A DNA stretch of 64,000 nt from Fibrobacter sp. (GTDB lineage: Bacteria > Fibrobacterota > Fibrobacteria > Fibrobacterales > Fibrobacteraceae). The first letter of the stretch is position 1. Each line of letters begins with the position of its first letter. Under the pieces are notes generated by a model, which saw only the letters and a program-made list of their open reading frames with translations, had not been told where the DNA came from and did no database searches. Location: the NCBI GenBank assembly GCA_024399035.1, contig JAKSID010000010.1, positions 1 to 64,000 of the forward strand. The letters run 5' to 3'. Of the stretch, positions 1 through 64,000 are shown one piece after another. Both the position numbers and the translations under genes were made by a program.

Positions 1-455
1 GCGCAGCCACGGATCTTTCGGCCCATGCCAGCCTTCTTCCAGATTTCACGAAGGATGTCGTCGCATTCTTCACGGCTCAATTTTTTATCGATGCCATTAA
101 CCTTACCACCCCATGCATATAGGCCATCATGAATGAACGGAGCCGCATTGTAAAGGTCATTACCTTCCTTATAATGAGGTACAACGCAGCTGAAGATATC
201 AGGAGCAGAAGCACCATCGGTCTGAAAATCCTTTTTGAAAGTTACATGCAAAATGAATTCTCGTTCCTTCTTTTCAGACGGGAAACGGCGTGTACCAACA
301 ACATCAACCTTAGCATCCTTGAGGAAAAAGAACATTTTTCCATGATTATTTTCAAGTTCAAAAGGCTGATCAATACAGACAGACTGAATGGTAATAGAAT
401 TTCTTTCTTCATTCTTCTTACCGAAAATACTGGAAAGCCAACTCCAGAATCCCAT
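1..455 (-). CDS. DUF1353 family protein, 3' end cut by window edge
   Basis: The reading frame opens at an ATG whose upstream region carries AAAGGGG about six bases before it, and runs off the left edge with no stop (about 151 codons visible). The protein starts MGFWSWLSSIFG. Its middle has the pattern TDGASAPDIFS, then AAPFIHDGLYAW, then a helical LSREECDDILREIWKKAG segment. The TDGAS...P and HD-x-LY blocks match my knowledge of DUF1353, a family found in phages and scattered bacterial genomes with no firmly known function. Nothing phage-like lies next to it here, so a domesticated gene is as likely as a prophage edge. The family call is fairly sure; the function is unknown. Confidence 0.72.
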   Translation of the reverse strand, partial: MGFWSWLSSIFGKKNEERNSITIQSVCIDQPFELENNHGKMFFFLKDAKVDVVGTRRFPSEKKEREFILHVTFKKDFQTDGASAPDIFSCVVPHYKEGNDLYNAAPFIHDGLYAWGGKVNGIDKKLSREECDDILREIWKKAGMGRKIRGC

Positions 456-533
456 GTTTAACCCCTTTAGTAGTTAATCATTAATGAAATTGTCTTTATC
501 CTAGTTGCAGACAAACCAATTTCGAAAGTAAAT

Positions 534-620
534 TATAATAAAACTTGTTCGTAATAAGACGCTCAAAGCCAAATGTTTTCTTTTTTTTATATTTGGCCTT
601 GTAAAACAAGGAAGGCTCTT
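534..620 (+). promoter_or_regulatory. hisI leader with consensus -10 and two adjacent hairpins
   Basis: TATAAT lies at 534-539, although no good -35 is seen at the right distance. The leader then holds the inverted repeat GCCAAAT/ATTTGGC (568-574 with 591-597) directly followed by CCTTGT-AAA-ACAAGG (597-611). The last arm abuts the Shine-Dalgarno sequence AAGGAAGG of hisI. The pairing is seen directly; any regulatory role is inference. Confidence 0.3.
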
Positions 621-971
621 ATGAAGTTCGAAGATATCATGAAAGAAGTGAAGTTCGAAGTGGAAGTGGATGGCGTAAAGCTCGCTCCCGCTATCGTCCA
701 GGATGCAGACAAGGGCGACGTGCTCATGATGGCCTGGATGAACGAAGAAGCACTTCGCCGTACACAGGAATGTGGCGAAATGGTGTTCTGGAGTCGTAGC
801 CGCAAGGAATACTGGCACAAGGGCGACACCAGCGGAAACGTTATGACCGTTGTGGAATGGGCTACGGACTGCGATAGCGACGCCTTGCTTTTCAAGGTTC
901 GTATGCAGGGCCCGCAGGTGGCTTGCCACACGGGCGCACGCAGCTGCTTCTTCAAGGTCTGCGATAAATAG
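621..971 (+). CDS. hisI: phosphoribosyl-AMP cyclohydrolase
   Basis: 116 residues. HisI opens the purine ring of phosphoribosyl-AMP to give ProFAR in histidine synthesis, in the cytoplasm, as a Zn/Mg-dependent dimer. Visible motifs are [26 protein letters not shown], an acidic DCDSDALL block, and the two conserved cysteines of [12 protein letters not shown]. It is HisI only: no HisE pyrophosphohydrolase domain follows, so HisE must be encoded elsewhere. The start was placed at 621 because AAGGAAGG sits seven bases before this ATG; an upstream in-frame ATG at 573 lies inside the leader and lacks such a site. No other his gene is nearby. Confidence 0.95.
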
Positions 972-991
972 CGTAGAGGATAAAGGATAAA

Positions 992-1019
992 GGGGATCCC
1001 GGCACAAGGCCGGGATGAC
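992..1019. repeat. dispersed GGGATGAC palindrome, copy 1
   Basis: An imperfect palindrome of the form GATCCCGG-n-CCGGGATGAC between hisI and tilS. Related copies occur at 1385-1440, 7838-7890, 34013-34065 and 44846-44990. The start codon of tilS follows only eight bases after this copy. Confidence 0.75.
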
Positions 1020-1027
1020 GCAGCAGG

Positions 1028-2149
1028 ATGGATTGTTCATTCCTTGATTCTACAAGAGAAATGATCCAGCAAAATGGCTGGAAGCGCTTGTTACTTGCCG
1101 TATCTGGCGGGTTAGACTCCATTTGTCTAGCCCATTTTTTCATTTGCAATAAAGCGGCTTTAAGCTTAGAATGGGTGGGTATCGCCCACGTTCATCACGG
1201 TTTGCGAGAAGGTTCTTCCGACGGAGATGCTAAATTTGTCAAAAATTTTGCAGACAAATTAAACACTCCATTTTTCATCAAGCACCTCGATGGGAATGCA
1301 TTGAAAAATGCAGAAGGTTCTTTGGAAGAAAACGCCCGAAAGGCCCGTTATGACGCGTTAAGCCAAATCATCGCTGAAATAAAAGGGAGATCCCGGCTCA
1401 AGGCCGGGATGACAAAGTGTGAACAGTCCGGGATGACAAATCCCTTTAAAATTGATGCTATTCTTACGGCACATCACGCGGGCGACCAGGCGGAAACCAT
1501 GTACATGCGCCTCCGTCGCGGCGTCACATTGGCAGGTCTCTCGGGAATGCGCATCACCCGCCCTCTCCAAGTGTGCGACAAAAACAGCGAAAACGCCCCT
1601 GTCATTTACCGCCCATTCCTGAACGTTACTCGCTCGGAACTTGAGTCCTACGCCAAGCAAAACAGCCTTCAATGGCGAGAAGACGAAAGCAATTCCGACA
1701 CCAGGTTCACTCGCAACCAGATTCGCCATGCGCTTCTCCCCAACCTTGAAAAGGCTGCCCCCGAAGCCACCCAGCAACTTTGCAGAATTGCAGCCCTGGC
1801 AGGCCCCGCCTACGATAAAGCCATGGCCGCGGCAGACAAGATTTTTGCCCCCTTAGTCGTACCCCGCTCTCCCCTGCCCCAAGACGTTGCGGAAGAACCG
1901 TCCGAAGTCGCCGACTGCACCAGGGTTTTAGTTCTGGACACCCGTAAAGCCAAGGTCGCGCTCTCAAACGGGAAAGACGAACTTTTCCGACTTTGGCTGG
2001 ACAAACAAGGCTTTAGATTTCCCCTTGAAACCTTCAAAGGCAAGGCCTTATTGAACGACTTGAAAAATCTCTCTTTCCGCAGTCGTTTCATCGTCAAAAA
2101 ACGCCATATTATCTGGATTTGCGATAAATTGACATCTGCGTGCCATTAA
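1028..2149 (+). CDS. tilS: tRNA(Ile)-lysidine synthetase
   Basis: 373 residues. TilS uses ATP to attach lysine to C34 of tRNA-Ile(CAU), converting it to an AUA reader. The PP-loop SGGLDS is at residues 26-31, followed by the family blocks HVHHGLRE and LTAHHAGDQAETMYMRL, and FTRNQIRHALLPNL in the C-terminal half. Residues 120-138 (bases 1385-1440) are encoded by a copy of the dispersed GGGATGAC repeat inserted in frame, just before the LTAHHAGDQ block, apparently in a loop. The C-terminal domain is shorter than that of the E. coli enzyme. The start could instead be the ATG at 1061; the ribosome site is weak for both. The next gene is ftsH, a common tilS-ftsH arrangement. Confidence 0.93.
   Translation: MDCSFLDSTREMIQQNGWKRLLLAVSGGLDSICLAHFFICNKAALSLEWVGIAHVHHGLREGSSDGDAKFVKNFADKLNTPFFIKHLDGNALKNAEGSLEENARKARYDALSQIIAEIKGRSRLKAGMTKCEQSGMTNPFKIDAILTAHHAGDQAETMYMRLRRGVTLAGLSGMRITRPLQVCDKNSENAPVIYRPFLNVTRSELESYAKQNSLQWREDESNSDTRFTRNQIRHALLPNLEKAAPEATQQLCRIAALAGPAYDKAMAAADKIFAPLVVPRSPLPQDVAEEPSEVADCTRVLVLDTRKAKVALSNGKDELFRLWLDKQGFRFPLETFKGKALLNDLKNLSFRSRFIVKKRHIIWICDKLTSACH
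1385..1440 (+). repeat. dispersed GGGATGAC repeat inside tilS
   Basis: GGAGATCCCGG...CCGGGATGAC followed by a second CCGGGATGAC half unit, lying wholly within the tilS coding frame and read as residues 120-138. The sequence is nearly the same as the intergenic copies at 992-1019 and 34013-34065, so it is a mobile or expanding short element, not a TilS motif. Confidence 0.85.
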
Positions 2150-2199
2150 GAATTTGTATCTTGTTATCGTACTGAATTTTTTACTAAAAAAAGGTCGAT

Positions 2200-4377
2200 A
2201 TGAGTCAACTTAAGGGCAAACCAACCCCTCCATACCGCAACAAGAATTTTCTCATCCTTATCGCGATGATCCTTTTGCTGTTCATCATGTTCCCCTTGGC
2301 ATCCAAGGATGGTGATTCTAACATAACCCGCACCGAATTTTTGGCAATGATGGCCGACTCTTCCAAGGTCATCACAGAACTTTCTTTGCACAAGACCCCC
2401 GATGGCATCATCATCGAAGGCGCTCGTGAAATGACCGAAGAGGAACGTGCCGAAGCCAAGAAGAACCAGGGCATGTTCGCACGCTTTACCCGCGCCGACG
2501 ATTCTGCAAAGCCGGGCACCAAGGGCTTTACCAGCCACATGCTGGCCATCGATAACGAACAGATTACCGCATGGGAAGCCTCCAAGGGCGTTAAGGTCAA
2601 GGTAATCCACGAATCCACCACCTGGATCGATTCCCTGGTGGCATTCCTCCCCGCAATTCTCCTCATCGTCTTCTTCTACTTTATGATGAACCGCCAGATG
2701 GGTGGCGGCAGCAAGGGCCCCTTCGCCTTTGGCAAGAGCCAGGCAAAGCAGCTGGACCAAAAGAAAAAGACTCTCTTTACCGACGTTGCAGGCTGCGACG
2801 AAGCGAAGCAGGACTTGCAGGAACTTGTTGAATTTTTGAAGGACCCCAAGAAGTACGACGCCCTGGGCGGCCGTATTCCTAAGGGAGCATTGCTGGTTGG
2901 CCCTCCGGGTACCGGTAAGACTTTGCTTGCCCGCGCTGTTGCAGGCGAAGCTGGCGTGCCTTTCTTTAGCATGAGCGGTTCCGACTTCGTTGAAATGTTC
3001 GTGGGTGTTGGTGCAAGCCGCGTCCGTGACCTTTTCGAAAACGGTAAGAAGAACGCTCCCTGTATTTTGTTCATCGACGAAATCGACGCCGTAGGTCGCC
3101 AGCGTGGTGCAGGTCTCGGTGGCGGTCACGACGAACGCGAACAGACTTTGAACCAGTTGCTGGTTGAAATGGACGGCTTCACCGCCAACGAAGGCGTAAT
3201 CCTCATTGCAGCCACCAACCGTCCGGATGTTTTGGACAAGGCATTGCTCCGCCCGGGTCGTTTCGACCGTCAGATTGTGGTGGGCCTGCCCGACCTTAAG
3301 GGCCGTGAAGAAATCCTCCGCGTACACCTGAAGAAGCGCAAGGTTCCTCTGGCAGACGACGTGGATGTAAAGGCCGTTGCAAAGGGCACCCCGGGTCTTG
3401 CCGGTGCAGACTTGGAAAACCTGGTGAACGAAGCCGCCTTGATGGCCGCCCGCTTCAACAACAAGAAGGTGACCATGCTGGACTTCGAGGAAGCCCGCGA
3501 CAAGCTTTCTATGGGTGCGGAACGCAGAACCCTCCTCATGACCGACGAGGAAAAGCGCCATACCGCCTACCACGAAGCAGGCCACGCCCTTATGACCTTG
3601 CTGTGCAAGCATTCCGACCCGCTGCACAAGATTACCATTATCCCCCGCGGTCGCGCCCTTGGCGTAACCATGAGCCTGCCGGAACGAGACCAGGTTTCTT
3701 ACAGCCGCGAATACGCCGAAGAACGCATCATGATCATGATGTCCGGCCGTCTGGCAGAACTGGTATTCTTCAACCATCAGAGCACCGGCGCCTCCAACGA
3801 TATCCAGCGCGCCACGGAACTGGCCCGCAAGATGGTGACCGAATGGGGCTTCGACGATGAAATCGGTCCTGTTTGCTATAGCCGCGCCGATGGCGAAGTG
3901 TTCCTGGGTCGCGAAATCAGCAAGCCTAAGGAAATGTCCGAAATGATGGCCCAGAAGATCGACCAGGCTGTTAACGGACTGATCAAGCGTCTGGATGCAG
4001 AAGCCAAGAAGCTGATTGAAGAAAACAAGGACAAGCTGATCGACCTGGCCGAAGCCCTCTTCGAATTCGAAGTTCTGGACCGCGAAGAAATCGACCGCGT
4101 CATGGCTGGCGAAAAGCTGGAAGGCACCAAGAAGAGCCGCCAGTACAAGGCCATGGAAGAACTTGCCGAAAAGCGCAAGAAGGAAAACACTCCCCCGCCA
4201 GATCCGGGCAAGCAGCCTCCCGTTGCTCCCGTCAGCGATGCTCCCGTTTCTGAAGTGAAGCCCGCACCCGCCAAAGGCTCTGAAACCGCCGACGCAAGTG
4301 CCGCAGCAGAACCTGCCGTAGAACCGACAGCGGAAACCTCTACCGACGCAAAAATCGAAGAAGAACCGAAGGCTTAG
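2200..4377 (+). CDS. ftsH: ATP-dependent zinc metalloprotease FtsH
   Basis: 725 residues. A membrane-anchored AAA+ hexamer that degrades misfolded membrane proteins and some regulators. Seen: transmembrane segment 1 at about residues 16-34, a periplasmic domain, transmembrane segment 2 at about 147-163, Walker A GPPGTGKT at 234-241, Walker B ILFIDEID around 289-296, the SRH block RPGRFDRQI, and the zinc motif HEAGH at 458-462. The last 60-70 residues are a Pro/Ala/Glu-rich tail beyond the usual family end, probably disordered. The start has AAAAGG upstream. folP follows after only two bases, so they should be co-transcribed. Confidence 0.98.
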
Positions 4378-4379
4378 TC

Positions 4380-5273
4380 ATGCTTAACGAATTGCTGTCC
4401 AAATCACGTGCACTCCCCTGGAAAATCGGCGACGACGTTCTGCCCTGCAGGCCAACTCCGCTGATCATGGGCATTGTGAACGTGACTCCGGATAGCTTTT
4501 TCGATGGCGGTCAGCACAACACTTTGGACGCAGCCTTCAACCACGCCATGAAGTTGCTGGACGAAAGCGCAGTCATCTTGGACATCGGCGGCGAAAGCAG
4601 CCGCCCCGGCAGCACCCCCGTTCCTGTTCAAGAAGAAATCGAACGAGTCTGCCCGCTGGTAGAACGCCTGGTCGCTTACGCCAAGCAGAACCCGGACCGC
4701 AAGTTCTACATCTCCATCGATACAGTCAAGTCCAGAGTGGCCGCAGAATCCATGCGCCTTGGCGCACACATCATCAACGACATTAGCGCTCTCACCATGG
4801 ACCCCGAAATGGCAAAGACCGTGGCAGACACAAACGCATCCGTTGTACTGAACCACATCCGCGGAAACTTCGGTACCATGCAGCAGGACTTTACACCCTA
4901 CGAGAACGTGGTAAAGGAAGTTCATGACGAACTGATGGACCAGGTCCTTAAGCTATTGGCATTGAAGGTGGATCCCCAGAGAATTTGTCTTGACCCGGGC
5001 ATCGGTTTCGGTAAGACCGCCCAGGACAATATCGACTTGATGAAATCCGTGGAAGATTTCCTCTCCGAAGGTTACCCCGTACTTATTGGATCTTCTCGCA
5101 AGTCCTACATCGGAAAGCTGAAGGGCCTCGAAGACAGTGACCGTTTAATCCCGACCGTGACTGCTGGCATTGTGGCTGCCTTGGGTGGTGCAAGCTGCAT
5201 TCGCGTCCACGACGTTAAGGAAGCTCACGAATCCATGCTTTACTTGGAGGCCATGAACAATGGTTCTGTTTAG
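4380..5273 (+). CDS. folP: dihydropteroate synthase
   Basis: 297 residues. FolP joins p-aminobenzoate to dihydropterin pyrophosphate in folate synthesis and is the sulfonamide target. Motifs in order: MGIVNVTPDSFFDGG at residues 30-44, DIGGESSRPGS near 68, SIDTVKSRVA near 112, NDIS, DPGIGFGKT near 205, and GSSRKSYIG near 243. The start is two bases after the ftsH stop, and its 3' end overlaps the cdaA start by 14 bases. The ftsH-folP neighbourhood is also known from enterobacteria. Confidence 0.97.
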   Translation: MLNELLSKSRALPWKIGDDVLPCRPTPLIMGIVNVTPDSFFDGGQHNTLDAAFNHAMKLLDESAVILDIGGESSRPGSTPVPVQEEIERVCPLVERLVAYAKQNPDRKFYISIDTVKSRVAAESMRLGAHIINDISALTMDPEMAKTVADTNASVVLNHIRGNFGTMQQDFTPYENVVKEVHDELMDQVLKLLALKVDPQRICLDPGIGFGKTAQDNIDLMKSVEDFLSEGYPVLIGSSRKSYIGKLKGLEDSDRLIPTVTAGIVAALGGASCIRVHDVKEAHESMLYLEAMNNGSV

Positions 5274-6102
5274 GTTATTCGACATCATCGATGTTCGCAT
5301 GGCAGATATCCTTGATATCCTGCTCATCTCCATTATTATCTATTACATCTTTTTATTGTTCCGCGGCACTCGCGCAGCCCAGATGATTTTCGGTGGCTTG
5401 CTCCTGATGCTGGCCTGGATTATTGCACAGTGGTGGGAACTCCACACCATTACCTGGCTTATCAGTAACTTGGCAACCCTGGGTATTGTGGCCGTGGTGA
5501 TTCTATTCCAGCCCGAAATTCGAAGCGCCTTGACCCGAATCGGCCAGACTGCAAGTAAACTAGACTTGCACAGTATGTTCTTCCATACCAGCGGCCTGGA
5601 CGAAATCACAAAGACTATTTCTGCGGCAGCGCAGGACCTTGCAAAGACAAAGACCGGTGCACTGATTGTTTTGGAAAAACGCGTTGGCCTTAAGAACTAC
5701 GCCGACACCGGTGAAATTCTTGACGCACGAATCAGCACCCGACTTTTGCGCGCCTTGTTCTTCCCTAACTCCGCACTCCACGATGGTGCAGTGATCTTGA
5801 ACAGCAAGCGCATTGTTGCAGCAGGTTGTATTTTGCCTATGCCCACCGGTAACGCCGAAAAGGAAGCAGGCTACGGCATGCGTCACCGCGCAGCAAAGGC
5901 CTTGGCTTCTGAATGCGACGCCTTGGTCATCGTCGTTTCTGAAGAAACCGGCTACATCTCTATCGCCTACAGAAACACGCTTCGCCGTAACATCAGCGTG
6001 CAGGAACTGAAGCAGGAAATCATTCGCCATTGGGGCGAACTGTTCAACGATGTTCGCGAAACTGAAAAGGCCGTTTTGAGCGCCGCCGAAAAGAACGGTT
6101 AA
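5260..6102 (+). CDS. cdaA: diadenylate cyclase (c-di-AMP synthase), CdaA type
   Basis: 280 residues. Condenses two ATP to cyclic di-AMP at the membrane. Three hydrophobic segments lie at about residues 16-35, 41-57 and 66-84, followed by a DAC (DisA_N) domain with the catalytic DGA at 175-177 (LHDGAVIL) and the RHR motif at 208-210. The start was chosen because GGAGG precedes it by nine bases and the extra N-terminal residues resemble other CdaA starts. It overlaps folP by 14 bases. The usual partners cdaR and glmM do not follow; an FGE-like gene does. Confidence 0.95.
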   Translation: MVLFRLFDIIDVRMADILDILLISIIIYYIFLLFRGTRAAQMIFGGLLLMLAWIIAQWWELHTITWLISNLATLGIVAVVILFQPEIRSALTRIGQTASKLDLHSMFFHTSGLDEITKTISAAAQDLAKTKTGALIVLEKRVGLKNYADTGEILDARISTRLLRALFFPNSALHDGAVILNSKRIVAAGCILPMPTGNAEKEAGYGMRHRAAKALASECDALVIVVSEETGYISIAYRNTLRRNISVQELKQEIIRHWGELFNDVRETEKAVLSAAEKNG

Positions 6103-6116
6103 TCCAAGAGGATTTT

Positions 6117-7412
6117 ATGAGCAATTCCCAGAATACTCAAGACAATCAGGATTTACAGAAGAATAAGCGCAAGAAAAAGAACGTGGTTGTTCTCGTTCTG
6201 ATGTTCTTGCTTTTGCTTTGCCTTTTTATCGCCCAGTGCCATCTGGATCAAATTAAGCAAGAAGCCCTGGCCAAGGAACAGGAAAACGCATTGGAAATGC
6301 AGCGTCGTCACGCACTGGATAGCCTCCGTCAGGCAGAACAGCGCAAGGCTGACAGCCTCCGTATCGCAGACTCCTTGGCTGCCCTAGCTGTTGACACAAC
6401 CGTTGTAGATACCGTGCCCGCAGTAGATACCACCCCGGCTCCGGTTCCTCAGAAGCCCGCAGTGAACCGCGACAGCATCCGCCACGTCCGCGACAGCATC
6501 AGGCATGTGAACGACAGCCTTAAGCATGTAAACGACAGTCTGGCAGCAGTAGAAAAGGCCCGTCAGGATTCCATTGACAAGGCGAACAAGGCTATTGCCG
6601 ATAGCATCGCCGCTGCAGAAAAGGCTAAGGCCGAAGAAGCCGAAAAGAAGCGCATCCAGGATAGCATCCGCAACTCCGACAAGGTTCCGCCCACTGCCGA
6701 AATCACGCCCCCTGCCGGCCGTTACTACGACCCCATCAAGCTCAAGGTGAAGTGCGACGAAATCAAGTGCAAGACTTTCCTCTCCATTGGCGACACCAAT
6801 AATCCTGTGGAGGCCGGCAAGGCTATGGAATACAACAAGACCGGCAGCGTGTTCTACTTTGCAGAAGACTCCGTAGGCAACCGCACCCCGTGGGAAGAAG
6901 CCAAGTACGACATGGCCAGCGACAACGTTTGCGGCAAGAACGCCTACCCCGTTCCCGTGGGCGGCAAGACCGTTTGCGTAGACGCCTACGAATACCCCAA
7001 CAAGGCTGACGAGAACCCCAAGGACATGGTCTCCCAGGAAGAAGCCGTCGCCCTCTGCGCCAAGGAAGGTAAGCACCTCTGCTCCATCGACGAATGGCAG
7101 GCAGCATGCCGCGGTAAGGACAACCTCAAGTACTCCTACGGCGACAGCTACAGGCAGAACAAGTGCAACACCAATACCAAGGCTGCAAAGCGCAGCGGCC
7201 GCAAGGACCAGTGCCGCAGCTGGTGGGGTATGTATGACATGAACGGAAACCTGTGGGAATGGACCTCCAGCCCCAGCAAGGATCATCCCAACATGTTCCT
7301 GGTGGCCGGCGGTGCCTGGAATACCAATAACGGAAGCAAGTGCACCGAAAGCAAGTTCAGCTTCTATCCCCAGAACCAGTACCCCTCTGTAGGCTTCCGC
7401 TGCTGCCGATAA
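6117..7412 (+). CDS. membrane-anchored protein with FGE/SUMF1-like domain
   Basis: 431 residues in three parts. Residues 22-40 form one transmembrane anchor. Residues 45-190 are a charged stretch with repeated DSLR/DSIRHV-type heptads and a Pro/Thr section, probably a coiled spacer across the periplasm. Residues 192-265 resemble a small beta-sandwich (PPTAEITPPAGRYYDP...). Residues 275-431 carry the formylglycine-generating-enzyme-like fold: VCVDAYEYP, EAVALCAKEGKHLCSIDEWQAACRG, YDMNGNLWEWTSS, GGAWN and a final VGFRCCR. Such domains outside sulfatase pathways are common in Fibrobacter and often of unknown role. No sulfatase gene lies nearby, so I do not claim formylglycine formation. It follows cdaA by 14 bases. 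Confidence 0.82.
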   Translation: MSNSQNTQDNQDLQKNKRKKKNVVVLVLMFLLLLCLFIAQCHLDQIKQEALAKEQENALEMQRRHALDSLRQAEQRKADSLRIADSLAALAVDTTVVDTVPAVDTTPAPVPQKPAVNRDSIRHVRDSIRHVNDSLKHVNDSLAAVEKARQDSIDKANKAIADSIAAAEKAKAEEAEKKRIQDSIRNSDKVPPTAEITPPAGRYYDPIKLKVKCDEIKCKTFLSIGDTNNPVEAGKAMEYNKTGSVFYFAEDSVGNRTPWEEAKYDMASDNVCGKNAYPVPVGGKTVCVDAYEYPNKADENPKDMVSQEEAVALCAKEGKHLCSIDEWQAACRGKDNLKYSYGDSYRQNKCNTNTKAAKRSGRKDQCRSWWGMYDMNGNLWEWTSSPSKDHPNMFLVAGGAWNTNNGSKCTESKFSFYPQNQYPSVGFRCCR

Positions 7413-7470
7413 ACGTTATTTTACAAGAAAAACCACATTTGCAAAAGCAAAAATATCTATTTTAGGTAAT

Positions 7471-7830
7471 ATGAAAAAGATTCTCACATTCTCTGCTATC
7501 GCTATCACTTCCCTGTTGTTCACCGGCTGTTTCGAAAACAAGGCAAACTTCGCTGGTTGCTGGCAGGGTGAAGCTAACATGATTTTCGAAGTTATCCCCT
7601 CCGGCTCCGACTTCATTATCAGAAACATCAACGGCGACCTGAACGCCACTCCCGATGACGGCAAGATCTGCGGAAAGAACTCTCTGGACATGGTTTACTG
7701 CATGAGCGTTAAGGGCGACTCCGCCTACTACGAATTCGGCGGTATCACCACCGGTTACAAGAGAATTTCCAAGCAGGATTACGACGCAATCTTCGCAAGC
7801 CAGAAAAAGGCTACCGTCGAAGCACAGTAA
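7471..7830 (+). CDS. small putative lipoprotein
   Basis: 119 residues. The N-terminus MKKILTFSAIAITSLLFTGC is a lipoprotein signal with a lipobox ending at Cys20. The mature part is short, with TGY and DG-rich beta-like segments and two further cysteine pairs; I recognise no family. It begins 58 bases after the FGE-like gene and may share its transcript. A repeat and a strong bidirectional terminator follow. Confidence 0.75.
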   Translation: MKKILTFSAIAITSLLFTGCFENKANFAGCWQGEANMIFEVIPSGSDFIIRNINGDLNATPDDGKICGKNSLDMVYCMSVKGDSAYYEFGGITTGYKRISKQDYDAIFASQKKATVEAQ

Positions 7831-7837
7831 TTTCTAT

Positions 7838-7890
7838 GGAGATACCGGAGTAAGCCCGGGATGACATTACGATACCGGGTCAAGCCCGGA
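7838..7890. repeat. two degenerate GGGATGAC palindromes
   Basis: GATACCGGAGTAAGCCCGGG-ATGAC followed by GATACCGGGTCAAGCCCGGA: two adjacent partial copies of the dispersed element, immediately before the terminator. Confidence 0.65.
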
Positions 7891-7891
7891 T

Positions 7892-7928
7892 AAAAAAAGT
7901 CCCGGTTCAACACCGGGATTTTTTTTTT
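7892..7928. terminator. bidirectional rho-independent terminator
   Basis: Stem TCCCGGT-tcaac-ACCGGGA flanked by seven A on the left and ten T on the right, between two convergent genes. Confidence 0.85.
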
Positions 7929-7950
7929 GCGCAAGCTCTGCCGAACTTTT

Positions 7951-8724
7951 TTATTTAGCTTCGTTCATCACTTCCAGCACCAGTTTTTCTACCAGTGCCT
8001 GACTAGGAGCGCCGCTCCAGACGCGTTTGATGTAGCCGTTCTGGTCAAGCAGCATGAGCGTGGGAACCGCACGAATTCCGTAGCGACGCCACATGTCTTG
8101 TGTTGCATCGCGATAAAGCGGATAGGGCGACTTATGCTTGCCGTTGTAGAAGGCGTTCAAGGTATTCAGGTCTTCGCTAGAAATTCCGATGACCTCGAGC
8201 CCCTGGCCCGCATACTTGTTATACACGTTTGCAAGTACAGGCAAAGTCTTTCGGCAAGGACCGCACCAGGTAGCCCAGAAGTCCAGCAGGGTTGCCTTGG
8301 GCTTAGCCTGTTTCTTTTCGCCGTTCTGATAGAAGTTGGCCTTGAACTCCGCAATCTTGCTACCGATAGCGGAACCGGTCAAGCTGCTGATATCGTCGGG
8401 GCGGTCCGTCAGCTTTACTGTCACAGAAATCTTCTTGCCTTCGCGTAAAACATCCAGCTTGATGTTCTGACCAGTCTTACCCTTGGAGACCGCGTTCTGA
8501 ATCTGGCTCATGTCCGAAAGGACTGCACCCTGCACGCCAATGATCTGGTCCTCGGCCTGCATACCGGCAGTAAAGCATCCGGAATTAGGATGAACGCCTT
8601 TCACCACTAGGGACAGATGATTTTCGTAAGTAGCCTTCTTATAGGTCAGGCCAAGCCAAGGAACCGCACACGAAAAACTTGCGGCCACAGCAACAAGCAA
8701 AGCAGTCAGCTTAAAGCAATTCAT
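7951..8724 (-). CDS. PDZ-thioredoxin (TlpA-like) exported protein
   Basis: 257 residues. An N-terminal hydrophobic signal (residues 1-20, ending SFSCA; the lipobox is not canonical) precedes a PDZ-like domain at about 33-110 (GVHPNSGCFTAGMQAEDQIIGVQG). A TlpA/thioredoxin domain follows at about 125-255 with DFWATWCGPCRKTLP, the active pair being Cys154 and Cys157. Such proteins act as thiol oxidoreductases outside the cytoplasm. The PDZ fusion suggests recognition of peptide ends in client proteins, which is inference. It is the last gene of a three-gene minus-strand run with pyrD and a small barrel protein. Confidence 0.85.
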   Translation of the reverse strand: MNCFKLTALLVAVAASFSCAVPWLGLTYKKATYENHLSLVVKGVHPNSGCFTAGMQAEDQIIGVQGAVLSDMSQIQNAVSKGKTGQNIKLDVLREGKKISVTVKLTDRPDDISSLTGSAIGSKIAEFKANFYQNGEKKQAKPKATLLDFWATWCGPCRKTLPVLANVYNKYAGQGLEVIGISSEDLNTLNAFYNGKHKSPYPLYRDATQDMWRRYGIRAVPTLMLLDQNGYIKRVWSGAPSQALVEKLVLEVMNEAK

Positions 8725-8727
8725 ATT

Positions 8728-9288
8728 CTAGAAGAACATCACTCCAAGATTGAAATGAGCCAGCAGGTTGGTTTCGCGGTTAATGAACTCGCCTTCGTCA
8801 TCATCCACAATGCCATCGCCAATCATATAGCCCAGACTGATTTCCAATCGAACCATAAAGTTTGCCTTGGGCATGGGGACAAAGTCACGACCATAGCCAA
8901 TAGAGATCATGGGAGAAACTTCCACATCATCGAAGTTCTTAACGATAACGCCAGAAGCGCCAAGATGTATAAAGTCATCCATGCTGAATTCCATCATGGA
9001 GCCGCCAAAGAAAAACCTATAGTCCAGGCCAGCCTGGTAGACACCACCAATGAACAGGCCCGATGCGGACAATGCCAAGGAATGATGCTTGGCCATACGG
9101 TATTCACCCGCCAGGTTTACACCCACATCTACGGAACGCAGGTAGTAGCCCACATCCACGGAACCACCATAGAACAAGCTAGGTAGTTCGCGAACCGGAG
9201 CAGCCTTGGTTTCTCCATTATCGATAAAGAATCCTGCCCAAGAAGACGAGACCACCAGGGCCAGCAACAACAAAAACTTACGAATCAT
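8728..9288 (-). CDS. small outer-membrane beta-barrel-like protein
   Basis: 186 residues. A clean Sec signal peptide (MIRKFLLLLALVVSSSWA) is followed by alternating aromatic/hydrophobic strands (SVDVGYYLRSVDVGVNLAGEYRM, SLALSASGLFIGGVYQAGLDYRFFFGG) and ends in FF, typical of an outer-membrane barrel of about eight strands. No named family recognised. Its ATG overlaps the pyrD stop by one base, so translation is probably coupled, and the PDZ-thioredoxin gene follows three bases after its own stop. Confidence 0.72.
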   Translation of the reverse strand: MIRKFLLLLALVVSSSWAGFFIDNGETKAAPVRELPSLFYGGSVDVGYYLRSVDVGVNLAGEYRMAKHHSLALSASGLFIGGVYQAGLDYRFFFGGSMMEFSMDDFIHLGASGVIVKNFDDVEVSPMISIGYGRDFVPMPKANFMVRLEISLGYMIGDGIVDDDEGEFINRETNLLAHFNLGVMFF

Positions 9289-10475
9289 TACTGAACCTTA
9301 GTCTGCTTAGGGTTACGGTCGTCATATTCTGCCAAGGACCTGTAGCCTTCTTCCTGAAGGGCAACAAGCAGTTCCTTACGCATGGCATGGGCTGCCATCC
9401 AGCGGAAAGCAACCACGGAATAGCACTGCACTGCATCAACGCCCAGCTTGATCAGGTCATAAATCTTGAAACCGTGATCGATGCCGCCGCAGGCGATCAC
9501 GCTCATCTGCGGGTAATGTTCGCGAATGTACTTTACGTTCCAAAGCATGTTCTCGTAGAGCGGGCGGCCAGACATTCCACCGCAGTCGCCATCGGCACGG
9601 AGCGGGGTCAGGTCCTCGAACTTGGTCTGCACTGGCAGTTCGCTAATCTTCTTGGTGGGATAAGTGTTGCCCACCACAACTCCGTTCACGCCGCAGCGCA
9701 CCAGCATGTCCATAATGTTCACCAGATGGCGTTCAGAAAGGTCCGGACTGATCTTTGCATACACAGCCTTGCGAAGTGTCTGGGTATTACGGAAATTCAT
9801 GATTTCACCAAAGATCTTTTCAGTGAGAGTCAAGTCCATGTCTACGCGGGATTCGCCGGTGTTGGGGCAGCTTACGTTAATTTCGATATAGTCGCCGGCC
9901 TTATAGGCAATGGCAAAACTTTCAACCACATCCTTCAGCTTTTCATTTTCATCGGTAAGGCCCGGAGTCTCTGCAACAGAAACGCCAACGCACATGCCCA
10001 CCTTGTGAGCCTTCATCAGCTGGGTGTCTACACGCTTGGCAATGACTTCGACACCTTCGTTATTCAAGCCCATGCTATTATGGATAGCGCGTTCTTCTTC
10101 CAAGAAGCCGATACGGGGGCGATGGGTATTGCCTTCGCGGTAGTTTCGGGTAGCGGTGCCAACGGAAATTCCGCCAAAGCCCATGTTGGCGTAATCGCAA
10201 ATGCGTTTGGCAGTCTTATTTGCACCTGCAGCCAGGATAATGGGGCAGCCGAGATAAAGGGAATTGCTATGGTCCGGGAAGGTAATCACACGCTTCAGGG
10301 TCTTTGTCTTATCGGGACGACCTCCCATAAACGGGATGAAAGGAGCAAAACGAGCAACGTGCTTCAGGGAATCGTGGCGAAATTCCGGGTTATTGTGGAA
10401 AATCTTACGAATCAGGGCCAGGACTCTATCACCGAAATTCAGGTAATATTCGTGATTTACGCAATTAAAACTCAT
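9288..10475 (-). CDS. pyrD: dihydroorotate dehydrogenase-like flavoprotein
   Basis: 395 residues. Oxidises dihydroorotate to orotate in pyrimidine synthesis. The TIM-barrel FMN family is shown by GCPIILAAGANKTAKRICDYANMGFGGISVGTAT (quoted in parts: GCPIILAAGANKTAK, GFGGISVGT), the INVSCPNTGE block with the active-site loop, KISPDLSE, VNGVVVGNT and VIACGGIDHG. The class-2-like N-terminal extension suggests a quinone-dependent enzyme. The start at 10475 was chosen over a TTG two codons upstream because AAAAGGA lies seven bases before this ATG. No other pyr gene is nearby. Confidence 0.88.
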   Translation of the reverse strand: MSFNCVNHEYYLNFGDRVLALIRKIFHNNPEFRHDSLKHVARFAPFIPFMGGRPDKTKTLKRVITFPDHSNSLYLGCPIILAAGANKTAKRICDYANMGFGGISVGTATRNYREGNTHRPRIGFLEEERAIHNSMGLNNEGVEVIAKRVDTQLMKAHKVGMCVGVSVAETPGLTDENEKLKDVVESFAIAYKAGDYIEINVSCPNTGESRVDMDLTLTEKIFGEIMNFRNTQTLRKAVYAKISPDLSERHLVNIMDMLVRCGVNGVVVGNTYPTKKISELPVQTKFEDLTPLRADGDCGGMSGRPLYENMLWNVKYIREHYPQMSVIACGGIDHGFKIYDLIKLGVDAVQCYSVVAFRWMAAHAMRKELLVALQEEGYRSLAEYDDRNPKQTKVQ

Positions 10476-10651
10476 TTTCAATCCTTTTGGGGTTGGTGAT
10501 AGGTATCACTTAAAAGATTTCATTACACCAATAAAATAGCAAATAACAAAATAATCAATTATAATTACAAGTATAACTAAGCGTTTGATAGGTATATCGT
10601 AAGCCGATTTTCTTTACTATCTTATTGCTTGAATTTTGTTGGATTTTGGTT

Positions 10652-12028
10652 ATGGAAAACAAGCTCAAAGAGATCATTCACAAGAACATGCCCCAGTACA
10701 TTGAAAAATTGGGCAGTTTGGTTCGTATTCCCTCGATTAGTTTTGACAATTTTGACCAAAAGTACGTTTTTGAATCCGCCGAAGCCGTCAAGGAGATGTT
10801 CCTTGAAGTGGGCCTTACCAACGTACAGTTCTTGACTCCGCCCAGCGGCCGCCACACGGTCTATGGCGAGAGCCTCACCTCCCCCGACAAGCCCACCATT
10901 TTGCTGTACGCCCATCACGACGTTCAGCCGCCCATGCGTGAAGCTTTGTGGAACACCAAGCCTTTCGAGCCCTCTGTAAGCGATGACGGCGAAAGACTTT
11001 ACGGCCGCGGTACTGCCGACGACAAGGCCGGAATCATTACCCATTTGGCAGCCCTGGAGCAGGTCCGAGCCCTCAAGGGCAAAAACGGCCCCAACTTAAA
11101 GTTTATTATCGAGGGCGAAGAAGAATCCGGAAGCGCAGGCTTTGCCCAGATCCTTAGCGAACACGCCGAGCTCCTGAAATGCGACGCCGTGATTGTGGCC
11201 GACCTGGGCAACTTTGCCAAGGGCACGCCCTCCATAACCACCACACTCCGTGGCATGAGCGCCGTTTCTGTTGAACTGAGATCTACCAAGGCTCCCCTCC
11301 ATTCCGGATCATGGTCTGGCCCTATCCCTGACGTGGCCCAAGTTCTCTGCCGTATCATCTCAAGTTTGACCGACGGCAACGGCAAGATTCTCATTCCCCA
11401 CTTCGAAGACACCATGGTCCCGCCCACTGCCGAAGAACTGGCCTCCTACAAGAGCCTGGGCATGACCGAAAAGATTTTCCGTAACGATGGCGGCGTGCTG
11501 GACAGCGTTCAGCTTCTGGTTCCCGAAGATGAAATCCTGCTGGCCAACTGGCGCAGACCTTCTATTACTGTAACCGCAATGGAAGTAGGCAGCCGCACAA
11601 ACGCCGGCAATGTATTGCAGGATACCGCCTATGCACGAATCGGCATCCGTCTTGCCCCTGGCATGAACGCCGACATTGCCACCCAGCAGCTTGTGGACTT
11701 TATCAAGCAGCAGGTTCCTTACGGCATCGACATCAAGTTTGACATTGAAGACGGAGCAAACCCGTTCGTCACTGACACGGACCACCCCTTCTTCAAACTT
11801 ATGAGCAGTTCCATGGCTACCGCTTACGAATCCCCCACCAAGTTCATTGGCTGCGGCGCAAGCATTCCTGGCGCAGAACTGTTCCGCAAGACTTTTGGGG
11901 ACATTCCAATCCTTTTAACCGGTCTCGAAGATCCCGAATGCAATGCCCATGGTGAAAACGAAAGTCTTTACCTGCCGGACTTTGAAAAGGGAATCCTTGC
12001 CGAAACCTTGTTCTTCGGAGGCTTATAA
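10652..12028 (+). CDS. M20 family metallopeptidase (dipeptidase type)
   Basis: 458 residues. Zinc exopeptidase that probably cleaves dipeptides in the cytoplasm. Metal and catalytic motifs are in family order: YAHHDVQPP, RGTADDKAG, EGEEESGS (general base Glu), VADLG, and the late HGENE histidine. A lid/dimerisation domain sits between about residues 190 and 310. There is no signal peptide. The first ATG was taken; a TTG nine codons upstream has no better ribosome site. Its stop overlaps the sirtuin start by one base (TAATG), indicating coupled translation. Confidence 0.9.
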   Translation: MENKLKEIIHKNMPQYIEKLGSLVRIPSISFDNFDQKYVFESAEAVKEMFLEVGLTNVQFLTPPSGRHTVYGESLTSPDKPTILLYAHHDVQPPMREALWNTKPFEPSVSDDGERLYGRGTADDKAGIITHLAALEQVRALKGKNGPNLKFIIEGEEESGSAGFAQILSEHAELLKCDAVIVADLGNFAKGTPSITTTLRGMSAVSVELRSTKAPLHSGSWSGPIPDVAQVLCRIISSLTDGNGKILIPHFEDTMVPPTAEELASYKSLGMTEKIFRNDGGVLDSVQLLVPEDEILLANWRRPSITVTAMEVGSRTNAGNVLQDTAYARIGIRLAPGMNADIATQQLVDFIKQQVPYGIDIKFDIEDGANPFVTDTDHPFFKLMSSSMATAYESPTKFIGCGASIPGAELFRKTFGDIPILLTGLEDPECNAHGENESLYLPDFEKGILAETLFFGGL

Positions 12029-12717
12029 TGAAAAAGCGCCTTGTTGTATTGACAGGTGCGGGCATCAGTGCTGAATCAGGCCTCCGTACATTCCGCGGAA
12101 ACGACGGGATGTGGGAGCACGAGAACATCGATGACGTTTGCACCCCCGAAGGCTACTACCGCGACCGTAAGCGAGTCAAGGACTTCTACAACTTCTTGAG
12201 GGGCGGCCTTAAGGAACACGAACCCAACGCAGCCCATTTTGCATTGGCAGACCTGGAGCGCCGCCTGGGCGATGAATTCCTGCTGATCACCCAGAACGTA
12301 GACGACCTCCATGAACGCGCCGGAAGCCGCCAGGTTCTTCATATGCACGGCGACCTGAACCGCCTTACCTGCGAAAAGAATCCGGCCCACAAATTCGTAT
12401 TCAAGGAAGACGAAACCATGGAAACCATCTGCCCCTTCTGCGGCGGAATGAGCCGTCCGGACATCGTATTCTTTGGCGAAACCCCGCAGTACATGGAAGA
12501 AATCCAGGACGCCCTGCAGGAATGCGAAGAATTCGTGTACATCGGGACCAGCAGCGTCGTCTACCCCGCCGCCGGCTTCAAGAGCTTTGCCAAGAGCCAC
12601 GGCGCCAAGGTCACCTGTCTGAACCTGGAAGTTCCCCAGAGCGACCCCTACACCGACGTTTGCATCCAAGGCAAGGCTACGGAAATCGTACCCAAATGGT
12701 GCAAGGCGTTTAAGTAG
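12028..12717 (+). CDS. cobB: Sir2 family NAD-dependent protein deacylase (CobB-like)
   Basis: 229 residues. Removes acyl groups from lysines using NAD. Motifs: GAGISAESGLRTFRG, TQNVDDLHERAG, catalytic HMHGDL, RPDIVFFGE, GTSSVVYPAAGF and NLE. It follows E. coli CobB closely along its length. The zinc site looks incomplete: TICPFCGG gives CxxC, but the first half is CEKN, giving three cysteines instead of four. The Tyr of the desuccinylase Tyr/Arg pair is kept (FYNFLR), with Arg one place off. It is translationally coupled to the M20 peptidase. Nothing around it looks like a sirtuin-based defence system. Confidence 0.93.
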   Translation: MKKRLVVLTGAGISAESGLRTFRGNDGMWEHENIDDVCTPEGYYRDRKRVKDFYNFLRGGLKEHEPNAAHFALADLERRLGDEFLLITQNVDDLHERAGSRQVLHMHGDLNRLTCEKNPAHKFVFKEDETMETICPFCGGMSRPDIVFFGETPQYMEEIQDALQECEEFVYIGTSSVVYPAAGFKSFAKSHGAKVTCLNLEVPQSDPYTDVCIQGKATEIVPKWCKAFK

Positions 12718-12739
12718 AGATTCATAAATCAAAAACATT

Positions 12740-12768
12740 TTGACAATTTACCCAAATAATACGATAAA
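12740..12768 (+). promoter_or_regulatory. putative sigma-70-type promoter
   Basis: TTGACA (12740-12745), a 17-base spacer, then GATAAA (12763-12768). It would start RNA near 12775, giving a leader of about 25 bases before the ATG at 12799. The -10 overlaps the left arm of the hairpin at 12764-12794. Confidence 0.5.
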
Positions 12769-12798
12769 CCTATGGAAGAACCCCGTAGGTTTATTTTT
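12764..12798 (+). terminator. rho-independent terminator-like hairpin after cobB
   Basis: A perfect 9-bp stem ATAAACCTA/TAGGTTTAT with a 13-base loop, followed by five T directly before the next start codon. It would end the M20-cobB transcript 50-80 bases after the cobB stop. Confidence 0.65.
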
Positions 12799-14148
12799 AT
12801 GAAGTCATTTTCTAAATGCAAGACTCTCTCTACAAACATTTCACTGAGCATTCCAAACACAGTCAAAAGCTTGGAAGAACTCCCCCCGTATCTAACCAAC
12901 TTGAAAGGGAGCCCCAACAGTTTCAACCTTTCCATTGATTACTGGGCATCTATTGCACACACCGACCATGGAAAAATCATCAAGGATTTCCTAAACGGTG
13001 AAAAGGTTTCCATAGCCACCAACTTGTTGACCATCGTTGCATACAAAAATCTGGTTCCCGACGCAAATGCTGCCCGAGACCTGGTGGATGTCATTTTCAA
13101 GGGAAAATACATCACCATCAACGAGAAGATCAACAATTACCTGCCCGTCAAGGCGGAAATCGATTCTGAAAGCTATCGGATCATTTCCCAGATCAACGAG
13201 GAACATTTCTTCCAGTTCAAGGACCCAATCAAGATCCGCGTCCATTTCAAGACCAAGCTACAGCTGCACCATCCAGTGCCGAACATTTCGCAGGAGGAGC
13301 TGGACAAAGGCGTTGCCACAGCGCCCTACGCCGATTTCTTTAAGGCACTGAGGAAATATTTAAACAATCCTGAAGGCGTTTATATTTTTCCCACGAAGTC
13401 CAAAAATACTCTCGGTTGTCAGCCCATTATGTCGCCAATGATTACATCGGCGCCCAGGGAACTCGATGGAGTCAAAAACCTCATGTATCAAGAATACATG
13501 TTCTGCTACCCAATCAATCTAAAGAGCTTGTGCGATTTCGCCTCCATCTTCGGAACACAGGAAAAATCCAGGGATTTCAAGAACATATACGACGAACGGA
13601 TTCCTGACAGGTATTGCTTCGGCTTTGATTACGAGAAACACTCTTCATCGTACACCATAACCTTTCCGGTACATTTTGACTCCATGCAGAATTTCTACGA
13701 CCGCCTGCAGGAATTGATAGAAGCCCTGGATGAAGCAGACGGCTATTTGGCCAATATGGTCACCGTCCCCGAAACAGAGGAAATCCAGGAGTTCCTTGCA
13801 GGTTCATCCAAGATAAAGTTGAGACTCAACTATGACGGAGATGAAGCGCATTATCGCAAGTCATTCCATTGGTACTCCGCAGGCGTTTACGGCGTGCATG
13901 GTCAAGACGCCCAAAAGAACTTTGAGGAACTAAAAAAGACAGTCTCAAAACTGCAATGGAACTGCAAGACGTTGGCGCACTTTCTTGGTCATGAACTTTT
14001 TGTTTATTACGCAAACAACATGGACAAAATAAGAAGGCCGGAACTTAACGAATTTGCATTCGCCAAAATTTCAATAGACCCGGTGCTTTACGCGGATTGC
14101 GGAAACTCGGCCTATGAAAAATTCAGCAAAATGATTATGTGCCTTTAG
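12799..14148 (+). CDS. unrecognised 449-residue protein
   Basis: No family recognised. The start was taken at the ATG at 12799; an in-frame ATG at 12772 lies inside the hairpin and upstream of the predicted RNA start. There is no signal peptide or transmembrane segment, so it is likely cytoplasmic. The sequence is mixed alpha/beta with many Asn, Lys, Phe and Tyr; it has a helical LQELIEALDEADGYL segment and a Tyr/Phe-rich C-terminal third. Codon use is more AT-rich than in the flanking sirtuin and transporter genes, and it appears to be its own unit with a private promoter, both fitting a transferred gene. It converges on the ABC transporter gene with an 18-base gap. Confidence 0.7.
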   Translation: MKSFSKCKTLSTNISLSIPNTVKSLEELPPYLTNLKGSPNSFNLSIDYWASIAHTDHGKIIKDFLNGEKVSIATNLLTIVAYKNLVPDANAARDLVDVIFKGKYITINEKINNYLPVKAEIDSESYRIISQINEEHFFQFKDPIKIRVHFKTKLQLHHPVPNISQEELDKGVATAPYADFFKALRKYLNNPEGVYIFPTKSKNTLGCQPIMSPMITSAPRELDGVKNLMYQEYMFCYPINLKSLCDFASIFGTQEKSRDFKNIYDERIPDRYCFGFDYEKHSSSYTITFPVHFDSMQNFYDRLQELIEALDEADGYLANMVTVPETEEIQEFLAGSSKIKLRLNYDGDEAHYRKSFHWYSAGVYGVHGQDAQKNFEELKKTVSKLQWNCKTLAHFLGHELFVYYANNMDKIRRPELNEFAFAKISIDPVLYADCGNSAYEKFSKMIMCL

Positions 14149-14166
14149 GCGAGAACGACCTGTTTT

Positions 14167-15183
14167 CTAGGCGAAGCAGTAAGCCCTATGTTCGCCGGAA
14201 CCGCATTCTGGGGGCAGTTCCGTCGTTTTACACCGTTCGGAACAGCGTTCGCAACGGTCCGCAAAACGACAACCCTTCACGAAATCCTTCGGGTGCGGCA
14301 CAGAACCGGGAATAGATTTCAGGTTCTTCATTTCGCTATGGCTTTCGGGAATAGCGGCAAGCAAGCCCTGGGTATAAGGATGCAACGGGTTGCAAATCAC
14401 TTCGCGAACGGGGCCCACTTCCACAATGCGACCAGCGTACATCACGGCCACACGGTTGGCATACTGAGAAACAATACCCATGTTATGGGTAATCAAAAGA
14501 ACTGCCGTTCCCGTACTTTCAGCCATTTCCTTAAGAATCGCAAGAACCTGAGCCTGCACGGTTACGTCTAGAGCCGTGGTAGGTTCGTCGGCAATAATCA
14601 GCTTGGGCTTAGGCAACAGAGCCATCACAATGCAGATACGCTGCAGCATACCGCCGGAAAGTTCATGGGGGTAAGAATTCAGAACGCGATCCGGATCGGT
14701 AAAGCCAGCAAGGTTCAGCATACGGCGGATTTCTGCATCCGGATTTACTGTAGCGCCATCCTTTGAAGGACGGACACCGAACTTGAAAACTTCCATCAAC
14801 TGTTTCTTGATGGTCAGCACCGGGTTCAGAGCTTGCATAGGTTCCTGGAAAATGCAGGCGATTTCTGAACCACGGATTTTCTGAAGATCCTTGAGCGGGA
14901 GTTTCGACAAGTCAATGGTTTGGGCAGCGTCGCCATCAGCAGCAAATTCCACGGAACCGCTTACGATCTTGGCGGAAGGCTGGGGAAGCAATCTCAAAAT
15001 ACTCATGGCGGTCACGCTCTTTCCGCAACCGGACTCCCCTACCAGCGCAAAGAATTCACCAGCCTTAATCTCAAAGGAAACGCGGTCCGTCACCTGAACC
15101 GTTGCACCGTCCTTACGGCCATTGCCAAAGGCAACGGACAAGTCGTGGACATTCAGTACAATGCTGTTTTCAACTGCGGACAC
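14167..15183 (-). CDS. peptide/nickel-type ABC transporter ATP-binding protein
   Basis: 338 residues, OppD/DppD class. Motifs: Walker A GESGCGKS, Q-loop FQEPMQALNP, signature LSGGMLQR, Walker B LIIADEPTTALD, H-loop LLITHN, then the oligopeptide-transporter C-terminal extension NPLHPYTQGLL and a Cys-rich end (CRFADRCERCSERC). The start is GTG at 15183, because ATAGG lies seven bases before it; a TTG two codons upstream is the alternative. It is the last gene of the permease-patatin-ATPase cluster. A second ATPase (OppF), a second permease and a binding protein are not in the window. Confidence 0.9.
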   Translation of the reverse strand: MSAVENSIVLNVHDLSVAFGNGRKDGATVQVTDRVSFEIKAGEFFALVGESGCGKSVTAMSILRLLPQPSAKIVSGSVEFAADGDAAQTIDLSKLPLKDLQKIRGSEIACIFQEPMQALNPVLTIKKQLMEVFKFGVRPSKDGATVNPDAEIRRMLNLAGFTDPDRVLNSYPHELSGGMLQRICIVMALLPKPKLIIADEPTTALDVTVQAQVLAILKEMAESTGTAVLLITHNMGIVSQYANRVAVMYAGRIVEVGPVREVICNPLHPYTQGLLAAIPESHSEMKNLKSIPGSVPHPKDFVKGCRFADRCERCSERCKTTELPPECGSGEHRAYCFA

Positions 15184-15191
15184 GTTCAAAC

Positions 15192-16049
15192 CTATTTCTT
15201 CAGGAAAGCCTTGATTTCATCAAGACGCTGCATTGCCAATTCGCGACCTTGGTCGTACACGCGCTGCAACTTCACCACGTCATTTTCCGTGCGGCCAATA
15301 CCGAGGGACGCGTCAGGACACAGCACCATCACGTTACCCTGCTTTTCCTGTTCAAAGACATAGCGGGTTTCTTCGTTGTACATCACATGACGAGCAGCCA
15401 CCGCATCCACCAGCTTCGGATACTTGCGGTAAACCAGGCGCATAATAGGCACTAACAAATTCTTTTTCTTCACATAGCTGCGAGGCTGAGTCAAAATCAC
15501 GATATTGCGATTAAAGCCGATGGATTCAAAATACTGCAGCGGAATGGAATCGGCGATACCGCCGTCCATATACTTACGGCCCTGAATATCTACCAGGCGA
15601 GCAGCCAAAGGCATGGAGGCAGAAGCGCGCATCCATTCCAGGTCATCGCCCAGGCCATCATTCATCTTCACATAGGCAGCCTTACCGGTTTCTGCATCCG
15701 TAGCCACCATATGGAATTCCATGGGATTCTTCACCAGGGCATCGTAATCGAAAGGATCCAAAACACGGGGAATCTGCTTGTAGCAGAAATCCGCATCGTA
15801 AAGGTCGCCGGTCTTGAACAAGTTACTGAAACTGCAGTAACGTTTGTCCTTGGCAAAACGCAAGTTGTAACGGAGGGCACGACCAGGCTGGCGAGACTTC
15901 ATGTTGCATCCGAAGCAGGCACCGGCAGAAACGCCAACAGCGCCGTCCACTTCAATTCCCTGCTCCATCATCACATCAAGAATGCCGCAGGTGAAAAGGC
16001 CGCGCATCGCACCACCTTCTAGAATCAAGCCAGTCTTAATTTCGCTCAT
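15192..16049 (-). CDS. patatin-like phospholipase
   Basis: 285 residues. Serine acyl hydrolase of the RssA/YjjU type. Seen: the oxyanion loop LEGGAMRG near residue 10, nucleophile motif GVSAGA (GxSxG) near 39, and the catalytic Asp in DGGIADSIP. There is no signal peptide. The start is set by GGAGGATAC directly upstream of the ATG at 16049. The gene lies between the permease (14 bases away) and the ATPase of one ABC transporter, all on the same strand, so they are probably co-transcribed. A shared role, such as handling a lipid or lipopeptide, is speculation. Confidence 0.9.
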   Translation of the reverse strand: MSEIKTGLILEGGAMRGLFTCGILDVMMEQGIEVDGAVGVSAGACFGCNMKSRQPGRALRYNLRFAKDKRYCSFSNLFKTGDLYDADFCYKQIPRVLDPFDYDALVKNPMEFHMVATDAETGKAAYVKMNDGLGDDLEWMRASASMPLAARLVDIQGRKYMDGGIADSIPLQYFESIGFNRNIVILTQPRSYVKKKNLLVPIMRLVYRKYPKLVDAVAARHVMYNEETRYVFEQEKQGNVMVLCPDASLGIGRTENDVVKLQRVYDQGRELAMQRLDEIKAFLKK

Positions 16050-16062
16050 GTATCCTCCAAGC

Positions 16063-17142
16063 CTAAATGTAACGGTCGCCGGACTTAGGGTCCATGGCAT
16101 CACGGACACCTTCCCCAACAAAAGTGGTCAAAAGCAAAGTCACAAAAAGGGCGAGAACAGTGCTAATGGAAATCCAAGGTGCATAAAGGTTGTTCAAGCC
16201 CTGGCTCATCAGTTCGCCCCAGCTAGGTGTAGGCGGTTGCAGGCCGAAGCCCAGGAAGTCCAGGGAAGTCAAGCTACCGATTCCGCCAATCAGGGTAAAG
16301 GGGAACAAGGTCACCACCGGGGTCATGGCGTTAGGCAGAATTTCCTTGAAGAAAATATGACGGTGACCCAGGCCAAGAACCTTGGCGGACTGCACATAGG
16401 TCATGCTACGGAGCTTCAGGAATTCACCACGCATATAGTAGCTCAAGGAAATCCAGTTGAAGGCGGCCATGATCAAAATCAAGAGCCAGAAACTGCGACC
16501 GTAAATACTGCCGATGAGAATCACCACATAGAGCATAGGCAGCGAAGACCAGATTTCGATAAAGCGCTGCATGCCTGTATCCCAGAACTTGCCCAAGTAC
16601 CCCTGGATACCGCCAATCACAATGCCCAGGAAAGTTCCCAGCACGGTCAGCAGCAAGCTAAAGGAAATACAGATTCTAAAACCATGGATCAAGCGGGCCA
16701 GCACATCGCGGCCGTTGGCGTCGGTACCCAGCCAATGTTCGCTGCTGGGAGCAAAGGGAGGTGCGCCATCACCACTGAGATCTGCCTTCAGAGGATCGTG
16801 GGCAATGGGCGGCATAATGGCCCAGCTTTCGGGGCAGCCGCCAGCACGAGGGTAGCCATCGGCAGCATCCTGTTCGCATTCGCGGACATCGGCAAAGAGC
16901 TTGGCGTAATCCTGCTCCGTATCGTAACTGCCACCAAAGTCCTTTTCACTGTAGCGGGCGAAGGCCGGGAAATAAGTCTTACCCTGGTAACGCAGCACCA
17001 GAGGCTCGTCATTTACCGTCCAGGGGCTGGTCAAGGACAACAGGTACACCACCACCAGAACGATCAGGGAATAAAACGCACGTTTATTCTTGCGGAATCG
17101 CTTGAGACGGTTCTTGGTTTCTGTGGTCAGTCGTAATTTCAT
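16063..17142 (-). CDS. peptide-type ABC transporter permease (OppC/YejE class)
   Basis: 359 residues. Begins with a short basic N-terminus (MKLRLTTETKNRLKRFRKNKRAF) and a first transmembrane segment (YSLIVLVVVYLLSL). A long soluble insert follows at about residues 45-140, then HWLGTDANGRDVLARLIHGFR and five more membrane segments with the EAA-like loop YVQSAKVLGLGHRHIFFKEILPN (quoted in parts). The insert with LGTDANGRD is typical of YejE. The frame is open for 88 codons upstream, but that stretch overlaps the divergent hflX gene, so the ATG at 17142 is preferred. YejB, YejA and YejF partners are not visible here. Confidence 0.88.
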   Translation of the reverse strand: MKLRLTTETKNRLKRFRKNKRAFYSLIVLVVVYLLSLTSPWTVNDEPLVLRYQGKTYFPAFARYSEKDFGGSYDTEQDYAKLFADVRECEQDAADGYPRAGGCPESWAIMPPIAHDPLKADLSGDGAPPFAPSSEHWLGTDANGRDVLARLIHGFRICISFSLLLTVLGTFLGIVIGGIQGYLGKFWDTGMQRFIEIWSSLPMLYVVILIGSIYGRSFWLLILIMAAFNWISLSYYMRGEFLKLRSMTYVQSAKVLGLGHRHIFFKEILPNAMTPVVTLFPFTLIGGIGSLTSLDFLGFGLQPPTPSWGELMSQGLNNLYAPWISISTVLALFVTLLLTTFVGEGVRDAMDPKSGDRYI

Positions 17143-17197
17143 CTTTCGGCAATATAAAAATTTTGAGGACAAATAAATTTTTATATTGGGTTTTTGT

Positions 17198-18580
17198 ATG
17201 CGTAGACAAGACAACCAACGAAACAGAGGAAACGACCCGGAATTCAACCGCGGGCTCGACAGCGAGCACGCTGACGAATATTCCAATGATTCCCCCCGCG
17301 AAAAGAAAGCCCGCGGCGAAAGAGGCGTCAAGGAAAATAAGGTCCAGAAGGAACGTTGTATTCTCGTTGGAATCGCCACTCCCAAGGTTCGACCCTGGCT
17401 TGCCACCGAACAACTGGCGGAACTTGCCCGACTGGCAGAAACCGCCGGCGCCGAAGTTGTCCAGAGTTTTTTACAGCGCGTTCAGCAATTCAATGCCGCC
17501 ACCCTCATTGGCGAAGGCAAGGTAGGCCAAGTCAAGCAGGCCCTTGAAGAAAACGACGCCAAGATGGTGGTATTCGATGATGACTTGAGCGGTTCCCAGG
17601 TGCGTAACCTGGAGCAGCGCATGCCCGGCATCAAGGTGCTGGACCGCACTGGTTTGATTCTGGATATTTTTGCAAAGCACGCAGTCACTGCCGAAAGCCG
17701 CCTCATGGTGGAGGTAGCCCAGCTGCAGTACATGATGCCCCGCCTGACCGGTGCGTGGACACACCTTTGCCGCCAGCATAACGGCGGTATCGGAACGAAG
17801 GGCCCTGGCGAAACCCAGCTGGAAACGGACCGTCGAATGATTCGTAAGCGAATCCAGGAACTGAAGAAGAAACTGGAAAAGATCGAGGATGCCCGCGAAC
17901 AGCAGGCAGAAAACCGCAACGACATTTTCCACCTGGGTATCGTCGGCTATACCAACGCAGGCAAGTCTACTTTGACCAACCGCCTGACCGGCGCCGATGT
18001 CTATGTGGAAGACAAGCTTTTCGCTACACTGGACAGCACCACCCGTAAATTGTTCCTGGAAGGCGAAAACATTATTTTGTCCGACACCGTGGGCTTCATC
18101 CGAAAGCTCCCCCACAACCTGATTGAAACCTTCAAGAGCACCCTGGGTGTGGCCGCCCATGCCGACTGCATCCTTGAGGTGGTTGACGGAAGCGCCCCGG
18201 ACTACCGCGAGCATCTGGAAGTGACCCACAAAACGCTGCAGGGAATTATCAGCCCCGAGACGCCCCGCCTCCGCGTGTTCAACAAGGTGGAAACCTGTGA
18301 CGAAGCCCGCCGTACCGAACTTCGAGAAAATTACCCCGAAGCTATTCAGGTGAGCGCCAAGGAGAACATCGGCATGGAACTGCTTCGCAACGCATTCAAG
18401 GAACAACTTGCCGCCTGGCACAAGAAGCGCGACGCTGCCGCCGCTCAGATCAAGGAAGAAGTGGAATCGCCCTGGCCCGCCCATCCCGCCGATTTAGACG
18501 AGAGAACGTCGCTCCGCGACTACAGACGAAAGACGAAAGATGATGATGGCCGAAAAAGCCCCGGAATCTACGAAGTTTAA
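17198..18580 (+). CDS. hflX: ribosome-associated GTPase HflX
   Basis: 460 residues. HflX splits stalled or hibernating ribosomes. Order: charged N-terminal extension (residues 1-50), HflX N-domain (FNAATLIGEGKVGQVKQAL), the GIGTKGPGETQLETDRR linker, a coiled coil of Lys/Glu, then the G domain with G1 GYTNAGKST, the switch ATLDSTTRK, G3 DTVGF, G4 NKVE and G5 SAKE. The ATG at 17198 was preferred to a TTG four codons upstream. It is divergent from the ABC permease with a 55-base gap. Confidence 0.96.
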   Translation: MRRQDNQRNRGNDPEFNRGLDSEHADEYSNDSPREKKARGERGVKENKVQKERCILVGIATPKVRPWLATEQLAELARLAETAGAEVVQSFLQRVQQFNAATLIGEGKVGQVKQALEENDAKMVVFDDDLSGSQVRNLEQRMPGIKVLDRTGLILDIFAKHAVTAESRLMVEVAQLQYMMPRLTGAWTHLCRQHNGGIGTKGPGETQLETDRRMIRKRIQELKKKLEKIEDAREQQAENRNDIFHLGIVGYTNAGKSTLTNRLTGADVYVEDKLFATLDSTTRKLFLEGENIILSDTVGFIRKLPHNLIETFKSTLGVAAHADCILEVVDGSAPDYREHLEVTHKTLQGIISPETPRLRVFNKVETCDEARRTELRENYPEAIQVSAKENIGMELLRNAFKEQLAAWHKKRDAAAAQIKEEVESPWPAHPADLDERTSLRDYRRKTKDDDGRKSPGIYEV

Positions 18581-18588
18581 AGTTTGAT

Positions 18589-18667
18589 GTCATTGCGAGT
18601 CCGTTAGAACAATGCAGTCGAAGCATAAAAATCACCTCTTCGATTGCGTCGCTACGCTCGCAATGAC
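18589..18667. repeat. TCATTGCGAG / CTCGCAATGAC inverted repeat
   Basis: Perfect 11-bp ends GTCATTGCGAG (18589-18599) and CTCGCAATGAC (18657-18667) enclosing a spacer with an internal GATTGCGTCGC segment. This is a second short dispersed repeat type, in the hflX-pgpA gap. Confidence 0.75.
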
Positions 18668-18682
18668 AAAGAGAGATTACTC

Positions 18683-19339
18683 ATGAACAAAGAAGAACTT
18701 AAAGAAAAATACGGCAAAAAACGAGTGCCTCACCAGTGGCGCGGCACCGACAAGCTCTCTGCAATGATTTGCACATTCTTCGGTTCTGGAATGAGTCCCA
18801 AGGCTCCCGGCACCATGGGCAGCTTGGCTGCAGCCATTGTGGCCTACCCTATCGGCATCTTAGCCCATAAATGCGTGTGGAACTATGGGGATGATTCTGT
18901 ATTAGGATCTATCATAACATTCTGCGGTTTCAACATCTTCGCCATCCTAGCCATCATTACGTTTTTTGCGTCAATACCCTTCGTAAACAAGGCTATGCGC
19001 GATACAAAGACTGAAGACCCAGGCTGGATTGTGATCGATGAAGTTTGTGGCGTATGGACAGCGCTGGCAATTATCCAATGGTTTCCTGGCTATTGGGGTG
19101 CTGTTGACCATATCATAAAATCTATTATTCTGTTGCTTACTTTTGGAATATTCAGATTCTTTGATATTCTGAAGCCCCTTGGCATTCACAGATTCGAGAA
19201 ATTCCCTGGTGCATGGGGTGTTATGGCGGATGACTTACTGGGCGGAATCTACACAGGAATCGTTGTGAAACTGCTGACATACATTGTCGTTTTCATTATT
19301 GCAGTAATCGGCTTTATTATTCATCCTTTTCATCCTTAA
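18683..19339 (+). CDS. pgpA: phosphatidylglycerophosphatase A
   Basis: 218 residues. Dephosphorylates phosphatidylglycerophosphate in the inner membrane. Family blocks: GSGMSPKAPGTMGSLAA, DPGWIVIDEVCGVW, and the C-terminal FFDILKPLGIHRFEKFPGAWGVMADDLLGG region (quoted in parts: RFFDILKPLG, GVMADDLLGG), with several transmembrane helices. An in-frame start upstream at 18644 would translate the intergenic repeat, so the ATG at 18683 with GAGAG before it was chosen. Confidence 0.93.
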   Translation: MNKEELKEKYGKKRVPHQWRGTDKLSAMICTFFGSGMSPKAPGTMGSLAAAIVAYPIGILAHKCVWNYGDDSVLGSIITFCGFNIFAILAIITFFASIPFVNKAMRDTKTEDPGWIVIDEVCGVWTALAIIQWFPGYWGAVDHIIKSIILLLTFGIFRFFDILKPLGIHRFEKFPGAWGVMADDLLGGIYTGIVVKLLTYIVVFIIAVIGFIIHPFHP

Positions 19340-19364
19340 GATGAAGTAAGCCCGTCGGCATCTA

Positions 19365-21710
19365 CTACAGTTCCGCCTCAAGCGGGTAATCATACTGGAT
19401 TGTTCGCGGCGTCCCGATCTTATCGAACTTGATTTCGTAGCAGAAATTCTCAGTATCAATTCCCAACACCGTACCCGGGCCCATAATCTTGTGAACCACG
19501 CGGTCGCCGGGCTCGAATGCCGCCGTCGGGACCTTCTTGCCTACGCCGTAGCTATCCGTTTCATCAATGCCGCCGTTCAGAATGCCGTCGAGGCTTTCGT
19601 TCAATTCGCGTTCGCTATCAATCTGGGCAATATGCTTGCGGGCTTCCTGATACCATTCGTCGCTGAATCCGCGGGCGATATCAAGCTCATCCATGTTCAT
19701 TTCCAGCAGGAAACGTGAAGGATAGCGGCACTGAATGTCGCCACCGGCGCTGTCCTCGGAATCACTCATGCAAAGGACGTTTTCGGCGCGGGTGAAGGCC
19801 ACATAGGCCAGGCGACGTTCTTCTTCTAGCTGGACCTTATTCTTGACGCGTTTGACAGGGAAACAGCCCTCGTTCAGCCCGCAGACAAACACATAAGGGA
19901 ATTCCAAGCCCTTGGCGTTATGGATGGTCATGAGCTGGACCTTGTCCTTGCGGGCAGCATTCGCGGCAGCATCGGCGGAGTCACCTGCGACGGCATCGTC
20001 AGAGTCATTGTCGGAACTGGTGAACAGGACGATATTCTGCAGATACTCATCCAAGGTGGCGTCCTCTTCGAAGGTCTTTTCGAATTCCATAACGCCTTGC
20101 TTCAGTTCCGCCAGGTTGCTGAGGCGGTCGTCGTCACCATCCAGGCGGAGCATTTCCTCGTAGCCCGACTCGCGAAGCATCTTGGTCAACACGTCGCTAA
20201 CCGCCATCTCATTCACGCAGGCACGGTACTTTTCGATGAGTTTTACAAACTCCCCCACCTTGGTGCGGGCCATAAAGGCGGCGCAATCCAGTTCCGGCTT
20301 TTCGGCAACGTTTTCCACGTTTTCAACCGCAGCATTCTCTGCCTCGGCGGCCACATAAATTTCCAGCAGGGCATCGTACAGACTCAAGCCGCGGCTCGCC
20401 GCATAACTGGCAAGCACAGCCTGCTTTTTAGGGCCGAACATGCGCTTGGGCGTATTCACCACACGCATAAAGCTCAAGTCGTCGGCATAGACAAGCATAC
20501 GCAAGTAGCAAAGAACATCCTTTACTTCTTGACGTTGGTAAAAACCGATGCCGCTGTAAACCTTGTAAGGCAAGTCCGCTGCCATCAAGGCCTCTTCCAC
20601 CGAGCGGGACTGGGAATGCATACGGTACAGCACCGCAATATCCTTGCAAGACGCGCCCTTGTCAATAGCGCCCTTGATGCGTTCCACGATCCATTTGGCT
20701 TCGTCACGAGTATTCTTTGCGTGATAGAAAACCGGAGTCTTGCCCCCCGCGCGCACCGGACGAAGTTCCTTTTCGATACGGAACTGGTTGTTCTTGATAA
20801 CAGAATCGGGCACCCTCAAAATGCTGGGCGTAGAACGGTAGTTGTTCTGCAAAAGTATGGTCTTGCAGCCCTCATGATGGCGGTCAAAATCCAGAATACG
20901 GTTCACGTCGGCACCGCGCCATGTGTAAATCGTCTGGTCCGGGTCACCCACCACAAAAAGATTCTTGTGGTAGCTGCTTAGCAGGTCCGCCAAACGGTAC
21001 TGCTGACCGTCGATATCCTGGAACTCGTCCACCATCACATACATCATGCGCTTGCGCCACTTGTCCAGTTTTTCGGGGAAGCGCTGCAAAATGTAGAGAG
21101 TCACCAAGATCAGGTCGTCAAAATCCAGGGCAAAGTTCTTGCGCTGTTCGTAAATATAGCGGTAGTAAACCTTGTGCCACTTGTCGGGAGCAGCCTCGAT
21201 CAGTTCCAGCAGGCTTTCCGCATCCTTCTCGGCAAACATGGAAACGTAATCCATCTCGTTGCCCTTTCGGCCACCGATAAAATCCAGGGCACTGCTGATC
21301 TTCATATCGTTCAGGTGAAGGCCCAGCTCCGCGTAGCACTTTCTAAGCAAAGACTTCTGGTCGTCTTCGTCCAGGATCATGAATTCCTTGGGATAATTCA
21401 GGGCATGAATATCCTCTCGCAAAAACTGGACGCAAAAACCGTGGAACGTGGAAATATAGCCGGAATCGTCGCCCCCCAACATGGAACGGACACGGCGCTT
21501 CATTTCGCCGGCGGCCTTGTTGGTAAAGGTAACACAAAGGATGTTGGACGGGGAAATGCCCATTTCCTTGGCCAAATACAAGTAGCGATGGGTCAAAGTG
21601 CGGGTTTTGCCAGAACCTGCGCCCGCAATCACGCGGACATAACCTTCCGTAGTCTCCACGGCAAGGCGCTGTTCCGCATCAAGTTTCGCAAGTTCATGTT
21701 CAAAGCTCAT
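19365..21710 (-). CDS. uvrD: UvrD/PcrA superfamily 1 DNA helicase
   Basis: 781 residues. 3'-5' helicase for excision and mismatch repair or replication-fork clearing. Motifs: LDAEQRLAV, Walker A GAGSGKT, FTNKAAGEMKRR, DFDDLI, VDEFQDID, GDPDQTIYTWRGA, QNNYRS, MTIHNAKGLEFPYVFVCG (quoted in part) and VAFTRA. The end (FEPGDRVVHKIMGPGTVLGI) is the PcrA/UvrD Tudor-like domain that contacts RNA polymerase. A 16-bp motif also found in front of lexA lies 43-59 bases upstream, suggesting SOS control. Confidence 0.96.
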   Translation of the reverse strand: MSFEHELAKLDAEQRLAVETTEGYVRVIAGAGSGKTRTLTHRYLYLAKEMGISPSNILCVTFTNKAAGEMKRRVRSMLGGDDSGYISTFHGFCVQFLREDIHALNYPKEFMILDEDDQKSLLRKCYAELGLHLNDMKISSALDFIGGRKGNEMDYVSMFAEKDAESLLELIEAAPDKWHKVYYRYIYEQRKNFALDFDDLILVTLYILQRFPEKLDKWRKRMMYVMVDEFQDIDGQQYRLADLLSSYHKNLFVVGDPDQTIYTWRGADVNRILDFDRHHEGCKTILLQNNYRSTPSILRVPDSVIKNNQFRIEKELRPVRAGGKTPVFYHAKNTRDEAKWIVERIKGAIDKGASCKDIAVLYRMHSQSRSVEEALMAADLPYKVYSGIGFYQRQEVKDVLCYLRMLVYADDLSFMRVVNTPKRMFGPKKQAVLASYAASRGLSLYDALLEIYVAAEAENAAVENVENVAEKPELDCAAFMARTKVGEFVKLIEKYRACVNEMAVSDVLTKMLRESGYEEMLRLDGDDDRLSNLAELKQGVMEFEKTFEEDATLDEYLQNIVLFTSSDNDSDDAVAGDSADAAANAARKDKVQLMTIHNAKGLEFPYVFVCGLNEGCFPVKRVKNKVQLEEERRLAYVAFTRAENVLCMSDSEDSAGGDIQCRYPSRFLLEMNMDELDIARGFSDEWYQEARKHIAQIDSERELNESLDGILNGGIDETDSYGVGKKVPTAAFEPGDRVVHKIMGPGTVLGIDTENFCYEIKFDKIGTPRTIQYDYPLEAEL

Positions 21711-21753
21711 TTAAAAAACCTACAAATCCATTCACACAAAATATAGTATAATT

Positions 21754-21769
21754 AGTAACCTTTTGTGCA
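21754..21769 (-). promoter_or_regulatory. putative LexA (SOS) operator of uvrD
   Basis: AGTAACCTTTTGTGCA on the plus strand. It matches AGTTACTTTTTGTGCA upstream of lexA at 14 of 16 positions. It lies just upstream of TATACT/TATATT-like -10 candidates of the uvrD promoter. Confidence 0.6.
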
Positions 21770-21808
21770 CTAACTTGATAAAAAAATCTTTTCCGCAGAT
21801 GTTAAACG

Positions 21809-21834
21809 AAAAAGCCCCGGACAACGCCGGGGCC
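21809..21834 (-). terminator. rho-independent terminator after the small peptide gene
   Basis: On the minus strand GCCCCGG-cgttgt-CCGGGGC followed by five T, 28 bases after the stop of the 47-residue peptide gene. Confidence 0.85.
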
Positions 21835-21861
21835 AAGTTCATTGAGAGAGTAATCGAACTG

Positions 21862-22005
21862 TTAGTCGAATATGTCGTGGTATTCTACCACAGATTCAAC
21901 TTCGTCGTCAACGCAGTCCAAGCTGCAGCATAGGATTCCTACGTCGTTCGTAACATCGATGATTTCCATCCTAGGAGCTATGTATTCTTTCTTTTCGTTT
22001 TCCAT
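21862..22005 (-). CDS. 47-residue acidic Cys-containing peptide
   Basis: Starts at an ATG preceded by a strong AGGAGGAAAA site and ends at TAA before a strong terminator. The peptide begins MENEKKEYIAPRMEIIDV, has the cluster GILCCSLDC (three Cys in five residues) in the middle and ends acidic (VEYHDIFD). No signal peptide. It lies 13 bases after the stop of the 1682-residue secreted protein, so the two are probably one operon. Short peptides starting K-E/T-Y-x-x-P-x-M-E-V/I are, to my knowledge, common but uncharacterised in Bacteroidota and Fibrobacter. A modified-peptide precursor is one possibility, but no maturase gene is nearby. Confidence 0.72.
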   Translation of the reverse strand: MENEKKEYIAPRMEIIDVTNDVGILCCSLDCVDDEVESVVEYHDIFD

Positions 22006-22017
22006 TTTTCCTCCTAA

Positions 22018-25000
22018 TTACTTGTTCACGATTGCCTTGTTGTTCTTGATGTAGGCGCCACGGGCTGTGGGCTTGCCGTTCAGGTGACGGCCCTGGAGGT
22101 CGTACCAGCGGACAGGCTTCTTGTCGACGGTGTTGAGGTTGTCGCCGGTGATGCCCTGGATAACGTCTTCGATTACGGTTTCGTCAACGACTTCATTGTT
22201 ATCGTCCACGATGCGGACAACGATTGTCTTCGGGAGTTCCTCAGCCTCATTGGCAGCGGCCTTCATCAGGCCAACGCCGGGCTTGGGGGAAACCACAGGC
22301 TTGTTGTACACCAGGTAGGCGCGCATGGGCGGAACACTTGCACCGACACCAGCCTTCACGAACTGGCCGGCCACGATGTTATCGCCTTCGTTGACGCCGG
22401 CAAAGCCGTAGACCTTGCCCAGTTCCGGATCGCCCTCGACCCAGGTCTTGCCCTTGTAGGCACCCCTGAATGTCCAGGGACCGGAGGTGCTTTCCATGAT
22501 CTTGCCAGTCGTTGCCTTGAGAGTCACGTTATCCACGGAGATGGAGGCGTTCTTGTTGAACTTGATAAGGTACGGGGTGTTGGCCACAATGCTATTGGCT
22601 CTGGTACCGGTTGCAACCCACTGGTCGCCTTCCTTCTGCACGTCGGTAATCTGGAGCACGTCTTCCATGTCTTCGTTCAGGTCCATGGAGAACGGAAGCA
22701 TCAACGTAGAGAAACGGCCGGCAGTGAAGTTGCGGGCGATCTCGATATGTTCCACGGTAATGTCCTCGGGAACCACAAGCTCGTCGGTGCTCTTGGAACC
22801 GGACAGGGTTGCCACAACGCCTTCCCCATCGCCATCCTTGGCCAAGGCAATACCGCTGATGGGCTTGAGGGTTGCGCTAGCAGCCTTCAGATCCTGAATG
22901 TCTTCGGCAGTGAGCTCACCTTCGTAGATTTTGCCGTTGGCATAGAACTGCTTGCCTTCTTCGATTGCAATGGAGGCCGCTTCCGCAGGAATTTCCAAGT
23001 CCGCGACATTGACTTCTTCAGAAGCTTCATCCCATGTGAGAACCAGTTCCGGCTTTACGATAGAACCGCTGAAGTTGGGATACTTGTCGCCAGCAGTAAC
23101 GTTCTGGCCCCAGATGGAGTTTTCGTCAGAACCGCGAAGCAGTGCTGCCACGGAACCGTTGGCAAATTCTTCTGCAGACTTGGCTGTGCCGTAGCCATCA
23201 TCGGTTTCGCCAATGAAGAAATTATTCGTCATAATCGGGGCTGGAGTATCGTCATCAAACATAGGCATTGCCATTGCTACAAAGTTTTCAGTCATTCCCG
23301 CAGTAAGTTTTCCATAGAAGAAACTGTTGTTTATGCTGAATCCTTCATATTGAATCTGCGCAACAATGCCTCCAGCAGCAGTCCGACTTTCAGGAATCAT
23401 TCCTTGGAACTTAGACCCAACAGATGCAGCAACCGTTGATGCTACATATACGTTATCCAAAGACATTTTTCCTTCAGCCACGCCAACGAGACCGCCAGCA
23501 AAAACGCCCTGAATATAAGAGTTTTCTACACCAACATTACGTATAGAAACAGCCTCTTCATTAGACTTAACATAACCAAACAAACCTCCGTAAGCATTAT
23601 TTCCATCAGAAACCAATCCCGAAACAACATGGCCCTGACCATCAAAAGTACCCGAATATGGAATCATTGATTCCGGATCAGCAATGCCAATCGGCGTCCA
23701 CAAACGATATGTGGAGATATCATTCTTCAGATTACCATCAGCGTCCAGCACGTCTTCGTTGACAACAATATCTGCAGTCAACTTACCACAGGCAAAAACT
23801 TCACCATAGATATCAACAACCTTCGCAAATTCATACAGGTCATCTGAAGATGCAATGAGATAGCAACCATCATCATCCGTTTGCATCTTCGTTTTCTTAA
23901 TTTTTCCACTGAAGTTGGGATACTTTTCACCATCGGCGACATTTTGGCCCCAGACAAGATTTTCGGACCCTCGAAGTATGGTTACCACAGATCCATCAGC
24001 AAATTCTTCTGCGGTCTTGGCGGATCCAAAAGCATCATCCTCTGTCCCAATGAAGTAATTATTCCATGCCATAGAGACAGCGCCATCTTTCGCAAAACCA
24101 ATAATTTCACCTGTTTTATCTTGGCCGTCAATTTTTCCAACATTGTAGCTGCTTAAAACGGTTGTTTCCACGGAGGTAGCACCTATAATGCCGCCAATAC
24201 GGTCATAACTCTTTATTGCTCCCTGATTGTAGCTGTTTTGCACAACAATTGATGATGAGCCAATCCGAGTTTCATCAGCAAAACCAATTATACCTGCAGC
24301 AGTACTATTTTGGGCATTCACAAAACCTTCAAAGCCACAAGCTTCTACTTCAAGATGCACATCACGAGCTTCACCAATGATTCCGCCAACATATTCGTAG
24401 CCCCAAATGTAAGAATCCTTGACAACTAGATTCTTGATAGAAACAGTCTCATTGTCGCTGGATTCTACATACCCAAACAAGCCAATTCTATTGGAGCCAT
24501 ATTGTTCAACAGTTTCCATCTTGAAATACAAACCAGAAATAGAATGGCCCTGGCCATCAAAGGTTCCCTTGAACGGATTCCCCCAAGAGCCAATAGGAGT
24601 CCACTGACGAAGTTTGGTGTTTTCACTATTCAAAGAACCATCTGCATTCAGAACATTTTCATTGATAAAAATGTCCTTCGTCAATTTTCCACAGGCCGCT
24701 GATTCCGACGATACAGTGTAGGCGAATTCGTAAAGTTCACTACCATTGGTAATTTCATAACATCCATCAACAGACTTGATTGACGAAATCAAACCGTAAA
24801 CTTCAAGATCACCCGATTGGTATCCATAAATCGTAGATATTCCTTCATACCCAAAATCTGTTTCCTTCACCCAAGCCTTAATATTCTTACCGTCAACTTC
24901 AGAAGGCAAAACAAAATCAATTCCTTCTTCGTATGTAGATTCAATAATAGAACCGTCAGAAAGACGATAAACAATCTTAGACTTCGGCACTACAACAGTA

Positions 25001-27066
25001 CCACTAAAGTTGGGATGCCAATCTCCATTAGTAGGATCCTGCCCCCAAATCGAACCATCTACAGAATTTTCATTATAGTTATGAAGCAAACTTGCCACAG
25101 TTCCTTTCTTGAAATCATCATTTAAGGATCTCGTATGCAAATCATATGTAAATGATTCATCATGGAAGGTATTATAAATGTTCGCTGTAGATCCTTTTCC
25201 TATAATACAACCGTTATTTCTTGCGCCATACACATTACCTATATGGTACGTGTTAGCAATCAAATATGACTCAGCACCAAGTTGACCAACAAGACCGCCA
25301 GCAGCGGGGCCGTCACCAGTAACACGGACATAGGAAATAGAATAGCTATTTGTCAGAGTAAATCCACTTCCATAATAACCAAACACACAGGCAACAATGC
25401 CACCCGCATGTGACATACCGCTAAGATAAGAATCTTCCACACCAACATTTTTAATGATAGAAGTTCCAGTCACAAAGCCAAACAATCCTCCTGCAACAAC
25501 ATCAGCAGATACCAAGCCTGAAATAGTATGGCCCTGACCATCGAAAGTTCCATTAAAAGGAGCTTCTTCAGAACCAATAGGAGACCACAGGCGATAATCA
25601 CCTATTTCGCCATTCAAATACAAATCTTTGGTAAGAACATTTGTATTTACGACAATGTTTTGCTTCAATTTACCACAAATGAGATTTCCTGAGTTATCTT
25701 CAACAATTTCAGAGAAATCATAAAGTTCTTCTTCATTGTTTATTTCGTAGCAACCATCAACCAACTTTATGGAAGGAACAAATCCATAAAAGACAAGATT
25801 TTCTGCTGCAGTGGTCGGTATAGCATATGCAATGCTGAGTCCTTCTGCATCAGTAGACCATTTTTTTATTTTCTTGCCGTTAACAACATTGGGTAAATCC
25901 CTTGTCAACCCCACAATGTAACTATCAACGACTTCGGTCCCATCAGAGAGTTTGTAGGTTACTGTTTTTTCAATAACAGAAGAAGTTTCTTTCTTGAAAC
26001 GGGGATGAGAATCACCATCAGCAATATCTTGAACCCAAACAGATCCATCAACACCTTCGCTACTGTAATCTTGAAGAAGTTTAGCTACAGAACCATCGGT
26101 AAATTCTATCACTGATTTCGCAATACCGTAAGCCTGAGTCAAACCGTCATGAAAAGCACATCCCCCTTTTTCCGACTCAAGATAAAATACGTTTTCCATT
26201 TTTGGGGTATACACAGAATAGCCATAACCAGATAAAAGAGCGCCAACCAAGTGATCTGATTGCGAAATTTTATCTGCATATTCATAATCAAAAGTCATAG
26301 AACTAAAACTATTGACCACAGATAAGCGAGCGCCCCTATCCATAACACCCAACAAGCCACCAACAAAATGCACCGGATTATCTTCGTATCCTAACAAATA
26401 ACAATGTCCAGCTGTGTAAGAATTTTCAACAAACAAAGTTGAACTTGTGGATACATAGTAACCAACAAGCCCACCCGAACGATAGCGAGAAGCTATCGTT
26501 CCATCAAAAGAACATTTTCTTATTTCAACATTATAACTACCTAAAGAAACGTGACCAATAATGCCACCAACATTGGCGCAATTCTGAAAATAAGAATCCA
26601 CAATATTTAAATTTTGAATAACAACATTTTTTGCCGCAGGCAAAACATAACCAAACAAGCCGATACTGATATCGTTATCTAGAAGATTTCCATAACGTCC
26701 ATCGGCATAATACAAACCAGAAATCACATGACCTTGACCATCAAATGAACCCATAAAAGGTTTTCCATTAAGAGAGTCACCTATGGGCTTCCATACTTCA
26801 AAGTTTGAGCCATCACCATTCAACGTTCCATCTTCTTTTAAAACATTTTCATTAACAACAATGTCTTTGATTAACTTTGCGCAGGAAAGATTACTATTCA
26901 TTTCCCCTTTGTTAACATAATCTGAAAACCAATACAGTTCCGCAGCAGTTCCAATGGCATAGCATCCATCGGTGTCCTTGGAGGGAGTTACGGGATTAAT
27001 AGCAGCACTTGCACTGGCAACAAAGGCAAATGCGAAAATTGACAAGAAAATGGCTTTTTTAAGCAC
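22018..27066 (-). CDS. large secreted repeat protein, GLUG-motif type
   Basis: 1682 residues, GTG start with AAGGAGGAGAA upstream and a signal peptide (MLKKAIFLSIFAFAFVASASA). Four modules of about 300 residues each open with DGCY-x-I-x(5)-LY-x-F and contain KL-x-x-DI-VNENVL, a W-x-PIG block, FDGQGH-x-ISGLY, and runs of NVGG-I-IG / AGGLVG strands typical of GLUG-motif beta-solenoids. Modules 1-2 end in a small domain of the type VTYKLSDGTEV. A C-terminal beta domain (FSTLMLPFSMDL, TPYLIKF, MRAYLVY) is followed by RWYDLQGRHLNGKPTARGAY..., a terminal module common on Fibrobacter and Prevotella secreted proteins. Likely surface-attached or secreted; adhesion is inferred. Base composition changes inside the gene. 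Confidence 0.88.
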   Translation of the reverse strand: MLKKAIFLSIFAFAFVASASAAINPVTPSKDTDGCYAIGTAAELYWFSDYVNKGEMNSNLSCAKLIKDIVVNENVLKEDGTLNGDGSNFEVWKPIGDSLNGKPFMGSFDGQGHVISGLYYADGRYGNLLDNDISIGLFGYVLPAAKNVVIQNLNIVDSYFQNCANVGGIIGHVSLGSYNVEIRKCSFDGTIASRYRSGGLVGYYVSTSSTLFVENSYTAGHCYLLGYEDNPVHFVGGLLGVMDRGARLSVVNSFSSMTFDYEYADKISQSDHLVGALLSGYGYSVYTPKMENVFYLESEKGGCAFHDGLTQAYGIAKSVIEFTDGSVAKLLQDYSSEGVDGSVWVQDIADGDSHPRFKKETSSVIEKTVTYKLSDGTEVVDSYIVGLTRDLPNVVNGKKIKKWSTDAEGLSIAYAIPTTAAENLVFYGFVPSIKLVDGCYEINNEEELYDFSEIVEDNSGNLICGKLKQNIVVNTNVLTKDLYLNGEIGDYRLWSPIGSEEAPFNGTFDGQGHTISGLVSADVVAGGLFGFVTGTSIIKNVGVEDSYLSGMSHAGGIVACVFGYYGSGFTLTNSYSISYVRVTGDGPAAGGLVGQLGAESYLIANTYHIGNVYGARNNGCIIGKGSTANIYNTFHDESFTYDLHTRSLNDDFKKGTVASLLHNYNENSVDGSIWGQDPTNGDWHPNFSGTVVVPKSKIVYRLSDGSIIESTYEEGIDFVLPSEVDGKNIKAWVKETDFGYEGISTIYGYQSGDLEVYGLISSIKSVDGCYEITNGSELYEFAYTVSSESAACGKLTKDIFINENVLNADGSLNSENTKLRQWTPIGSWGNPFKGTFDGQGHSISGLYFKMETVEQYGSNRIGLFGYVESSDNETVSIKNLVVKDSYIWGYEYVGGIIGEARDVHLEVEACGFEGFVNAQNSTAAGIIGFADETRIGSSSIVVQNSYNQGAIKSYDRIGGIIGATSVETTVLSSYNVGKIDGQDKTGEIIGFAKDGAVSMAWNNYFIGTEDDAFGSAKTAEEFADGSVVTILRGSENLVWGQNVADGEKYPNFSGKIKKTKMQTDDDGCYLIASSDDLYEFAKVVDIYGEVFACGKLTADIVVNEDVLDADGNLKNDISTYRLWTPIGIADPESMIPYSGTFDGQGHVVSGLVSDGNNAYGGLFGYVKSNEEAVSIRNVGVENSYIQGVFAGGLVGVAEGKMSLDNVYVASTVAASVGSKFQGMIPESRTAAGGIVAQIQYEGFSINNSFFYGKLTAGMTENFVAMAMPMFDDDTPAPIMTNNFFIGETDDGYGTAKSAEEFANGSVAALLRGSDENSIWGQNVTAGDKYPNFSGSIVKPELVLTWDEASEEVNVADLEIPAEAASIAIEEGKQFYANGKIYEGELTAEDIQDLKAASATLKPISGIALAKDGDGEGVVATLSGSKSTDELVVPEDITVEHIEIARNFTAGRFSTLMLPFSMDLNEDMEDVLQITDVQKEGDQWVATGTRANSIVANTPYLIKFNKNASISVDNVTLKATTGKIMESTSGPWTFRGAYKGKTWVEGDPELGKVYGFAGVNEGDNIVAGQFVKAGVGASVPPMRAYLVYNKPVVSPKPGVGLMKAAANEAEELPKTIVVRIVDDNNEVVDETVIEDVIQGITGDNLNTVDKKPVRWYDLQGRHLNGKPTARGAYIKNNKAIVNK

Positions 27067-27171
27067 AATTCTCCTCCTTATATAAAAATCCGTGGCAAAG
27101 TTAGAAAAAAGGCCTATGTTTGCAAGATTTTCGTAAGTTTTGCAAACAAACTTTTACACGGTAAAAAGCAA

Positions 27172-27202
27172 CAAAAAACGCCGTTTTTACGCGAAAAACG
27201 GC
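27172..27202 (-). terminator. rho-independent terminator
   Basis: Perfect 9-bp stem GCCGTTTTT/AAAAACGGC with a 5-base loop, followed on the minus strand by GTTTTTTG. It ends the Fib_succ_major gene transcript. Confidence 0.8.
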
Positions 27203-27239
27203 ATTATTTCATTGACTATCAAAGAGTTGCGTTGTATGT

Positions 27240-27815
27240 TTAGTTCTTGAGGCAGCGGACCGAGTACATGTTTGTACTGATGTCGAACTCCCTGGAGAAG
27301 TCACCCGGGGGTGCCAGATGCCAGCCAAAGGCGTCGCCGTCTTCCTCGGTGGCACTCCAGAAATGAGCCGAGACCCCCAGTTCGAGGAATCCATCAGTGG
27401 CTTTCCCTGCCGGAACCACGTCAAAGCCGTAACGATCGGAGCCATCCCACTTGTCCCTGGACTTGAGACTTACCCAGGCGGCCTCCTTGCCATCGCTGTC
27501 CTCAATGAACCTTTTTAGGGCAGTCCATTCCTCGTCTTCGGGAAGGTGCCAACCTGCCGGACAGGCTTTTACAGCCGCACCAAAAGTGTAAAGTTTTCCA
27601 TATTTTTTACAATTTTCGTCATTATTTTCATAACATGTACTACCGGGCATCTTGTAGTTCAAGTTCTCGGCCATCCACGTTTTTGAGCCAATTTTGACGG
27701 TTTTGTAGGTTTGGTGGTCTCTAGAATCTGTAAATTTTTCAATTATTGGCACAGAAATTGCATAGGAGGCCAGTGAGAAAACTATGATAGGCAGTATTGC
27801 GTGTTTCATGTACAT
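27240..27815 (-). CDS. exported Fib_succ_major paralogous domain protein
   Basis: 191 residues. A signal peptide (MKHAILPIIVFSLASYAIS) is followed by the 'Fibrobacter succinogenes major paralogous domain': FTDSRDHQTYKTVKIGSKTW, MAENLNY, YGKLYTFGAAVKACPAGWHLP, EEWTALKRFI, GFDVVPAG, FWSATE and a final YSVRCLKN. This family is greatly expanded in Fibrobacter and its function is not known; the fold resembles FGE-like proteins. The start is ATG at 27815, or 27809, since the signal peptide begins at MKHAIL. It is the strongest single marker for the organism. Confidence 0.93.
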   Translation of the reverse strand: MYMKHAILPIIVFSLASYAISVPIIEKFTDSRDHQTYKTVKIGSKTWMAENLNYKMPGSTCYENNDENCKKYGKLYTFGAAVKACPAGWHLPEDEEWTALKRFIEDSDGKEAAWVSLKSRDKWDGSDRYGFDVVPAGKATDGFLELGVSAHFWSATEEDGDAFGWHLAPPGDFSREFDISTNMYSVRCLKN

Positions 27816-27896
27816 AAAATACAAAAGTATTTGCCCAAAACCGTAGAAGTAACTAGATTTGGCACATTCTCAAATAAATACTAAAGGAGTATAGAG

Positions 27897-29414
27897 ATGA
27901 ACAAAATGAAGCTTTCTGCAATCGTCCTCGGCCTCGCTGCCGCTGGCGCATTTGCACAGAACGCCCCCGCAGCAGCTCCTGCAGCTGCTCCCGCACAGCC
28001 GGCCGCTGAAGTTAATGCAGATTCTGTAAAGGCTGCTGAAGAAGCCAAGGCTATCGAAGCCCAGAAGGCAGAAGAAGCTAAGAAGGCTGAAGAAGAAAAG
28101 GCCGCTGCCGAAGCCAAGAAGGCCGAAGAAGAAAAGGCCGCTGCCGAAGCTAAGAAGGCCGAAGAAGAAAAGGCCGCTGCCGAAGCTAAGAAGGCTGAAG
28201 AAGAAAAGGCTGCTGCTGAAGCCAAGAAGGCTGAAGAAGAAAAGTCTGCAGAAGCCGCTCCCGCTGCAGAAAACACCAACCCGGGCGAAGTCGGCGCAGC
28301 AGCTTCCTCTGCCATTTCTACAATCGCTGCAAGCTTGAGCGAAGGCGTTTCCGTTGCTAACGTACAGATCAAGGTTTCTGGTACCGTTGATTTGGAAGTT
28401 GTGACCAACGACGTTACTGAAGATGGCGACCTGGAACACTACAACACCACTACTGACGCAGACTTCAATGTTGCTGTTCAGTTCAACGACAAGTGGTCCG
28501 CAAGCTTGGATCTCGCATTCGGTGACGGTGGCAACGGTTACGATGGTGCATACATCCAGTACAAGCCCGCCGACGTATTTGCGGTTAAGGTCGGTGACCT
28601 GACCTTCAGCGAAGGCGCATTCAAGTCCTACTATGGTTATGATGATCCGGCTAACAACGCTGCCGGCATGAAGGAAACCACCATCCGCGGTTTTGAAATC
28701 GATCTCGCAGGCCTGGAACTCGGCCTCGGCTTCATGAACAATGAAGTAGATGCCTACGACCTGCATGTTGCTTACGAATTCAACTACGCTGGCCAGCACC
28801 TCCGTCCGTACTTCAACTACCTGTCTCATCAGGACAACAGCTACAATACCCTGCATGCTGGTATTGACGCAGGTTTGACCCTCGGTGGCTTCAGCTTCCG
28901 CGCTGTCTACGGCCTCCACATGGACTACCTGATCGATAGCGACGACAAGGATGATGCAGGCGTTCGCTACACCAACAGCAAGGGTAAGGACGTTACTCCG
29001 GACTTGACATCCATGATCCACACCTTCTTGATCGAACCCAGCTTCGAAATTAGCATGTTCGAAATCAAGACTGCAGCATTCCTCGCCCTCGTATTCGAAG
29101 GTGACAATGATAACGTAGAAGGAGCTGCAGGCCTCGACTCCTATGGCGAAGAAGTTCCTGAATGGTTGTTCATCTACGCTGAACCGGCAATCAAGCTCGC
29201 TGGTTTCATGAAGTTGGGCATTCCTGTGGAATTCCACACCAACAGCCTCAACTCTGATGCAGAACTTTCTACCCTCGACGTAGGTGCTCGCGTCTACATC
29301 AACCCGGTTGAACACATCGACTTCACCGTATTCAGCATGATTGACATCGGTATCGGTGACGATGTTGACGGTTTCGGTCTCCGCTTCGGTGCTGAAGCTG
29401 TTTACAGCTTCTAA
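27897..29414 (+). CDS. outer-membrane protein with TolA-like coiled coil
   Basis: 505 residues, start supported by AAAGGAG. Signal peptide to about residue 20, an Ala/Pro stretch (21-40), then a Lys/Glu/Ala coiled coil (about 43-120) made of five near-identical 12-residue units AEAKKAEEEKAA, encoded by 36-bp DNA repeats at about 28081-28250. The rest (150-505) is a porin-like barrel: amphipathic strands such as GTVDLEVVTNDV, WSASLDLAFGDG, FAVKVGDLTFSEGAF, ending in Phe (AEAVYSF). The coiled segment could reach peptidoglycan or another envelope protein; this is inferred. A strong terminator follows. Confidence 0.8.
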   Translation: MNKMKLSAIVLGLAAAGAFAQNAPAAAPAAAPAQPAAEVNADSVKAAEEAKAIEAQKAEEAKKAEEEKAAAEAKKAEEEKAAAEAKKAEEEKAAAEAKKAEEEKAAAEAKKAEEEKSAEAAPAAENTNPGEVGAAASSAISTIAASLSEGVSVANVQIKVSGTVDLEVVTNDVTEDGDLEHYNTTTDADFNVAVQFNDKWSASLDLAFGDGGNGYDGAYIQYKPADVFAVKVGDLTFSEGAFKSYYGYDDPANNAAGMKETTIRGFEIDLAGLELGLGFMNNEVDAYDLHVAYEFNYAGQHLRPYFNYLSHQDNSYNTLHAGIDAGLTLGGFSFRAVYGLHMDYLIDSDDKDDAGVRYTNSKGKDVTPDLTSMIHTFLIEPSFEISMFEIKTAAFLALVFEGDNDNVEGAAGLDSYGEEVPEWLFIYAEPAIKLAGFMKLGIPVEFHTNSLNSDAELSTLDVGARVYINPVEHIDFTVFSMIDIGIGDDVDGFGLRFGAEAVYSF

Positions 29415-29456
29415 GAGCCTGCAGGCCTAGTCCTGCATCGTCTTGAACAAATTAAA

Positions 29457-29488
29457 AGGCCCTGGTTTAACGACCAGGGCCTTTTTTT
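29457..29488 (+). terminator. rho-independent terminator
   Basis: Stem AGGCCCTGGT/ACCAGGGCCT with 6-base loop and a following run of T. Confidence 0.9.
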
Positions 29489-29581
29489 ATATGCAAATGA
29501 AATTATGAAATCAGGCGAAGCCGGGTGTAGCGAAGCGGAGCCGAGCGAGGAGACAAAGCTCAAAGCCGTAACATCGCTTTC

Positions 29582-30523
29582 TTAAAATTTAATCGGGTAG
29601 AGCCAGTGCATCTTGACTTCAGGATAAACCTGAATGGTAGGAGCAGGCAACTTAATGTAGTTCAAGTACCTGACCAAGGCCCTGGCCCAACGGCTCTGAG
29701 GTCTTAACGCCTCCAGATCATAATCCAGAGCTATATAGACTTCACGGCTTCCTCCCTTGGGGTGCTTTCCCATGCCCTTATGGAAAATCACATCGTCAAT
29801 ACTGATACCCGCAGCAATGGCCAACCAATCCGGATAGTACTTACGAGCGGCTTCAGGCAGCATACGGCCAATTTTGAAAGAACACCAGTAAGTATGATTG
29901 GGATAGTCATCCGTGAAAACACCGGTATCCGTATTTTCGTAGTAGACCTTGGAATTGATCCAGTAGCTCCACTTCAGGTCGATATACTTGAACAGCGGCA
30001 CGTAACGTTCCGCCATCGGCAAGAAACCGCCCAAGGTTCCCGACAAAACATCAAAAATGCTGAAGCCCCATTCCGGAGCAAAACCATCCTTGATATCAAT
30101 GGCAATGTGGGTAGACATTGCAGACAAGCCCGCAAAAAGGTAGGACTTGAATTCAGAAATTCCAGACCAACGGTAACCTTCGTAGAAAAGTTCCCCCATC
30201 AATACGCCCGAGGAGAAATGTCCCAGCTTATCGATGTTCTTGGCGTAGTCAAAATCATTCTCGAAATGGAATTCCGAGCCTTCCTCATCCCACCAGCCCT
30301 TGGCAAAGACAAACACATAGGCAGCCGCGTATGCGGATGCAGCAACACCTAAAGTGGTCGCAAGCTTGGGAACCGAAATTTCATTCTTGATATATTCCGG
30401 ATCCTCGGTACGGTAGTCAAACGTAGAATCACGCCAAGTGAGAGGGCCCAGGAAATTGTTTGCCTGAGCGACACTGGCGCAGGCCATCATACCAGCCAAA
30501 GAATATTTGAAAAGCTTTTTCAT
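29582..30523 (-). CDS. DUF2279 family exported protein
   Basis: 313 residues. The N-terminal signal peptide ends near AQA. The DUF2279 core is visible: FHFENDFDYAKNIDKLGHF, YRWSGISEFKSYLFAGLSA, then DIKDGFAPEWGFSIFDVLSGTLGG. A C-terminal part of about 110 residues with barrel-like strands (HTYWCSFKIGRML, EVYIALDYDLEAL) ends in F. Function of the family is unknown; envelope localisation is likely. The ATG at 30523 was taken over an upstream TTG. Confidence 0.8.
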   Translation of the reverse strand: MKKLFKYSLAGMMACASVAQANNFLGPLTWRDSTFDYRTEDPEYIKNEISVPKLATTLGVAASAYAAAYVFVFAKGWWDEEGSEFHFENDFDYAKNIDKLGHFSSGVLMGELFYEGYRWSGISEFKSYLFAGLSAMSTHIAIDIKDGFAPEWGFSIFDVLSGTLGGFLPMAERYVPLFKYIDLKWSYWINSKVYYENTDTGVFTDDYPNHTYWCSFKIGRMLPEAARKYYPDWLAIAAGISIDDVIFHKGMGKHPKGGSREVYIALDYDLEALRPQSRWARALVRYLNYIKLPAPTIQVYPEVKMHWLYPIKF

Positions 30524-30532
30524 AATGAGCAA

Positions 30533-30570
30533 AAATAAAAAAAACGCCCACCTTTTTAAAGGCGAACGTT
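30533..30570 (-). terminator. rho-independent terminator after fabF
   Basis: On the minus strand AACGTTCGCCTT-taaa-AAGGTGGGCGTT pairs fully with some G-U pairs and is followed by eight T. Confidence 0.8.
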
Positions 30571-30610
30571 TTTTATATAACCGGGTAGTCTGCCGAGGGG
30601 CAGAGCGGTA

Positions 30611-31840
30611 TTAGTCCTTTGCCAGGAGCACGACGCTGTTGTGACCACCGAAGCCGAAGCCATCGGACATAGCATACTTGAAGCTATGAGCAGTGTTCTT
30701 GTTGGCGCAAACGTCGAAGTGAATGCGTTCGTCCTGGTTGAACACGTTGGTAGTAGCGTGGATCATCTGGTTCTGGAGGCTCTTGATGGTGATGATTGCT
30801 TCGAGAGCACCAGCAGCACCCAGAGCATGACCGATCATGCACTTGGAAGAGTTGATCTTGAGAGTGTCGCGGAGGCCGAAGACCTTTTCGAGAGCGGAGC
30901 ATTCAGCAACGTCGCCCAGCGGAGTAGAAGTACCGTGGGTGTTCACGTAGCCAACGTCTGCAGCAGAAATCTTAGCATCGCGGAGAGCCATTTCGATAGC
31001 CATGCGAACGCCTTCGCCGTCTTCACGAGGAGCGGACATGTGGTGAGCATCAGCGCTCATGCCAACGCCAGCAACGCGAGCGAGAATCTTTGCGCCACGC
31101 TTCTGAGCGTGAGAGAGGCTTTCGAGAACGAGGATACCAGCGCCTTCGCCGATAACAAAGCCATCGCGGTCCTTATCGAAGGGGCGAGAAGCAGTAGTCG
31201 GATCGTCGTTACGCTTGGAGAGAGCCTTCATGGAGCAGAAGCCTGCAACAGCAAGGTCGTTCACGGTTTCGTCGGCACCGCCAGCCAGCATCACGTCGGC
31301 ACGGCCCAGGCGGATTGCGTCGTAGGCAGCAGCGATAGAGTGGTTAGAAGTTGCACAAGCGGAGGTCACTGCGAAGCAGGGGCCCATCCAGCCGATACGG
31401 TTGGAAACTTCACCGGCAGGCATGTTAGTGATAGCCATGGGGATGAAGAAGGGAGAAACGCGGCCGGGGCCACGAGTTGCCAAGGCAACGCTGGATTCAG
31501 AGTAAATCTTCATGCCACCGATACCGGAACCGACAATGACACCTGCGCGGCTAGGATCTTCTGCAGCGGGATCGATACCAGCGTCAGCAAGAGCCTTGTA
31601 TGCGGAATAAACGGCATACTGGATGCTACGGGAGTAGCGAGACTGGTCGCGAGCGGAGAAGTATTCGTCGGCGACGAATTCATTAACGCTTGCTGCGAAC
31701 TTGGTGGTGAAATTAGTGGCATCGAAACGAGTGATCGGGGTGATGCCAGACTTACCTGCAAGGAGGTTGTCCCAGAGAAGGTCGGGGGTGTTGCCAAGGG
31801 CAGAAACGCAGCCCATACCGGTGATTACAACTTCTTCCAT
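30611..31840 (-). CDS. fabF: beta-ketoacyl-ACP synthase II
   Basis: 409 residues. Condensing enzyme of fatty-acid elongation. Catalytic triad visible: Cys in TSACATSNHS, His in NTHGTSTPLGD, His in IGHALGAAGALEA. Also the GMGCVSALG start, the GSGIGG block and the DGFGFGGHNS end. The start is ATG at 31840 (MEEVVITGMG); fifteen in-frame codons upstream begin with a weak start and do not match the family. acpP, a frequent neighbour, is not here. Confidence 0.97.
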   Translation of the reverse strand: MEEVVITGMGCVSALGNTPDLLWDNLLAGKSGITPITRFDATNFTTKFAASVNEFVADEYFSARDQSRYSRSIQYAVYSAYKALADAGIDPAAEDPSRAGVIVGSGIGGMKIYSESSVALATRGPGRVSPFFIPMAITNMPAGEVSNRIGWMGPCFAVTSACATSNHSIAAAYDAIRLGRADVMLAGGADETVNDLAVAGFCSMKALSKRNDDPTTASRPFDKDRDGFVIGEGAGILVLESLSHAQKRGAKILARVAGVGMSADAHHMSAPREDGEGVRMAIEMALRDAKISAADVGYVNTHGTSTPLGDVAECSALEKVFGLRDTLKINSSKCMIGHALGAAGALEAIITIKSLQNQMIHATTNVFNQDERIHFDVCANKNTAHSFKYAMSDGFGFGGHNSVVLLAKD

Positions 31841-32035
31841 ATTAACCCAAATGTTATTTGTTAATGGTTTTAAGATTTGCGCCACAATATAGCAATAAAA
31901 AACTTACAAAAAGTTGTCATTTACACTATTTCGGTTTAGGCGCTATCGTTTTGAGCGGCCCAAAGTTAGCAATAAATGGCGAAAAATGCTATAAAAAAAA
32001 GATATTCCCGATGAAATAACTAAATTTGCCGACAT

Positions 32036-32581
32036 ATGGTAAGATGGAAAAGTTCCCCGAATCTGGTTTGGATGGACCTGGAGATGTCAGGCCTTGATCC
32101 CGAAAAGGATGTAATCCTCGAAATTGCAACCATTGTGACCGACCAGAACCTTAAAATCCTTGCAGAAGGATCTGTTCTCGCCGTGCACCAGACCGAAAAC
32201 GTGTTTGAGGGCATGGACGAATGGAACACCCGTCACCACAACCAAAGCGGACTTGTGGACCGTTGCCGTAAATCCAAGCTCACCATCGAAGACTGTGAAA
32301 AGATGGTTCTGGACTTTATCAAGCCATACACCGAGAAAGGTGGAAACCTGCTTTGCGGCAATTCCATTACCCAGGACAGACGCTTTATATATAAGTATAT
32401 GCCCAAGCTTTCCGGATGGCTCAACTACCGAAACATCGACGTGAGCTCCGTAAAGGAGCTGTCCTTTAGATGGTACCCCAACCTGCCGGAATTCCAGAAA
32501 ATGGAAAAGCACCAGGCCCTGGACGATATCCGCGAAAGCATTGCTGAACTTGAATATTACAGAAAGACGATTTTTAAGTAG
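32036..32581 (+). CDS. orn: oligoribonuclease
   Basis: 181 residues. 3'-5' exonuclease that degrades 2-5-nucleotide RNAs and pGpG. DEDDh motifs: Asp/Glu in VWMDLEMSGLDPEKD, the Asp in NSITQDRRF, and His/Asp in HQALDDIRESI. The length equals that of E. coli Orn. The PBP gene follows after two bases. Confidence 0.96.
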   Translation: MVRWKSSPNLVWMDLEMSGLDPEKDVILEIATIVTDQNLKILAEGSVLAVHQTENVFEGMDEWNTRHHNQSGLVDRCRKSKLTIEDCEKMVLDFIKPYTEKGGNLLCGNSITQDRRFIYKYMPKLSGWLNYRNIDVSSVKELSFRWYPNLPEFQKMEKHQALDDIRESIAELEYYRKTIFK

Positions 32582-32583
32582 AC

Positions 32584-34011
32584 ATGGCCTTAAAACCTTA
32601 CCAAGCACCTAAAAAGCCCATTTCCCGTGCAGCAAGAATGCGCAACCGCTGCATCGTGCTGGCCGCATTTATCGGAATCTGCGCAGGCATCGGATCCTGC
32701 CTTTCTAATTGCGGAGAAAACAAAGGATACGCCAAGGCCGAACGGGAATTCGGCCAGGTTTTTGAATCCAAGAAGATCGATGTAGATACAAGTGCTACGG
32801 AAACTAGAGCCGTGGAAAAGCCAGCTGATAAAACCGCCGAGCCGGCAAAGTTGTCCAAGGCCAGTGCAAACGAAGCCCACGCAAACAACGCAAACGCAAA
32901 CAACGCCAGCGCTGAAAAAATCCAAAACGCACAGGCAACCGTGGCCGCCGAAGTCACGCCCGAAGGCGCACCCGTTCCCGAAGTCATTGACAGCACACAC
33001 ATCAAGAACCAGAAAGATGTGTACATGGCCGAAAAAATCGACAACCTGCTTCGTCGTTTCAAGCCGGAAAACTCCATCATCCTTATGGTGGACGCCAAGA
33101 CCAACGAGATTATCGCTTGGGGCGAACGCAAGGACAACGCGGTCCAGAGCAAGCCGGACTACTTAGCCAGAAACACATTCCCTGCAGCCTCCCTGGCAAA
33201 GACCATCACCATCGCCGCCGCCATGGAGAACAACCGCTATGCGCTGAACAGCCAGATTCCTCTGATCGGACACGCCCATCACTTGTACAAGAATCAGCTC
33301 CGCGTTCCCGCCAACTATCACGGCCCTACAGTCGAAATGCAGGACGCCTACGCCCACTCCTACAATCCGCCCCTGGCACTCATCGGCATGGACGTTGGCG
33401 CAAAGAAACTGAAGGACGCCGCTCGCAAGCTTGGCTACAACATGAACTTCGCCGGAGGACTTCCGGGCCGCTCCACGTTTGCGCCGCCCGACACAGGCTA
33501 CGCTCTCGCCGAAGCTAGCTGCGGGTTTACCGACGCCACCACACTTTCGCCCCTGCAGGCTGCCGCACAGGTCCGCGCCATCCTCATGAAAAAGCCGCTG
33601 GAAATTCCTTGGGCTAGCAACCTGAAGGGTTACGCCCCCACCAGCCGCATTGCACAAGACGTTGGCACCTTCAAGGAAAATACCTACTACGGGCTGCGTC
33701 AGGCCATGATCCGTTCCGTCACCCACGGCACCGCCCGCAAGAACATTTCTACAAAGCACATGGCCCGCAAGAACTACGACGCACTGACCATCGGTGGCAA
33801 GACCGGCTCCCTGGACGGCAAGGACCCCAAGGGCCGCTACGACTGGTTCATGGGTTTTGCACAATCCAAGGAAGATCCTAGCAAGGCTATCATCCTGGTG
33901 GTGCTGCAGATCTACGATAACCAAGGTTTAAGACCCCAGCCCACTACTCAGGTGGCCGGAATGTTGATAAATTATTGGGCTCATCAATACGTAACGAATA
34001 AAAAGAAGTAA
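32584..34011 (+). CDS. penicillin-binding-type transpeptidase
   Basis: 475 residues. One N-terminal transmembrane segment (about 24-40), a low-complexity Ala/Asn/Glu linker (65-135), then a transpeptidase domain with the three active-site motifs: SLAK at 203-206 (nucleophile Ser203), SYN at 259-261 and KTG at 406-408. It lacks a clear glycosyltransferase or class-B dimerisation domain, so it is a short stand-alone penicillin-binding protein. It probably cross-links peptidoglycan in the periplasm. Linker residues are encoded by AAC/GCA-rich DNA. A repeat copy and lgt follow. Confidence 0.85.
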   Translation: MALKPYQAPKKPISRAARMRNRCIVLAAFIGICAGIGSCLSNCGENKGYAKAEREFGQVFESKKIDVDTSATETRAVEKPADKTAEPAKLSKASANEAHANNANANNASAEKIQNAQATVAAEVTPEGAPVPEVIDSTHIKNQKDVYMAEKIDNLLRRFKPENSIILMVDAKTNEIIAWGERKDNAVQSKPDYLARNTFPAASLAKTITIAAAMENNRYALNSQIPLIGHAHHLYKNQLRVPANYHGPTVEMQDAYAHSYNPPLALIGMDVGAKKLKDAARKLGYNMNFAGGLPGRSTFAPPDTGYALAEASCGFTDATTLSPLQAAAQVRAILMKKPLEIPWASNLKGYAPTSRIAQDVGTFKENTYYGLRQAMIRSVTHGTARKNISTKHMARKNYDALTIGGKTGSLDGKDPKGRYDWFMGFAQSKEDPSKAIILVVLQIYDNQGLRPQPTTQVAGMLINYWAHQYVTNKKK

Positions 34012-34012
34012 A

Positions 34013-34065
34013 GGAGATCCCGGATCAAGCCCGGGATGACATCAATCCCAAAACGGGATGACATA
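34013..34065. repeat. dispersed GGGATGAC palindrome between PBP gene and lgt
   Basis: GGAGATCCCGGATCAAGCCCGGGATGAC plus a degenerate second half (CCCAAAACGGGATGAC), starting one base after the PBP gene stop. Confidence 0.8.
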
Positions 34066-34075
34066 GGAGTTTGAA

Positions 34076-34945
34076 ATGGAATTGTCTTGGTGGAATTTGA
34101 TTCCCACATACTTTGACGGAACCGCCATTGAACTGTTCGGCTTCCCCGTACGTTGGTACGGCATCATGTACATCTTTGCCTTTGTAACCGCATACATCAT
34201 GATGTGGCGCATCATCAAGAAAGAAAAGATGGGCTACACCAAGGAGCAGCTGGACAGCCTGTTCACCTGGATTATCATCGGCATTATCCTTGGCGCACGC
34301 CTGGGCTACGTATTCTTCTACAAGCCCGGTTACTACCTGGCCAACCCCATGGAAATCATCCTGCCCCTGACCCACGACGCTACCGGCACCCACTTTACGG
34401 GCATCGCCGGCATGAGCTATCACGGAGGTTTGATTCTTGGAACCATCTTCACTTTTATCGGTCTCAAGAAAAATAAGATGGATGTTTGGAAGGGCTTGAA
34501 CCTTTGCTTTTTGGTGGCACCTCTGGCTTACACCTGGGGACGTTGGGGCAACTTCATTAACGGCGAACTTTTCGGCGAAGTCACCACCAGCGCAATCGGC
34601 ATGTACTTCCCGCTGGCACACGACAGTCCCTTGAGCAACCCCATCCTCCACCACCCCAGCCAGCTTTACGAAATGGTATTCGAAGGCATCGTGCTGTTCG
34701 CACTTTTGTACAATCTGCGCCGCGTGCCCCTGCTCAAGGACAAGATGCCCTGCCTGTATTTGATGGGCTATGGCCTGTTCCGTTTCTTCATTGAATTTTT
34801 CCGCAAGTCCGACGCACACCTGGGCCGTAACGACCTGTTTGGCATGAGCCGTGGCCAGACACTGTGCAGCCTGATGATTATCGCAGGCATCGTCTGGTTG
34901 GTTGTGCTGATCTACCGTGAGAAAAAGCGTAAATTAAAGGACTAA
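34076..34945 (+). CDS. lgt: prolipoprotein diacylglyceryl transferase
   Basis: 289 residues. Transfers diacylglycerol from phosphatidylglycerol to the lipobox Cys of prolipoproteins in the inner membrane. Seven membrane segments; motifs FPVRWYGIMY, GARLGYVFFY, the signature GRWGNFINGELFG, HHPSQLYE, and a C-terminal GLFRFFIEFFR. The start has AGGAG upstream. Its stop codon lies inside the left arm of the first AGGACTA hairpin. It serves the several lipoproteins of the window. Confidence 0.96.
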   Translation: MELSWWNLIPTYFDGTAIELFGFPVRWYGIMYIFAFVTAYIMMWRIIKKEKMGYTKEQLDSLFTWIIIGIILGARLGYVFFYKPGYYLANPMEIILPLTHDATGTHFTGIAGMSYHGGLILGTIFTFIGLKKNKMDVWKGLNLCFLVAPLAYTWGRWGNFINGELFGEVTTSAIGMYFPLAHDSPLSNPILHHPSQLYEMVFEGIVLFALLYNLRRVPLLKDKMPCLYLMGYGLFRFFIEFFRKSDAHLGRNDLFGMSRGQTLCSLMIIAGIVWLVVLIYREKKRKLKD

Positions 34946-34978
34946 ACTTTCTTTTTTGGAGGTTTAGTCCTCTTTTTT
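34938..34978 (+). terminator. lgt terminator, first AGGACTA hairpin
   Basis: Arms AGGACTAAAC (34938-34947) and GTTTAGTCCT (34962-34971), 14-base loop, then CTTTTTTT. The lgt stop codon TAA is within the left arm. Confidence 0.85.
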
Positions 34979-34984
34979 TCAGGG

Positions 34985-35220
34985 GACCATAGGACTAATT
35001 AACAAATCCGGCAAATTTAGTCCTTTATTTTTCAACTTTTACATACAAATTAATCCAAAAATTGGGTCAAAAGTTGCACCGGAGCGGCAAATTATAGGAC
35101 TAAAATCCGAGTATTTGACATTTAGTCCTTTATCAAATTACAAACAAATTAACACGTCAACAAAACATGTAAAAAACAAAGGACTATTTCTCGAAAACCG
35201 AAGAAATAGTCCTAATTTCA
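34985..35220. repeat. array of three further AGGACTA hairpins in a gene-free stretch
   Basis: The gap between lgt and pmbA (about 310 bases) has no gene. Hairpin 2: AGGACTAA (34991-34998) with TTAGTCCT (35017-35024), then TTATTTTT. Hairpin 3: AGGACTAAA (35096-35104) with TTTAGTCCT (35121-35129). Hairpin 4: AGGACTATTTCT (35180-35191) with AGAAATAGTCCT (35202-35213). With the lgt terminator that makes eight copies of AGGACTA in alternating orientation. The segments between share words such as CGGCAAATT and ACAAATTAA, so the array looks like degenerate tandem units of 85-105 bases. Confidence 0.85.
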
Positions 35221-35257
35221 GCAAAAGGATGTGGCAAAAAAGCCATCCCGCGGGACA

Positions 35258-36586
35258 TTATACGCTGACGCTGAGTTCGCTTACAGCCAAGGCCGGAACC
35301 TGGTAGCTGCTGAAGGCGTCCTTGTACTCATTGCCAACTTCAACAATGTTCTGAATGATGTCGAAGAAGTTTCCACTCAAGGTCACGCCGTCCACCGGAT
35401 GCTGGATCACGCCGTTCTCGCACCAGAAACCGTGAGCGCCAATGGAGAGCTCGCCGCTAATGGCATTGCAGCCAGAGCCGCCTTCCAGGCGCACCACCAA
35501 CAAGCACTTGGGGAACAGTTTCAAAAGTTCCGCAGTGGTCAAAGTTCCCGGCGGAACAAGCAGGTTGTTGAACGCGGTAGCCATCTTGCTTCCGAAATCG
35601 CGGGCTCCGTTACCCGTAGTCTCGCAACCCGCCTTAGCCGCGGTTTCAAGATTATAGAGGGCGCTATTGAACACGCCATCCTTGACCACGTCAAAGCGCT
35701 TGGCCAGGCAACCTTCGGAGTCGTAACGAATCTTGTGGGCAAACATGTCGCCCTGCGGGTCATTCACGATGGAGAACTTTTCACCGGCAATCTTTTCGCC
35801 TTCCTTGCCGGCCAAGCGGGACTGGCCCTTCTGCATGGATTCAGCGATAAACGGCGAAGTGTACATCCCGATGATTCGTGCGGAAACGCGTTCCGAGAAC
35901 ACCACAGGAATCTTGCCGCCTTCGATCTTCTTGGCGCCGAAAAGTTCCGTAGCATAGTCGGCAGTCTTGGAGGCGATTTCGTCAATGCTAAACTCGCTCC
36001 AGTCGCGACCAGACTTCACAAAGTTTCCAAGTTTCTTGACGCCATCGCGGCAGGCAACTGCACCCGCCCCAGCCGACGCATAATTGGACTTTCCCTTGTA
36101 CATCAGGCCAGTATTGTTAGCGATAACAGAAGAACTAGAAGTCATGTCTGCGCCCAGGTACGGAATGTTCTCGATTTCCTTGGACTTGGCAAAAGTCTGT
36201 TTTTCAAGTTCGATGCAAAAGTCCTTCATGGTCTGCAAATTCAAGGATTCCAAGGCCGGGTTGTAGTTGGGGTAAACTTCCGGCACGCCCGCAGAACTAG
36301 GCAACGTAATGTCGATGGCCTCGGTCCACTGGGTATGGCAAAGAGCATCCTTCAAAGTCTGGCCGATAGCATCCTTGGTCAAGCGTTCCGTGTAGGCGTA
36401 GCCCGGATGGCCATCCTTGATTACGCGAACGCCCAGGCCCACGGAATCAGAAATTTCTGTGTTCTGGACCTGTCCCTGAAAAACGGACAAACCCTCGGAA
36501 TGAGACGTAGAAGCAATCACGTCGAACTGTTCAGCCTGGCCCTTGGCCAAGTCGCACAAATAAGAAACTGCGTCAATAATATTCAT
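35258..36586 (-). CDS. pmbA: TldE/PmbA family metallopeptidase subunit
   Basis: 442 residues. Non-catalytic partner in the TldD/TldE protease, which digests unfolded peptides and matures some peptide antibiotics. Family blocks: LSVFQGQVQNTEISDSVGLG start region, HPGYAYTERL, NNTGLMYKGKSNYASA, PVVFSERVSARIIGMYTSPF, FAHKIRYDSEGCLAKRFDVV (quoted in parts) and LEGGSGCNAISGELSIGAHGFW (in parts). The zinc HExxxH motif of TldD is absent, as expected for TldE. A tldD gene is not in the window. Confidence 0.9.
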   Translation of the reverse strand: MNIIDAVSYLCDLAKGQAEQFDVIASTSHSEGLSVFQGQVQNTEISDSVGLGVRVIKDGHPGYAYTERLTKDAIGQTLKDALCHTQWTEAIDITLPSSAGVPEVYPNYNPALESLNLQTMKDFCIELEKQTFAKSKEIENIPYLGADMTSSSSVIANNTGLMYKGKSNYASAGAGAVACRDGVKKLGNFVKSGRDWSEFSIDEIASKTADYATELFGAKKIEGGKIPVVFSERVSARIIGMYTSPFIAESMQKGQSRLAGKEGEKIAGEKFSIVNDPQGDMFAHKIRYDSEGCLAKRFDVVKDGVFNSALYNLETAAKAGCETTGNGARDFGSKMATAFNNLLVPPGTLTTAELLKLFPKCLLVVRLEGGSGCNAISGELSIGAHGFWCENGVIQHPVDGVTLSGNFFDIIQNIVEVGNEYKDAFSSYQVPALAVSELSVSV

Positions 36587-36597
36587 ATAAAAATCTT

Positions 36598-36861
36598 CTA
36601 TGCTTTTTCAGTGGGCTGCGCGGGAGCATCTGCTCGACGGGACTTGCGTTCCAGCATCTTCCAGTAAGCGGCGGGGCTACCCGTCACAGACTCCAATGCA
36701 GTAGCCAGTTCCGTGGTAATAGGCTGAGTGCCAGCAATCAAAGCTTCCAGCACTTCGGGAGACACGCCCAGACGACGGCCGAATTCAGCCTTGTCCATCT
36801 TGAGCCATTCAATACCTTCCAAAATTGCCTGTCCCGGAGTGGGAGTACCATGTCTTGCCAT
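36598..36861 (-). CDS. HigA-like helix-turn-helix protein, orphan
   Basis: 87 residues. Starts PTPGQAILEGIEWLKMDKAEFGRRLGVSPEVLEALIAGTQPITTELATALESVTGSPAAYW in family order: GxxLxEx, HTH helices, then the S-x-x-xW end typical of HigA antitoxins of addiction modules. No HigB-like toxin gene is adjacent on either side (pmbA downstream, AlgX-like protein upstream), so it is an orphan regulator or remnant. A Pro/Ala tail is added at the C-terminus. Confidence 0.82.
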   Translation of the reverse strand: MARHGTPTPGQAILEGIEWLKMDKAEFGRRLGVSPEVLEALIAGTQPITTELATALESVTGSPAAYWKMLERKSRRADAPAQPTEKA

Positions 36862-36895
36862 AAAAACCTCATCGCAGCCGACCAGCGTCAGCCAT

Positions 36896-38416
36896 TTAAA
36901 AATCTACGTCCTTCCAGCCCTCGGCACCAAAGCGCAAATCGCGTTCCACAAATTCCCAGATCAACAATTTTTTGCCCTTGAGAACCCCGGCCTTGCGAGC
37001 CATCTTTTCGCGCACCAAGGTGCTGGCGCCACCATCGCTAACAATGCTTGCCACCGGACGATTCATATTCTTTGCAAAGTGGGCAATCCAGCCTGCGTTC
37101 ACCGGAGCATCGGTCTGATAAATACGGCTAAAGCTGTCGCCTAGAATCAAAATCATGGACTTGCGGAAATCATCCTTGAAAGGGCTCACCACATGGCCCG
37201 TCACCTGTTGCGCCTTGAAAGTATTGAACTTGTTGAGGCCGCTCATCTCACCGATGTCGCCCATACGGTCGGCCACACTATCAGAAACAGAATACTTCAC
37301 ATTCTCCCTACCCAAGGTAACAACAGAATCCGCCATCATGCGACGTACCTTCTCAGAGATCAAGTTGGCAGCCAGTTCGGCACCACGGGGAGTCCAATGG
37401 GTATCGTCGTTCAAATAGAGGTTGCCAAGCCTTTCGTCAAACCACTTGGCATCCCAGAAAGGAGTGTAAAGGTCCACCGTATTGAAACCCAACTTGCTCA
37501 AGGAATCCAAAATCATCTTGCCATGACCGAACTTCGGGGACCCATCCTTCCCCAGCATGGCATCGGCACCTTCGCCAGTCAGGTATTCAGGATAAATACT
37601 GGGCTTGCCAGGAACAATCACCACAAGCAGTTCAACATCCTTAGCCTTCAGCTGGTCGCGGAAACGGGTAATGGCAGAAATCGGGTTATCCAGCTTTGCA
37701 GAACGAACATCCAAGGGAGACGGTTGCACAAGAAATTCTACATCCTGGCGGTAATAAAGCCAGCGGTCTTCTTCAGGATTGGATCCGCGAGCACCAAGCA
37801 CAACCTTTTCACCAGGATCGTCAAGCAGATTCCAAACCGCCAACTGGTACTTGGGGCGAACCGCCAGAACCAGGGCGTTTTCGTCTTCCACCTTCTTTTC
37901 GAAGGCTCGGATGTAACGGCTGGTCCAAACGCCATAGCGCTTCACATCCAAAAAAGCCTTTACCAAGGAGAAACCGCTAAACTCGGCAATCACAGCCTTC
38001 AATGCAGAATCCACCGCCGGGAAAGATTCCGGTTCGTCCTCAAGAGCTGACAGCAAAGTATCCGCAGATTTCAAAAGCTTATAGGCGGCTTCACTGCTAT
38101 CCAGTTCCGCGTAGGCATTCACAGTCAGGGCGGCAGATTCCAAGTCAGAAAGGGCACCGATGACCGGCTCCAGTGCGTCAGAAGCCTCGGCCCCACCCGC
38201 AATAGATTCGCGGGCATTTTCCCAACGAGCACGCAATGTATCGGAGGCCGCCGCCAACGTGGACTGGCGCTTGAAAGGCGTGTAAATCACGTCCTTGAAA
38301 ATATCCAAGCTGCGGAAACGCTTTTCGCCCTGCAGGTCCACCACCGTCTGCACCGTAAAGGGCAAAAGGAGCAAAAGGGCAAACACAACAATAATGGCAA
38401 TATAACGTTTCTGCAT
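36896..38416 (-). CDS. membrane-anchored AlgX/AlgJ-like SGNH hydrolase
   Basis: 506 residues. One N-terminal transmembrane anchor (about residues 6-24), a helical region to about 200, then an SGNH-type domain of the AlgX/AlgJ family: LLVVIVPGKPSIYPEYL, the catalytic-type motif LNDDTHWTPRGAEL and the nucleophile loop ILGDSFSR, ending LLIWEFVERDLRF. Relatives acetylate extracellular polysaccharide together with an MBOAT membrane protein. No MBOAT gene lies within the window, so the partner must be elsewhere. The ATG at 38416 was preferred to an upstream TTG. Confidence 0.85.
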   Translation of the reverse strand: MQKRYIAIIVVFALLLLLPFTVQTVVDLQGEKRFRSLDIFKDVIYTPFKRQSTLAAASDTLRARWENARESIAGGAEASDALEPVIGALSDLESAALTVNAYAELDSSEAAYKLLKSADTLLSALEDEPESFPAVDSALKAVIAEFSGFSLVKAFLDVKRYGVWTSRYIRAFEKKVEDENALVLAVRPKYQLAVWNLLDDPGEKVVLGARGSNPEEDRWLYYRQDVEFLVQPSPLDVRSAKLDNPISAITRFRDQLKAKDVELLVVIVPGKPSIYPEYLTGEGADAMLGKDGSPKFGHGKMILDSLSKLGFNTVDLYTPFWDAKWFDERLGNLYLNDDTHWTPRGAELAANLISEKVRRMMADSVVTLGRENVKYSVSDSVADRMGDIGEMSGLNKFNTFKAQQVTGHVVSPFKDDFRKSMILILGDSFSRIYQTDAPVNAGWIAHFAKNMNRPVASIVSDGGASTLVREKMARKAGVLKGKKLLIWEFVERDLRFGAEGWKDVDF

Positions 38417-38430
38417 ACGGAACAAATATA

Positions 38431-38466
38431 AAAAAAGCGGGCAACCTCAAGGGCAGTCCGCTTTTG
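38431..38466 (-). terminator. terminator after tRNA-Arg
   Basis: On the minus strand AAGCGGactGCCC...GGTTGCCCGCTTTTTTT forms a stem with an internal bulge followed by seven T, a few bases after the tRNA 3' end. Confidence 0.7.
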
Positions 38467-38469
38467 TAA

Positions 38470-38542
38470 TACTCGGTCCGCGACTCGAACGCGGAGCTAC
38501 TCCTTAGGAGGGAGTCGTTTTATCCTGTTAAACTAACCAAGC
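38470..38542 (-). tRNA. tRNA-Arg (anticodon CCU)
   Basis: 73 bases fold as a standard cloverleaf: acceptor GCTTGGT/ACCGAGT (two G-U pairs), D stem GTTT/AAAC, anticodon stem ACTCC/GGAGT with loop CTCCTAA (anticodon CCT), variable loop AGCT, T stem CCGCG/CGCGG with TTCGAGT loop, discriminator A. The CCA end is not encoded. It reads AGG codons. Confidence 0.95.
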
Positions 38543-38636
38543 AGCTACTTGGCAACGCCAAGGCGGGCGTAAATATAGTAAAAAACCAAACGAGAACCAT
38601 TACCTTGAACGGTATTATATACTAAATTTGGCGCAT

Positions 38637-40730
38637 ATGAAGAACTTTTACGTTACTACCCCGATTTACTATGTGAATGACGCGCCCCATATCGGTCATT
38701 CCTACACCACCGTCCTTGCAGACATTCTTACCCGCTTCCACAAGATTCTGGGCTATCAGACCTTCTTTTTGACCGGTACCGACGAACACGGTCAGAAGGT
38801 GCAGCGCGCTGCCGCCAAGCGTGAAGTAGATCCGCAGGCTCATGTGGACGAATACTACCATCACTTCGAAGATCTCTGGAAGAAGATGGGCATCTGCAAC
38901 GACTTCTTTATCCGTACCACCTACCCCGAACATAAGGCTTACGTTCAGGAATGCCTCCAGAAGCTCTGGGACAAGGGCGAAATCTATTCCAAGGAATACG
39001 AAGGTTGGTACTCTGTCGGTGAAGAACGTTTCTTCGGCGAAGACGAACTGGACGAAAACAAGTGCGACCCCATTAGCCACCGCCCGGTGGAATGGCTGAA
39101 GGAAAAGAACTACTTCTTCAAGATGAGCAAGTACCAGCAGCAGCTCATCGACCACTTGAACGCCAATCCCGACTGGATCGTTCCCGACTACCGTCGTAAC
39201 GAAATCCTGGGCTTCCTCCGTCAGCCGCTGAACGACCTTTGCATCAGCCGCCCGAAGGCTCGCCTCTCCTGGGGTATCCCTCTGCCTTTCGATGGCGACT
39301 ACGTGACCTACGTCTGGTTTGACGCACTCCTCAACTACGTCAGCGCCTCCACCGCTTTCCACAAGACTTTTGCTGACGGCACCCCCATCTGGCCCGCCAC
39401 CTACCACCTGATCGGTAAGGACATCCTCACCACTCATAGCGTGTACTGGCCCACTATGCTCATGGCTCTGGACATTCCTCTGCCCAAGCATATTCTGGCC
39501 CACGGCTGGTGGCTGGTGAACGGCGGCGAAAAGATGAGTAAGTCTGCCGGTAACGTCGTAAAGCCCATGGACTACATGGAAAAGTATGGCGACGACGCCT
39601 TCCGCTACTACCTGGCCCGTGAAATGGTGGTTGGCCAGGACGCAAACTTCACCCACGATTCCTTTGTCCGTCGCATTAACGCCGACTTGGCAAACGACCT
39701 GGGTAACGTTCTGAACCGCGTCCACAAGCTGGTTCTCACCAACTTCGAAGGCAAGCTCCCCGCAGCTGTCGTTATGGATGACGCCGCCAACGACGTGATG
39801 AACCTGGCCAAGAAGGTCATCGAAGACATTAAGCAGGACCTGCCCCAGGCTCGCCTGTCCCAGTCCATCGAAAACATCATGAGCCTTGTCCGTAGCATCA
39901 ACCGCTACTTCGAAATCAAGGCTCCCTGGAAGCTGGCCAAGGACCCGGCTCTCAAGGATGAACTGGCAACAGTTCTTTATGTGGCAGCCGAAGCCGTACG
40001 CCTCAGCCTCTGCATGCTATGGCCGGTAATCCCCACCAAGGCAGAAGAAGGCCTTGCAATGCTTGGCACCAAGTTCACTAGCGCCGAAGACCTGGTCTGG
40101 GGCCTGATGAAGGGTGGCGAAGCTTTCGGCGAAGGCAAGCCCCTGTTCCCCCGCATCGACGAAGAAGTGAAGCCCCAGCAGCAACAGCAGCAGGCCAAGC
40201 CCAAGCAGAACAAGCCCCTGACCGCAGCCGATGTTCCTGCCGCCATGGACCTCCGCGCCGCAAAGATCGTTGAAGTGGCTGACCATCCGGATGCAACATC
40301 CCTCTACGTTCTGAAGGTGGACGCAGGCGAAGGCGAACTCCGCACCGTTTGCTCCGGCCTCAAGGCTAGCTACGAAGCTTCTGAACTGAAGGACCGCATG
40401 ATTCTTTTGTTCGCAAACCTGAAGCCCGCTCCGCTCCGCGGCATCATGAGCGCAGGCATGCTCTTCGCTGGCGACCTAGAACCGGAAACCCACAAGTGCC
40501 GCCTGGTGGCAGTACCGGAAGGTGCAAAGCCCGGTGACCGCGCCTTGTTCAAGGGCGTAGAACCTTCTGAACCGCGCGAACTGAAGCTGAAGGATTTCGA
40601 CAAGATCGCACTCTCCGTCAAGGGTGGCCTGGTGTTCTGCACCGCAGGCGAAGGTGCCGCCCCCATCGCGCTGGAAATCGGCGGCAAGGCCGTGACCTGC
40701 GACGTGCCCGAAGGCAACGGAGTGCATTAA
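38637..40730 (+). CDS. metG: methionyl-tRNA synthetase
   Basis: 697 residues. Charges tRNA-Met. Class I motifs: PHIGH (residues 17-21) and KMSKS in GGEKMSKSAGNVV. The knuckle region reads GWYSVGEERFFGEDEL, so the usual zinc cysteines are missing (a zinc-free form is known in other bacteria). The C-terminal EMAP-like tRNA-binding/dimerisation domain starts near residue 535 (MDLRAAKIVEVADHPDA) after a Gln-rich linker. The ATG at 38637 was preferred to a TTG three codons upstream. Confidence 0.97.
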   Translation: MKNFYVTTPIYYVNDAPHIGHSYTTVLADILTRFHKILGYQTFFLTGTDEHGQKVQRAAAKREVDPQAHVDEYYHHFEDLWKKMGICNDFFIRTTYPEHKAYVQECLQKLWDKGEIYSKEYEGWYSVGEERFFGEDELDENKCDPISHRPVEWLKEKNYFFKMSKYQQQLIDHLNANPDWIVPDYRRNEILGFLRQPLNDLCISRPKARLSWGIPLPFDGDYVTYVWFDALLNYVSASTAFHKTFADGTPIWPATYHLIGKDILTTHSVYWPTMLMALDIPLPKHILAHGWWLVNGGEKMSKSAGNVVKPMDYMEKYGDDAFRYYLAREMVVGQDANFTHDSFVRRINADLANDLGNVLNRVHKLVLTNFEGKLPAAVVMDDAANDVMNLAKKVIEDIKQDLPQARLSQSIENIMSLVRSINRYFEIKAPWKLAKDPALKDELATVLYVAAEAVRLSLCMLWPVIPTKAEEGLAMLGTKFTSAEDLVWGLMKGGEAFGEGKPLFPRIDEEVKPQQQQQQAKPKQNKPLTAADVPAAMDLRAAKIVEVADHPDATSLYVLKVDAGEGELRTVCSGLKASYEASELKDRMILLFANLKPAPLRGIMSAGMLFAGDLEPETHKCRLVAVPEGAKPGDRALFKGVEPSEPRELKLKDFDKIALSVKGGLVFCTAGEGAAPIALEIGGKAVTCDVPEGNGVH

Positions 40731-40736
40731 CGCTAG

Positions 40737-40756
40737 ATTCTCGCCTTCGCGAGAAT
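40737..40756. repeat. ATTCTCGC hairpin repeat
   Basis: ATTCTCGC-cttc-GCGAGAAT perfect 8-bp hairpin followed by GACAATTC, six bases after the metG stop. It resembles the ends of the other short palindromic repeats (…ATGAC). Confidence 0.5.
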
Positions 40757-40764
40757 GACAATTC

Positions 40765-40800
40765 AAAAAAGGCCCGCTTCAAAGCGGGTCATTTTTTTTC
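40765..40800. terminator. bidirectional terminator
   Basis: AAAAAAGGCCCGCTT-caaa-GCGGGTCATTTTTTTT between convergent metG and the next gene; A-run left, T-run right. Confidence 0.85.
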
Positions 40801-40808
40801 GATTCAGA

Positions 40809-41369
40809 TTACTCTGAGCAACTCGCATCAAGATGACACAAAGCCCCCGCCGCCATAAAAGGCGCTGCTTTCAACATCACACGAAAAGCGGTCCTCCGCT
40901 CTCGATCCCTGTCCTTTTCGAGAGGATCACGCCTGTCCTTTTTGCGTTCCTTCATTTTCTGTTCACGGTCCCAGCTTTCTTCCGTAATGGGACAATCGTC
41001 GGTACAGCTAATCTCTTTTACGGGCTTCTGCACAGCCTCTGGGATTTCGGGAATCCAGCAGTAGCGCTTTTCCTTTTTCTTTTTGCGTCCCTGGACAACG
41101 GTCGTCTTGCAATACATGGCAAGAGAGTCTTTGCCTACATAAAATTTCGTGGCACCAACCGTATCGTCCGCGGCAACATTAAATCCAAGGCCAAAGCTTT
41201 GTGACTCGACGATTTGAGGATTCTTGTCGTAACGGATAGGCCCATCAAAGTTTGGATTCACCAATGAATCCGACTGAACCGGCCTCAGCACAAGCTGAGC
41301 ATGGCTATTCATGGCAAAGCAGAACAGGCCCGCAAATAAACCAAGGAATTTAAAGGAAGAACATTTCAT
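40809..41369 (-). CDS. exported protein of unknown function
   Basis: 186 residues. Signal peptide MKCSSFKFLGLFAGLFCFAMNSHA with cleavage after AHA-type residues. The mature part has a probable folded region to about 110 with Cys pairs (YCKTTVVQ, RYCWIPEIPE, ISCTDDCP), then an extremely charged stretch of Arg/Lys/Asp/Glu (about 130-160) and a hydrophobic, Cys-ending tail. No family recognised. The charged stretch may be a linker to an envelope partner, which is a guess. Confidence 0.65.
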   Translation of the reverse strand: MKCSSFKFLGLFAGLFCFAMNSHAQLVLRPVQSDSLVNPNFDGPIRYDKNPQIVESQSFGLGFNVAADDTVGATKFYVGKDSLAMYCKTTVVQGRKKKKEKRYCWIPEIPEAVQKPVKEISCTDDCPITEESWDREQKMKERKKDRRDPLEKDRDRERRTAFRVMLKAAPFMAAGALCHLDASCSE

Positions 41370-41475
41370 AAGCTAACCCCGACAGGAATAATATAGGCAT
41401 TTTTTTCGAATACGGAATTGCGATTCGTCGGAACAAAATCTACTTTCGTCAAGGAATTCAACTGACGAGCAATTT

Positions 41476-41856
41476 ATGAACCTTACACAAGTACACCACA
41501 TCGCTATCATCGGCAGTAATTACGAGAAATCCAAGCATTTTTATGTGGACCTTCTGGGATTTAAAATTATCCGCGAGAATTACCGTGCAGAACGAGGAGA
41601 TTACAAGATCGACCTGCAGTTAAACGGCATGGAGCTGGAACTGTTCATCATTCCAGGAAGACCGCCCCGCCCAAGTTACCCCGAAGCAAACGGCCTTCGT
41701 CACCTGGCATTCCGTGTAGAATCTGTGGATGCAACGGTCACAGAGCTGAACGCTATGGGAATCGCAACGGAACCTGTCCGCATTGACGACTACACCGGCA
41801 AGAAGATGACATTCTTCAGCGATCCCGACGGATTGCCCCTGGAAATTCACGAATAA
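41476..41856 (+). CDS. VOC family protein, YaeR/GloA2-like
   Basis: 126 residues. Very close to the YaeR type of the glyoxalase fold: HHIAIIGSNYEKSKHFYVDLLGF, ENYRAERGDYKIDLQLNG, ELFIIPGRPPRPSYPEA, GLRHLAFRVE, PVRIDDYTGKKMTFFSDPDG and LPLEIHE. Metal ligands (His8, Glu54, His73, Glu123 by position) are all present. The substrate of YaeR proteins is not settled; a glyoxalase-like role is possible. It is the first of three closely spaced plus-strand genes. Confidence 0.9.
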   Translation: MNLTQVHHIAIIGSNYEKSKHFYVDLLGFKIIRENYRAERGDYKIDLQLNGMELELFIIPGRPPRPSYPEANGLRHLAFRVESVDATVTELNAMGIATEPVRIDDYTGKKMTFFSDPDGLPLEIHE

Positions 41857-41876
41857 AATCTATCTTTGGCATTGTT

Positions 41877-42542
41877 ATGAGTCAGGATAATTTTGATATT
41901 GGTGCCAAGCGGGACCCCTTTTCCCCGTTGGTAGTCATTGCCGGCCTGATGGTGGCCTGCTACCTTACCTCCAACGTCATGGCAGTCAAGTTGCTGTCTG
42001 TAGCGGGCATAACCGTTTTCGACGCAGGAACCATTACTTTCCCCCTGGCCTATATGCTTGGGGACGTGCTTACCGAAATCTGGGGTTTCAAGACTGCACG
42101 TAAGGTCATCTGGCTCACGTTCTTCTGCCAGGTTTTCATGGCCACGTTCACCTTCATCGGAACGGCGCTCCCCTACCCCGACTTTACGGAAGAAACCGCC
42201 AGCGCCTACTCCACCATTTTCAGTTTTGTGCCCCGCATTACTGTGGCCTCCCTGGTGGCATTCCTGTTGGGCGAACTGACTAACGCCTGGACCATGGTGA
42301 AGATCCGCGAAAAGACCGGACGCAAGTTGCTTTGGGTCCGCACCATCGGCTCCTCCGTCATTGGCTACATCGTGGACACCAGCATCTTTGTGCTGATCGC
42401 CTTTGCTGGCACGGTGCCCACAAACGACCTAATCAGCATGATTGTGGTGCAGTTCCCGGGAAAACTAGCCATTGAGGCCATCTGCGCAACTCCCATCGCC
42501 TACGCCCTCATTAACAGCCTTCGCAAGCGCTTTGAGGCATAA
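41877..42542 (+). CDS. queuosine precursor transporter (YhhQ family)
   Basis: 221 residues, six transmembrane segments. Family features: ACYLTSNVMAVKLLSV with the conserved Asn, GTITFPLAYMLGDVLTEIWGFKTAR, and GSSVIGYIVDTSIFVLIAF (quoted in parts). YhhQ proteins import preQ0/preQ1 for queuosine in tRNA. It begins 20 bases after the VOC gene and is followed after two bases by a Nudix gene. Confidence 0.92.
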   Translation: MSQDNFDIGAKRDPFSPLVVIAGLMVACYLTSNVMAVKLLSVAGITVFDAGTITFPLAYMLGDVLTEIWGFKTARKVIWLTFFCQVFMATFTFIGTALPYPDFTEETASAYSTIFSFVPRITVASLVAFLLGELTNAWTMVKIREKTGRKLLWVRTIGSSVIGYIVDTSIFVLIAFAGTVPTNDLISMIVVQFPGKLAIEAICATPIAYALINSLRKRFEA

Positions 42543-42544
42543 TT

Positions 42545-43030
42545 ATGCTAAACACCACCCTCTGCTACATCGAGCAAGACGACAAATACTTGCTCCTCCA
42601 TCGAGTCAAGAAGAAGAACGACATCAATAAGGACAAGTGGATTGGCATTGGTGGCAAGTTCGAGGAGTGGGAATCCCCCGAAGACTGCATCAAGCGCGAA
42701 GCCCTGGAAGAGACCGGCCTTACCCTCATCAAGCCCAAGTACCGCGGCATCGTCACCTTCATCAGCGATGGCATGGACCAGACTGAATTCATGCACCTGT
42801 TCACCGCTACGGAATGGACCGGCAGCATCAAGGAATGTGACGAAGGCAACCTGGAATGGGTTCCCAAGGCGGACGTGGCAAAACTCCCCCACTGGGACGG
42901 CGACCTGATTTTCCTGGCACTGCTGGAACGTGGCGAGCCCTTCTTTAGCCTGAAGCTCACCTACAAGGGTAGTACCCTGACAGAAGCCCTCTTGAACGAG
43001 GAACCTGTCCGCTGGCAGGATTTCGTATAA
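42545..43030 (+). CDS. Nudix hydrolase, MutT/8-oxo-dGTPase-like
   Basis: 161 residues. A perfect Nudix box, G(x5)E(x7)REALEETGL, spans residues 37-59 (begins GGKFEEWESPEDC). The N-terminus MLNTTLCYIEQDDKYLLLHR and the IGIGGKFEEWE region resemble the MutT/MTH1-like 8-oxo-dGTP hydrolases of low-GC bacteria. Probable nucleotide-pool cleaning; exact substrate uncertain. Confidence 0.88.
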   Translation: MLNTTLCYIEQDDKYLLLHRVKKKNDINKDKWIGIGGKFEEWESPEDCIKREALEETGLTLIKPKYRGIVTFISDGMDQTEFMHLFTATEWTGSIKECDEGNLEWVPKADVAKLPHWDGDLIFLALLERGEPFFSLKLTYKGSTLTEALLNEEPVRWQDFV

Positions 43031-43060
43031 AAGAGTACAATTTTGATTTTTTGGGTCAGA

Positions 43061-43094
43061 AAGTTCCGTTTTAATAAAAACGGGACTTTTTTTT
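43061..43094 (+). terminator. rho-independent terminator after Nudix gene
   Basis: GTTCCGTTTT-aata-AAAACGGGAC, one G-U pair, followed by eight T. Confidence 0.8.
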
Positions 43095-43129
43095 AATAAA
43101 AAAAAGTTTCCCGCCTAGCGAAAAACATG

Positions 43130-43224
43130 TTTTCAAGGGTTTGTTAAATGTATCTTAAGAGTACTCCAAACCAACCTCCAGGCCAGACGTAGGTTCCCTG
43201 AAATACCTTGTCTGGCCTTTTTTG
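43130..43224 (+). ncRNA. possible short transcript with its own terminator
   Basis: After the Nudix terminator a second strong plus-strand terminator occurs (AGGCCAGAC 43180-43188 with GTCTGGCCT 43210-43218, then TTTTTTG) with no open frame between the two. A weak -10-like TATCTT lies at 43151-43156. A small RNA of about 60 bases would fit, but the promoter evidence is poor. The hairpin could also act as a spare terminator. Confidence 0.3.
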
Positions 43225-43240
43225 TAGGTTTGAAGTCTTG

Positions 43241-43756
43241 CTACCACTTGGCTAGGGCGTTGGTGATAATCAGGTCCTGGAGTTTTTCGATGGCACGGGC
43301 CTGGCCATGACGGTCTTCGGTTTCATTAGCCTGCACATCGTAGACACCTTCCGCAGAAAGGCTCTTGGACTCGTAAATAATACGTTCCTTCACGTTATCG
43401 TAGAACTTTACGGCCACGCGAATAGTCACGCGGTAAGTTTCCACATCGCTATTGCTGTTATAGTTTTCGGGCTTGTTGGTATAGCTCAGCAAGGTAATGG
43501 TAAAATCGGAATTGGCATCACCGTTCACAATGCGAACGCCACCGGCATTCTTCTTGAACATATCGACAACTCCGGTACGGATATCGTTTGCAAGCACGGC
43601 ATCCATGATTTTATCGTCGACCTCATGAATATTTACCGTTTTGATGTGACTCGGCAAAGTACTGGCCGTAAAGCTGTAGCAGCCAGACAAAGCGCAAACA
43701 ACCAAAGCCAACAAGGCGGTCCATAAAGCTTGTGATGTTCTCAACGATTTCAGCAT
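43241..43756 (-). CDS. lptE: LptE-like lipopolysaccharide-assembly lipoprotein
   Basis: 171 residues. Lipoprotein signal ending LSGC (Cys26). The mature start YSFTASTLPSHIKTVNIHEVDD matches the LptE start pattern (GYSF...lP.hikTv.I). The middle has strands such as DFTITLLSYTNKPE and YRVTIRVAVKFYD; the end is a helix (ARAIEKLQDLIITNALAKW). LptE plugs the LptD barrel in the outer membrane. Monocistronic here. Confidence 0.85.
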   Translation of the reverse strand: MLKSLRTSQALWTALLALVVCALSGCYSFTASTLPSHIKTVNIHEVDDKIMDAVLANDIRTGVVDMFKKNAGGVRIVNGDANSDFTITLLSYTNKPENYNSNSDVETYRVTIRVAVKFYDNVKERIIYESKSLSAEGVYDVQANETEDRHGQARAIEKLQDLIITNALAKW

Positions 43757-43827
43757 ACCTAAATACTAGAAAATTTAAGTTCCCACGATTTATGTTTATA
43801 TTATGAGTACTAGAAAAAAAGGTTTAT

Positions 43828-44844
43828 ATGGGAAGACTTTTCACTTTTGTTAGCATGGCAGCCGCTCTGGCAATCAACGCTCAAGCAGTAACCAAGGTGG
43901 CCTGCGTCGGAAACAGCATTACCGAAGGCTACGGCATCTGGGACAAGAAAAAATACCCAGAGCACCTACAAGATATGCTGGGCAGCGACTACAAAGTGGA
44001 AAACTTCGGTCATTCTAGCCAGATGTTCCACAAGGCATCTAGTCAATCCTACTGGAACTCGCCTAAATTCAATGCCGCCTACGAATTCGCGCCAGATATT
44101 GTGGTCATTGAACTGGGAACAAACGACAGTAAATATTTTTACGATGGTCAAGGAAGTTCTTCCGGCTACAACTACATGTACAATCCCAGCTACAAGGATG
44201 AAATGTACAAGGACTACGAAGCCCTTATAGATACTTTCGCGCACCAGCCGCAAGCCCCAAGAATTATCGCCACTTTACAACCCTACGCACAAAATGTTGA
44301 ATGGGGAATTGTCGATACGGCAATCGTTAACCAAATCAATCCATTGATCAAGGAAGTGGCCACCAAGAAAGGTGTTGCCATCATAGACTTGCATTCTCAA
44401 TTTAACAAGTTGGAATGGTTGCTAGACGATGCGGTCCACCCTAATGAAACAGGAGCCAAGGAACTGGCCCAGATCATAGCCAACGCAATCCAGGGGAAAA
44501 TAACAGACGTCATCCCCGCGGAATCCAGTTCTTCTGCCAAGCCCGATGTTTCAAGTTCCTCTGGAATTCCGCTAGAATCAAGTTCTTCAAGCGTAACCAT
44601 TGCGGAAAGTTCCTCGGCAACAGAACATGTGGTTGCAACATCAGCTGGACTCGTCCCTACCATCGCAACAAGCGGAATGAATATCCTGGTAAGGAATTTT
44701 TCCGGAAGCGTTGAAATTTTTGATATGAACGGGAACCTTGTAAAGCTGGTTCGCGCCCTCGGCACGACGACTGTACCCATGGGCAACGCTGGTGCATACA
44801 TAATAAAAGCAGGCCCCTCCGTACATAGAGTCCTGCTTAAATAG
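43828..44844 (+). CDS. secreted SGNH/GDSL esterase with Ser-rich linker
   Basis: 338 residues. Signal peptide to about residue 20. SGNH domain: block I VGNSITEGYG (nucleophile Ser), block III ELGTNDSKYF, and block V DDAVHPNETG with the Asp-x-x-His pair. A poly-Ser linker follows (about 230-265, SSSS runs), then a C-terminal module (GSVEIFDMNGNLVKLV ... AYIIKAG ... HRVLLK) like those on other secreted Fibrobacter enzymes. Likely a carbohydrate esterase acting on plant polymers outside the cell; the substrate is not readable. Confidence 0.85.
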   Translation: MGRLFTFVSMAAALAINAQAVTKVACVGNSITEGYGIWDKKKYPEHLQDMLGSDYKVENFGHSSQMFHKASSQSYWNSPKFNAAYEFAPDIVVIELGTNDSKYFYDGQGSSSGYNYMYNPSYKDEMYKDYEALIDTFAHQPQAPRIIATLQPYAQNVEWGIVDTAIVNQINPLIKEVATKKGVAIIDLHSQFNKLEWLLDDAVHPNETGAKELAQIIANAIQGKITDVIPAESSSSAKPDVSSSSGIPLESSSSSVTIAESSSATEHVVATSAGLVPTIATSGMNILVRNFSGSVEIFDMNGNLVKLVRALGTTTVPMGNAGAYIIKAGPSVHRVLLK

Positions 44845-44845
44845 A

Positions 44846-44990
44846 AGATCCCGGGTCAAGCCCGGGATGACATTATGCAGCCCAATCGGGATGACATTAT
44901 GCAGCCCAATCGGGATGACTTGTGCAGCCCAATCGGGATGACTTGTGCAGCCCAATCGGGATGACTTGTGCAGCCCAATCGGGATGACTT
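44846..44990. repeat. GGGATGAC palindrome expanded into a five-copy tandem array
   Basis: AGATCCCGGGTCAAGCCCGGGATGAC followed by five copies of GCAGCCCAATCGGGATGAC starting at 44877, 44901, 44924, 44947 and 44970 (periods 24, 23, 23, 23). It sits between two convergent esterase genes. There are no variable spacers, so it is not a CRISPR. Confidence 0.9.
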
Positions 44991-44997
44991 GTGCCGG

Positions 44998-46500
44998 TTA
45001 CTTCACAGAGAAGATTCTGTGAGCGCCATTGCCCTTCACAATGTATAAGCCCTTGTCAAGATTCATGGAATTCAGCTGAGTCTGAACATCGTTCATGCGA
45101 ACGCCATTCAGCTTGCAAACAAAGGCACCCTTGGTATTGTACACGGAGAAAGTCTGTTCGCCAAGAAGTTGAATGCTCTTGAAAGCAATGCCTTGAACTT
45201 TATTGGTGTCTTCAGGAACGACAACAGGATCATCTTCCACCTTGTCAATCTTTTCAATCTTCACATTATCAATGAAAACGCTACCCGTAGCAAGGCCGGC
45301 ATTAAAGGAAATTCGGCCGTTTTCGTCGGTAGGCTCATTCATAGTGAACTTGATTTCATAAGACTTGGAGGTGGTGCCGAGTTCAAAAGTCTTAGCTTCA
45401 CCAAGGTAACTTGTCCACGGATCGGTATCCTTTTCCAGGTTCACTTCCAGGCTTCTAGCCACAGATCCATAAGCGTCAAAAGTCAGCTTGTAGCTCAGGC
45501 CCTTTTCGTAATGCATACCCTTCTGGATAACCTGAACGTCGTAGGCGTTGGTACCGGTCTTAGAAACAGCGATTTCGCCCTTACCTTCATTAAACTTAAA
45601 GGTACCTTCGCCACTATGGACCGTCAGGCCCCATCCAGCAGTCTTCAAGGAATCGGAGAAGTCGCCATTAAATACGTAATCTCTGTTGGTAGGAACTTCG
45701 ATGGCGGCAGCAACACCGTCCAAGGAATACTGTTTCACGAAATTCCAGATATCGGAAACTTCATTCTTGGATGGCATATGGCCGCGGCCTTCCAGCTTAA
45801 GATGCTTCACATAGACGCCGCCATCGCAAGGGCCCCAGGAATACAAGGTTGCCCTATCGCCGGTGTGGGGATAGTTGTTGGTCACTTCGGCCTGAGACGG
45901 GCAATTGAACTGCTTACGATAGCTGCCCAGGTTGTTTTCAAGACCGCTGTAGCCCACTACGTCATCAGTAGTACCGTGGGTATGGAAAATTGGAACAGGG
46001 CGCATTGCGGTGCCTGCACCACCCATCAGGTAACCGGAACAAGGCGCAAAGGCCGCAATCTTGTCGGCAATCTTACCCATGGAATGGTAAGAGAACATGC
46101 CGCCCATGGAGAAACCGGACATATAGACACGCTTGGTATCGATGTCGTAATCCTTGGCCATCTGGGCGATAATTTCTGTGACCCACTTGGTATCCTTGTC
46201 GCCACTAATATCCCAAGTGCTAAAACCGGTTCCGCCTCTCGGATAAACCACAAGGAAACCTGCCGTATCGGCAACGGCTTCCCAATGGGTATTCTGCTGC
46301 TGATAATTAGGGTCTTGATCCATGCCGTGGAAAGAAAGAAGCAGAGGGCTCTTGGGGGCTAAACCAGACGGTGCATACACATGGACGTCTCTACCAGAAA
46401 CGGACACCTTCTTATAGTCATTGATGGATTTTCCGCCACCACCACCCCACTGGGCAAGGGAAACAGACGCTGCAATTAAAAGCAGGGGAAGAACTTTCAT
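44998..46500 (-). CDS. secreted CE1-type esterase with carbohydrate-binding-like domain
   Basis: 500 residues, start supported by AAAGGAG. Signal peptide MKVLPLLLIAASVSLAQ, Gly-rich spacer, then an alpha/beta-hydrolase of the feruloyl esterase/PHB-depolymerase type (about 30-265): LLSFHGMDQDP, VVYPRG, nucleophile GFSMGG, HTHGTTDDVV and late His in GRGHMPS. A CBM4_9-like beta-sandwich follows (about 278-415: NGDFSDSL...GWGLTVHSGEG...VFIDNVKIEKI), then a linker and a short C-terminal module with KGLYIVKGNGAHRIFSVK. It probably removes feruloyl or acetyl groups from xylan. Converges with the SGNH esterase gene. Confidence 0.9.
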   Translation of the reverse strand: MKVLPLLLIAASVSLAQWGGGGGKSINDYKKVSVSGRDVHVYAPSGLAPKSPLLLSFHGMDQDPNYQQQNTHWEAVADTAGFLVVYPRGGTGFSTWDISGDKDTKWVTEIIAQMAKDYDIDTKRVYMSGFSMGGMFSYHSMGKIADKIAAFAPCSGYLMGGAGTAMRPVPIFHTHGTTDDVVGYSGLENNLGSYRKQFNCPSQAEVTNNYPHTGDRATLYSWGPCDGGVYVKHLKLEGRGHMPSKNEVSDIWNFVKQYSLDGVAAAIEVPTNRDYVFNGDFSDSLKTAGWGLTVHSGEGTFKFNEGKGEIAVSKTGTNAYDVQVIQKGMHYEKGLSYKLTFDAYGSVARSLEVNLEKDTDPWTSYLGEAKTFELGTTSKSYEIKFTMNEPTDENGRISFNAGLATGSVFIDNVKIEKIDKVEDDPVVVPEDTNKVQGIAFKSIQLLGEQTFSVYNTKGAFVCKLNGVRMNDVQTQLNSMNLDKGLYIVKGNGAHRIFSVK

Positions 46501-46685
46501 TATTTTACTCCTTTAAAGTCTGCATGACGCAGATTACAACCAACCTAATTTACAATCTACTCCAAAACAGGCCCAATGTTTCCTGTTCCGATTAAATCGT
46601 GATGTAAAAGATTACAACACCAAGCCAACTCACGAAAAAAAAGCTATCTTATAGCCCGTAAATTTTTTTTCATCCGAGGCATAAA

Positions 46686-47972
46686 ATGCTTGACATTAAG
46701 AAGATCCGCGAAAATCCGGAATATTATATTGCTGAAACCGAAAAGAAGTATACTACCGTGAGCCTGCGCGATGTTCTCGCTATCGACGAAGAACGCCGCC
46801 CCCTCCTCACCGAAGTGGAACGCCTCAAGAGCGAACGCAACGCTCAGTCCAAGCTCATCGGTGAACTGAAGAAGAAGGGCGAAAACGCCGACGACGCTCA
46901 GGCTGCCACCCGCGAACTGGGCAACAAGATCGACGAAATGGACAAGAAGCTGAAGGATCTGGAATACAAGCAGACCGAAATGCTCATGCACGTCCCCAAC
47001 ATCGCTCCCCGCTCCATCGAAGGTAAGGACTCCAGCGACAATAAGGTCGAAAAGGACGGTCCGATTCCTTTCGACTACTACACCAAGAACGATGACTTCG
47101 CCCGCGTCGACCACAAGACCCTCGGCGAACGCCTTGGCATTTTCGACTTTGAACGTGGCGCAAAGATTTCTGGTTCCGGCTTCCCGGTCTACCGTGGTCT
47201 TGGCTCTCGCCTGGAACGCGCCCTCATCCAGTTCTTCCTGGACGAACACCAGAAGGCTGGCTTCGAAGAATTCACTCCTCCGTACCTGGTAACCCGTAAC
47301 ACCATGCGTGGTACCGGTCAGCTCCCCAAGTTCGAAGAAGACATGTACCGCTGCGACAAGGATGACGACCTGTTCCTCATCCCCACTGCAGAAGTACCGC
47401 TCACCAACCTTTACTCCGGCGAAGTCATTCCGGAATCCGAACTGCCCAAGCGTATTTGCGCCTACTCCGCCTGCTTCCGTCGTGAAGCTGGATCCTACGG
47501 TAAGGACACCCGCGGCCTTCTCCGTCTCCACCAGTTCAACAAGGTTGAAATGGTTTACTTCGCTCATCCGGAACACTCCTACGAAGATCACGAAGAACTG
47601 ACCCGCTTTGGCGAAATGCTCCTCGAAAAGCTGGGCCTCCCCTACCACCGTCTGGCTCTCTGCAAGGGCGACCTCGGTTTCGGCGCTGCAAAGTGCTACG
47701 ACCTCGAAGTCTACGCTCCTGTAGAAAAGAAGTGGCTGGAAGTTTCTAGCTGCTCCAACTTCGAAGACTACCAGGCCCGCCGCGCAAACATCAAGACCAA
47801 GATTGGCGGCAAGAACACCTTCATCCACACCTTGAACGGTTCTGGCCTTGCTACTCCTCGCGTGATGGTTGGCATTTGCGACAACTACCAGCAGAAGGAC
47901 GGCTCCCTGTTGATTCCTGAAGTGCTGCGTCCGTACATGGGCGGCATGGAAAAGATTGAGCCTAAGCGCTAA
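46686..47972 (+). CDS. serS: seryl-tRNA synthetase
   Basis: 428 residues. Charges tRNA-Ser (and starts selenocysteine synthesis). The N-terminal helical arm spans about residues 27-110 (LTEVERLKSERNAQSKLIGE), class II motif 2 is RRE in ACFRREAGSYGKDTRGLLR, and motif 3 is in NGSGLATPRVMVGICDNYQQ; it ends GGMEKIEPKR. A second, diverged copy of the last 13 codons lies 57 bases downstream. Confidence 0.97.
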   Translation: MLDIKKIRENPEYYIAETEKKYTTVSLRDVLAIDEERRPLLTEVERLKSERNAQSKLIGELKKKGENADDAQAATRELGNKIDEMDKKLKDLEYKQTEMLMHVPNIAPRSIEGKDSSDNKVEKDGPIPFDYYTKNDDFARVDHKTLGERLGIFDFERGAKISGSGFPVYRGLGSRLERALIQFFLDEHQKAGFEEFTPPYLVTRNTMRGTGQLPKFEEDMYRCDKDDDLFLIPTAEVPLTNLYSGEVIPESELPKRICAYSACFRREAGSYGKDTRGLLRLHQFNKVEMVYFAHPEHSYEDHEELTRFGEMLLEKLGLPYHRLALCKGDLGFGAAKCYDLEVYAPVEKKWLEVSSCSNFEDYQARRANIKTKIGGKNTFIHTLNGSGLATPRVMVGICDNYQQKDGSLLIPEVLRPYMGGMEKIEPKR

Positions 47973-47998
47973 TCTTTGAACAGGCCGACCATGTGTCT

Positions 47999-48022
47999 GC
48001 AAAGTTTCCTTTGAAACTTTGC
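47999..48022. repeat. perfect hairpin in the serS scar
   Basis: GCAAAGTTTC-CTTT-GAAACTTTGC, 10-bp perfect arms with a 4-base loop, between serS and its vestigial tail. It has no T-run, so it is not a simple terminator. Confidence 0.8.
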
Positions 48023-48028
48023 TCTCAT

Positions 48029-48067
48029 TATAAGGGCGGCATGGAAAAGATCGAACCGAAGAAGTAA
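48029..48067 (+). pseudogene. vestigial 3' end of a second serS
   Basis: The last 13 codons read YKGGMEKIEPKK-stop against YMGGMEKIEPKR-stop of the intact serS (47934-47972); 31 of 39 bases match and several differences are silent third-position changes. This is the tail of a homologous but diverged serS, not a fresh duplication. Confidence 0.75.
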
Positions 48068-48102
48068 TTCTTTCCGATCATAAGAAAGCCAAATCTTTTA
48101 AG

Positions 48103-48136
48103 AACAGGTTCCACACTCGTGGGGCCTGTTTTTATT
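48103..48136 (+). terminator. rho-independent terminator
   Basis: AACAGG-ttcc...gggg-CCTGTT followed by TTTATT. Lies after the serS remnant and ends the serS transcript. Confidence 0.65.
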
Positions 48137-48170
48137 ATCTTACGTGATATATTGGAACAAAGGAGAACCC

Positions 48171-49541
48171 ATGAACCTCAAGCTTATTTCTGTAGCAGCA
48201 GCCCTTGCAGTCTCTGCAGCCGTTGCACAAGAAGCCACAGCAACCGCCCCGGCCCAGGAACCCGCTGCCGAAGCCCCCGCACAGGAAGCATCTACCGAAG
48301 CAGCAGCACAGGAAACCGCAACTGATGCAGCCCCCGCAGAATCTACCGAAGCTGCAGCCCCGGAATCCGCACCTGCCGCAGCAACCCTGGTCGAAGAAGT
48401 CCCTGCCGCAGCAGCCTCTTCCGAACTGGCAGTTGAATCTGTTACCGACACCGCCAAGGCAAACTTTGATGTTCTCCGCACCCGCGCCTACAATGCCGTA
48501 GGTAACCAGGCCGCAGCAGCTACCATTGCAGACAACCTGGCAAAGCCCCACGAAATGCACGGCAGCAAGCTTGTTTACTTGGAACCGTCCCTTGAATACG
48601 CTGCACTTTCTTTCGGCGAAAAGAACACCTATTTCCTTAGCTTCCAAAACACCACTGGTAACTACGGCTTAGTTTCCGCAGGTTTCGCAACAGCAGCATT
48701 CGGTGTAGAAATCTATGGAGCTGTCGGCAAAACCTGGACTCTTCGTGACGAACCCAACCGCGACTACAGCAGCACATCTGTTGCCGCAGGCGATGTAATC
48801 GGAGCCATCTACTCCATGCCGTTAGGTGGTCTGGATCTTACCGTTGAAGCAAGCTGGCTCACCACAGCTTCAGAAATTTCCTCCGAAGCTACGGCCAAAA
48901 GAACAGACGACTTCGCAAGATACGAACATGACTATTGGGATGTGTTGGCAAGGGCTTCCGTAAGCAATACTCCCACCCAGGATAAGCTTATCTCGTGGGC
49001 TGCTGGCTTGACATTCACTCGTCACAATTTGACGGAATACACCGTAGAAGACGAAGAAGAAACATTGCGAGCAACGCTGGACTCCCGTATTCAAATCGAG
49101 CCGTTCTTCAACTTCGGTCTCCAGGTTCTCAAGTCGAACAACGCACGCGTCTTCCTTGGTATGAATACAAACGTTCCCATGGCAATTTACGACGAGATCG
49201 CAAACAAGGATAACTACGTTCGCAAGAGCCACTTGAGCCTTTGCATTCTTACACAGCCCAACATTCTTGCTGAACTCGCATTGAATGACAACTGGATGGT
49301 TTTCGGTGGAGCCGCTTATGTATGGAACGTTTTTGCCACGGAATACCTCTATGAAGGTGACTCCGACATTAACACATTCGCCATGAAGTCTAACACCGTT
49401 AACGTAGACGCCGGTGTACGTTTCCAGTACAAGAACTTTGCCCTGGAAGCCGCAGTTAACAATTCCTTCTTCAACAATCCGCTGGCTGGTTTCAATGGAA
49501 CCAGCATCATCGCAAACTTTGGCGGCTTTGTCAATTTCTAA
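48171..49541 (+). CDS. outer-membrane protein with Ala/Pro/Glu-rich N-terminal segment
   Basis: 456 residues; AAAGGAG lies seven bases before the ATG. Signal peptide to about residue 20 (AAVAQ), a low-complexity Ala/Glu/Pro/Thr stretch (21-100), then a probable barrel with amphipathic strands (GFATAAFGVEIYGAVGKTW, LDLTVEASWLTTA, VNVDAGVRFQYKNFALEAAV) ending in Phe (GGFVNF). No family name recognised. Same build as 27897-29414 and 52169-53152, so a local paralogue type. A small lipoprotein gene follows after 12 bases. Confidence 0.75.
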   Translation: MNLKLISVAAALAVSAAVAQEATATAPAQEPAAEAPAQEASTEAAAQETATDAAPAESTEAAAPESAPAAATLVEEVPAAAASSELAVESVTDTAKANFDVLRTRAYNAVGNQAAAATIADNLAKPHEMHGSKLVYLEPSLEYAALSFGEKNTYFLSFQNTTGNYGLVSAGFATAAFGVEIYGAVGKTWTLRDEPNRDYSSTSVAAGDVIGAIYSMPLGGLDLTVEASWLTTASEISSEATAKRTDDFARYEHDYWDVLARASVSNTPTQDKLISWAAGLTFTRHNLTEYTVEDEEETLRATLDSRIQIEPFFNFGLQVLKSNNARVFLGMNTNVPMAIYDEIANKDNYVRKSHLSLCILTQPNILAELALNDNWMVFGGAAYVWNVFATEYLYEGDSDINTFAMKSNTVNVDAGVRFQYKNFALEAAVNNSFFNNPLAGFNGTSIIANFGGFVNF

Positions 49542-49553
49542 AGGAGGCTTAAG

Positions 49554-49781
49554 ATGAAAAAGATTATTCTCGCTGCCATTTCCGCATTTACCCTTTCTGC
49601 TTTCATTGCCTGCAGCGCAGATGCTATTGCAAATGCAGATGCTACCGATAAGGTTGGACCCACCGGCATCGTCAGCAACAAAAAGGAAGACCGCGTTACG
49701 ACCTCTAACAAAAAGAGTAGTTCCTCCCAGGCAAAGTCCAGCAGTTCTTCTGCAAAGTCTAGCAGTTCTTCCGGCAAGTAA
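49554..49781 (+). CDS. 75-residue lipoprotein ending in a poly-Ser tail
   Basis: Lipoprotein signal with lipobox ending AFIAC (Cys20), start supported by AAAGGAGG. The mature peptide has a short polar stretch and then KSSSSQAKSSSSSAKSSSSSGK before the stop. In Fibrobacter such Ser-rich segments usually link a lipid anchor to a catalytic domain; here nothing follows. It may be a truncated enzyme gene or a genuine short surface lipoprotein. The next gene starts nine bases downstream. Confidence 0.75.
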   Translation: MKKIILAAISAFTLSAFIACSADAIANADATDKVGPTGIVSNKKEDRVTTSNKKSSSSQAKSSSSSAKSSSSSGK

Positions 49782-49789
49782 GTTACAAC

Positions 49790-51034
49790 ATGGTTCTGAA
49801 CGTAATTTGGCTCATTTTCTTTTTCGGTGCGTTCATTGCATGCATGGTGCAGTGGCTTGCCTTTGGCGATAGCGGCATTTTCAACAAGGCGATTCTCGGT
49901 GCATTCGACATGTCCAAGACCGCCTTTGAAATTGCCCTGGGTCTTACAGGTATTCTAAGCCTTTGGCTTGGTATCTTAAAGATTGGCGAAAAAGCAGGCG
50001 CCGTGCAGATCTTGGCCAAGTTGGTTCAGCCCCTGTTTAGCAGGCTTTTCCCGGAGATTCCCAAGGGCCACCCTGTGGTGGGTACCATGCTCATGAACAT
50101 CAGCGCCAACATGCTTGGCCTGGATAATGCGGCAACCCCCATGGGCCTCAAGGCCATGAAAGAGCTCCAGGATCTGAACCCGAACGAAGACAAGTCCGTT
50201 GCCAGCGATTCCCAGATTATGTTCCTGGTGCTGAATGCCAGCGGCCTTACCTTGATCCCCGTAAGCATTATGACTTACCGCGCCCAGATGGGTGCAGCAA
50301 ATCCCAGCGACGTATTCCTTCCCCTTTTGCTTTCTACGTTCTTTAGTACTATCGCAGGCATTGTGGCCCTCAGCTTTTTCCAGAAAGTTAAACTGAAGGA
50401 CCCCGTAACCGTGGCATGGCTTGGCGGACTTTCCGCTTGCGTTATCTCCATCATGGTTTACTTCAGCCACCTCACTGCAGAAGCCATCGGTACAACTAGC
50501 CTACTCATTAGCGGCTTGGTCCTGTTTGGCGTCATCGTCGCATTCCTGGGCCTTGCATGCTACCGCAAGATTCAGGCCTACGAAGCCTTCGTTGAAGGCG
50601 CTAAGGACGGTTTCCATACCGCTGTGATGATTATTCCCAACCTGGTTGCAATTCTCGTTGGCGTGGCCGTATTCCGTGCCAGCGGAGCCATGGATCTTTT
50701 GATGAACGGAATCTCCTGGCTGCTCGGTTTGTTCGGCATCGGTAACGATGTGGTACCAGCTCTGCCCACCGCCATTATGAAACCCCTCAGCGGCAGTGGT
50801 GCCCGCGGCATGATGATCGACACCATGAAGACCTTAGGCCCCGATAGTTTCGCCGGTCGTCTCAGTTGCATGTTCCAGGGTGCCGCCGACACCACGTTCT
50901 ACATCATCGCAGTATACTTCGGTTCCGTAGGCGTCAAGAAGACCCGTCACGCTGTGACCTGCGCCCTCATCGCCGACGCCGTTGGCGTCATTGCCGCCAT
51001 CGCCATCGCCTACATCTTCTTCCCGCCCATGTAA
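49790..51034 (+). CDS. fused SpmA-SpmB-like membrane protein
   Basis: 414 residues, around ten hydrophobic segments. The N-terminal half resembles spore maturation protein A (WLIFFFGAFIACMVQW, LGLTGILSLWLGILKIGEKAG, LFPEIPKGHPVVGTMLMNISANMLGLDNAATP in parts). The C-terminal half resembles SpmB (AFVEGAKDGFHTAVMIIPNLVAILV, RASGAMDLLM, PTAIMKPLSGSGARGMM in parts, DTTFYIIAVYFGSVGVKKTRH in parts). Both belong to the nucleoside-recognition (Gate) superfamily. In non-spore formers the function is unknown; transport is likely. Confidence 0.88.
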   Translation: MVLNVIWLIFFFGAFIACMVQWLAFGDSGIFNKAILGAFDMSKTAFEIALGLTGILSLWLGILKIGEKAGAVQILAKLVQPLFSRLFPEIPKGHPVVGTMLMNISANMLGLDNAATPMGLKAMKELQDLNPNEDKSVASDSQIMFLVLNASGLTLIPVSIMTYRAQMGAANPSDVFLPLLLSTFFSTIAGIVALSFFQKVKLKDPVTVAWLGGLSACVISIMVYFSHLTAEAIGTTSLLISGLVLFGVIVAFLGLACYRKIQAYEAFVEGAKDGFHTAVMIIPNLVAILVGVAVFRASGAMDLLMNGISWLLGLFGIGNDVVPALPTAIMKPLSGSGARGMMIDTMKTLGPDSFAGRLSCMFQGAADTTFYIIAVYFGSVGVKKTRHAVTCALIADAVGVIAAIAIAYIFFPPM

Positions 51035-51094
51035 ACGTCGATACGGCCTAAAACCGTATCACGAAATCGCACAAAGAAACATTTTCAAAAGTCA

Positions 51095-51128
51095 AAACGA
51101 CTCCCCCAAGGGAGCCGTTTCTTTTTTT
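51095..51128 (+). terminator. rho-independent terminator
   Basis: AAACGACTCCC-ccaa-GGGAGCCGTTT followed by CTTTTTTT, between convergent genes. Confidence 0.8.
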
Positions 51129-51145
51129 AGAACCGTCTTGTAAAA

Positions 51146-52150
51146 CTAGAGCGGCCATTTGCCAGTAGCCTTAAGAATCAAGGCCAACAGGTACAACACA
51201 TAAACAGCAAGCAGCACAAAGCCGGCGACGCGGTTGATGCGACCATCGCCCTTACGACGGTAGCCAAGCACCAGCAGGGACAAAGTCAGCACACCCATCA
51301 GGGGCATATCGCGGTAAAGCACATCCTGTTCAATGCCAGCCATGGGCGAAATAGTAGCCGCAATGCCCACCACCATCAAAGTGTTGAACAAGTTGGAACC
51401 GATGATGTTACCTACGGCAAGGTCATCCTCTCCCTTACGGGCTGCAGCAATGGAGCTGGCCAATTCCGGAAGAGAAGTGCCAATGGCAACGATGGTCAAA
51501 CCAATCAAGAGATCGCTTACGCCAAGACTGCGTGCAATTTCTACAGCACCCCACACGAGAGCCCTGGAGCTAGCCACCAAGAGAGCCATGCCCAAGACCA
51601 GCAAGCCAATAGACTTACCAAGGCCCATGGGAGTCTCAGATTCGGTATCAGTGGAAGCCTCGGACGATTCCGATGCGGCAGCCTCAGCAGCCTTGCCGGC
51701 GGCCTTCTTTTCCTTGTAGATGTTAAAGCCCATCACGGCAAAGAACACCAGCAAAAAGATGATGCCATCCAAGCGAGAAACAGAACCATCGAGCAACAAA
51801 GCAATTGACAAGACCGTTACGCCAATAAGCAAAGGTAGGTCCTTCTTGAGGACCGATCTCTGAACAAGAATCGGTGAAATCAAGGCGGTAACACCCAGAA
51901 TCAGGGCGATGTTTGCGATGTTACTGCCGTAAGCATTACCCAACGCCAATTCCGGATTACCCTGCACTGCGGACAATGCAGAAACAACCATTTCGGGAGC
52001 GCTGGTACCAAAGCCCACGATTACCATGCCGATAAGCAAGGTGCTCATACCACAAAAACGGGCGACGCCAACGGCGCCGTCCACGAATTTGTCTGCGCTC
52101 CAAACAAGAACTATTAAACCAATGATAACAGCAATTGCAGGAATTAGCAT
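51146..52150 (-). CDS. calcium/sodium antiporter, CaxA/YrbG family
   Basis: 334 residues, ten or so membrane segments in two inverted repeats. The alpha repeats are clear: GFGTSAPEMVVSALSAVQGNPELALGNAYGSNIANI (read GTSAPEMVVS and GNAYGSNIAN) and GTSLPELASS with GNIIGSNLFN. The central loop is Ala/Glu/Ser-rich (about 150-175). Probably exchanges Na+ for Ca2+ across the inner membrane. An OM protein gene lies 18 bases upstream on the same strand. Confidence 0.94.
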   Translation of the reverse strand: MLIPAIAVIIGLIVLVWSADKFVDGAVGVARFCGMSTLLIGMVIVGFGTSAPEMVVSALSAVQGNPELALGNAYGSNIANIALILGVTALISPILVQRSVLKKDLPLLIGVTVLSIALLLDGSVSRLDGIIFLLVFFAVMGFNIYKEKKAAGKAAEAAASESSEASTDTESETPMGLGKSIGLLVLGMALLVASSRALVWGAVEIARSLGVSDLLIGLTIVAIGTSLPELASSIAAARKGEDDLAVGNIIGSNLFNTLMVVGIAATISPMAGIEQDVLYRDMPLMGVLTLSLLVLGYRRKGDGRINRVAGFVLLAVYVLYLLALILKATGKWPL

Positions 52151-52168
52151 TTGTGATTCAACTTAAGA

Positions 52169-53152
52169 TTAGGGAACGTAGAAAGACAGACCCAGGGTGA
52201 ATGCACTAGAGGTGTTGTCCACGCCGAGATCGAAGTCGTCTTCATAGAGCTTGTTGAGGCCCAGTTCGTAACGAAGATCGAAGCTCAGCATCTTGTGCGG
52301 GCGGATAGAGAGGCCCAGGAGCAAGCTGTAGTCCACAGACTTACGCTGGTCATGGTCTTCGTCCATCATGTCGAACTTATGCTTGCCACCAACACCACCG
52401 GTATGCTTGCTGTTACCGAACTTCTCGGTATCCACACCCTTACAAATGTAAGAGAAGGTATCGGTCAGCGGAATATCTACGCTAGCACCAACGCCAAAGG
52501 ACACGATAGAACGGGGGCCCTTGAAGTCGAAAAGAACGGGGATGTTCAACTTACGCTGCTTGATCTTACGAGAGGTGCTGTAAGAGTTGTCATCGGAAGT
52601 AGAAGCATCGCTCTGTTCATAGAGCAAGGCAATCTTCAAAGCGGATGTGTAGTCGTTCAACGGGAGAACCAGGTGAGGACCAACGCGCCAGGTCATGCCG
52701 GACATGTCGTAGTCAAAGAAGTCGTCCATGAAGAAGTATGAACCGACAAAAGCCTGGACACCGTATGCCAGCTTCTGAGGTTCATAGGAACGGCCACGCT
52801 TTGCAGGTGCTGCAGCAGCTTCGGACTGAACAGTCTGCTGAGAATATGCATTCGTAGTTGCGGGGCGAGATTCAACAACAATAGTCTTAGTCGGCTTTGC
52901 AGAAGAACCACCGCGAACAGCGGTAGGAGCCGGGCCAGTTTCTTCAACTGCGGCAACTTCTGCAGCGGGTGCAGGTTCTACGGCAGGGGCAGCAACTTCT
53001 GCAGCGGGTGCTTCAGCTGCAGCGGGAGCTTCGACAGCGGTAGCTTTGGCTGCGGGTGCAGCGGCTTCAGCAGTAGGTGCTGCGGGTTCTGCAGCAAACA
53101 CGGTAGCTGCAGTAGCAAGCACTGCCATAACAGATGTGAAACGAATATTCAT
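52169..53152 (-). CDS. outer-membrane barrel protein with Ala/Pro-rich leader
   Basis: 327 residues; ATG at 53152 preceded by AAGGAGGAAAA. Signal peptide (MNIRFTSVMAVLATAATVFA), an Ala/Pro/Glu/Val low-complexity stretch (about 21-85), then a barrel like those of the OmpA/porin fold: YGVQAFVGSYFFMDDFF, WRVGPHLVLPLNDY, LKIALLYEQSD, VSFGVGASVDIPL, LLLGLSIRPHKMLSFDLRYE in parts, ending TLGLSFYVP. No OmpA peptidoglycan-binding domain follows. Function not determined. Confidence 0.78.
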   Translation of the reverse strand: MNIRFTSVMAVLATAATVFAAEPAAPTAEAAAPAAKATAVEAPAAAEAPAAEVAAPAVEPAPAAEVAAVEETGPAPTAVRGGSSAKPTKTIVVESRPATTNAYSQQTVQSEAAAAPAKRGRSYEPQKLAYGVQAFVGSYFFMDDFFDYDMSGMTWRVGPHLVLPLNDYTSALKIALLYEQSDASTSDDNSYSTSRKIKQRKLNIPVLFDFKGPRSIVSFGVGASVDIPLTDTFSYICKGVDTEKFGNSKHTGGVGGKHKFDMMDEDHDQRKSVDYSLLLGLSIRPHKMLSFDLRYELGLNKLYEDDFDLGVDNTSSAFTLGLSFYVP

Positions 53153-53294
53153 TATTTTCCTCCTTATCAAAGTTTGAAAAAAATATACAATGTTTTAACA
53201 CCCAAAGGCTAGTAAAAAAGCACTTATTCTAACATTTTTACTCATTCATACGTTTTTTAGTGCAAAAAATGAGGTTTTTACTAAATTTTTCTTT

Positions 53295-54788
53295 ATGAAA
53301 CTGAATATTATTGCCAAAGAATCGGGCAAATCTAATGCCCAAGCCCTCTTTTTCGTAAAGAAATCCGTCCAATTTTCCGCAATTCTCTCTGAAAACGGAG
53401 AAAAACAGGTTGATTCCGTATTGAACGGAATGGTAGACGGAGTCTTCGAAGACCTTGATTTTCTTGAGATTGACGGCAAGGCAACCATATTCGTGAACGC
53501 CGCCAAGGAACGTGGCATCTCTAGCCTGGATCACCTGCGCATGGCCGCCTATCGCCTCGCCCAGCGTGCCTCCAAGAAGCAGATTCCCGTAGTCAGCCTT
53601 ATGCTGGCTGACGCCGCCCCGGAGCAGTTCAAGTCCATCGCCCACGGCCTCGCCTACGCCGAATACAAGTTCGACGCCTACAAGAGCAAAAAGAAAGAAG
53701 CATTCCAGGTCACCTTCGAAATCGTAGCCGGCGAACACACCGCAGAATTCAAGAAGATCGCCGATGAAGTCGCCGTAGAACAGAAGGCCATCGTTCTTGC
53801 AAAGAATTTGATTAACACCCCGGCAGCAGACCTGACTCCTGCAGACTTTGTGGAACGTGCCAAGACCATCGCAAAGTATACTGAAGGCCTCACGATCAAG
53901 GTCCGCGATATGAAGCAGCTTGAAAAGGAAGGCTTCATGGGTCACGTTACCGTAGGCAAGGGCAGTTCTCGCCCACCGTTTATGGTAACCTTGAGCTACG
54001 ACGGGACTAAAAAAAGAACCTCCGCCGACCACCTGGCAATCGTGGGTAAAGGCCTTTGCTTCGACACGGGCGGACTCTGCCTGAAGCCGCCTAAATCCAT
54101 GCCCGAAATGATCAGCGATATGTCTGGTGCTGCAACCACCTTGGCTGCAATCCAGGCGATTGCCACCCTCAAGATTCCTCTGAAGGTAAGCGCAGTGCTT
54201 TGCCTTGCAGAAAACGCCATCGGAAACACCTCCGTACTGCCGGGCGATATCTTTACCGCCAAGAACGGCAAGACCGTGATGGTGGATAATACAGACGCCG
54301 AAGGCCGCCTGGTGCTTAGCGACGGTCTTGCCGAAGCTGGTCTCGTCGGCGCCTCCCACATTGTGGACTTGGCAACCCTTACCGGCGCCATGGTCCGTGC
54401 CCTGGGTTACGCGATCGCAGGCTTCTTCAGCAATGACGACGACCTTGCCCGCGCTATCATCAACTGCGGTGAAGACTGCTGCGAAAAGTTCTGGAGCATG
54501 CCCCTTGAAGAAGAATACGCAGACGGCCTCAAGGACAAGTTCGCCGACCTGAAGAACACCGGCAGCGATGCTGGTGCAATTTCTGCAGCCCTCTTCCTCC
54601 AGGAATTTTTGCCCGCAGACACCGCATGGGCCCACCTGGATATTGCAGGCACAGCCTTCGTTGACAAGAGATGGAAGTACACCGACTACGGTGCTACAGG
54701 CTTTGGCGTACAGACTTTGATTGAACTTGCCCGCCGCATGTCTCAGGGCGGCTTAAGCGAAGCCAACGGCTCCTACGAAACAGTCTAA
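53295..54788 (+). CDS. pepA: leucyl aminopeptidase (M17)
   Basis: 497 residues. Two-metal aminopeptidase of the cytoplasm. Catalytic segment: VGKGLCFDTGGLCLKPPKSM, MISDMSGAATTLAA, then VDNTDAEGRLVLSDGLAEA (metal ligands Lys, Asp, Asp, Asp, Glu in place). The N-terminal domain is of usual length. The stop codon overlaps the convergent hemH stop by four bases, so the two transcripts must overlap at their ends. Confidence 0.96.
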   Translation: MKLNIIAKESGKSNAQALFFVKKSVQFSAILSENGEKQVDSVLNGMVDGVFEDLDFLEIDGKATIFVNAAKERGISSLDHLRMAAYRLAQRASKKQIPVVSLMLADAAPEQFKSIAHGLAYAEYKFDAYKSKKKEAFQVTFEIVAGEHTAEFKKIADEVAVEQKAIVLAKNLINTPAADLTPADFVERAKTIAKYTEGLTIKVRDMKQLEKEGFMGHVTVGKGSSRPPFMVTLSYDGTKKRTSADHLAIVGKGLCFDTGGLCLKPPKSMPEMISDMSGAATTLAAIQAIATLKIPLKVSAVLCLAENAIGNTSVLPGDIFTAKNGKTVMVDNTDAEGRLVLSDGLAEAGLVGASHIVDLATLTGAMVRALGYAIAGFFSNDDDLARAIINCGEDCCEKFWSMPLEEEYADGLKDKFADLKNTGSDAGAISAALFLQEFLPADTAWAHLDIAGTAFVDKRWKYTDYGATGFGVQTLIELARRMSQGGLSEANGSYETV

Positions 54789-55753
54789 TTTCGTTCTACA
54801 AATTTTAGGTTCGGTAGGATTTCTTCTACGAGAGCCTTAATCCATGCCGGATCTGCATTTAGGCACGGGACTCGCTTGAGGCTTGTACCGCCGGCGTTCT
54901 TGTATATTTCGGAGATTTCATCGTCGATTTCGTAGATGGTCTCCAGATTATCCACGGTGAATGCAGGACAAGCAATTACGACAGGCTTGTTTTCACGGCC
55001 TAGTTTTGTCACAGTTTCAATAAGCGAAGGGCCAAGCCACTTGCCATCACCGAACTTGCTCTGGTAGGCAATAACAGGCGTAACACCTAAAAGCATTCCG
55101 ATGTCTCTGGAACTTTGTTCGCAATCCTTTTCGTAAGGGTCGCCTTTTTCAATGCGCCAGGACTGCACTGAATGCCAAGAAAGCACAAGCGTACTGGACT
55201 CGTCAACGTAGGGCTTGATGGTTTCAGAAACCGCACGGACCCAAGCAGAACTAAAGCAAAAACCGTCGGCACAAAGAAGCTTGCCCGGGAACCGGATTCT
55301 TCGAGCAACATCCAGCACATTGTCGATGGCTGCGTCAGTCGTAACCCCGGATCGCTGCGGGTAAAGCGGCAGCACATGAACCGTAGAAATTCCTTTAGAT
55401 GTAAACGATTCCAGCGCATCCTGAATGGAAGGCTTGCAACCATACTGGTAAGCAAGTTCCACCTGTACATCCGGCAAAGCCTTTTGCACTGCAGCCAAGA
55501 AATTTCTGGAGTGAGTTATCAAGGGCATTTCTGCAAAACCATTATGGTCAAACATGCGCTTGTACTTGCCGTAACTGGTAAACTTGCCCTTAGGTAGAAT
55601 AAAATGCCTTAAGACAAATTTCCAGAAGAAAAGCCTTTTGCCCATGGTATGCCAATCTCCCAGAAATTCATAGAGGTACTCCCCTATTTTTTCTGAGTTA
55701 AGTTCAGCGGGAGAACCCAACTGAACAAGCAATAGGCCCTTCATATTATTCAT
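54785..55753 (-). CDS. hemH: ferrochelatase
   Basis: 322 residues. Inserts iron into protoporphyrin (or coproporphyrin) in haem synthesis. Motifs: LLVQLGSPAE, VLPLYPQRSGVTTDAAID in parts, LSWHSVQSW with the catalytic His, KGDPYEKDC, YQSKFGDGKWLGPS, and DNLETIYEIDDE with the catalytic Glu. The start is ATG at 55753, or three codons later. Other hem genes are not in the window. Confidence 0.94.
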   Translation of the reverse strand: MNNMKGLLLVQLGSPAELNSEKIGEYLYEFLGDWHTMGKRLFFWKFVLRHFILPKGKFTSYGKYKRMFDHNGFAEMPLITHSRNFLAAVQKALPDVQVELAYQYGCKPSIQDALESFTSKGISTVHVLPLYPQRSGVTTDAAIDNVLDVARRIRFPGKLLCADGFCFSSAWVRAVSETIKPYVDESSTLVLSWHSVQSWRIEKGDPYEKDCEQSSRDIGMLLGVTPVIAYQSKFGDGKWLGPSLIETVTKLGRENKPVVIACPAFTVDNLETIYEIDDEISEIYKNAGGTSLKRVPCLNADPAWIKALVEEILPNLKFVERN

Positions 55754-56032
55754 GAGTCGCAATATAGCAAAAAATCAGTTCATCTAAGATTGCGGAAAAG
55801 AAACGCGGACGTCGTATATCCTATTACTGTATTTATGGTGGCGTATGGTTTTTGCACTGAAATGAACCATAACATCCTTGGATTCTTTATTTGAAAGGTT
55901 GGCCTTGCCGTAGAAGGGGCAGCCAGATTGTCTTAAAACCCGCCAAAATATAGCATACAAAGCCCAGATACACGGTAATAAAGCCCCGGGACAAGACCGT
56001 AACAGGCTTAATATCAATGAGTTACGTAAAAA

Positions 56033-56048
56033 AGTTACTTTTTGTGCA
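56033..56048 (+). promoter_or_regulatory. putative LexA (SOS) operator of lexA
   Basis: AGTTACTTTTTGTGCA, ten bases upstream of the -35. It matches the motif upstream of uvrD at 14 of 16 positions, and its GTGCA end equals one half of the LexA box reported for F. succinogenes (TGCNC-N4-GTGCA, from memory). Confidence 0.6.
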
Positions 56049-56057
56049 GTGAAACTA

Positions 56058-56086
56058 TTGACAACTGCCCTATTGTACACTATATT
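56058..56086 (+). promoter_or_regulatory. lexA promoter
   Basis: TTGACA (56058-56063), exactly 17 bases, TATATT (56081-56086). It gives a predicted RNA start near 56093 and a leader of about 34 bases. Confidence 0.8.
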
Positions 56087-56126
56087 TAGGAAAGATAATT
56101 TTAAAACCTTTTCTACGAGGTGCAAA

Positions 56127-56813
56127 ATGGACAAGTTCAATACATCCGAAAACGAAATTGAAGCAGGCGAAAGCAAGCGCAAGGGCCTGACTCCCCGCCA
56201 GGAAGAAATCCTGGAATACATCAAGAAGTATTCTAAGGAAAACCGTATGCCGCCTACCGTTCGCGAAATCGGCAACCGTTTCGAGATTTCCTCCACCAAC
56301 GGCGTTCGTTCCATTCTGGCAGCCCTCATCAAGAAGGGTTACATCAACCGCTCTCCCCGCTTGAGCCGCGGTATCGAAATTTTGAACACCGGTAACGAAG
56401 CCGAAGCTTCCGAGGCAGTCAGCAACACCATCGAGATTCCTATCGTTGGCCGCGTTGCCGCAGGTACCCCCATTCTGGCAGTCCAGAACCTCGAAGGCAC
56501 AGTCACCATCGACCGCGACTTCTTGGCTTGCCGTTCCGATGTGTTCGCACTTCGCGTCAAGGGCGACTCCATGATCAACGCAGGCATCTTCGACGGCGAC
56601 CTGATTTTCGCTCGCCAGCAAAAGACTGCAGACCGCGGCGAAATCATCGTGGCCCAGGTGGACAACGAAGCTACCGTCAAGTACTACCATCCGGCAGCAG
56701 ACCGCATTGAGCTGCGCCCCGCAAACCCCAATTACCGCCCCATCATCGTGAAGAACGACAAGGAATTCTCCATTGCGGGCCGCGTCATTGGCGTGATGCG
56801 CAAGGTGAACTAA
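56127..56813 (+). CDS. lexA: SOS repressor LexA
   Basis: 228 residues. Represses DNA-damage genes; RecA triggers self-cleavage. The N-terminal winged HTH ([39 protein letters not shown] in parts) is followed by the peptidase domain: cleavage site Ala-Gly in GRVAAGTP, Ser in [11 protein letters not shown], Lys in NEATVKYY. There is an N-terminal acidic extension of about 20 residues before the HTH. The start at 56127 has GAGG seven bases upstream; an earlier ATG at 56049 lies inside the promoter. Confidence 0.96.
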
Positions 56814-56876
56814 ACGTAAGTTGAACGGATAGTCGCGTCCATCGCGGAGATCAGTGAAAATTTCACACACACAGGT

Positions 56877-56902
56877 CGCCGGTTTTTACCGGCGGCTTTT
56901 TT
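56877..56902 (+). terminator. lexA terminator
   Basis: CGCCGG-ttttta-CCGGCG then GCTTTTTT. Confidence 0.85.
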
Positions 56903-56999
56903 AACGCGACGAATTGCTGCAGCAACATTCGCGGCAACTGACCGCGGAACCTAACCGCGGCGGCATTCCTTGTGGATAAAGGCCGCGGCCCTTAAGCAT

Positions 57000-57040
57000 A
57001 AAAAAAGGCGCCGACATTTTCAGCCAGCGTCTTTTAATTT
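57000..57040 (-). terminator. terminator after the histone-like gene
   Basis: On the minus strand GACGCTGGC-tgaaaat-GTCGGCGCC pairs with one mismatch and two G-U pairs, followed by seven T. Confidence 0.6.
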
Positions 57041-57055
57041 GTTTGTACAAACGAA

Positions 57056-58315
57056 TTAATCTTCCAATTCGTCCAGATCTTCTTCTGCGGCCTTAAGGTC
57101 GTCGGCGTCCGGTCCCAGGATTTCGTCATCTTCTTCGTCCAGGGAGTCGCCGCCCATGGCGCCCAGCTGGTATTCCACCTTACGGGCTTCCTTGGACTGA
57201 CCAAGCTTAAGAATCATTGCGCATTCTTCGCAGTAGCCGAGATGCTTGTCCACCCAGAATTCCGGAGAAACAAGATTGCGGTTGCAACGAGTACACATCT
57301 GGGAAGCAGCTTCACGTTCGAAGGCAAGGTTCTGTTCTTCCAGTTCCTTGAGGATTCGTTCGGTAAGTTCTTCCTGGGTTTCTTCGGCGAGAGAAATCTT
57401 GTGGCGGATAGAAGCGGTGGGCTTCATTTCAAGATTCTTCATTTCGGAAGACATCTTCTTCTTGTTGGAGCGGTCTTCCTGTTCGTCAATTTCAACAAAC
57501 ATCACGGTCTTGGAAAGACGCTTGATGCCCTTGACCAGAATAGCTTCGTCCTGTTCTTCTTCGACAACAACAGGACCCTTACCCTTCTTGCCTCCCTTAG
57601 ACTTTTCTTCGACCTGAGGTTCTTCAACAACAGTTTCAGCGGCAGGTTCGGCAGCGACTTCTTCGGTCTTCTTGCCTTTCTTGCCCTTGGCAGGCTTTGC
57701 TTCTACAGGCTTGACTTCGGCAGCAGGAGTTTCAACAACCTTTTCGTCCTTGTCCTTTTTCTTGGAGTCGGCCTTAGCGGGCTTTTCAGCCTTGGCAGGC
57801 TTGGCAGCGGGCTTAGCGGCAGGCTTTGCAACAACCTTTTCAGCCTTTGCAGGCTTGGCAGCGGGCTTTTCAGCCTTGGCAGGCTTAGCAGCGGGCTTGG
57901 CAGCAGCCTTCGGTGCAGCCTTTGCGGGCTTTGCAGGAACGGCCTTCTTGGGAGCTTCCTTAGCGGGTTTTGCAGCAACCTTTGCGGCCTTGGCAGTCGG
58001 CTTAGCGGCAGGCTTTGCTGCAGCCTTAGCGGGCTTTGCGGGAGCGGCCTTGGCGGGCTTTGCAGCAACCTTTGCTGGCTTTGCGGCAGGCTTTGCAGCA
58101 GTCTTAGAAGCCTTGGCGGCGGGGGCAGCCTTTGCAGCCTTCACATCCTTGGCAGGAGCCTTAGCCGGTTTCTTGGCTGCACTGGCAGCGGCAGTCTTCT
58201 TTGCAGGAGCACTTGCAGCCTTCTTTGCAGCCGGCTTTTCAGCGGGCTTCTTAGCAGCGGCGGCCTTCTTGGCTACCGGCTTTGTTTCCTTGGACGAAAC
58301 TTTCTTAGAACTCAT
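57056..58315 (-). CDS. histone-H1-like Lys/Ala/Pro protein with C4 zinc ribbon and acidic tail
   Basis: 419 residues in three parts. Residues 1-190 are almost wholly Lys, Ala and Pro in KPAKAAAKPAAK-type repeats, like eukaryotic H1 tails and bacterial HC1/AlgP proteins, so likely to bind DNA or RNA. Residues 190-330 form an acidic and mixed linker. Around 340-375 is a four-cysteine ribbon, CTRCNRN...GYCEECAMI, of the DksA/TraR type. The end is very acidic (EEDDEILGPDADD...EDLDELED). It may combine nucleic-acid binding with RNA-polymerase or chromatin control; this is inference. It lies three bases downstream of a cyclophilin gene. Confidence 0.8.
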   Translation of the reverse strand: MSSKKVSSKETKPVAKKAAAAKKPAEKPAAKKAASAPAKKTAAASAAKKPAKAPAKDVKAAKAAPAAKASKTAAKPAAKPAKVAAKPAKAAPAKPAKAAAKPAAKPTAKAAKVAAKPAKEAPKKAVPAKPAKAAPKAAAKPAAKPAKAEKPAAKPAKAEKVVAKPAAKPAAKPAKAEKPAKADSKKKDKDEKVVETPAAEVKPVEAKPAKGKKGKKTEEVAAEPAAETVVEEPQVEEKSKGGKKGKGPVVVEEEQDEAILVKGIKRLSKTVMFVEIDEQEDRSNKKKMSSEMKNLEMKPTASIRHKISLAEETQEELTERILKELEEQNLAFEREAASQMCTRCNRNLVSPEFWVDKHLGYCEECAMILKLGQSKEARKVEYQLGAMGGDSLDEEDDEILGPDADDLKAAEEDLDELED

Positions 58316-58318
58316 AGG

Positions 58319-58852
58319 TTACTTCTTTTCCACAATTTTGATGTTAATAATGGGATCGTTCGGTTCAATACGGCAGACAACATCCTGGCCGGAAAGGACC
58401 TTTCCAAACACGGAGTACTTGCCATCCAGATGATGCTGCGGCGTGTGCGTAATAAAGAACTGGGAACCGTTGGTATTGGGACCGCGGTTGGCCATGGATA
58501 TCACGCCAGCCTCATGCTTCAAGGAACTAATTTCATCATCGATTGTATAGTCGGGGCCACCCTTACCGTTTCCTTCGGGATCACCGCCCTGGATCATAAA
58601 TCCGGGAATGACGCGATGGAAAACAAGACCATCGTAGAAACCCCTACTGGCCAAATCCACAAAGTTTGCAACGGTATTGGGTGCGGACTTGAAATCCAGA
58701 TCCAAAACAATAACGCCCTCGTGGGTGGTAATAGTTGCTTCGATAGCCTTGATGCCGGAGTAGTCCTTGTTAAAGACCTTGCCCTCGGCAAAGCCCATAG
58801 CAAAAAGACCGCTCAACAAAGTAGCGACAAAGAACTTTCTAATGATTTTCAT
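58319..58852 (-). CDS. exported cyclophilin-type peptidyl-prolyl isomerase
   Basis: 177 residues. Signal peptide (MKIIRKFFVATLLSGLFAMGFA) then a cyclophilin domain: FVDLASRGFYDGLVFHRVIPGFMIQGGDP in parts with the catalytic Arg/Phe pair, GPNTNGSQFFITHTPQHHLDGKYSVFGKV in parts. It helps proteins fold outside the cytoplasm. The ATG at 58852 was preferred to one three codons upstream because GGGTTCT then sits at ribosome-site distance. Same strand as the histone-like gene. Confidence 0.93.
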   Translation of the reverse strand: MKIIRKFFVATLLSGLFAMGFAEGKVFNKDYSGIKAIEATITTHEGVIVLDLDFKSAPNTVANFVDLASRGFYDGLVFHRVIPGFMIQGGDPEGNGKGGPDYTIDDEISSLKHEAGVISMANRGPNTNGSQFFITHTPQHHLDGKYSVFGKVLSGQDVVCRIEPNDPIINIKIVEKK

Positions 58853-59006
58853 AGAACCCATTGTATAAATCGTCTAAATTTACCAATTTGTCAAAAATAT
58901 AGATTTTTTGTTTTTGTCATGTGGCTCACGCCCCCAAAACACAAGTGTTTTAGCCTATAAATACCCATCATTTTCTATATTTACCGAAAAATTAAAATTG
59001 GACTAT

Positions 59007-60830
59007 ATGGCTCATAACGACAACATCAGAAATTTCAGTATCATCGCCCACATCGACCACGGTAAATCCACCCTGGCCGACCGTATGATCGAACTGACCA
59101 AGACTGTTTCCAAGAACGAAATGATGAACCAGCTCCTGGACGACATGGACCTGGAGCGCGAACGCGGCATTACCATCAAGGCCCACGCCATCCGCATGGT
59201 GTACGAACGTGACGGCAAGGAATATATCCTGAACATGATCGACACCCCGGGCCACGTGGACTTTACCTACGAAGTGAGCCGTTCCCTTGCCGCTTGCGAA
59301 GGCGCCATTCTCGTTGTGGACGCAAGCCAGGGCATTGAGGCCCAAACTCTTTCTAACCTGTACCTGGCCATCGAAAACAACCTGGAAGTGATTCCTGTGC
59401 TGAACAAGGTGGACCTGCCGGGGGCTCAGCCCGACCATTTCGCACAGATGATTGGCGACCTGCTGGGTTACGACCCCGACAAGATTCCCCGCATTTCTGC
59501 AAAGACCGGCCTCAACGTGGAACAGGTGCTGGACAAGATCGTTGACGAAATCCCCGCACCCGAAGGCGAAAGCGACAAGCCCCTGAAGGCTCTGATTTTT
59601 GACTCCGTGTACGATTCCTACCGCGGCGTGATCAACTACATCCGTATTGTAGAAGGTACTCTCAAGCCCGGCATGAAGATTCGTATGATGAAGACCGGCG
59701 GCGAATACATGGTGACCGAAGTAGGTACATTCAGTATGCGTCGCGATCCCAAGCCGGAACTGACCGCAGGCATGGTAGGCTACGTTCTTGCTAACGTCAA
59801 AACCATTAGCGACGTGAAAATCGGCGACACCTTGACCGACGCAGCAAATCCTGCAGCAGAACCTTTGCCAGGCTACAAGGATATCCTCCCCATGATCTAC
59901 TCCGGTATCTACCCCATCAATCCGGAAGATTACAAGGACCTGCGCGAAGCTCTTGAAAAGTTGCGCTTGAACGACTCCGCCCTCACCTGGGAACCGGAAA
60001 CTTCCGAAGCCTTGGGCTTTGGTTTCCGTACAGGTTTCTTGGGTCTGTTGCACATGGAAATTGTGCAGGAACGCCTGGACCGTGAATTTAACGTGGACAT
60101 CATTACCACCGTCCCCAACGTGGAATACCACGTTTACATGAGCGATGGCGAAATGGTGAAGATTGAAAGCCCCAGCAAGCTCCCCGATGCCAGCCGTTAC
60201 GACCACATCGAAGAACCTTACGTAAAGGCACAGATCTTTACGCCCAAGGAATTCGTGGGCGCCCTCATGACTCTCTGCGACGAAAAGCGCGGCGAGTTCG
60301 AGACCATGGAATACCTGGACGAGACCAAGTGTATCTTGAAGTACAACCTGCCGCTGGCAGAAATCATGTTCGACTTCTACGACCGTTTGAAGTCCGTGAG
60401 CCGCGGTTATGCAGGACTGGACTACGCTCCCATGGGCTACCGCCAGAACAACCTTGTAAAGCTGGACATTCTTTTGAACGGCGATCCGGTGGACGCATTC
60501 TCCGTGATTATCCATCGCGAAAAGGCCCACACCTACGCTAACGCCATCTGCGTGAAGCTGAAGGACCTTATTCCTCGCCAGCAGTTCGACGTGGCTATCC
60601 AGGGTGCCATCGGCGGTAAGATCATTAGCCGCAGCACCGTTAAGGCAGTCCGTAAGGATGTGCTTGCCAAGTGCTATGGCGGTGACATCACCCGTAAGCG
60701 TAAGCTCCTTGAAAAGCAGAAGGAAGGTAAGAAGCGCATGAAGAGCATCGGCTCCGTGGAAGTGCCCCAGAAGGCATTCCTCGCAGTGCTTTCCCTCTCC
60801 GACAATTCCACCAGCAGCAACGACGACTAA
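59007..60830 (+). CDS. lepA: elongation factor 4
   Basis: 607 residues. GTPase that back-translocates or helps assemble ribosomes. G1 [13 protein letters not shown], switch [16 protein letters not shown]3 [13 protein letters not shown]4 NKVDLPGA; C-terminal LepA domain [23 protein letters not shown] in parts and [21 protein letters not shown] in parts. An in-frame ATG 33 codons upstream adds a stretch unlike LepA, so 59007 was chosen. The signal peptidase gene follows after 20 bases, the classic lepA-lepB pairing. Confidence 0.97.
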
Positions 60831-60850
60831 TTCGAACTTCGGGGGTTGCG

Positions 60851-62086
60851 TTGTCTAGACTGGACCGAAAAGTAAGGCGTTTGCAGAGGCGAAACAGCCA
60901 AAGCCACGCCGTCTTTTTGTTTGTAGTCCTGCTGATGTTCGTTGGCGTCGCCGTCTTTGTACGACTCTACGTATTTGAACCGGTAAAAATCATGGACACT
61001 TCCATGGCACCGAAATTCAAGGAACGTTCTGTTGTATGGATGTGCAAGATTCCCCAGTGCTTCGCAAACCTTGAAGACCAGAAGATCGTTTGGGCAAAGT
61101 TGAACTCCGACGAAACCCAGGTCCGCAGCATTTTGGGCATGCCCGGAGATTCCATCGAGATTTCCGACAAGGGCAAGGTCAAGTCACAGCACAGAAATTT
61201 CAAGTGGCGAGGCGAAGACGCCTTTATCCAGACACGCCGAATCTACGTACCAAAGAATGGTGACACCCTTATTTTCAGTGAATTGAATGACGTTGAACAG
61301 GACTACATCATTTCGTACCTTAGGGACAAGGGCGAGAACGTTCTTGTAAAGACAACCCTCTGGCAGGGCGAACGCGAAATCAACATTGAACGCGTAGGCT
61401 CCACCAAGATTGCAAACCGCCAGGTAAGCCTTAACGAAATCGACTTTCTCCCCTGGCAGGACCGTTACCTGATCGAAGAACAGATCCGCCTAAGCGAACC
61501 AGGCAACGCCCCCATCAAGCTAAAGCGCCAACTGTTCTACGGCAAGATTCAGGTGCCCAACGTGGAACCGGATGCCGCCCCGCAGGATTCCACTGCAACA
61601 GATTCCGCCAAAGTTGCTGACAGTACAAAAGTCGCGGACACCACAAAGGTCTCTGACACAACAAAAGTTGCAGACAGCGCGAAAGTGGAGCCCGCAATTC
61701 CTGCAAAGCCCATCAAAGTGTATGGCGAACAAATTACTGAAATCGTCGTAAAAGACGACTGCTTCTATCTTATCTGCAAAAAAGGAACCAGTTGTCCCGA
61801 CTCCCGCGAGCTGGGTTACTTTACCAGGAACCAGATTATCGGCAGCCATGTAGTATGGCCCGACAAAATCAAGGCAAAGTTCATCGAGCCCGTAATGAAG
61901 CGCGTACGCTTTGCCAAGGACATTGTGGTAGATGTATGGACCCGCGCCATGAACTGGGCCGACAAGAAAATCGAATGGATCAAGGAAAAGATCAAGAGTT
62001 CCGACGACAAAAAAGAGGATGACGAGGACTCCGAAGAATCAATCAGTGGCCCCCATCCAAAGAAACACAGCGTTGAAAAGAACTGA
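60851..62086 (+). CDS. lepB: divergent signal peptidase I (S26)
   Basis: 411 residues, TTG start with GGGGG five bases upstream. One transmembrane anchor (about 20-42). Box B is EPVKIMDTSMAPKF with the nucleophile Ser51. Box D reads VRSILGMPGDSI: Arg92 stands where the catalytic Lys of LepB normally is. Box E reads KKGTSCPDSRELGYF: the GDNR part is lost and only DSR remains. A repeated VADSTKVADTTKVSDTTKV insert lies at about 245-277, and a charged C-terminal tail of about 70 residues is added. Location after lepA supports the identity, but activity is uncertain. Confidence 0.85.
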   Translation: MSRLDRKVRRLQRRNSQSHAVFLFVVLLMFVGVAVFVRLYVFEPVKIMDTSMAPKFKERSVVWMCKIPQCFANLEDQKIVWAKLNSDETQVRSILGMPGDSIEISDKGKVKSQHRNFKWRGEDAFIQTRRIYVPKNGDTLIFSELNDVEQDYIISYLRDKGENVLVKTTLWQGEREINIERVGSTKIANRQVSLNEIDFLPWQDRYLIEEQIRLSEPGNAPIKLKRQLFYGKIQVPNVEPDAAPQDSTATDSAKVADSTKVADTTKVSDTTKVADSAKVEPAIPAKPIKVYGEQITEIVVKDDCFYLICKKGTSCPDSRELGYFTRNQIIGSHVVWPDKIKAKFIEPVMKRVRFAKDIVVDVWTRAMNWADKKIEWIKEKIKSSDDKKEDDEDSEESISGPHPKKHSVEKN

Positions 62087-62139
62087 TTGAACTAACCAAT
62101 CTAAAGAACAAATTAGAGTCTTGCGACTTAAAAGCGAAA

Positions 62140-62175
62140 AACACCCGAATGACTTCGGGTGCTTTTTAATTTTTT
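62140..62175 (+). terminator. lepB terminator
   Basis: CACCCGAA-tgac-TTCGGGTG then CTTTTTAATTTTTT. Confidence 0.85.
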
Positions 62176-62249
62176 GGATTGTGCCGGGCGTGAGCCCGTT
62201 CAATCATGTGCCGAGCCGAAGCCCGTCAACCAATTAGTCCAAACAGTCT

Positions 62250-64000
62250 TTAGTCAAGAGTGTGAACCAAGAGACCGTCACGGAGCTTGGGTTCGAACCA
62301 GGTGCTCTTAGGCGGCATGATTTCGCCAGCGTCGGCGATGTTCATGAGCTGGTCCAGAGTGGTCGGATACATTGCAAATGCGCAAGTGCATTCACCGCTG
62401 TCCACGCGCTTTACCAGTTCGCCAAGGCCACGGATGCCACCGACGAAGTCGATGTTCTTGGAGGTACGGGGATCGTCCACGTTGAAGAGGGGCTTGAGGA
62501 TCAGCTTCTGGAGGAGTGCCACGTCAAGGCTGTCCACAGGACCGAGGTTCTTCAGGTATTCAGACTTGAAGGTGCAAGCATACCACTTGCCGCCCATGTA
62601 GAAGTTCACCTGGTTCTGCTTTGCGGGGCTCTGCATTTCGGGCAGTTCAGCAATGTCAAAGACCTTGGCCATTTCAGCCATGAGCTGTTCCGGAGTACGG
62701 CCGTTCAAAGTCTTGAGAACGCGGTTGTAGTCAAGAATCTTCAGCTGGGTGCTGGGGAACAGGATAGCGAGATAACGGTTGAATTCTTCTTCACCAGTGT
62801 AGGTGCCAGCCTTCTTGGCTTCTTCGGCACGGAAGCTAGCAGCGCGAGCGCCTGCTGCACTGCGGTGATGACCATCGGCGATGTAGCTAACAGGAACAGC
62901 TTCGAAAGCCTTGCGGATAGCGGCGATCTTGGCGTCGTCTTCGATAACCCACACAGTGTGGCCAAAGCCATCAGCTTCGGTAACGAAGTCATAGGTGGGA
63001 GCAGTCTTGATAACGTCTGCCAGCAGTTCAAACTGACCTTCGTCGCGGTAGGTCAGGAACACCGGACCAGTGTTGGCGTTGGTGCCGAGAACGTGGCGGA
63101 GACGGTCTTCTTCCTTGTCGGCGCGGGTCAGTTCGTGCTTCTTGATGGTACCATTGAAATAGTCTTCTGCAGGAACGCAGCAAACCAGACCGTACTGTTC
63201 GCGGCCGTTCATGGTCTGGCGATAAATGTAAAGGCAGTCCTTCTTGTCGTGAGCGATAACGCCATCGGCAATCATCTTGTCCAGGTTTTCGCGAGCGTGG
63301 GCATAGACCTTAGGATCGTATGCATCCAGGCTGTCGTCCAGTTCCAGTTCGGAACGGGTAACGCGGAGGTAGGAGTGAGGAAGGCCCTGAGCCATTTCCT
63401 TGGCTTCAGCGCGGTTCATCACGTCGTACGGGAGAGCGGAGATGTTCTTGGCTTCGGCGGGGTCGACCGGGCGAAGAGCCTTGAACGGATAGATGTGCAT
63501 CATAGGTTTCTTTCCTTTGTGAGCTTCTTGAATTAAAACTTCGTCTTCGGCAATGAGGTTGTGAATAAATCCAGTCTTTGCGGCAATCCACTTTTTGCGT
63601 CTATGACTTACGATGACATAAGCTAGAATAAAAAAGATGGTTCCGCCGATGGCAGCAACAATTGTGATGCCAATTAAGAAGGCCAAAAGGTGGTCCGGAG
63701 CATTATGTGCCAAATTCTTGATCACGGTAACGCAATTCTTAAAGGAAAGGCCTTCCATTTCGGACAAAAAGTCAAAATTGATCTTGTCCGGTTCGATAAT
63801 TCTGCAACCGATATAATAACCAGCCGGGTAGAAGAACCCGAACTGGGTAAAGGGATTGGCCACAAAAGAAGATACAACGCCGGGGACCTTAGGCAGGCGG
63901 AAAGCTGCGCAGAAAGCCAGGGTCAAGAGAATTGCCACACCAATGGTGGGCCAAATGCCGATAAATACGCCAGCGAAGACGGAGAAGGCAACACGAAGGG
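62250..64000 (-). CDS. DUF2062-DUF1015 fusion protein, 5' end cut by window edge
   Basis: The frame is open to the right edge. The visible N-terminal part (about residues 1-165 of the fragment) is a DUF2062 membrane protein: LRVAFSVFAGVFIGIWPTIG, SSFVANPFTQFGFFYPAGYYIG in parts, and a second transmembrane segment (LLAFLIGITIVAAIGGTIFF). A linker follows (about 63504-63600), then a full DUF1015 protein beginning MMHIYPFKALRPVDPAEAKN, with ALPYDVMN, YIADGHHRSAAG and WFEPKLRDGLLVHTLD. AAAGGA lies nine bases before that ATG (63503), so the DUF1015 part may also be made alone. DUF1015 proteins are soluble and of unknown function. Confidence 0.85.
   Translation of the reverse strand, partial: LRVAFSVFAGVFIGIWPTIGVAILLTLAFCAAFRLPKVPGVVSSFVANPFTQFGFFYPAGYYIGCRIIEPDKINFDFLSEMEGLSFKNCVTVIKNLAHNAPDHLLAFLIGITIVAAIGGTIFFILAYVIVSHRRKKWIAAKTGFIHNLIAEDEVLIQEAHKGKKPMMHIYPFKALRPVDPAEAKNISALPYDVMNRAEAKEMAQGLPHSYLRVTRSELELDDSLDAYDPKVYAHARENLDKMIADGVIAHDKKDCLYIYRQTMNGREQYGLVCCVPAEDYFNGTIKKHELTRADKEEDRLRHVLGTNANTGPVFLTYRDEGQFELLADVIKTAPTYDFVTEADGFGHTVWVIEDDAKIAAIRKAFEAVPVSYIADGHHRSAAGARAASFRAEEAKKAGTYTGEEEFNRYLAILFPSTQLKILDYNRVLKTLNGRTPEQLMAEMAKVFDIAELPEMQSPAKQNQVNFYMGGKWYACTFKSEYLKNLGPVDSLDVALLQKLILKPLFNVDDPRTSKNIDFVGGIRGLGELVKRVDSGECTCAFAMYPTTLDQLMNIADAGEIMPPKSTWFEPKLRDGLLVHTLD

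Follow-up and report, generated by a model that had tools for sequence, protein, structure and literature searches.

The closest described counterparts of the peptide studied here are the linear polyphosphorylated peptides (LPPs; LppA/LppB/LppK/LppS/LppN/LppD) of Popov et al. 2026, which were reported in Bacillota only, near capsule loci (PMC13381572). A precedent for each enzymatic step comes from Paenibacillus alginolyticus; the LPP kinase phosphorylates core Ser3, the protease cuts after T-1 with help from the RRE, and YxxP is essential (PMC13381572). The same paper states that the role of both the LPPs and the paeninodin-type lasso peptides is unknown (PMC13381572). Clusters of the latter (NCBIfam NF033524; PadeA, PadeK) are known to hold an HprK kinase, an NTP transferase, and a split B1 (PMC7533575, PMC9266682), and a His-Lys-Asp-Asp motif has been reported for lasso kinases (PMC9266682). 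More generally, many RREs bind W/Y/LxxP (PMC12710340).

The window, i.e., the whole stretch of 64,000 nucleotides of Fibrobacter sp. DNA that was analysed (assembly GCA_024399035.1, contig JAKSID010000010.1), contains a large secreted-protein gene followed by a small peptide gene (Table 1). An earlier note, made from the sequence alone, had placed the two genes 13 bases apart; the measured spacing is 12 nt, with both genes on the minus strand. The strong AGGAGG site and the strong terminator that it described for the peptide are both in place, the latter being a hairpin of eight pairs, seven of them GC, followed by a T-run (fold -19.6 kcal/mol, z -2.6). The peptide ORF begins with ATG and encodes 47 residues. 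The large protein consists of a signal peptide, four GLUG-like repeat blocks (residues about 24-1390), and a C-terminal domain (CTD), and has no Pfam family above cut-off. Its best match to the PF07581 GLUG motif is 14.4 bits versus the Pfam cut-off of 20.5, and the former description "GLUG-type" is thus too strong; the repeats are GLUG-like at most. Directly upstream of the large gene lies the gene of a Fib_succ_major domain protein (PF09603, E 1e-25; 27240-27824, minus strand).

Table 1. Positions of the features of the peptide locus within the window, with the basis of each assignment.
Feature	Position	Strand	Basis
Peptide gene, 47 aa (MENEKKEYIAPRMEIIDVTNDVGILCCSLDCVDDEVESVVEYHDIFD), proposed RRE-dependent RiPP precursor	21862..22005	-	ORF, translation, family profile, dN/dS
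Proposed leader, residues 1-25; KKEYIAP (Y8xxP11) is the putative RRE-binding motif	21931..22005	-	Boundary by analogy
Proposed core, residues 26-47 (CCSLDCVDDEVESVVEYHDIFD), acidic	21865..21930	-	Cleavage by comparison with LppA (PMC13381572)
S28, candidate phosphorylation site in core	21922-21924	-	By comparison with LppA (PMC13381572)
AGGAGG ribosome-binding site of peptide	22010..22015	-	Sequence
Intrinsic terminator after peptide	21813..21834	-	GC-rich hairpin and T-run
Large secreted protein, 1682 aa, GTG start, signal peptide	22018..27066	-	ORF, translation
C-terminal domain (CTD), about 270 aa, basic end RWYDLQGRHLNGKPTARGAYIKNNKAIVNK	22021..22830	-	Alignments, census

Pfam and NCBIfam searches with the single window peptide returned nothing. 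A family profile built from 25 sequences, by comparison, detected the family in 56 of the 61 Fibrobacter genomes, generally with several copies per genome and with as many as 14; the genome of the window has three, on contigs C2 (the window), C6, and C8. The family, previously unnamed, is large, and hundreds of unannotated precursors have been uncovered. Its consensus reads KKEYxAPxMEIVDLxxQxxLLxxS, after which comes an acidic tail of variable sequence. Both the Y and the P of YxxP are invariant in all 88 distinct Fibrobacter peptides; outside the genus, the Y is present in 31 of 33 peptides and is replaced by F in two. A leucine at Y+16 is found in 82/88 and a serine at Y+20 in 77/88 of the distinct Fibrobacter peptides, the positions around the serine being variable. 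The hallmarks of the family are YxxP and LLxxS. The Cys cluster was considered as a further hallmark and rejected, as it occurs in part of the family only: among 68 paired peptides, 69% have at least one cysteine in the tail and 59% have two or more. Some subfamilies carry conserved extra C-terminal stretches (DDEFGF...DRQA/NRHV, YCDELGF...; loci L068, L073, L081, L089, L090, L091, L103, and others), some of them adjoining genes for Wzc/Wzx polysaccharide export, an indication that each type of core may go with a type of partner.

The nearest orthologue of the window peptide (G079, locus L101) is identical at 46 of 47 residues and has the same neighbours: as in the window, the large gene precedes it and the helicase gene follows. 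Because the two sequences are separated by only two changes, they are too similar for a dN/dS of their own, and family pairs were used instead: over 20 independent pairs of family members, dN/dS is 0.15 for the leader and 0.19 for the tail, and the family is under purifying selection. The short length of the ORF is the one property that might suggest a chance or non-translated reading frame; given the conservation in 56 of 61 genomes, dN/dS values well below 1, the ribosome-binding site, the terminator, and the fixed position, that explanation was rejected and its probability is negligible. The earlier note's view that the peptide is real is borne out on both counts that it had raised, homologues in related genomes and selection on the peptide frame.

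That note had also stated that the K-E-Y-x-x-P start fits no nameable family, which is not the case: it corresponds to the [Y/W]xxP leader known from RRE-dependent RiPPs. Of the 25 family members, five matched lasso_PadeA_fam (best E 7e-4), more than matched any other NCBIfam family, which suggested an RRE leader. Against the PDB, the best match of the peptide profile was the TfuA leader 6jx3_A (MEKKKYTAPQL), at an E-value of 0.055 that is not significant alone, and the best match of a profile of the genomes' PqqD proteins was TfuB1, 6jx3_B (E 0.0033). The peptide and PqqD profiles thus independently retrieved both chains of one solved RRE-leader complex (6JX3), that of an actinobacterial lasso peptide. 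The likeness is visible by eye (MEKKKYTAPQL vs KKEYxAPxM), although TfuB1-TfuA is part of a lasso pathway. The PqqD profile retrieved just one other RRE, PbaB1 (9x90_B, E 0.0092); LppB (9X8Z) was not among its matches up to E 10 in the PDB copy used, which may not contain 9X8Z. Taken as a whole, the sequence evidence gives good support to the prediction of an RRE-dependent precursor that is processed in trans.

Genes for an NTP_transf_5 protein (PF14907, E 2e-44), an HprK-like kinase, an S24/S26-like protease, a stand-alone PqqD (PF05402, E 7e-12), and an ABC exporter are neighbours of many peptides, the precursor often coming immediately ahead of them; in other genomes, enzyme genes are also found elsewhere, away from peptides. 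The kinase model (pLDDT 90.5) matches the PEPCK and HPr kinase folds, and the alignment retains H, K, D, and D residues that probably correspond to the His-Lys-Asp-Asp motif of the lasso kinases. The Ser-His-Asp boxes of the protease are SMxPF (90 of 90 copies), HR(V/I) (88/90), and GDGN (88/90); the copies without a His or Asp box include truncated ones. None of the enzymes is encoded at the window locus. Elsewhere in the same genome, protease, PqqD, and ABC exporter genes are on C39, the kinase gene is on C10, and NTP transferase genes are on C6 and C8, a genome content from which the enzymes would be expected to act on the window peptide in trans.

Such genes might also call to mind a lasso peptide pathway. 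Paeninodin-type clusters share with the Fibrobacter system a YxxP/WxxP leader, a split RRE, an HprK kinase, and an NTP transferase, and the peptide leader resembles those of TfuA and the PadeA family. However, the leader protease family PF13471 was over cut-off in none of the 61 genomes, and PF00733 gave only short partial matches in eight genomes, covering about 40-70 residues of a 354-position family. Neither type of gene was among the families recurring around 80 cassettes. The Fibrobacter system is thus without the B2 protease and the macrolactam synthetase, and has a signal-peptidase-like protease instead. A lasso pathway was therefore rejected, and it is very unlikely that the window peptide is a lasso peptide precursor. 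The PF00733 match on contig C39 of genome G000 is probably a QueC-like protein.

The absence of a lasso cyclase and of a B2 protease is shared with the LPPs, as are the five enzyme types (protease, discrete RRE, HprK-like kinase, NTP transferase, and MsbA-like exporter), small precursors with a conserved YxxP leader and a variable tail, a conserved Ser three residues past the likely cut, and the adjacency of some loci to polysaccharide genes. There are also differences. One LPP cluster has one to three precursors, whereas those of Fibrobacter are dispersed, with CTD secreted proteins as partners; the end of the leader is LL in Fibrobacter and FET in LppA; and the conserved Ser is at Y+20 rather than Y+18. 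The full LPP leader motif YxxPxVLxHQxIxFETxxS was not found in the Fibrobacter peptides, which have in common with it only YxxP, a partial HQ, and a Ser at the third residue past the last conserved position of the leader. Judged by its enzyme set, the peptide would work like an LPP in its pathway; it may or may not belong to the LPP family, because the leader end and the RRE similarity differ.

From sequence comparison (the family and its selection, the pairing described below, the leader motif, the enzyme set, and co-occurrence), we consider it probable that the window peptide is an LPP-type, RiPP-like precursor that is RRE-bound, kinase-modified, protease-cut, and exported in trans, likely acting on or with its CTD partner. 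The leader (KKEYxAPxM...LL) would be held by the stand-alone PqqD-type RRE while the HprK-like kinase, in many loci together with the NTP_transf_5 enzyme, modifies the short acidic core, for which the conserved Ser is the likeliest site. The signal-peptidase-like Ser-His-Asp protease would then remove the leader, and the MsbA-like ABC transporter would export the product. By analogy with the LPP cut after T-1, cleavage is placed after L25, making S28 the third core residue and its phosphorylation plausible. In the genome of the window, enzymes encoded elsewhere would serve at least three precursors in trans; recognition by the RRE and export of the product are likewise predictions. An LPP-like pathway outside Bacillota, in Fibrobacter and rumen Prevotella, is new, as are scattered precursors that would be served in trans.

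Also new is the near one-to-one operon pairing of the peptides with secreted proteins that share a CTD of ~270 residues. Of the 93 Fibrobacter peptides in the fetched loci, 70 directly follow a CTD gene and 17 directly follow another peptide, 87 in all; six of the 93, and eight of the 33 peptides from elsewhere, have no recognised CTD neighbour. Because those loci had been fetched for holding a peptide or an enzyme, a reverse census was made by a whole-genome CTD search, in which most intact CTD genes directly precede one or two YxxP peptides. The count in the genome of the window is 3:3, each peptide being directly behind a CTD gene. One CTD gene (G028:C6:18581) has no peptide behind it, and another (G005:C4:158225) precedes a second CTD gene that does. 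The N-terminal parts of the partners vary freely, and the partner is therefore defined by its CTD; GLUG repeats, considered as the defining feature, were rejected because they are not shared. The earlier suggestion of a tie to the surface protein stands as far as the pairing with secreted CTD proteins is concerned, but not with GLUG repeats as the defining feature. Its proposal of a co-transcribed, possibly modified precursor is well supported by the family conservation, the RRE leader motif, the matching enzyme set, and the CTD pairing.

The CTD matches no Pfam or NCBIfam family. Its model (pLDDT 85) is mostly beta-strand and has no match in the PDB at E <= 0.001. As a basic C-terminal domain on secreted Fibrobacter proteins, it resembles T9SS CTDs (TIGR04183) and the Fibrobacter BTD/Fpm-1 (PMC6851124). 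A known T9SS sorting domain was nevertheless rejected, there being no fold match and no match to TIGR04183 (T9SS type A CTD) at E <= 1 for any of 15 CTD sequences. The CTD appears to be an undescribed, new secreted-protein domain, BTD/Fpm-1 having been compared by description only.

Mean net charge is +6 over 35 residues at the basic CTD end and -5.4 in the acidic peptide tail, and CTD and peptide distances correlate with r = 0.54 against a permutation maximum of 0.09, a correlation that gene linkage partly explains. Together with the pairing itself, these opposite charges and correlated divergence could be accounted for if the peptide were left unmodified and served the CTD protein as a small partner, for example as chaperone, escort, or anchor co-factor, with PqqD and the other genes serving other substrates. 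This is improbable, as an RRE-protease pathway would require just such features as the invariant YxxP and the conserved LLxxS, precursors often directly precede the five enzyme genes, and two near-complete Fibrobacter genomes (G001 and G014) are without peptide, full CTD, NTP5, stand-alone PqqD, and kinase together. Short, relict-like CTD tails (DLKGRPVHGSSNARGAYYKK) with no peptide behind them occur in these two genomes (G001:C16, G001:C6, and G014:C4), and may be remnants or a separate tail type.

If the peptide is instead modified and exported as proposed, its target has to be considered. Since each precursor in the genome of the window is directly behind a CTD secreted protein, the product would likely act at the cell surface, either on this protein or together with it, a proposal whose support is genetic. 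It is conceivable, though we hold it only tentatively, that peptide and protein form an obligate two-part unit. Each phosphorylated acidic peptide would then bind, or be attached to, the basic CTD end of the partner that belongs to it and would control the display, anchoring, or activity of that protein, and a single enzyme set would serve many such pairs in Fibrobacter and Bacteroidota. Alternatively, an LPP-type product might act alone, as a signal, an antimicrobial, or in connection with polysaccharide, the CTD pairing reflecting co-expression or a shared regulator rather than physical partnership. Some Fibrobacter CTD-peptide pairs are directly beside Wzc-type genes, Bacillota LPPs lie in capsule loci (PMC13381572), and a few peptides have no CTD neighbour; yet peptides in two phyla have the same CTD tail beside them, on proteins whose N-terminal parts are very unlike, and genomes lacking peptides also lack the full CTD. 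We regard a peptide acting alone as rather unlikely, while allowing it some weight. For LPP-type peptides, a genetic partner conserved nearly one to one in abundant gut and fibre-degrading bacteria offers a concrete role that can be tested, namely action on or with a surface protein.

Disregarding weak partial matches, the only members of the phylum with the kinase are Fibrobacter and a single sister genus. Scanning with the kinase gave at least 587 relatives, and the best 80 of these are mostly from rumen Prevotella and other Bacteroidales with kinase-protease-PqqD-ABC cassettes, the four genes being kept in about 60-80 of the 80 loci. The same CTD-peptide pairs are also present in several of these loci (L177, L184, L185, L189, L203, and L210). 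An exception to the co-occurrence of the parts is one genome (G063, 88% complete) that has the cassette (L273, G063:C15) and no detected peptide or CTD; either its precursors were missed or the cassette has another type of substrate.

A Butyrivibrio plasmid (L275; pNP243 of Butyrivibrio fibrisolvens) carries a related cassette in which a Cys-rich YxxP peptide is accompanied by polysaccharide genes and the CTD is missing. The 57-residue peptide (MKKAYVKPELKASMNG...CYDPCWNPCYNPCQPSYGRIW; 9762-9935), annotated as hypothetical, sits between HprK-like, PqqD, S24/S26, and polysaccharide genes and is likely an LPP-like precursor in Bacillota. In the same locus, a KKKYDAPSL segment in a sensor histidine kinase frame (4364-5173) weakly matches the peptide profile (E 0.045), possibly by chance. 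Finally, a family of genes encoding about 440 residues recurs near the cassette, in Segatella baroniae B14 (L182, 12091-13416) and five other loci; by eye, its members might be read as radical-SAM peptide maturases.
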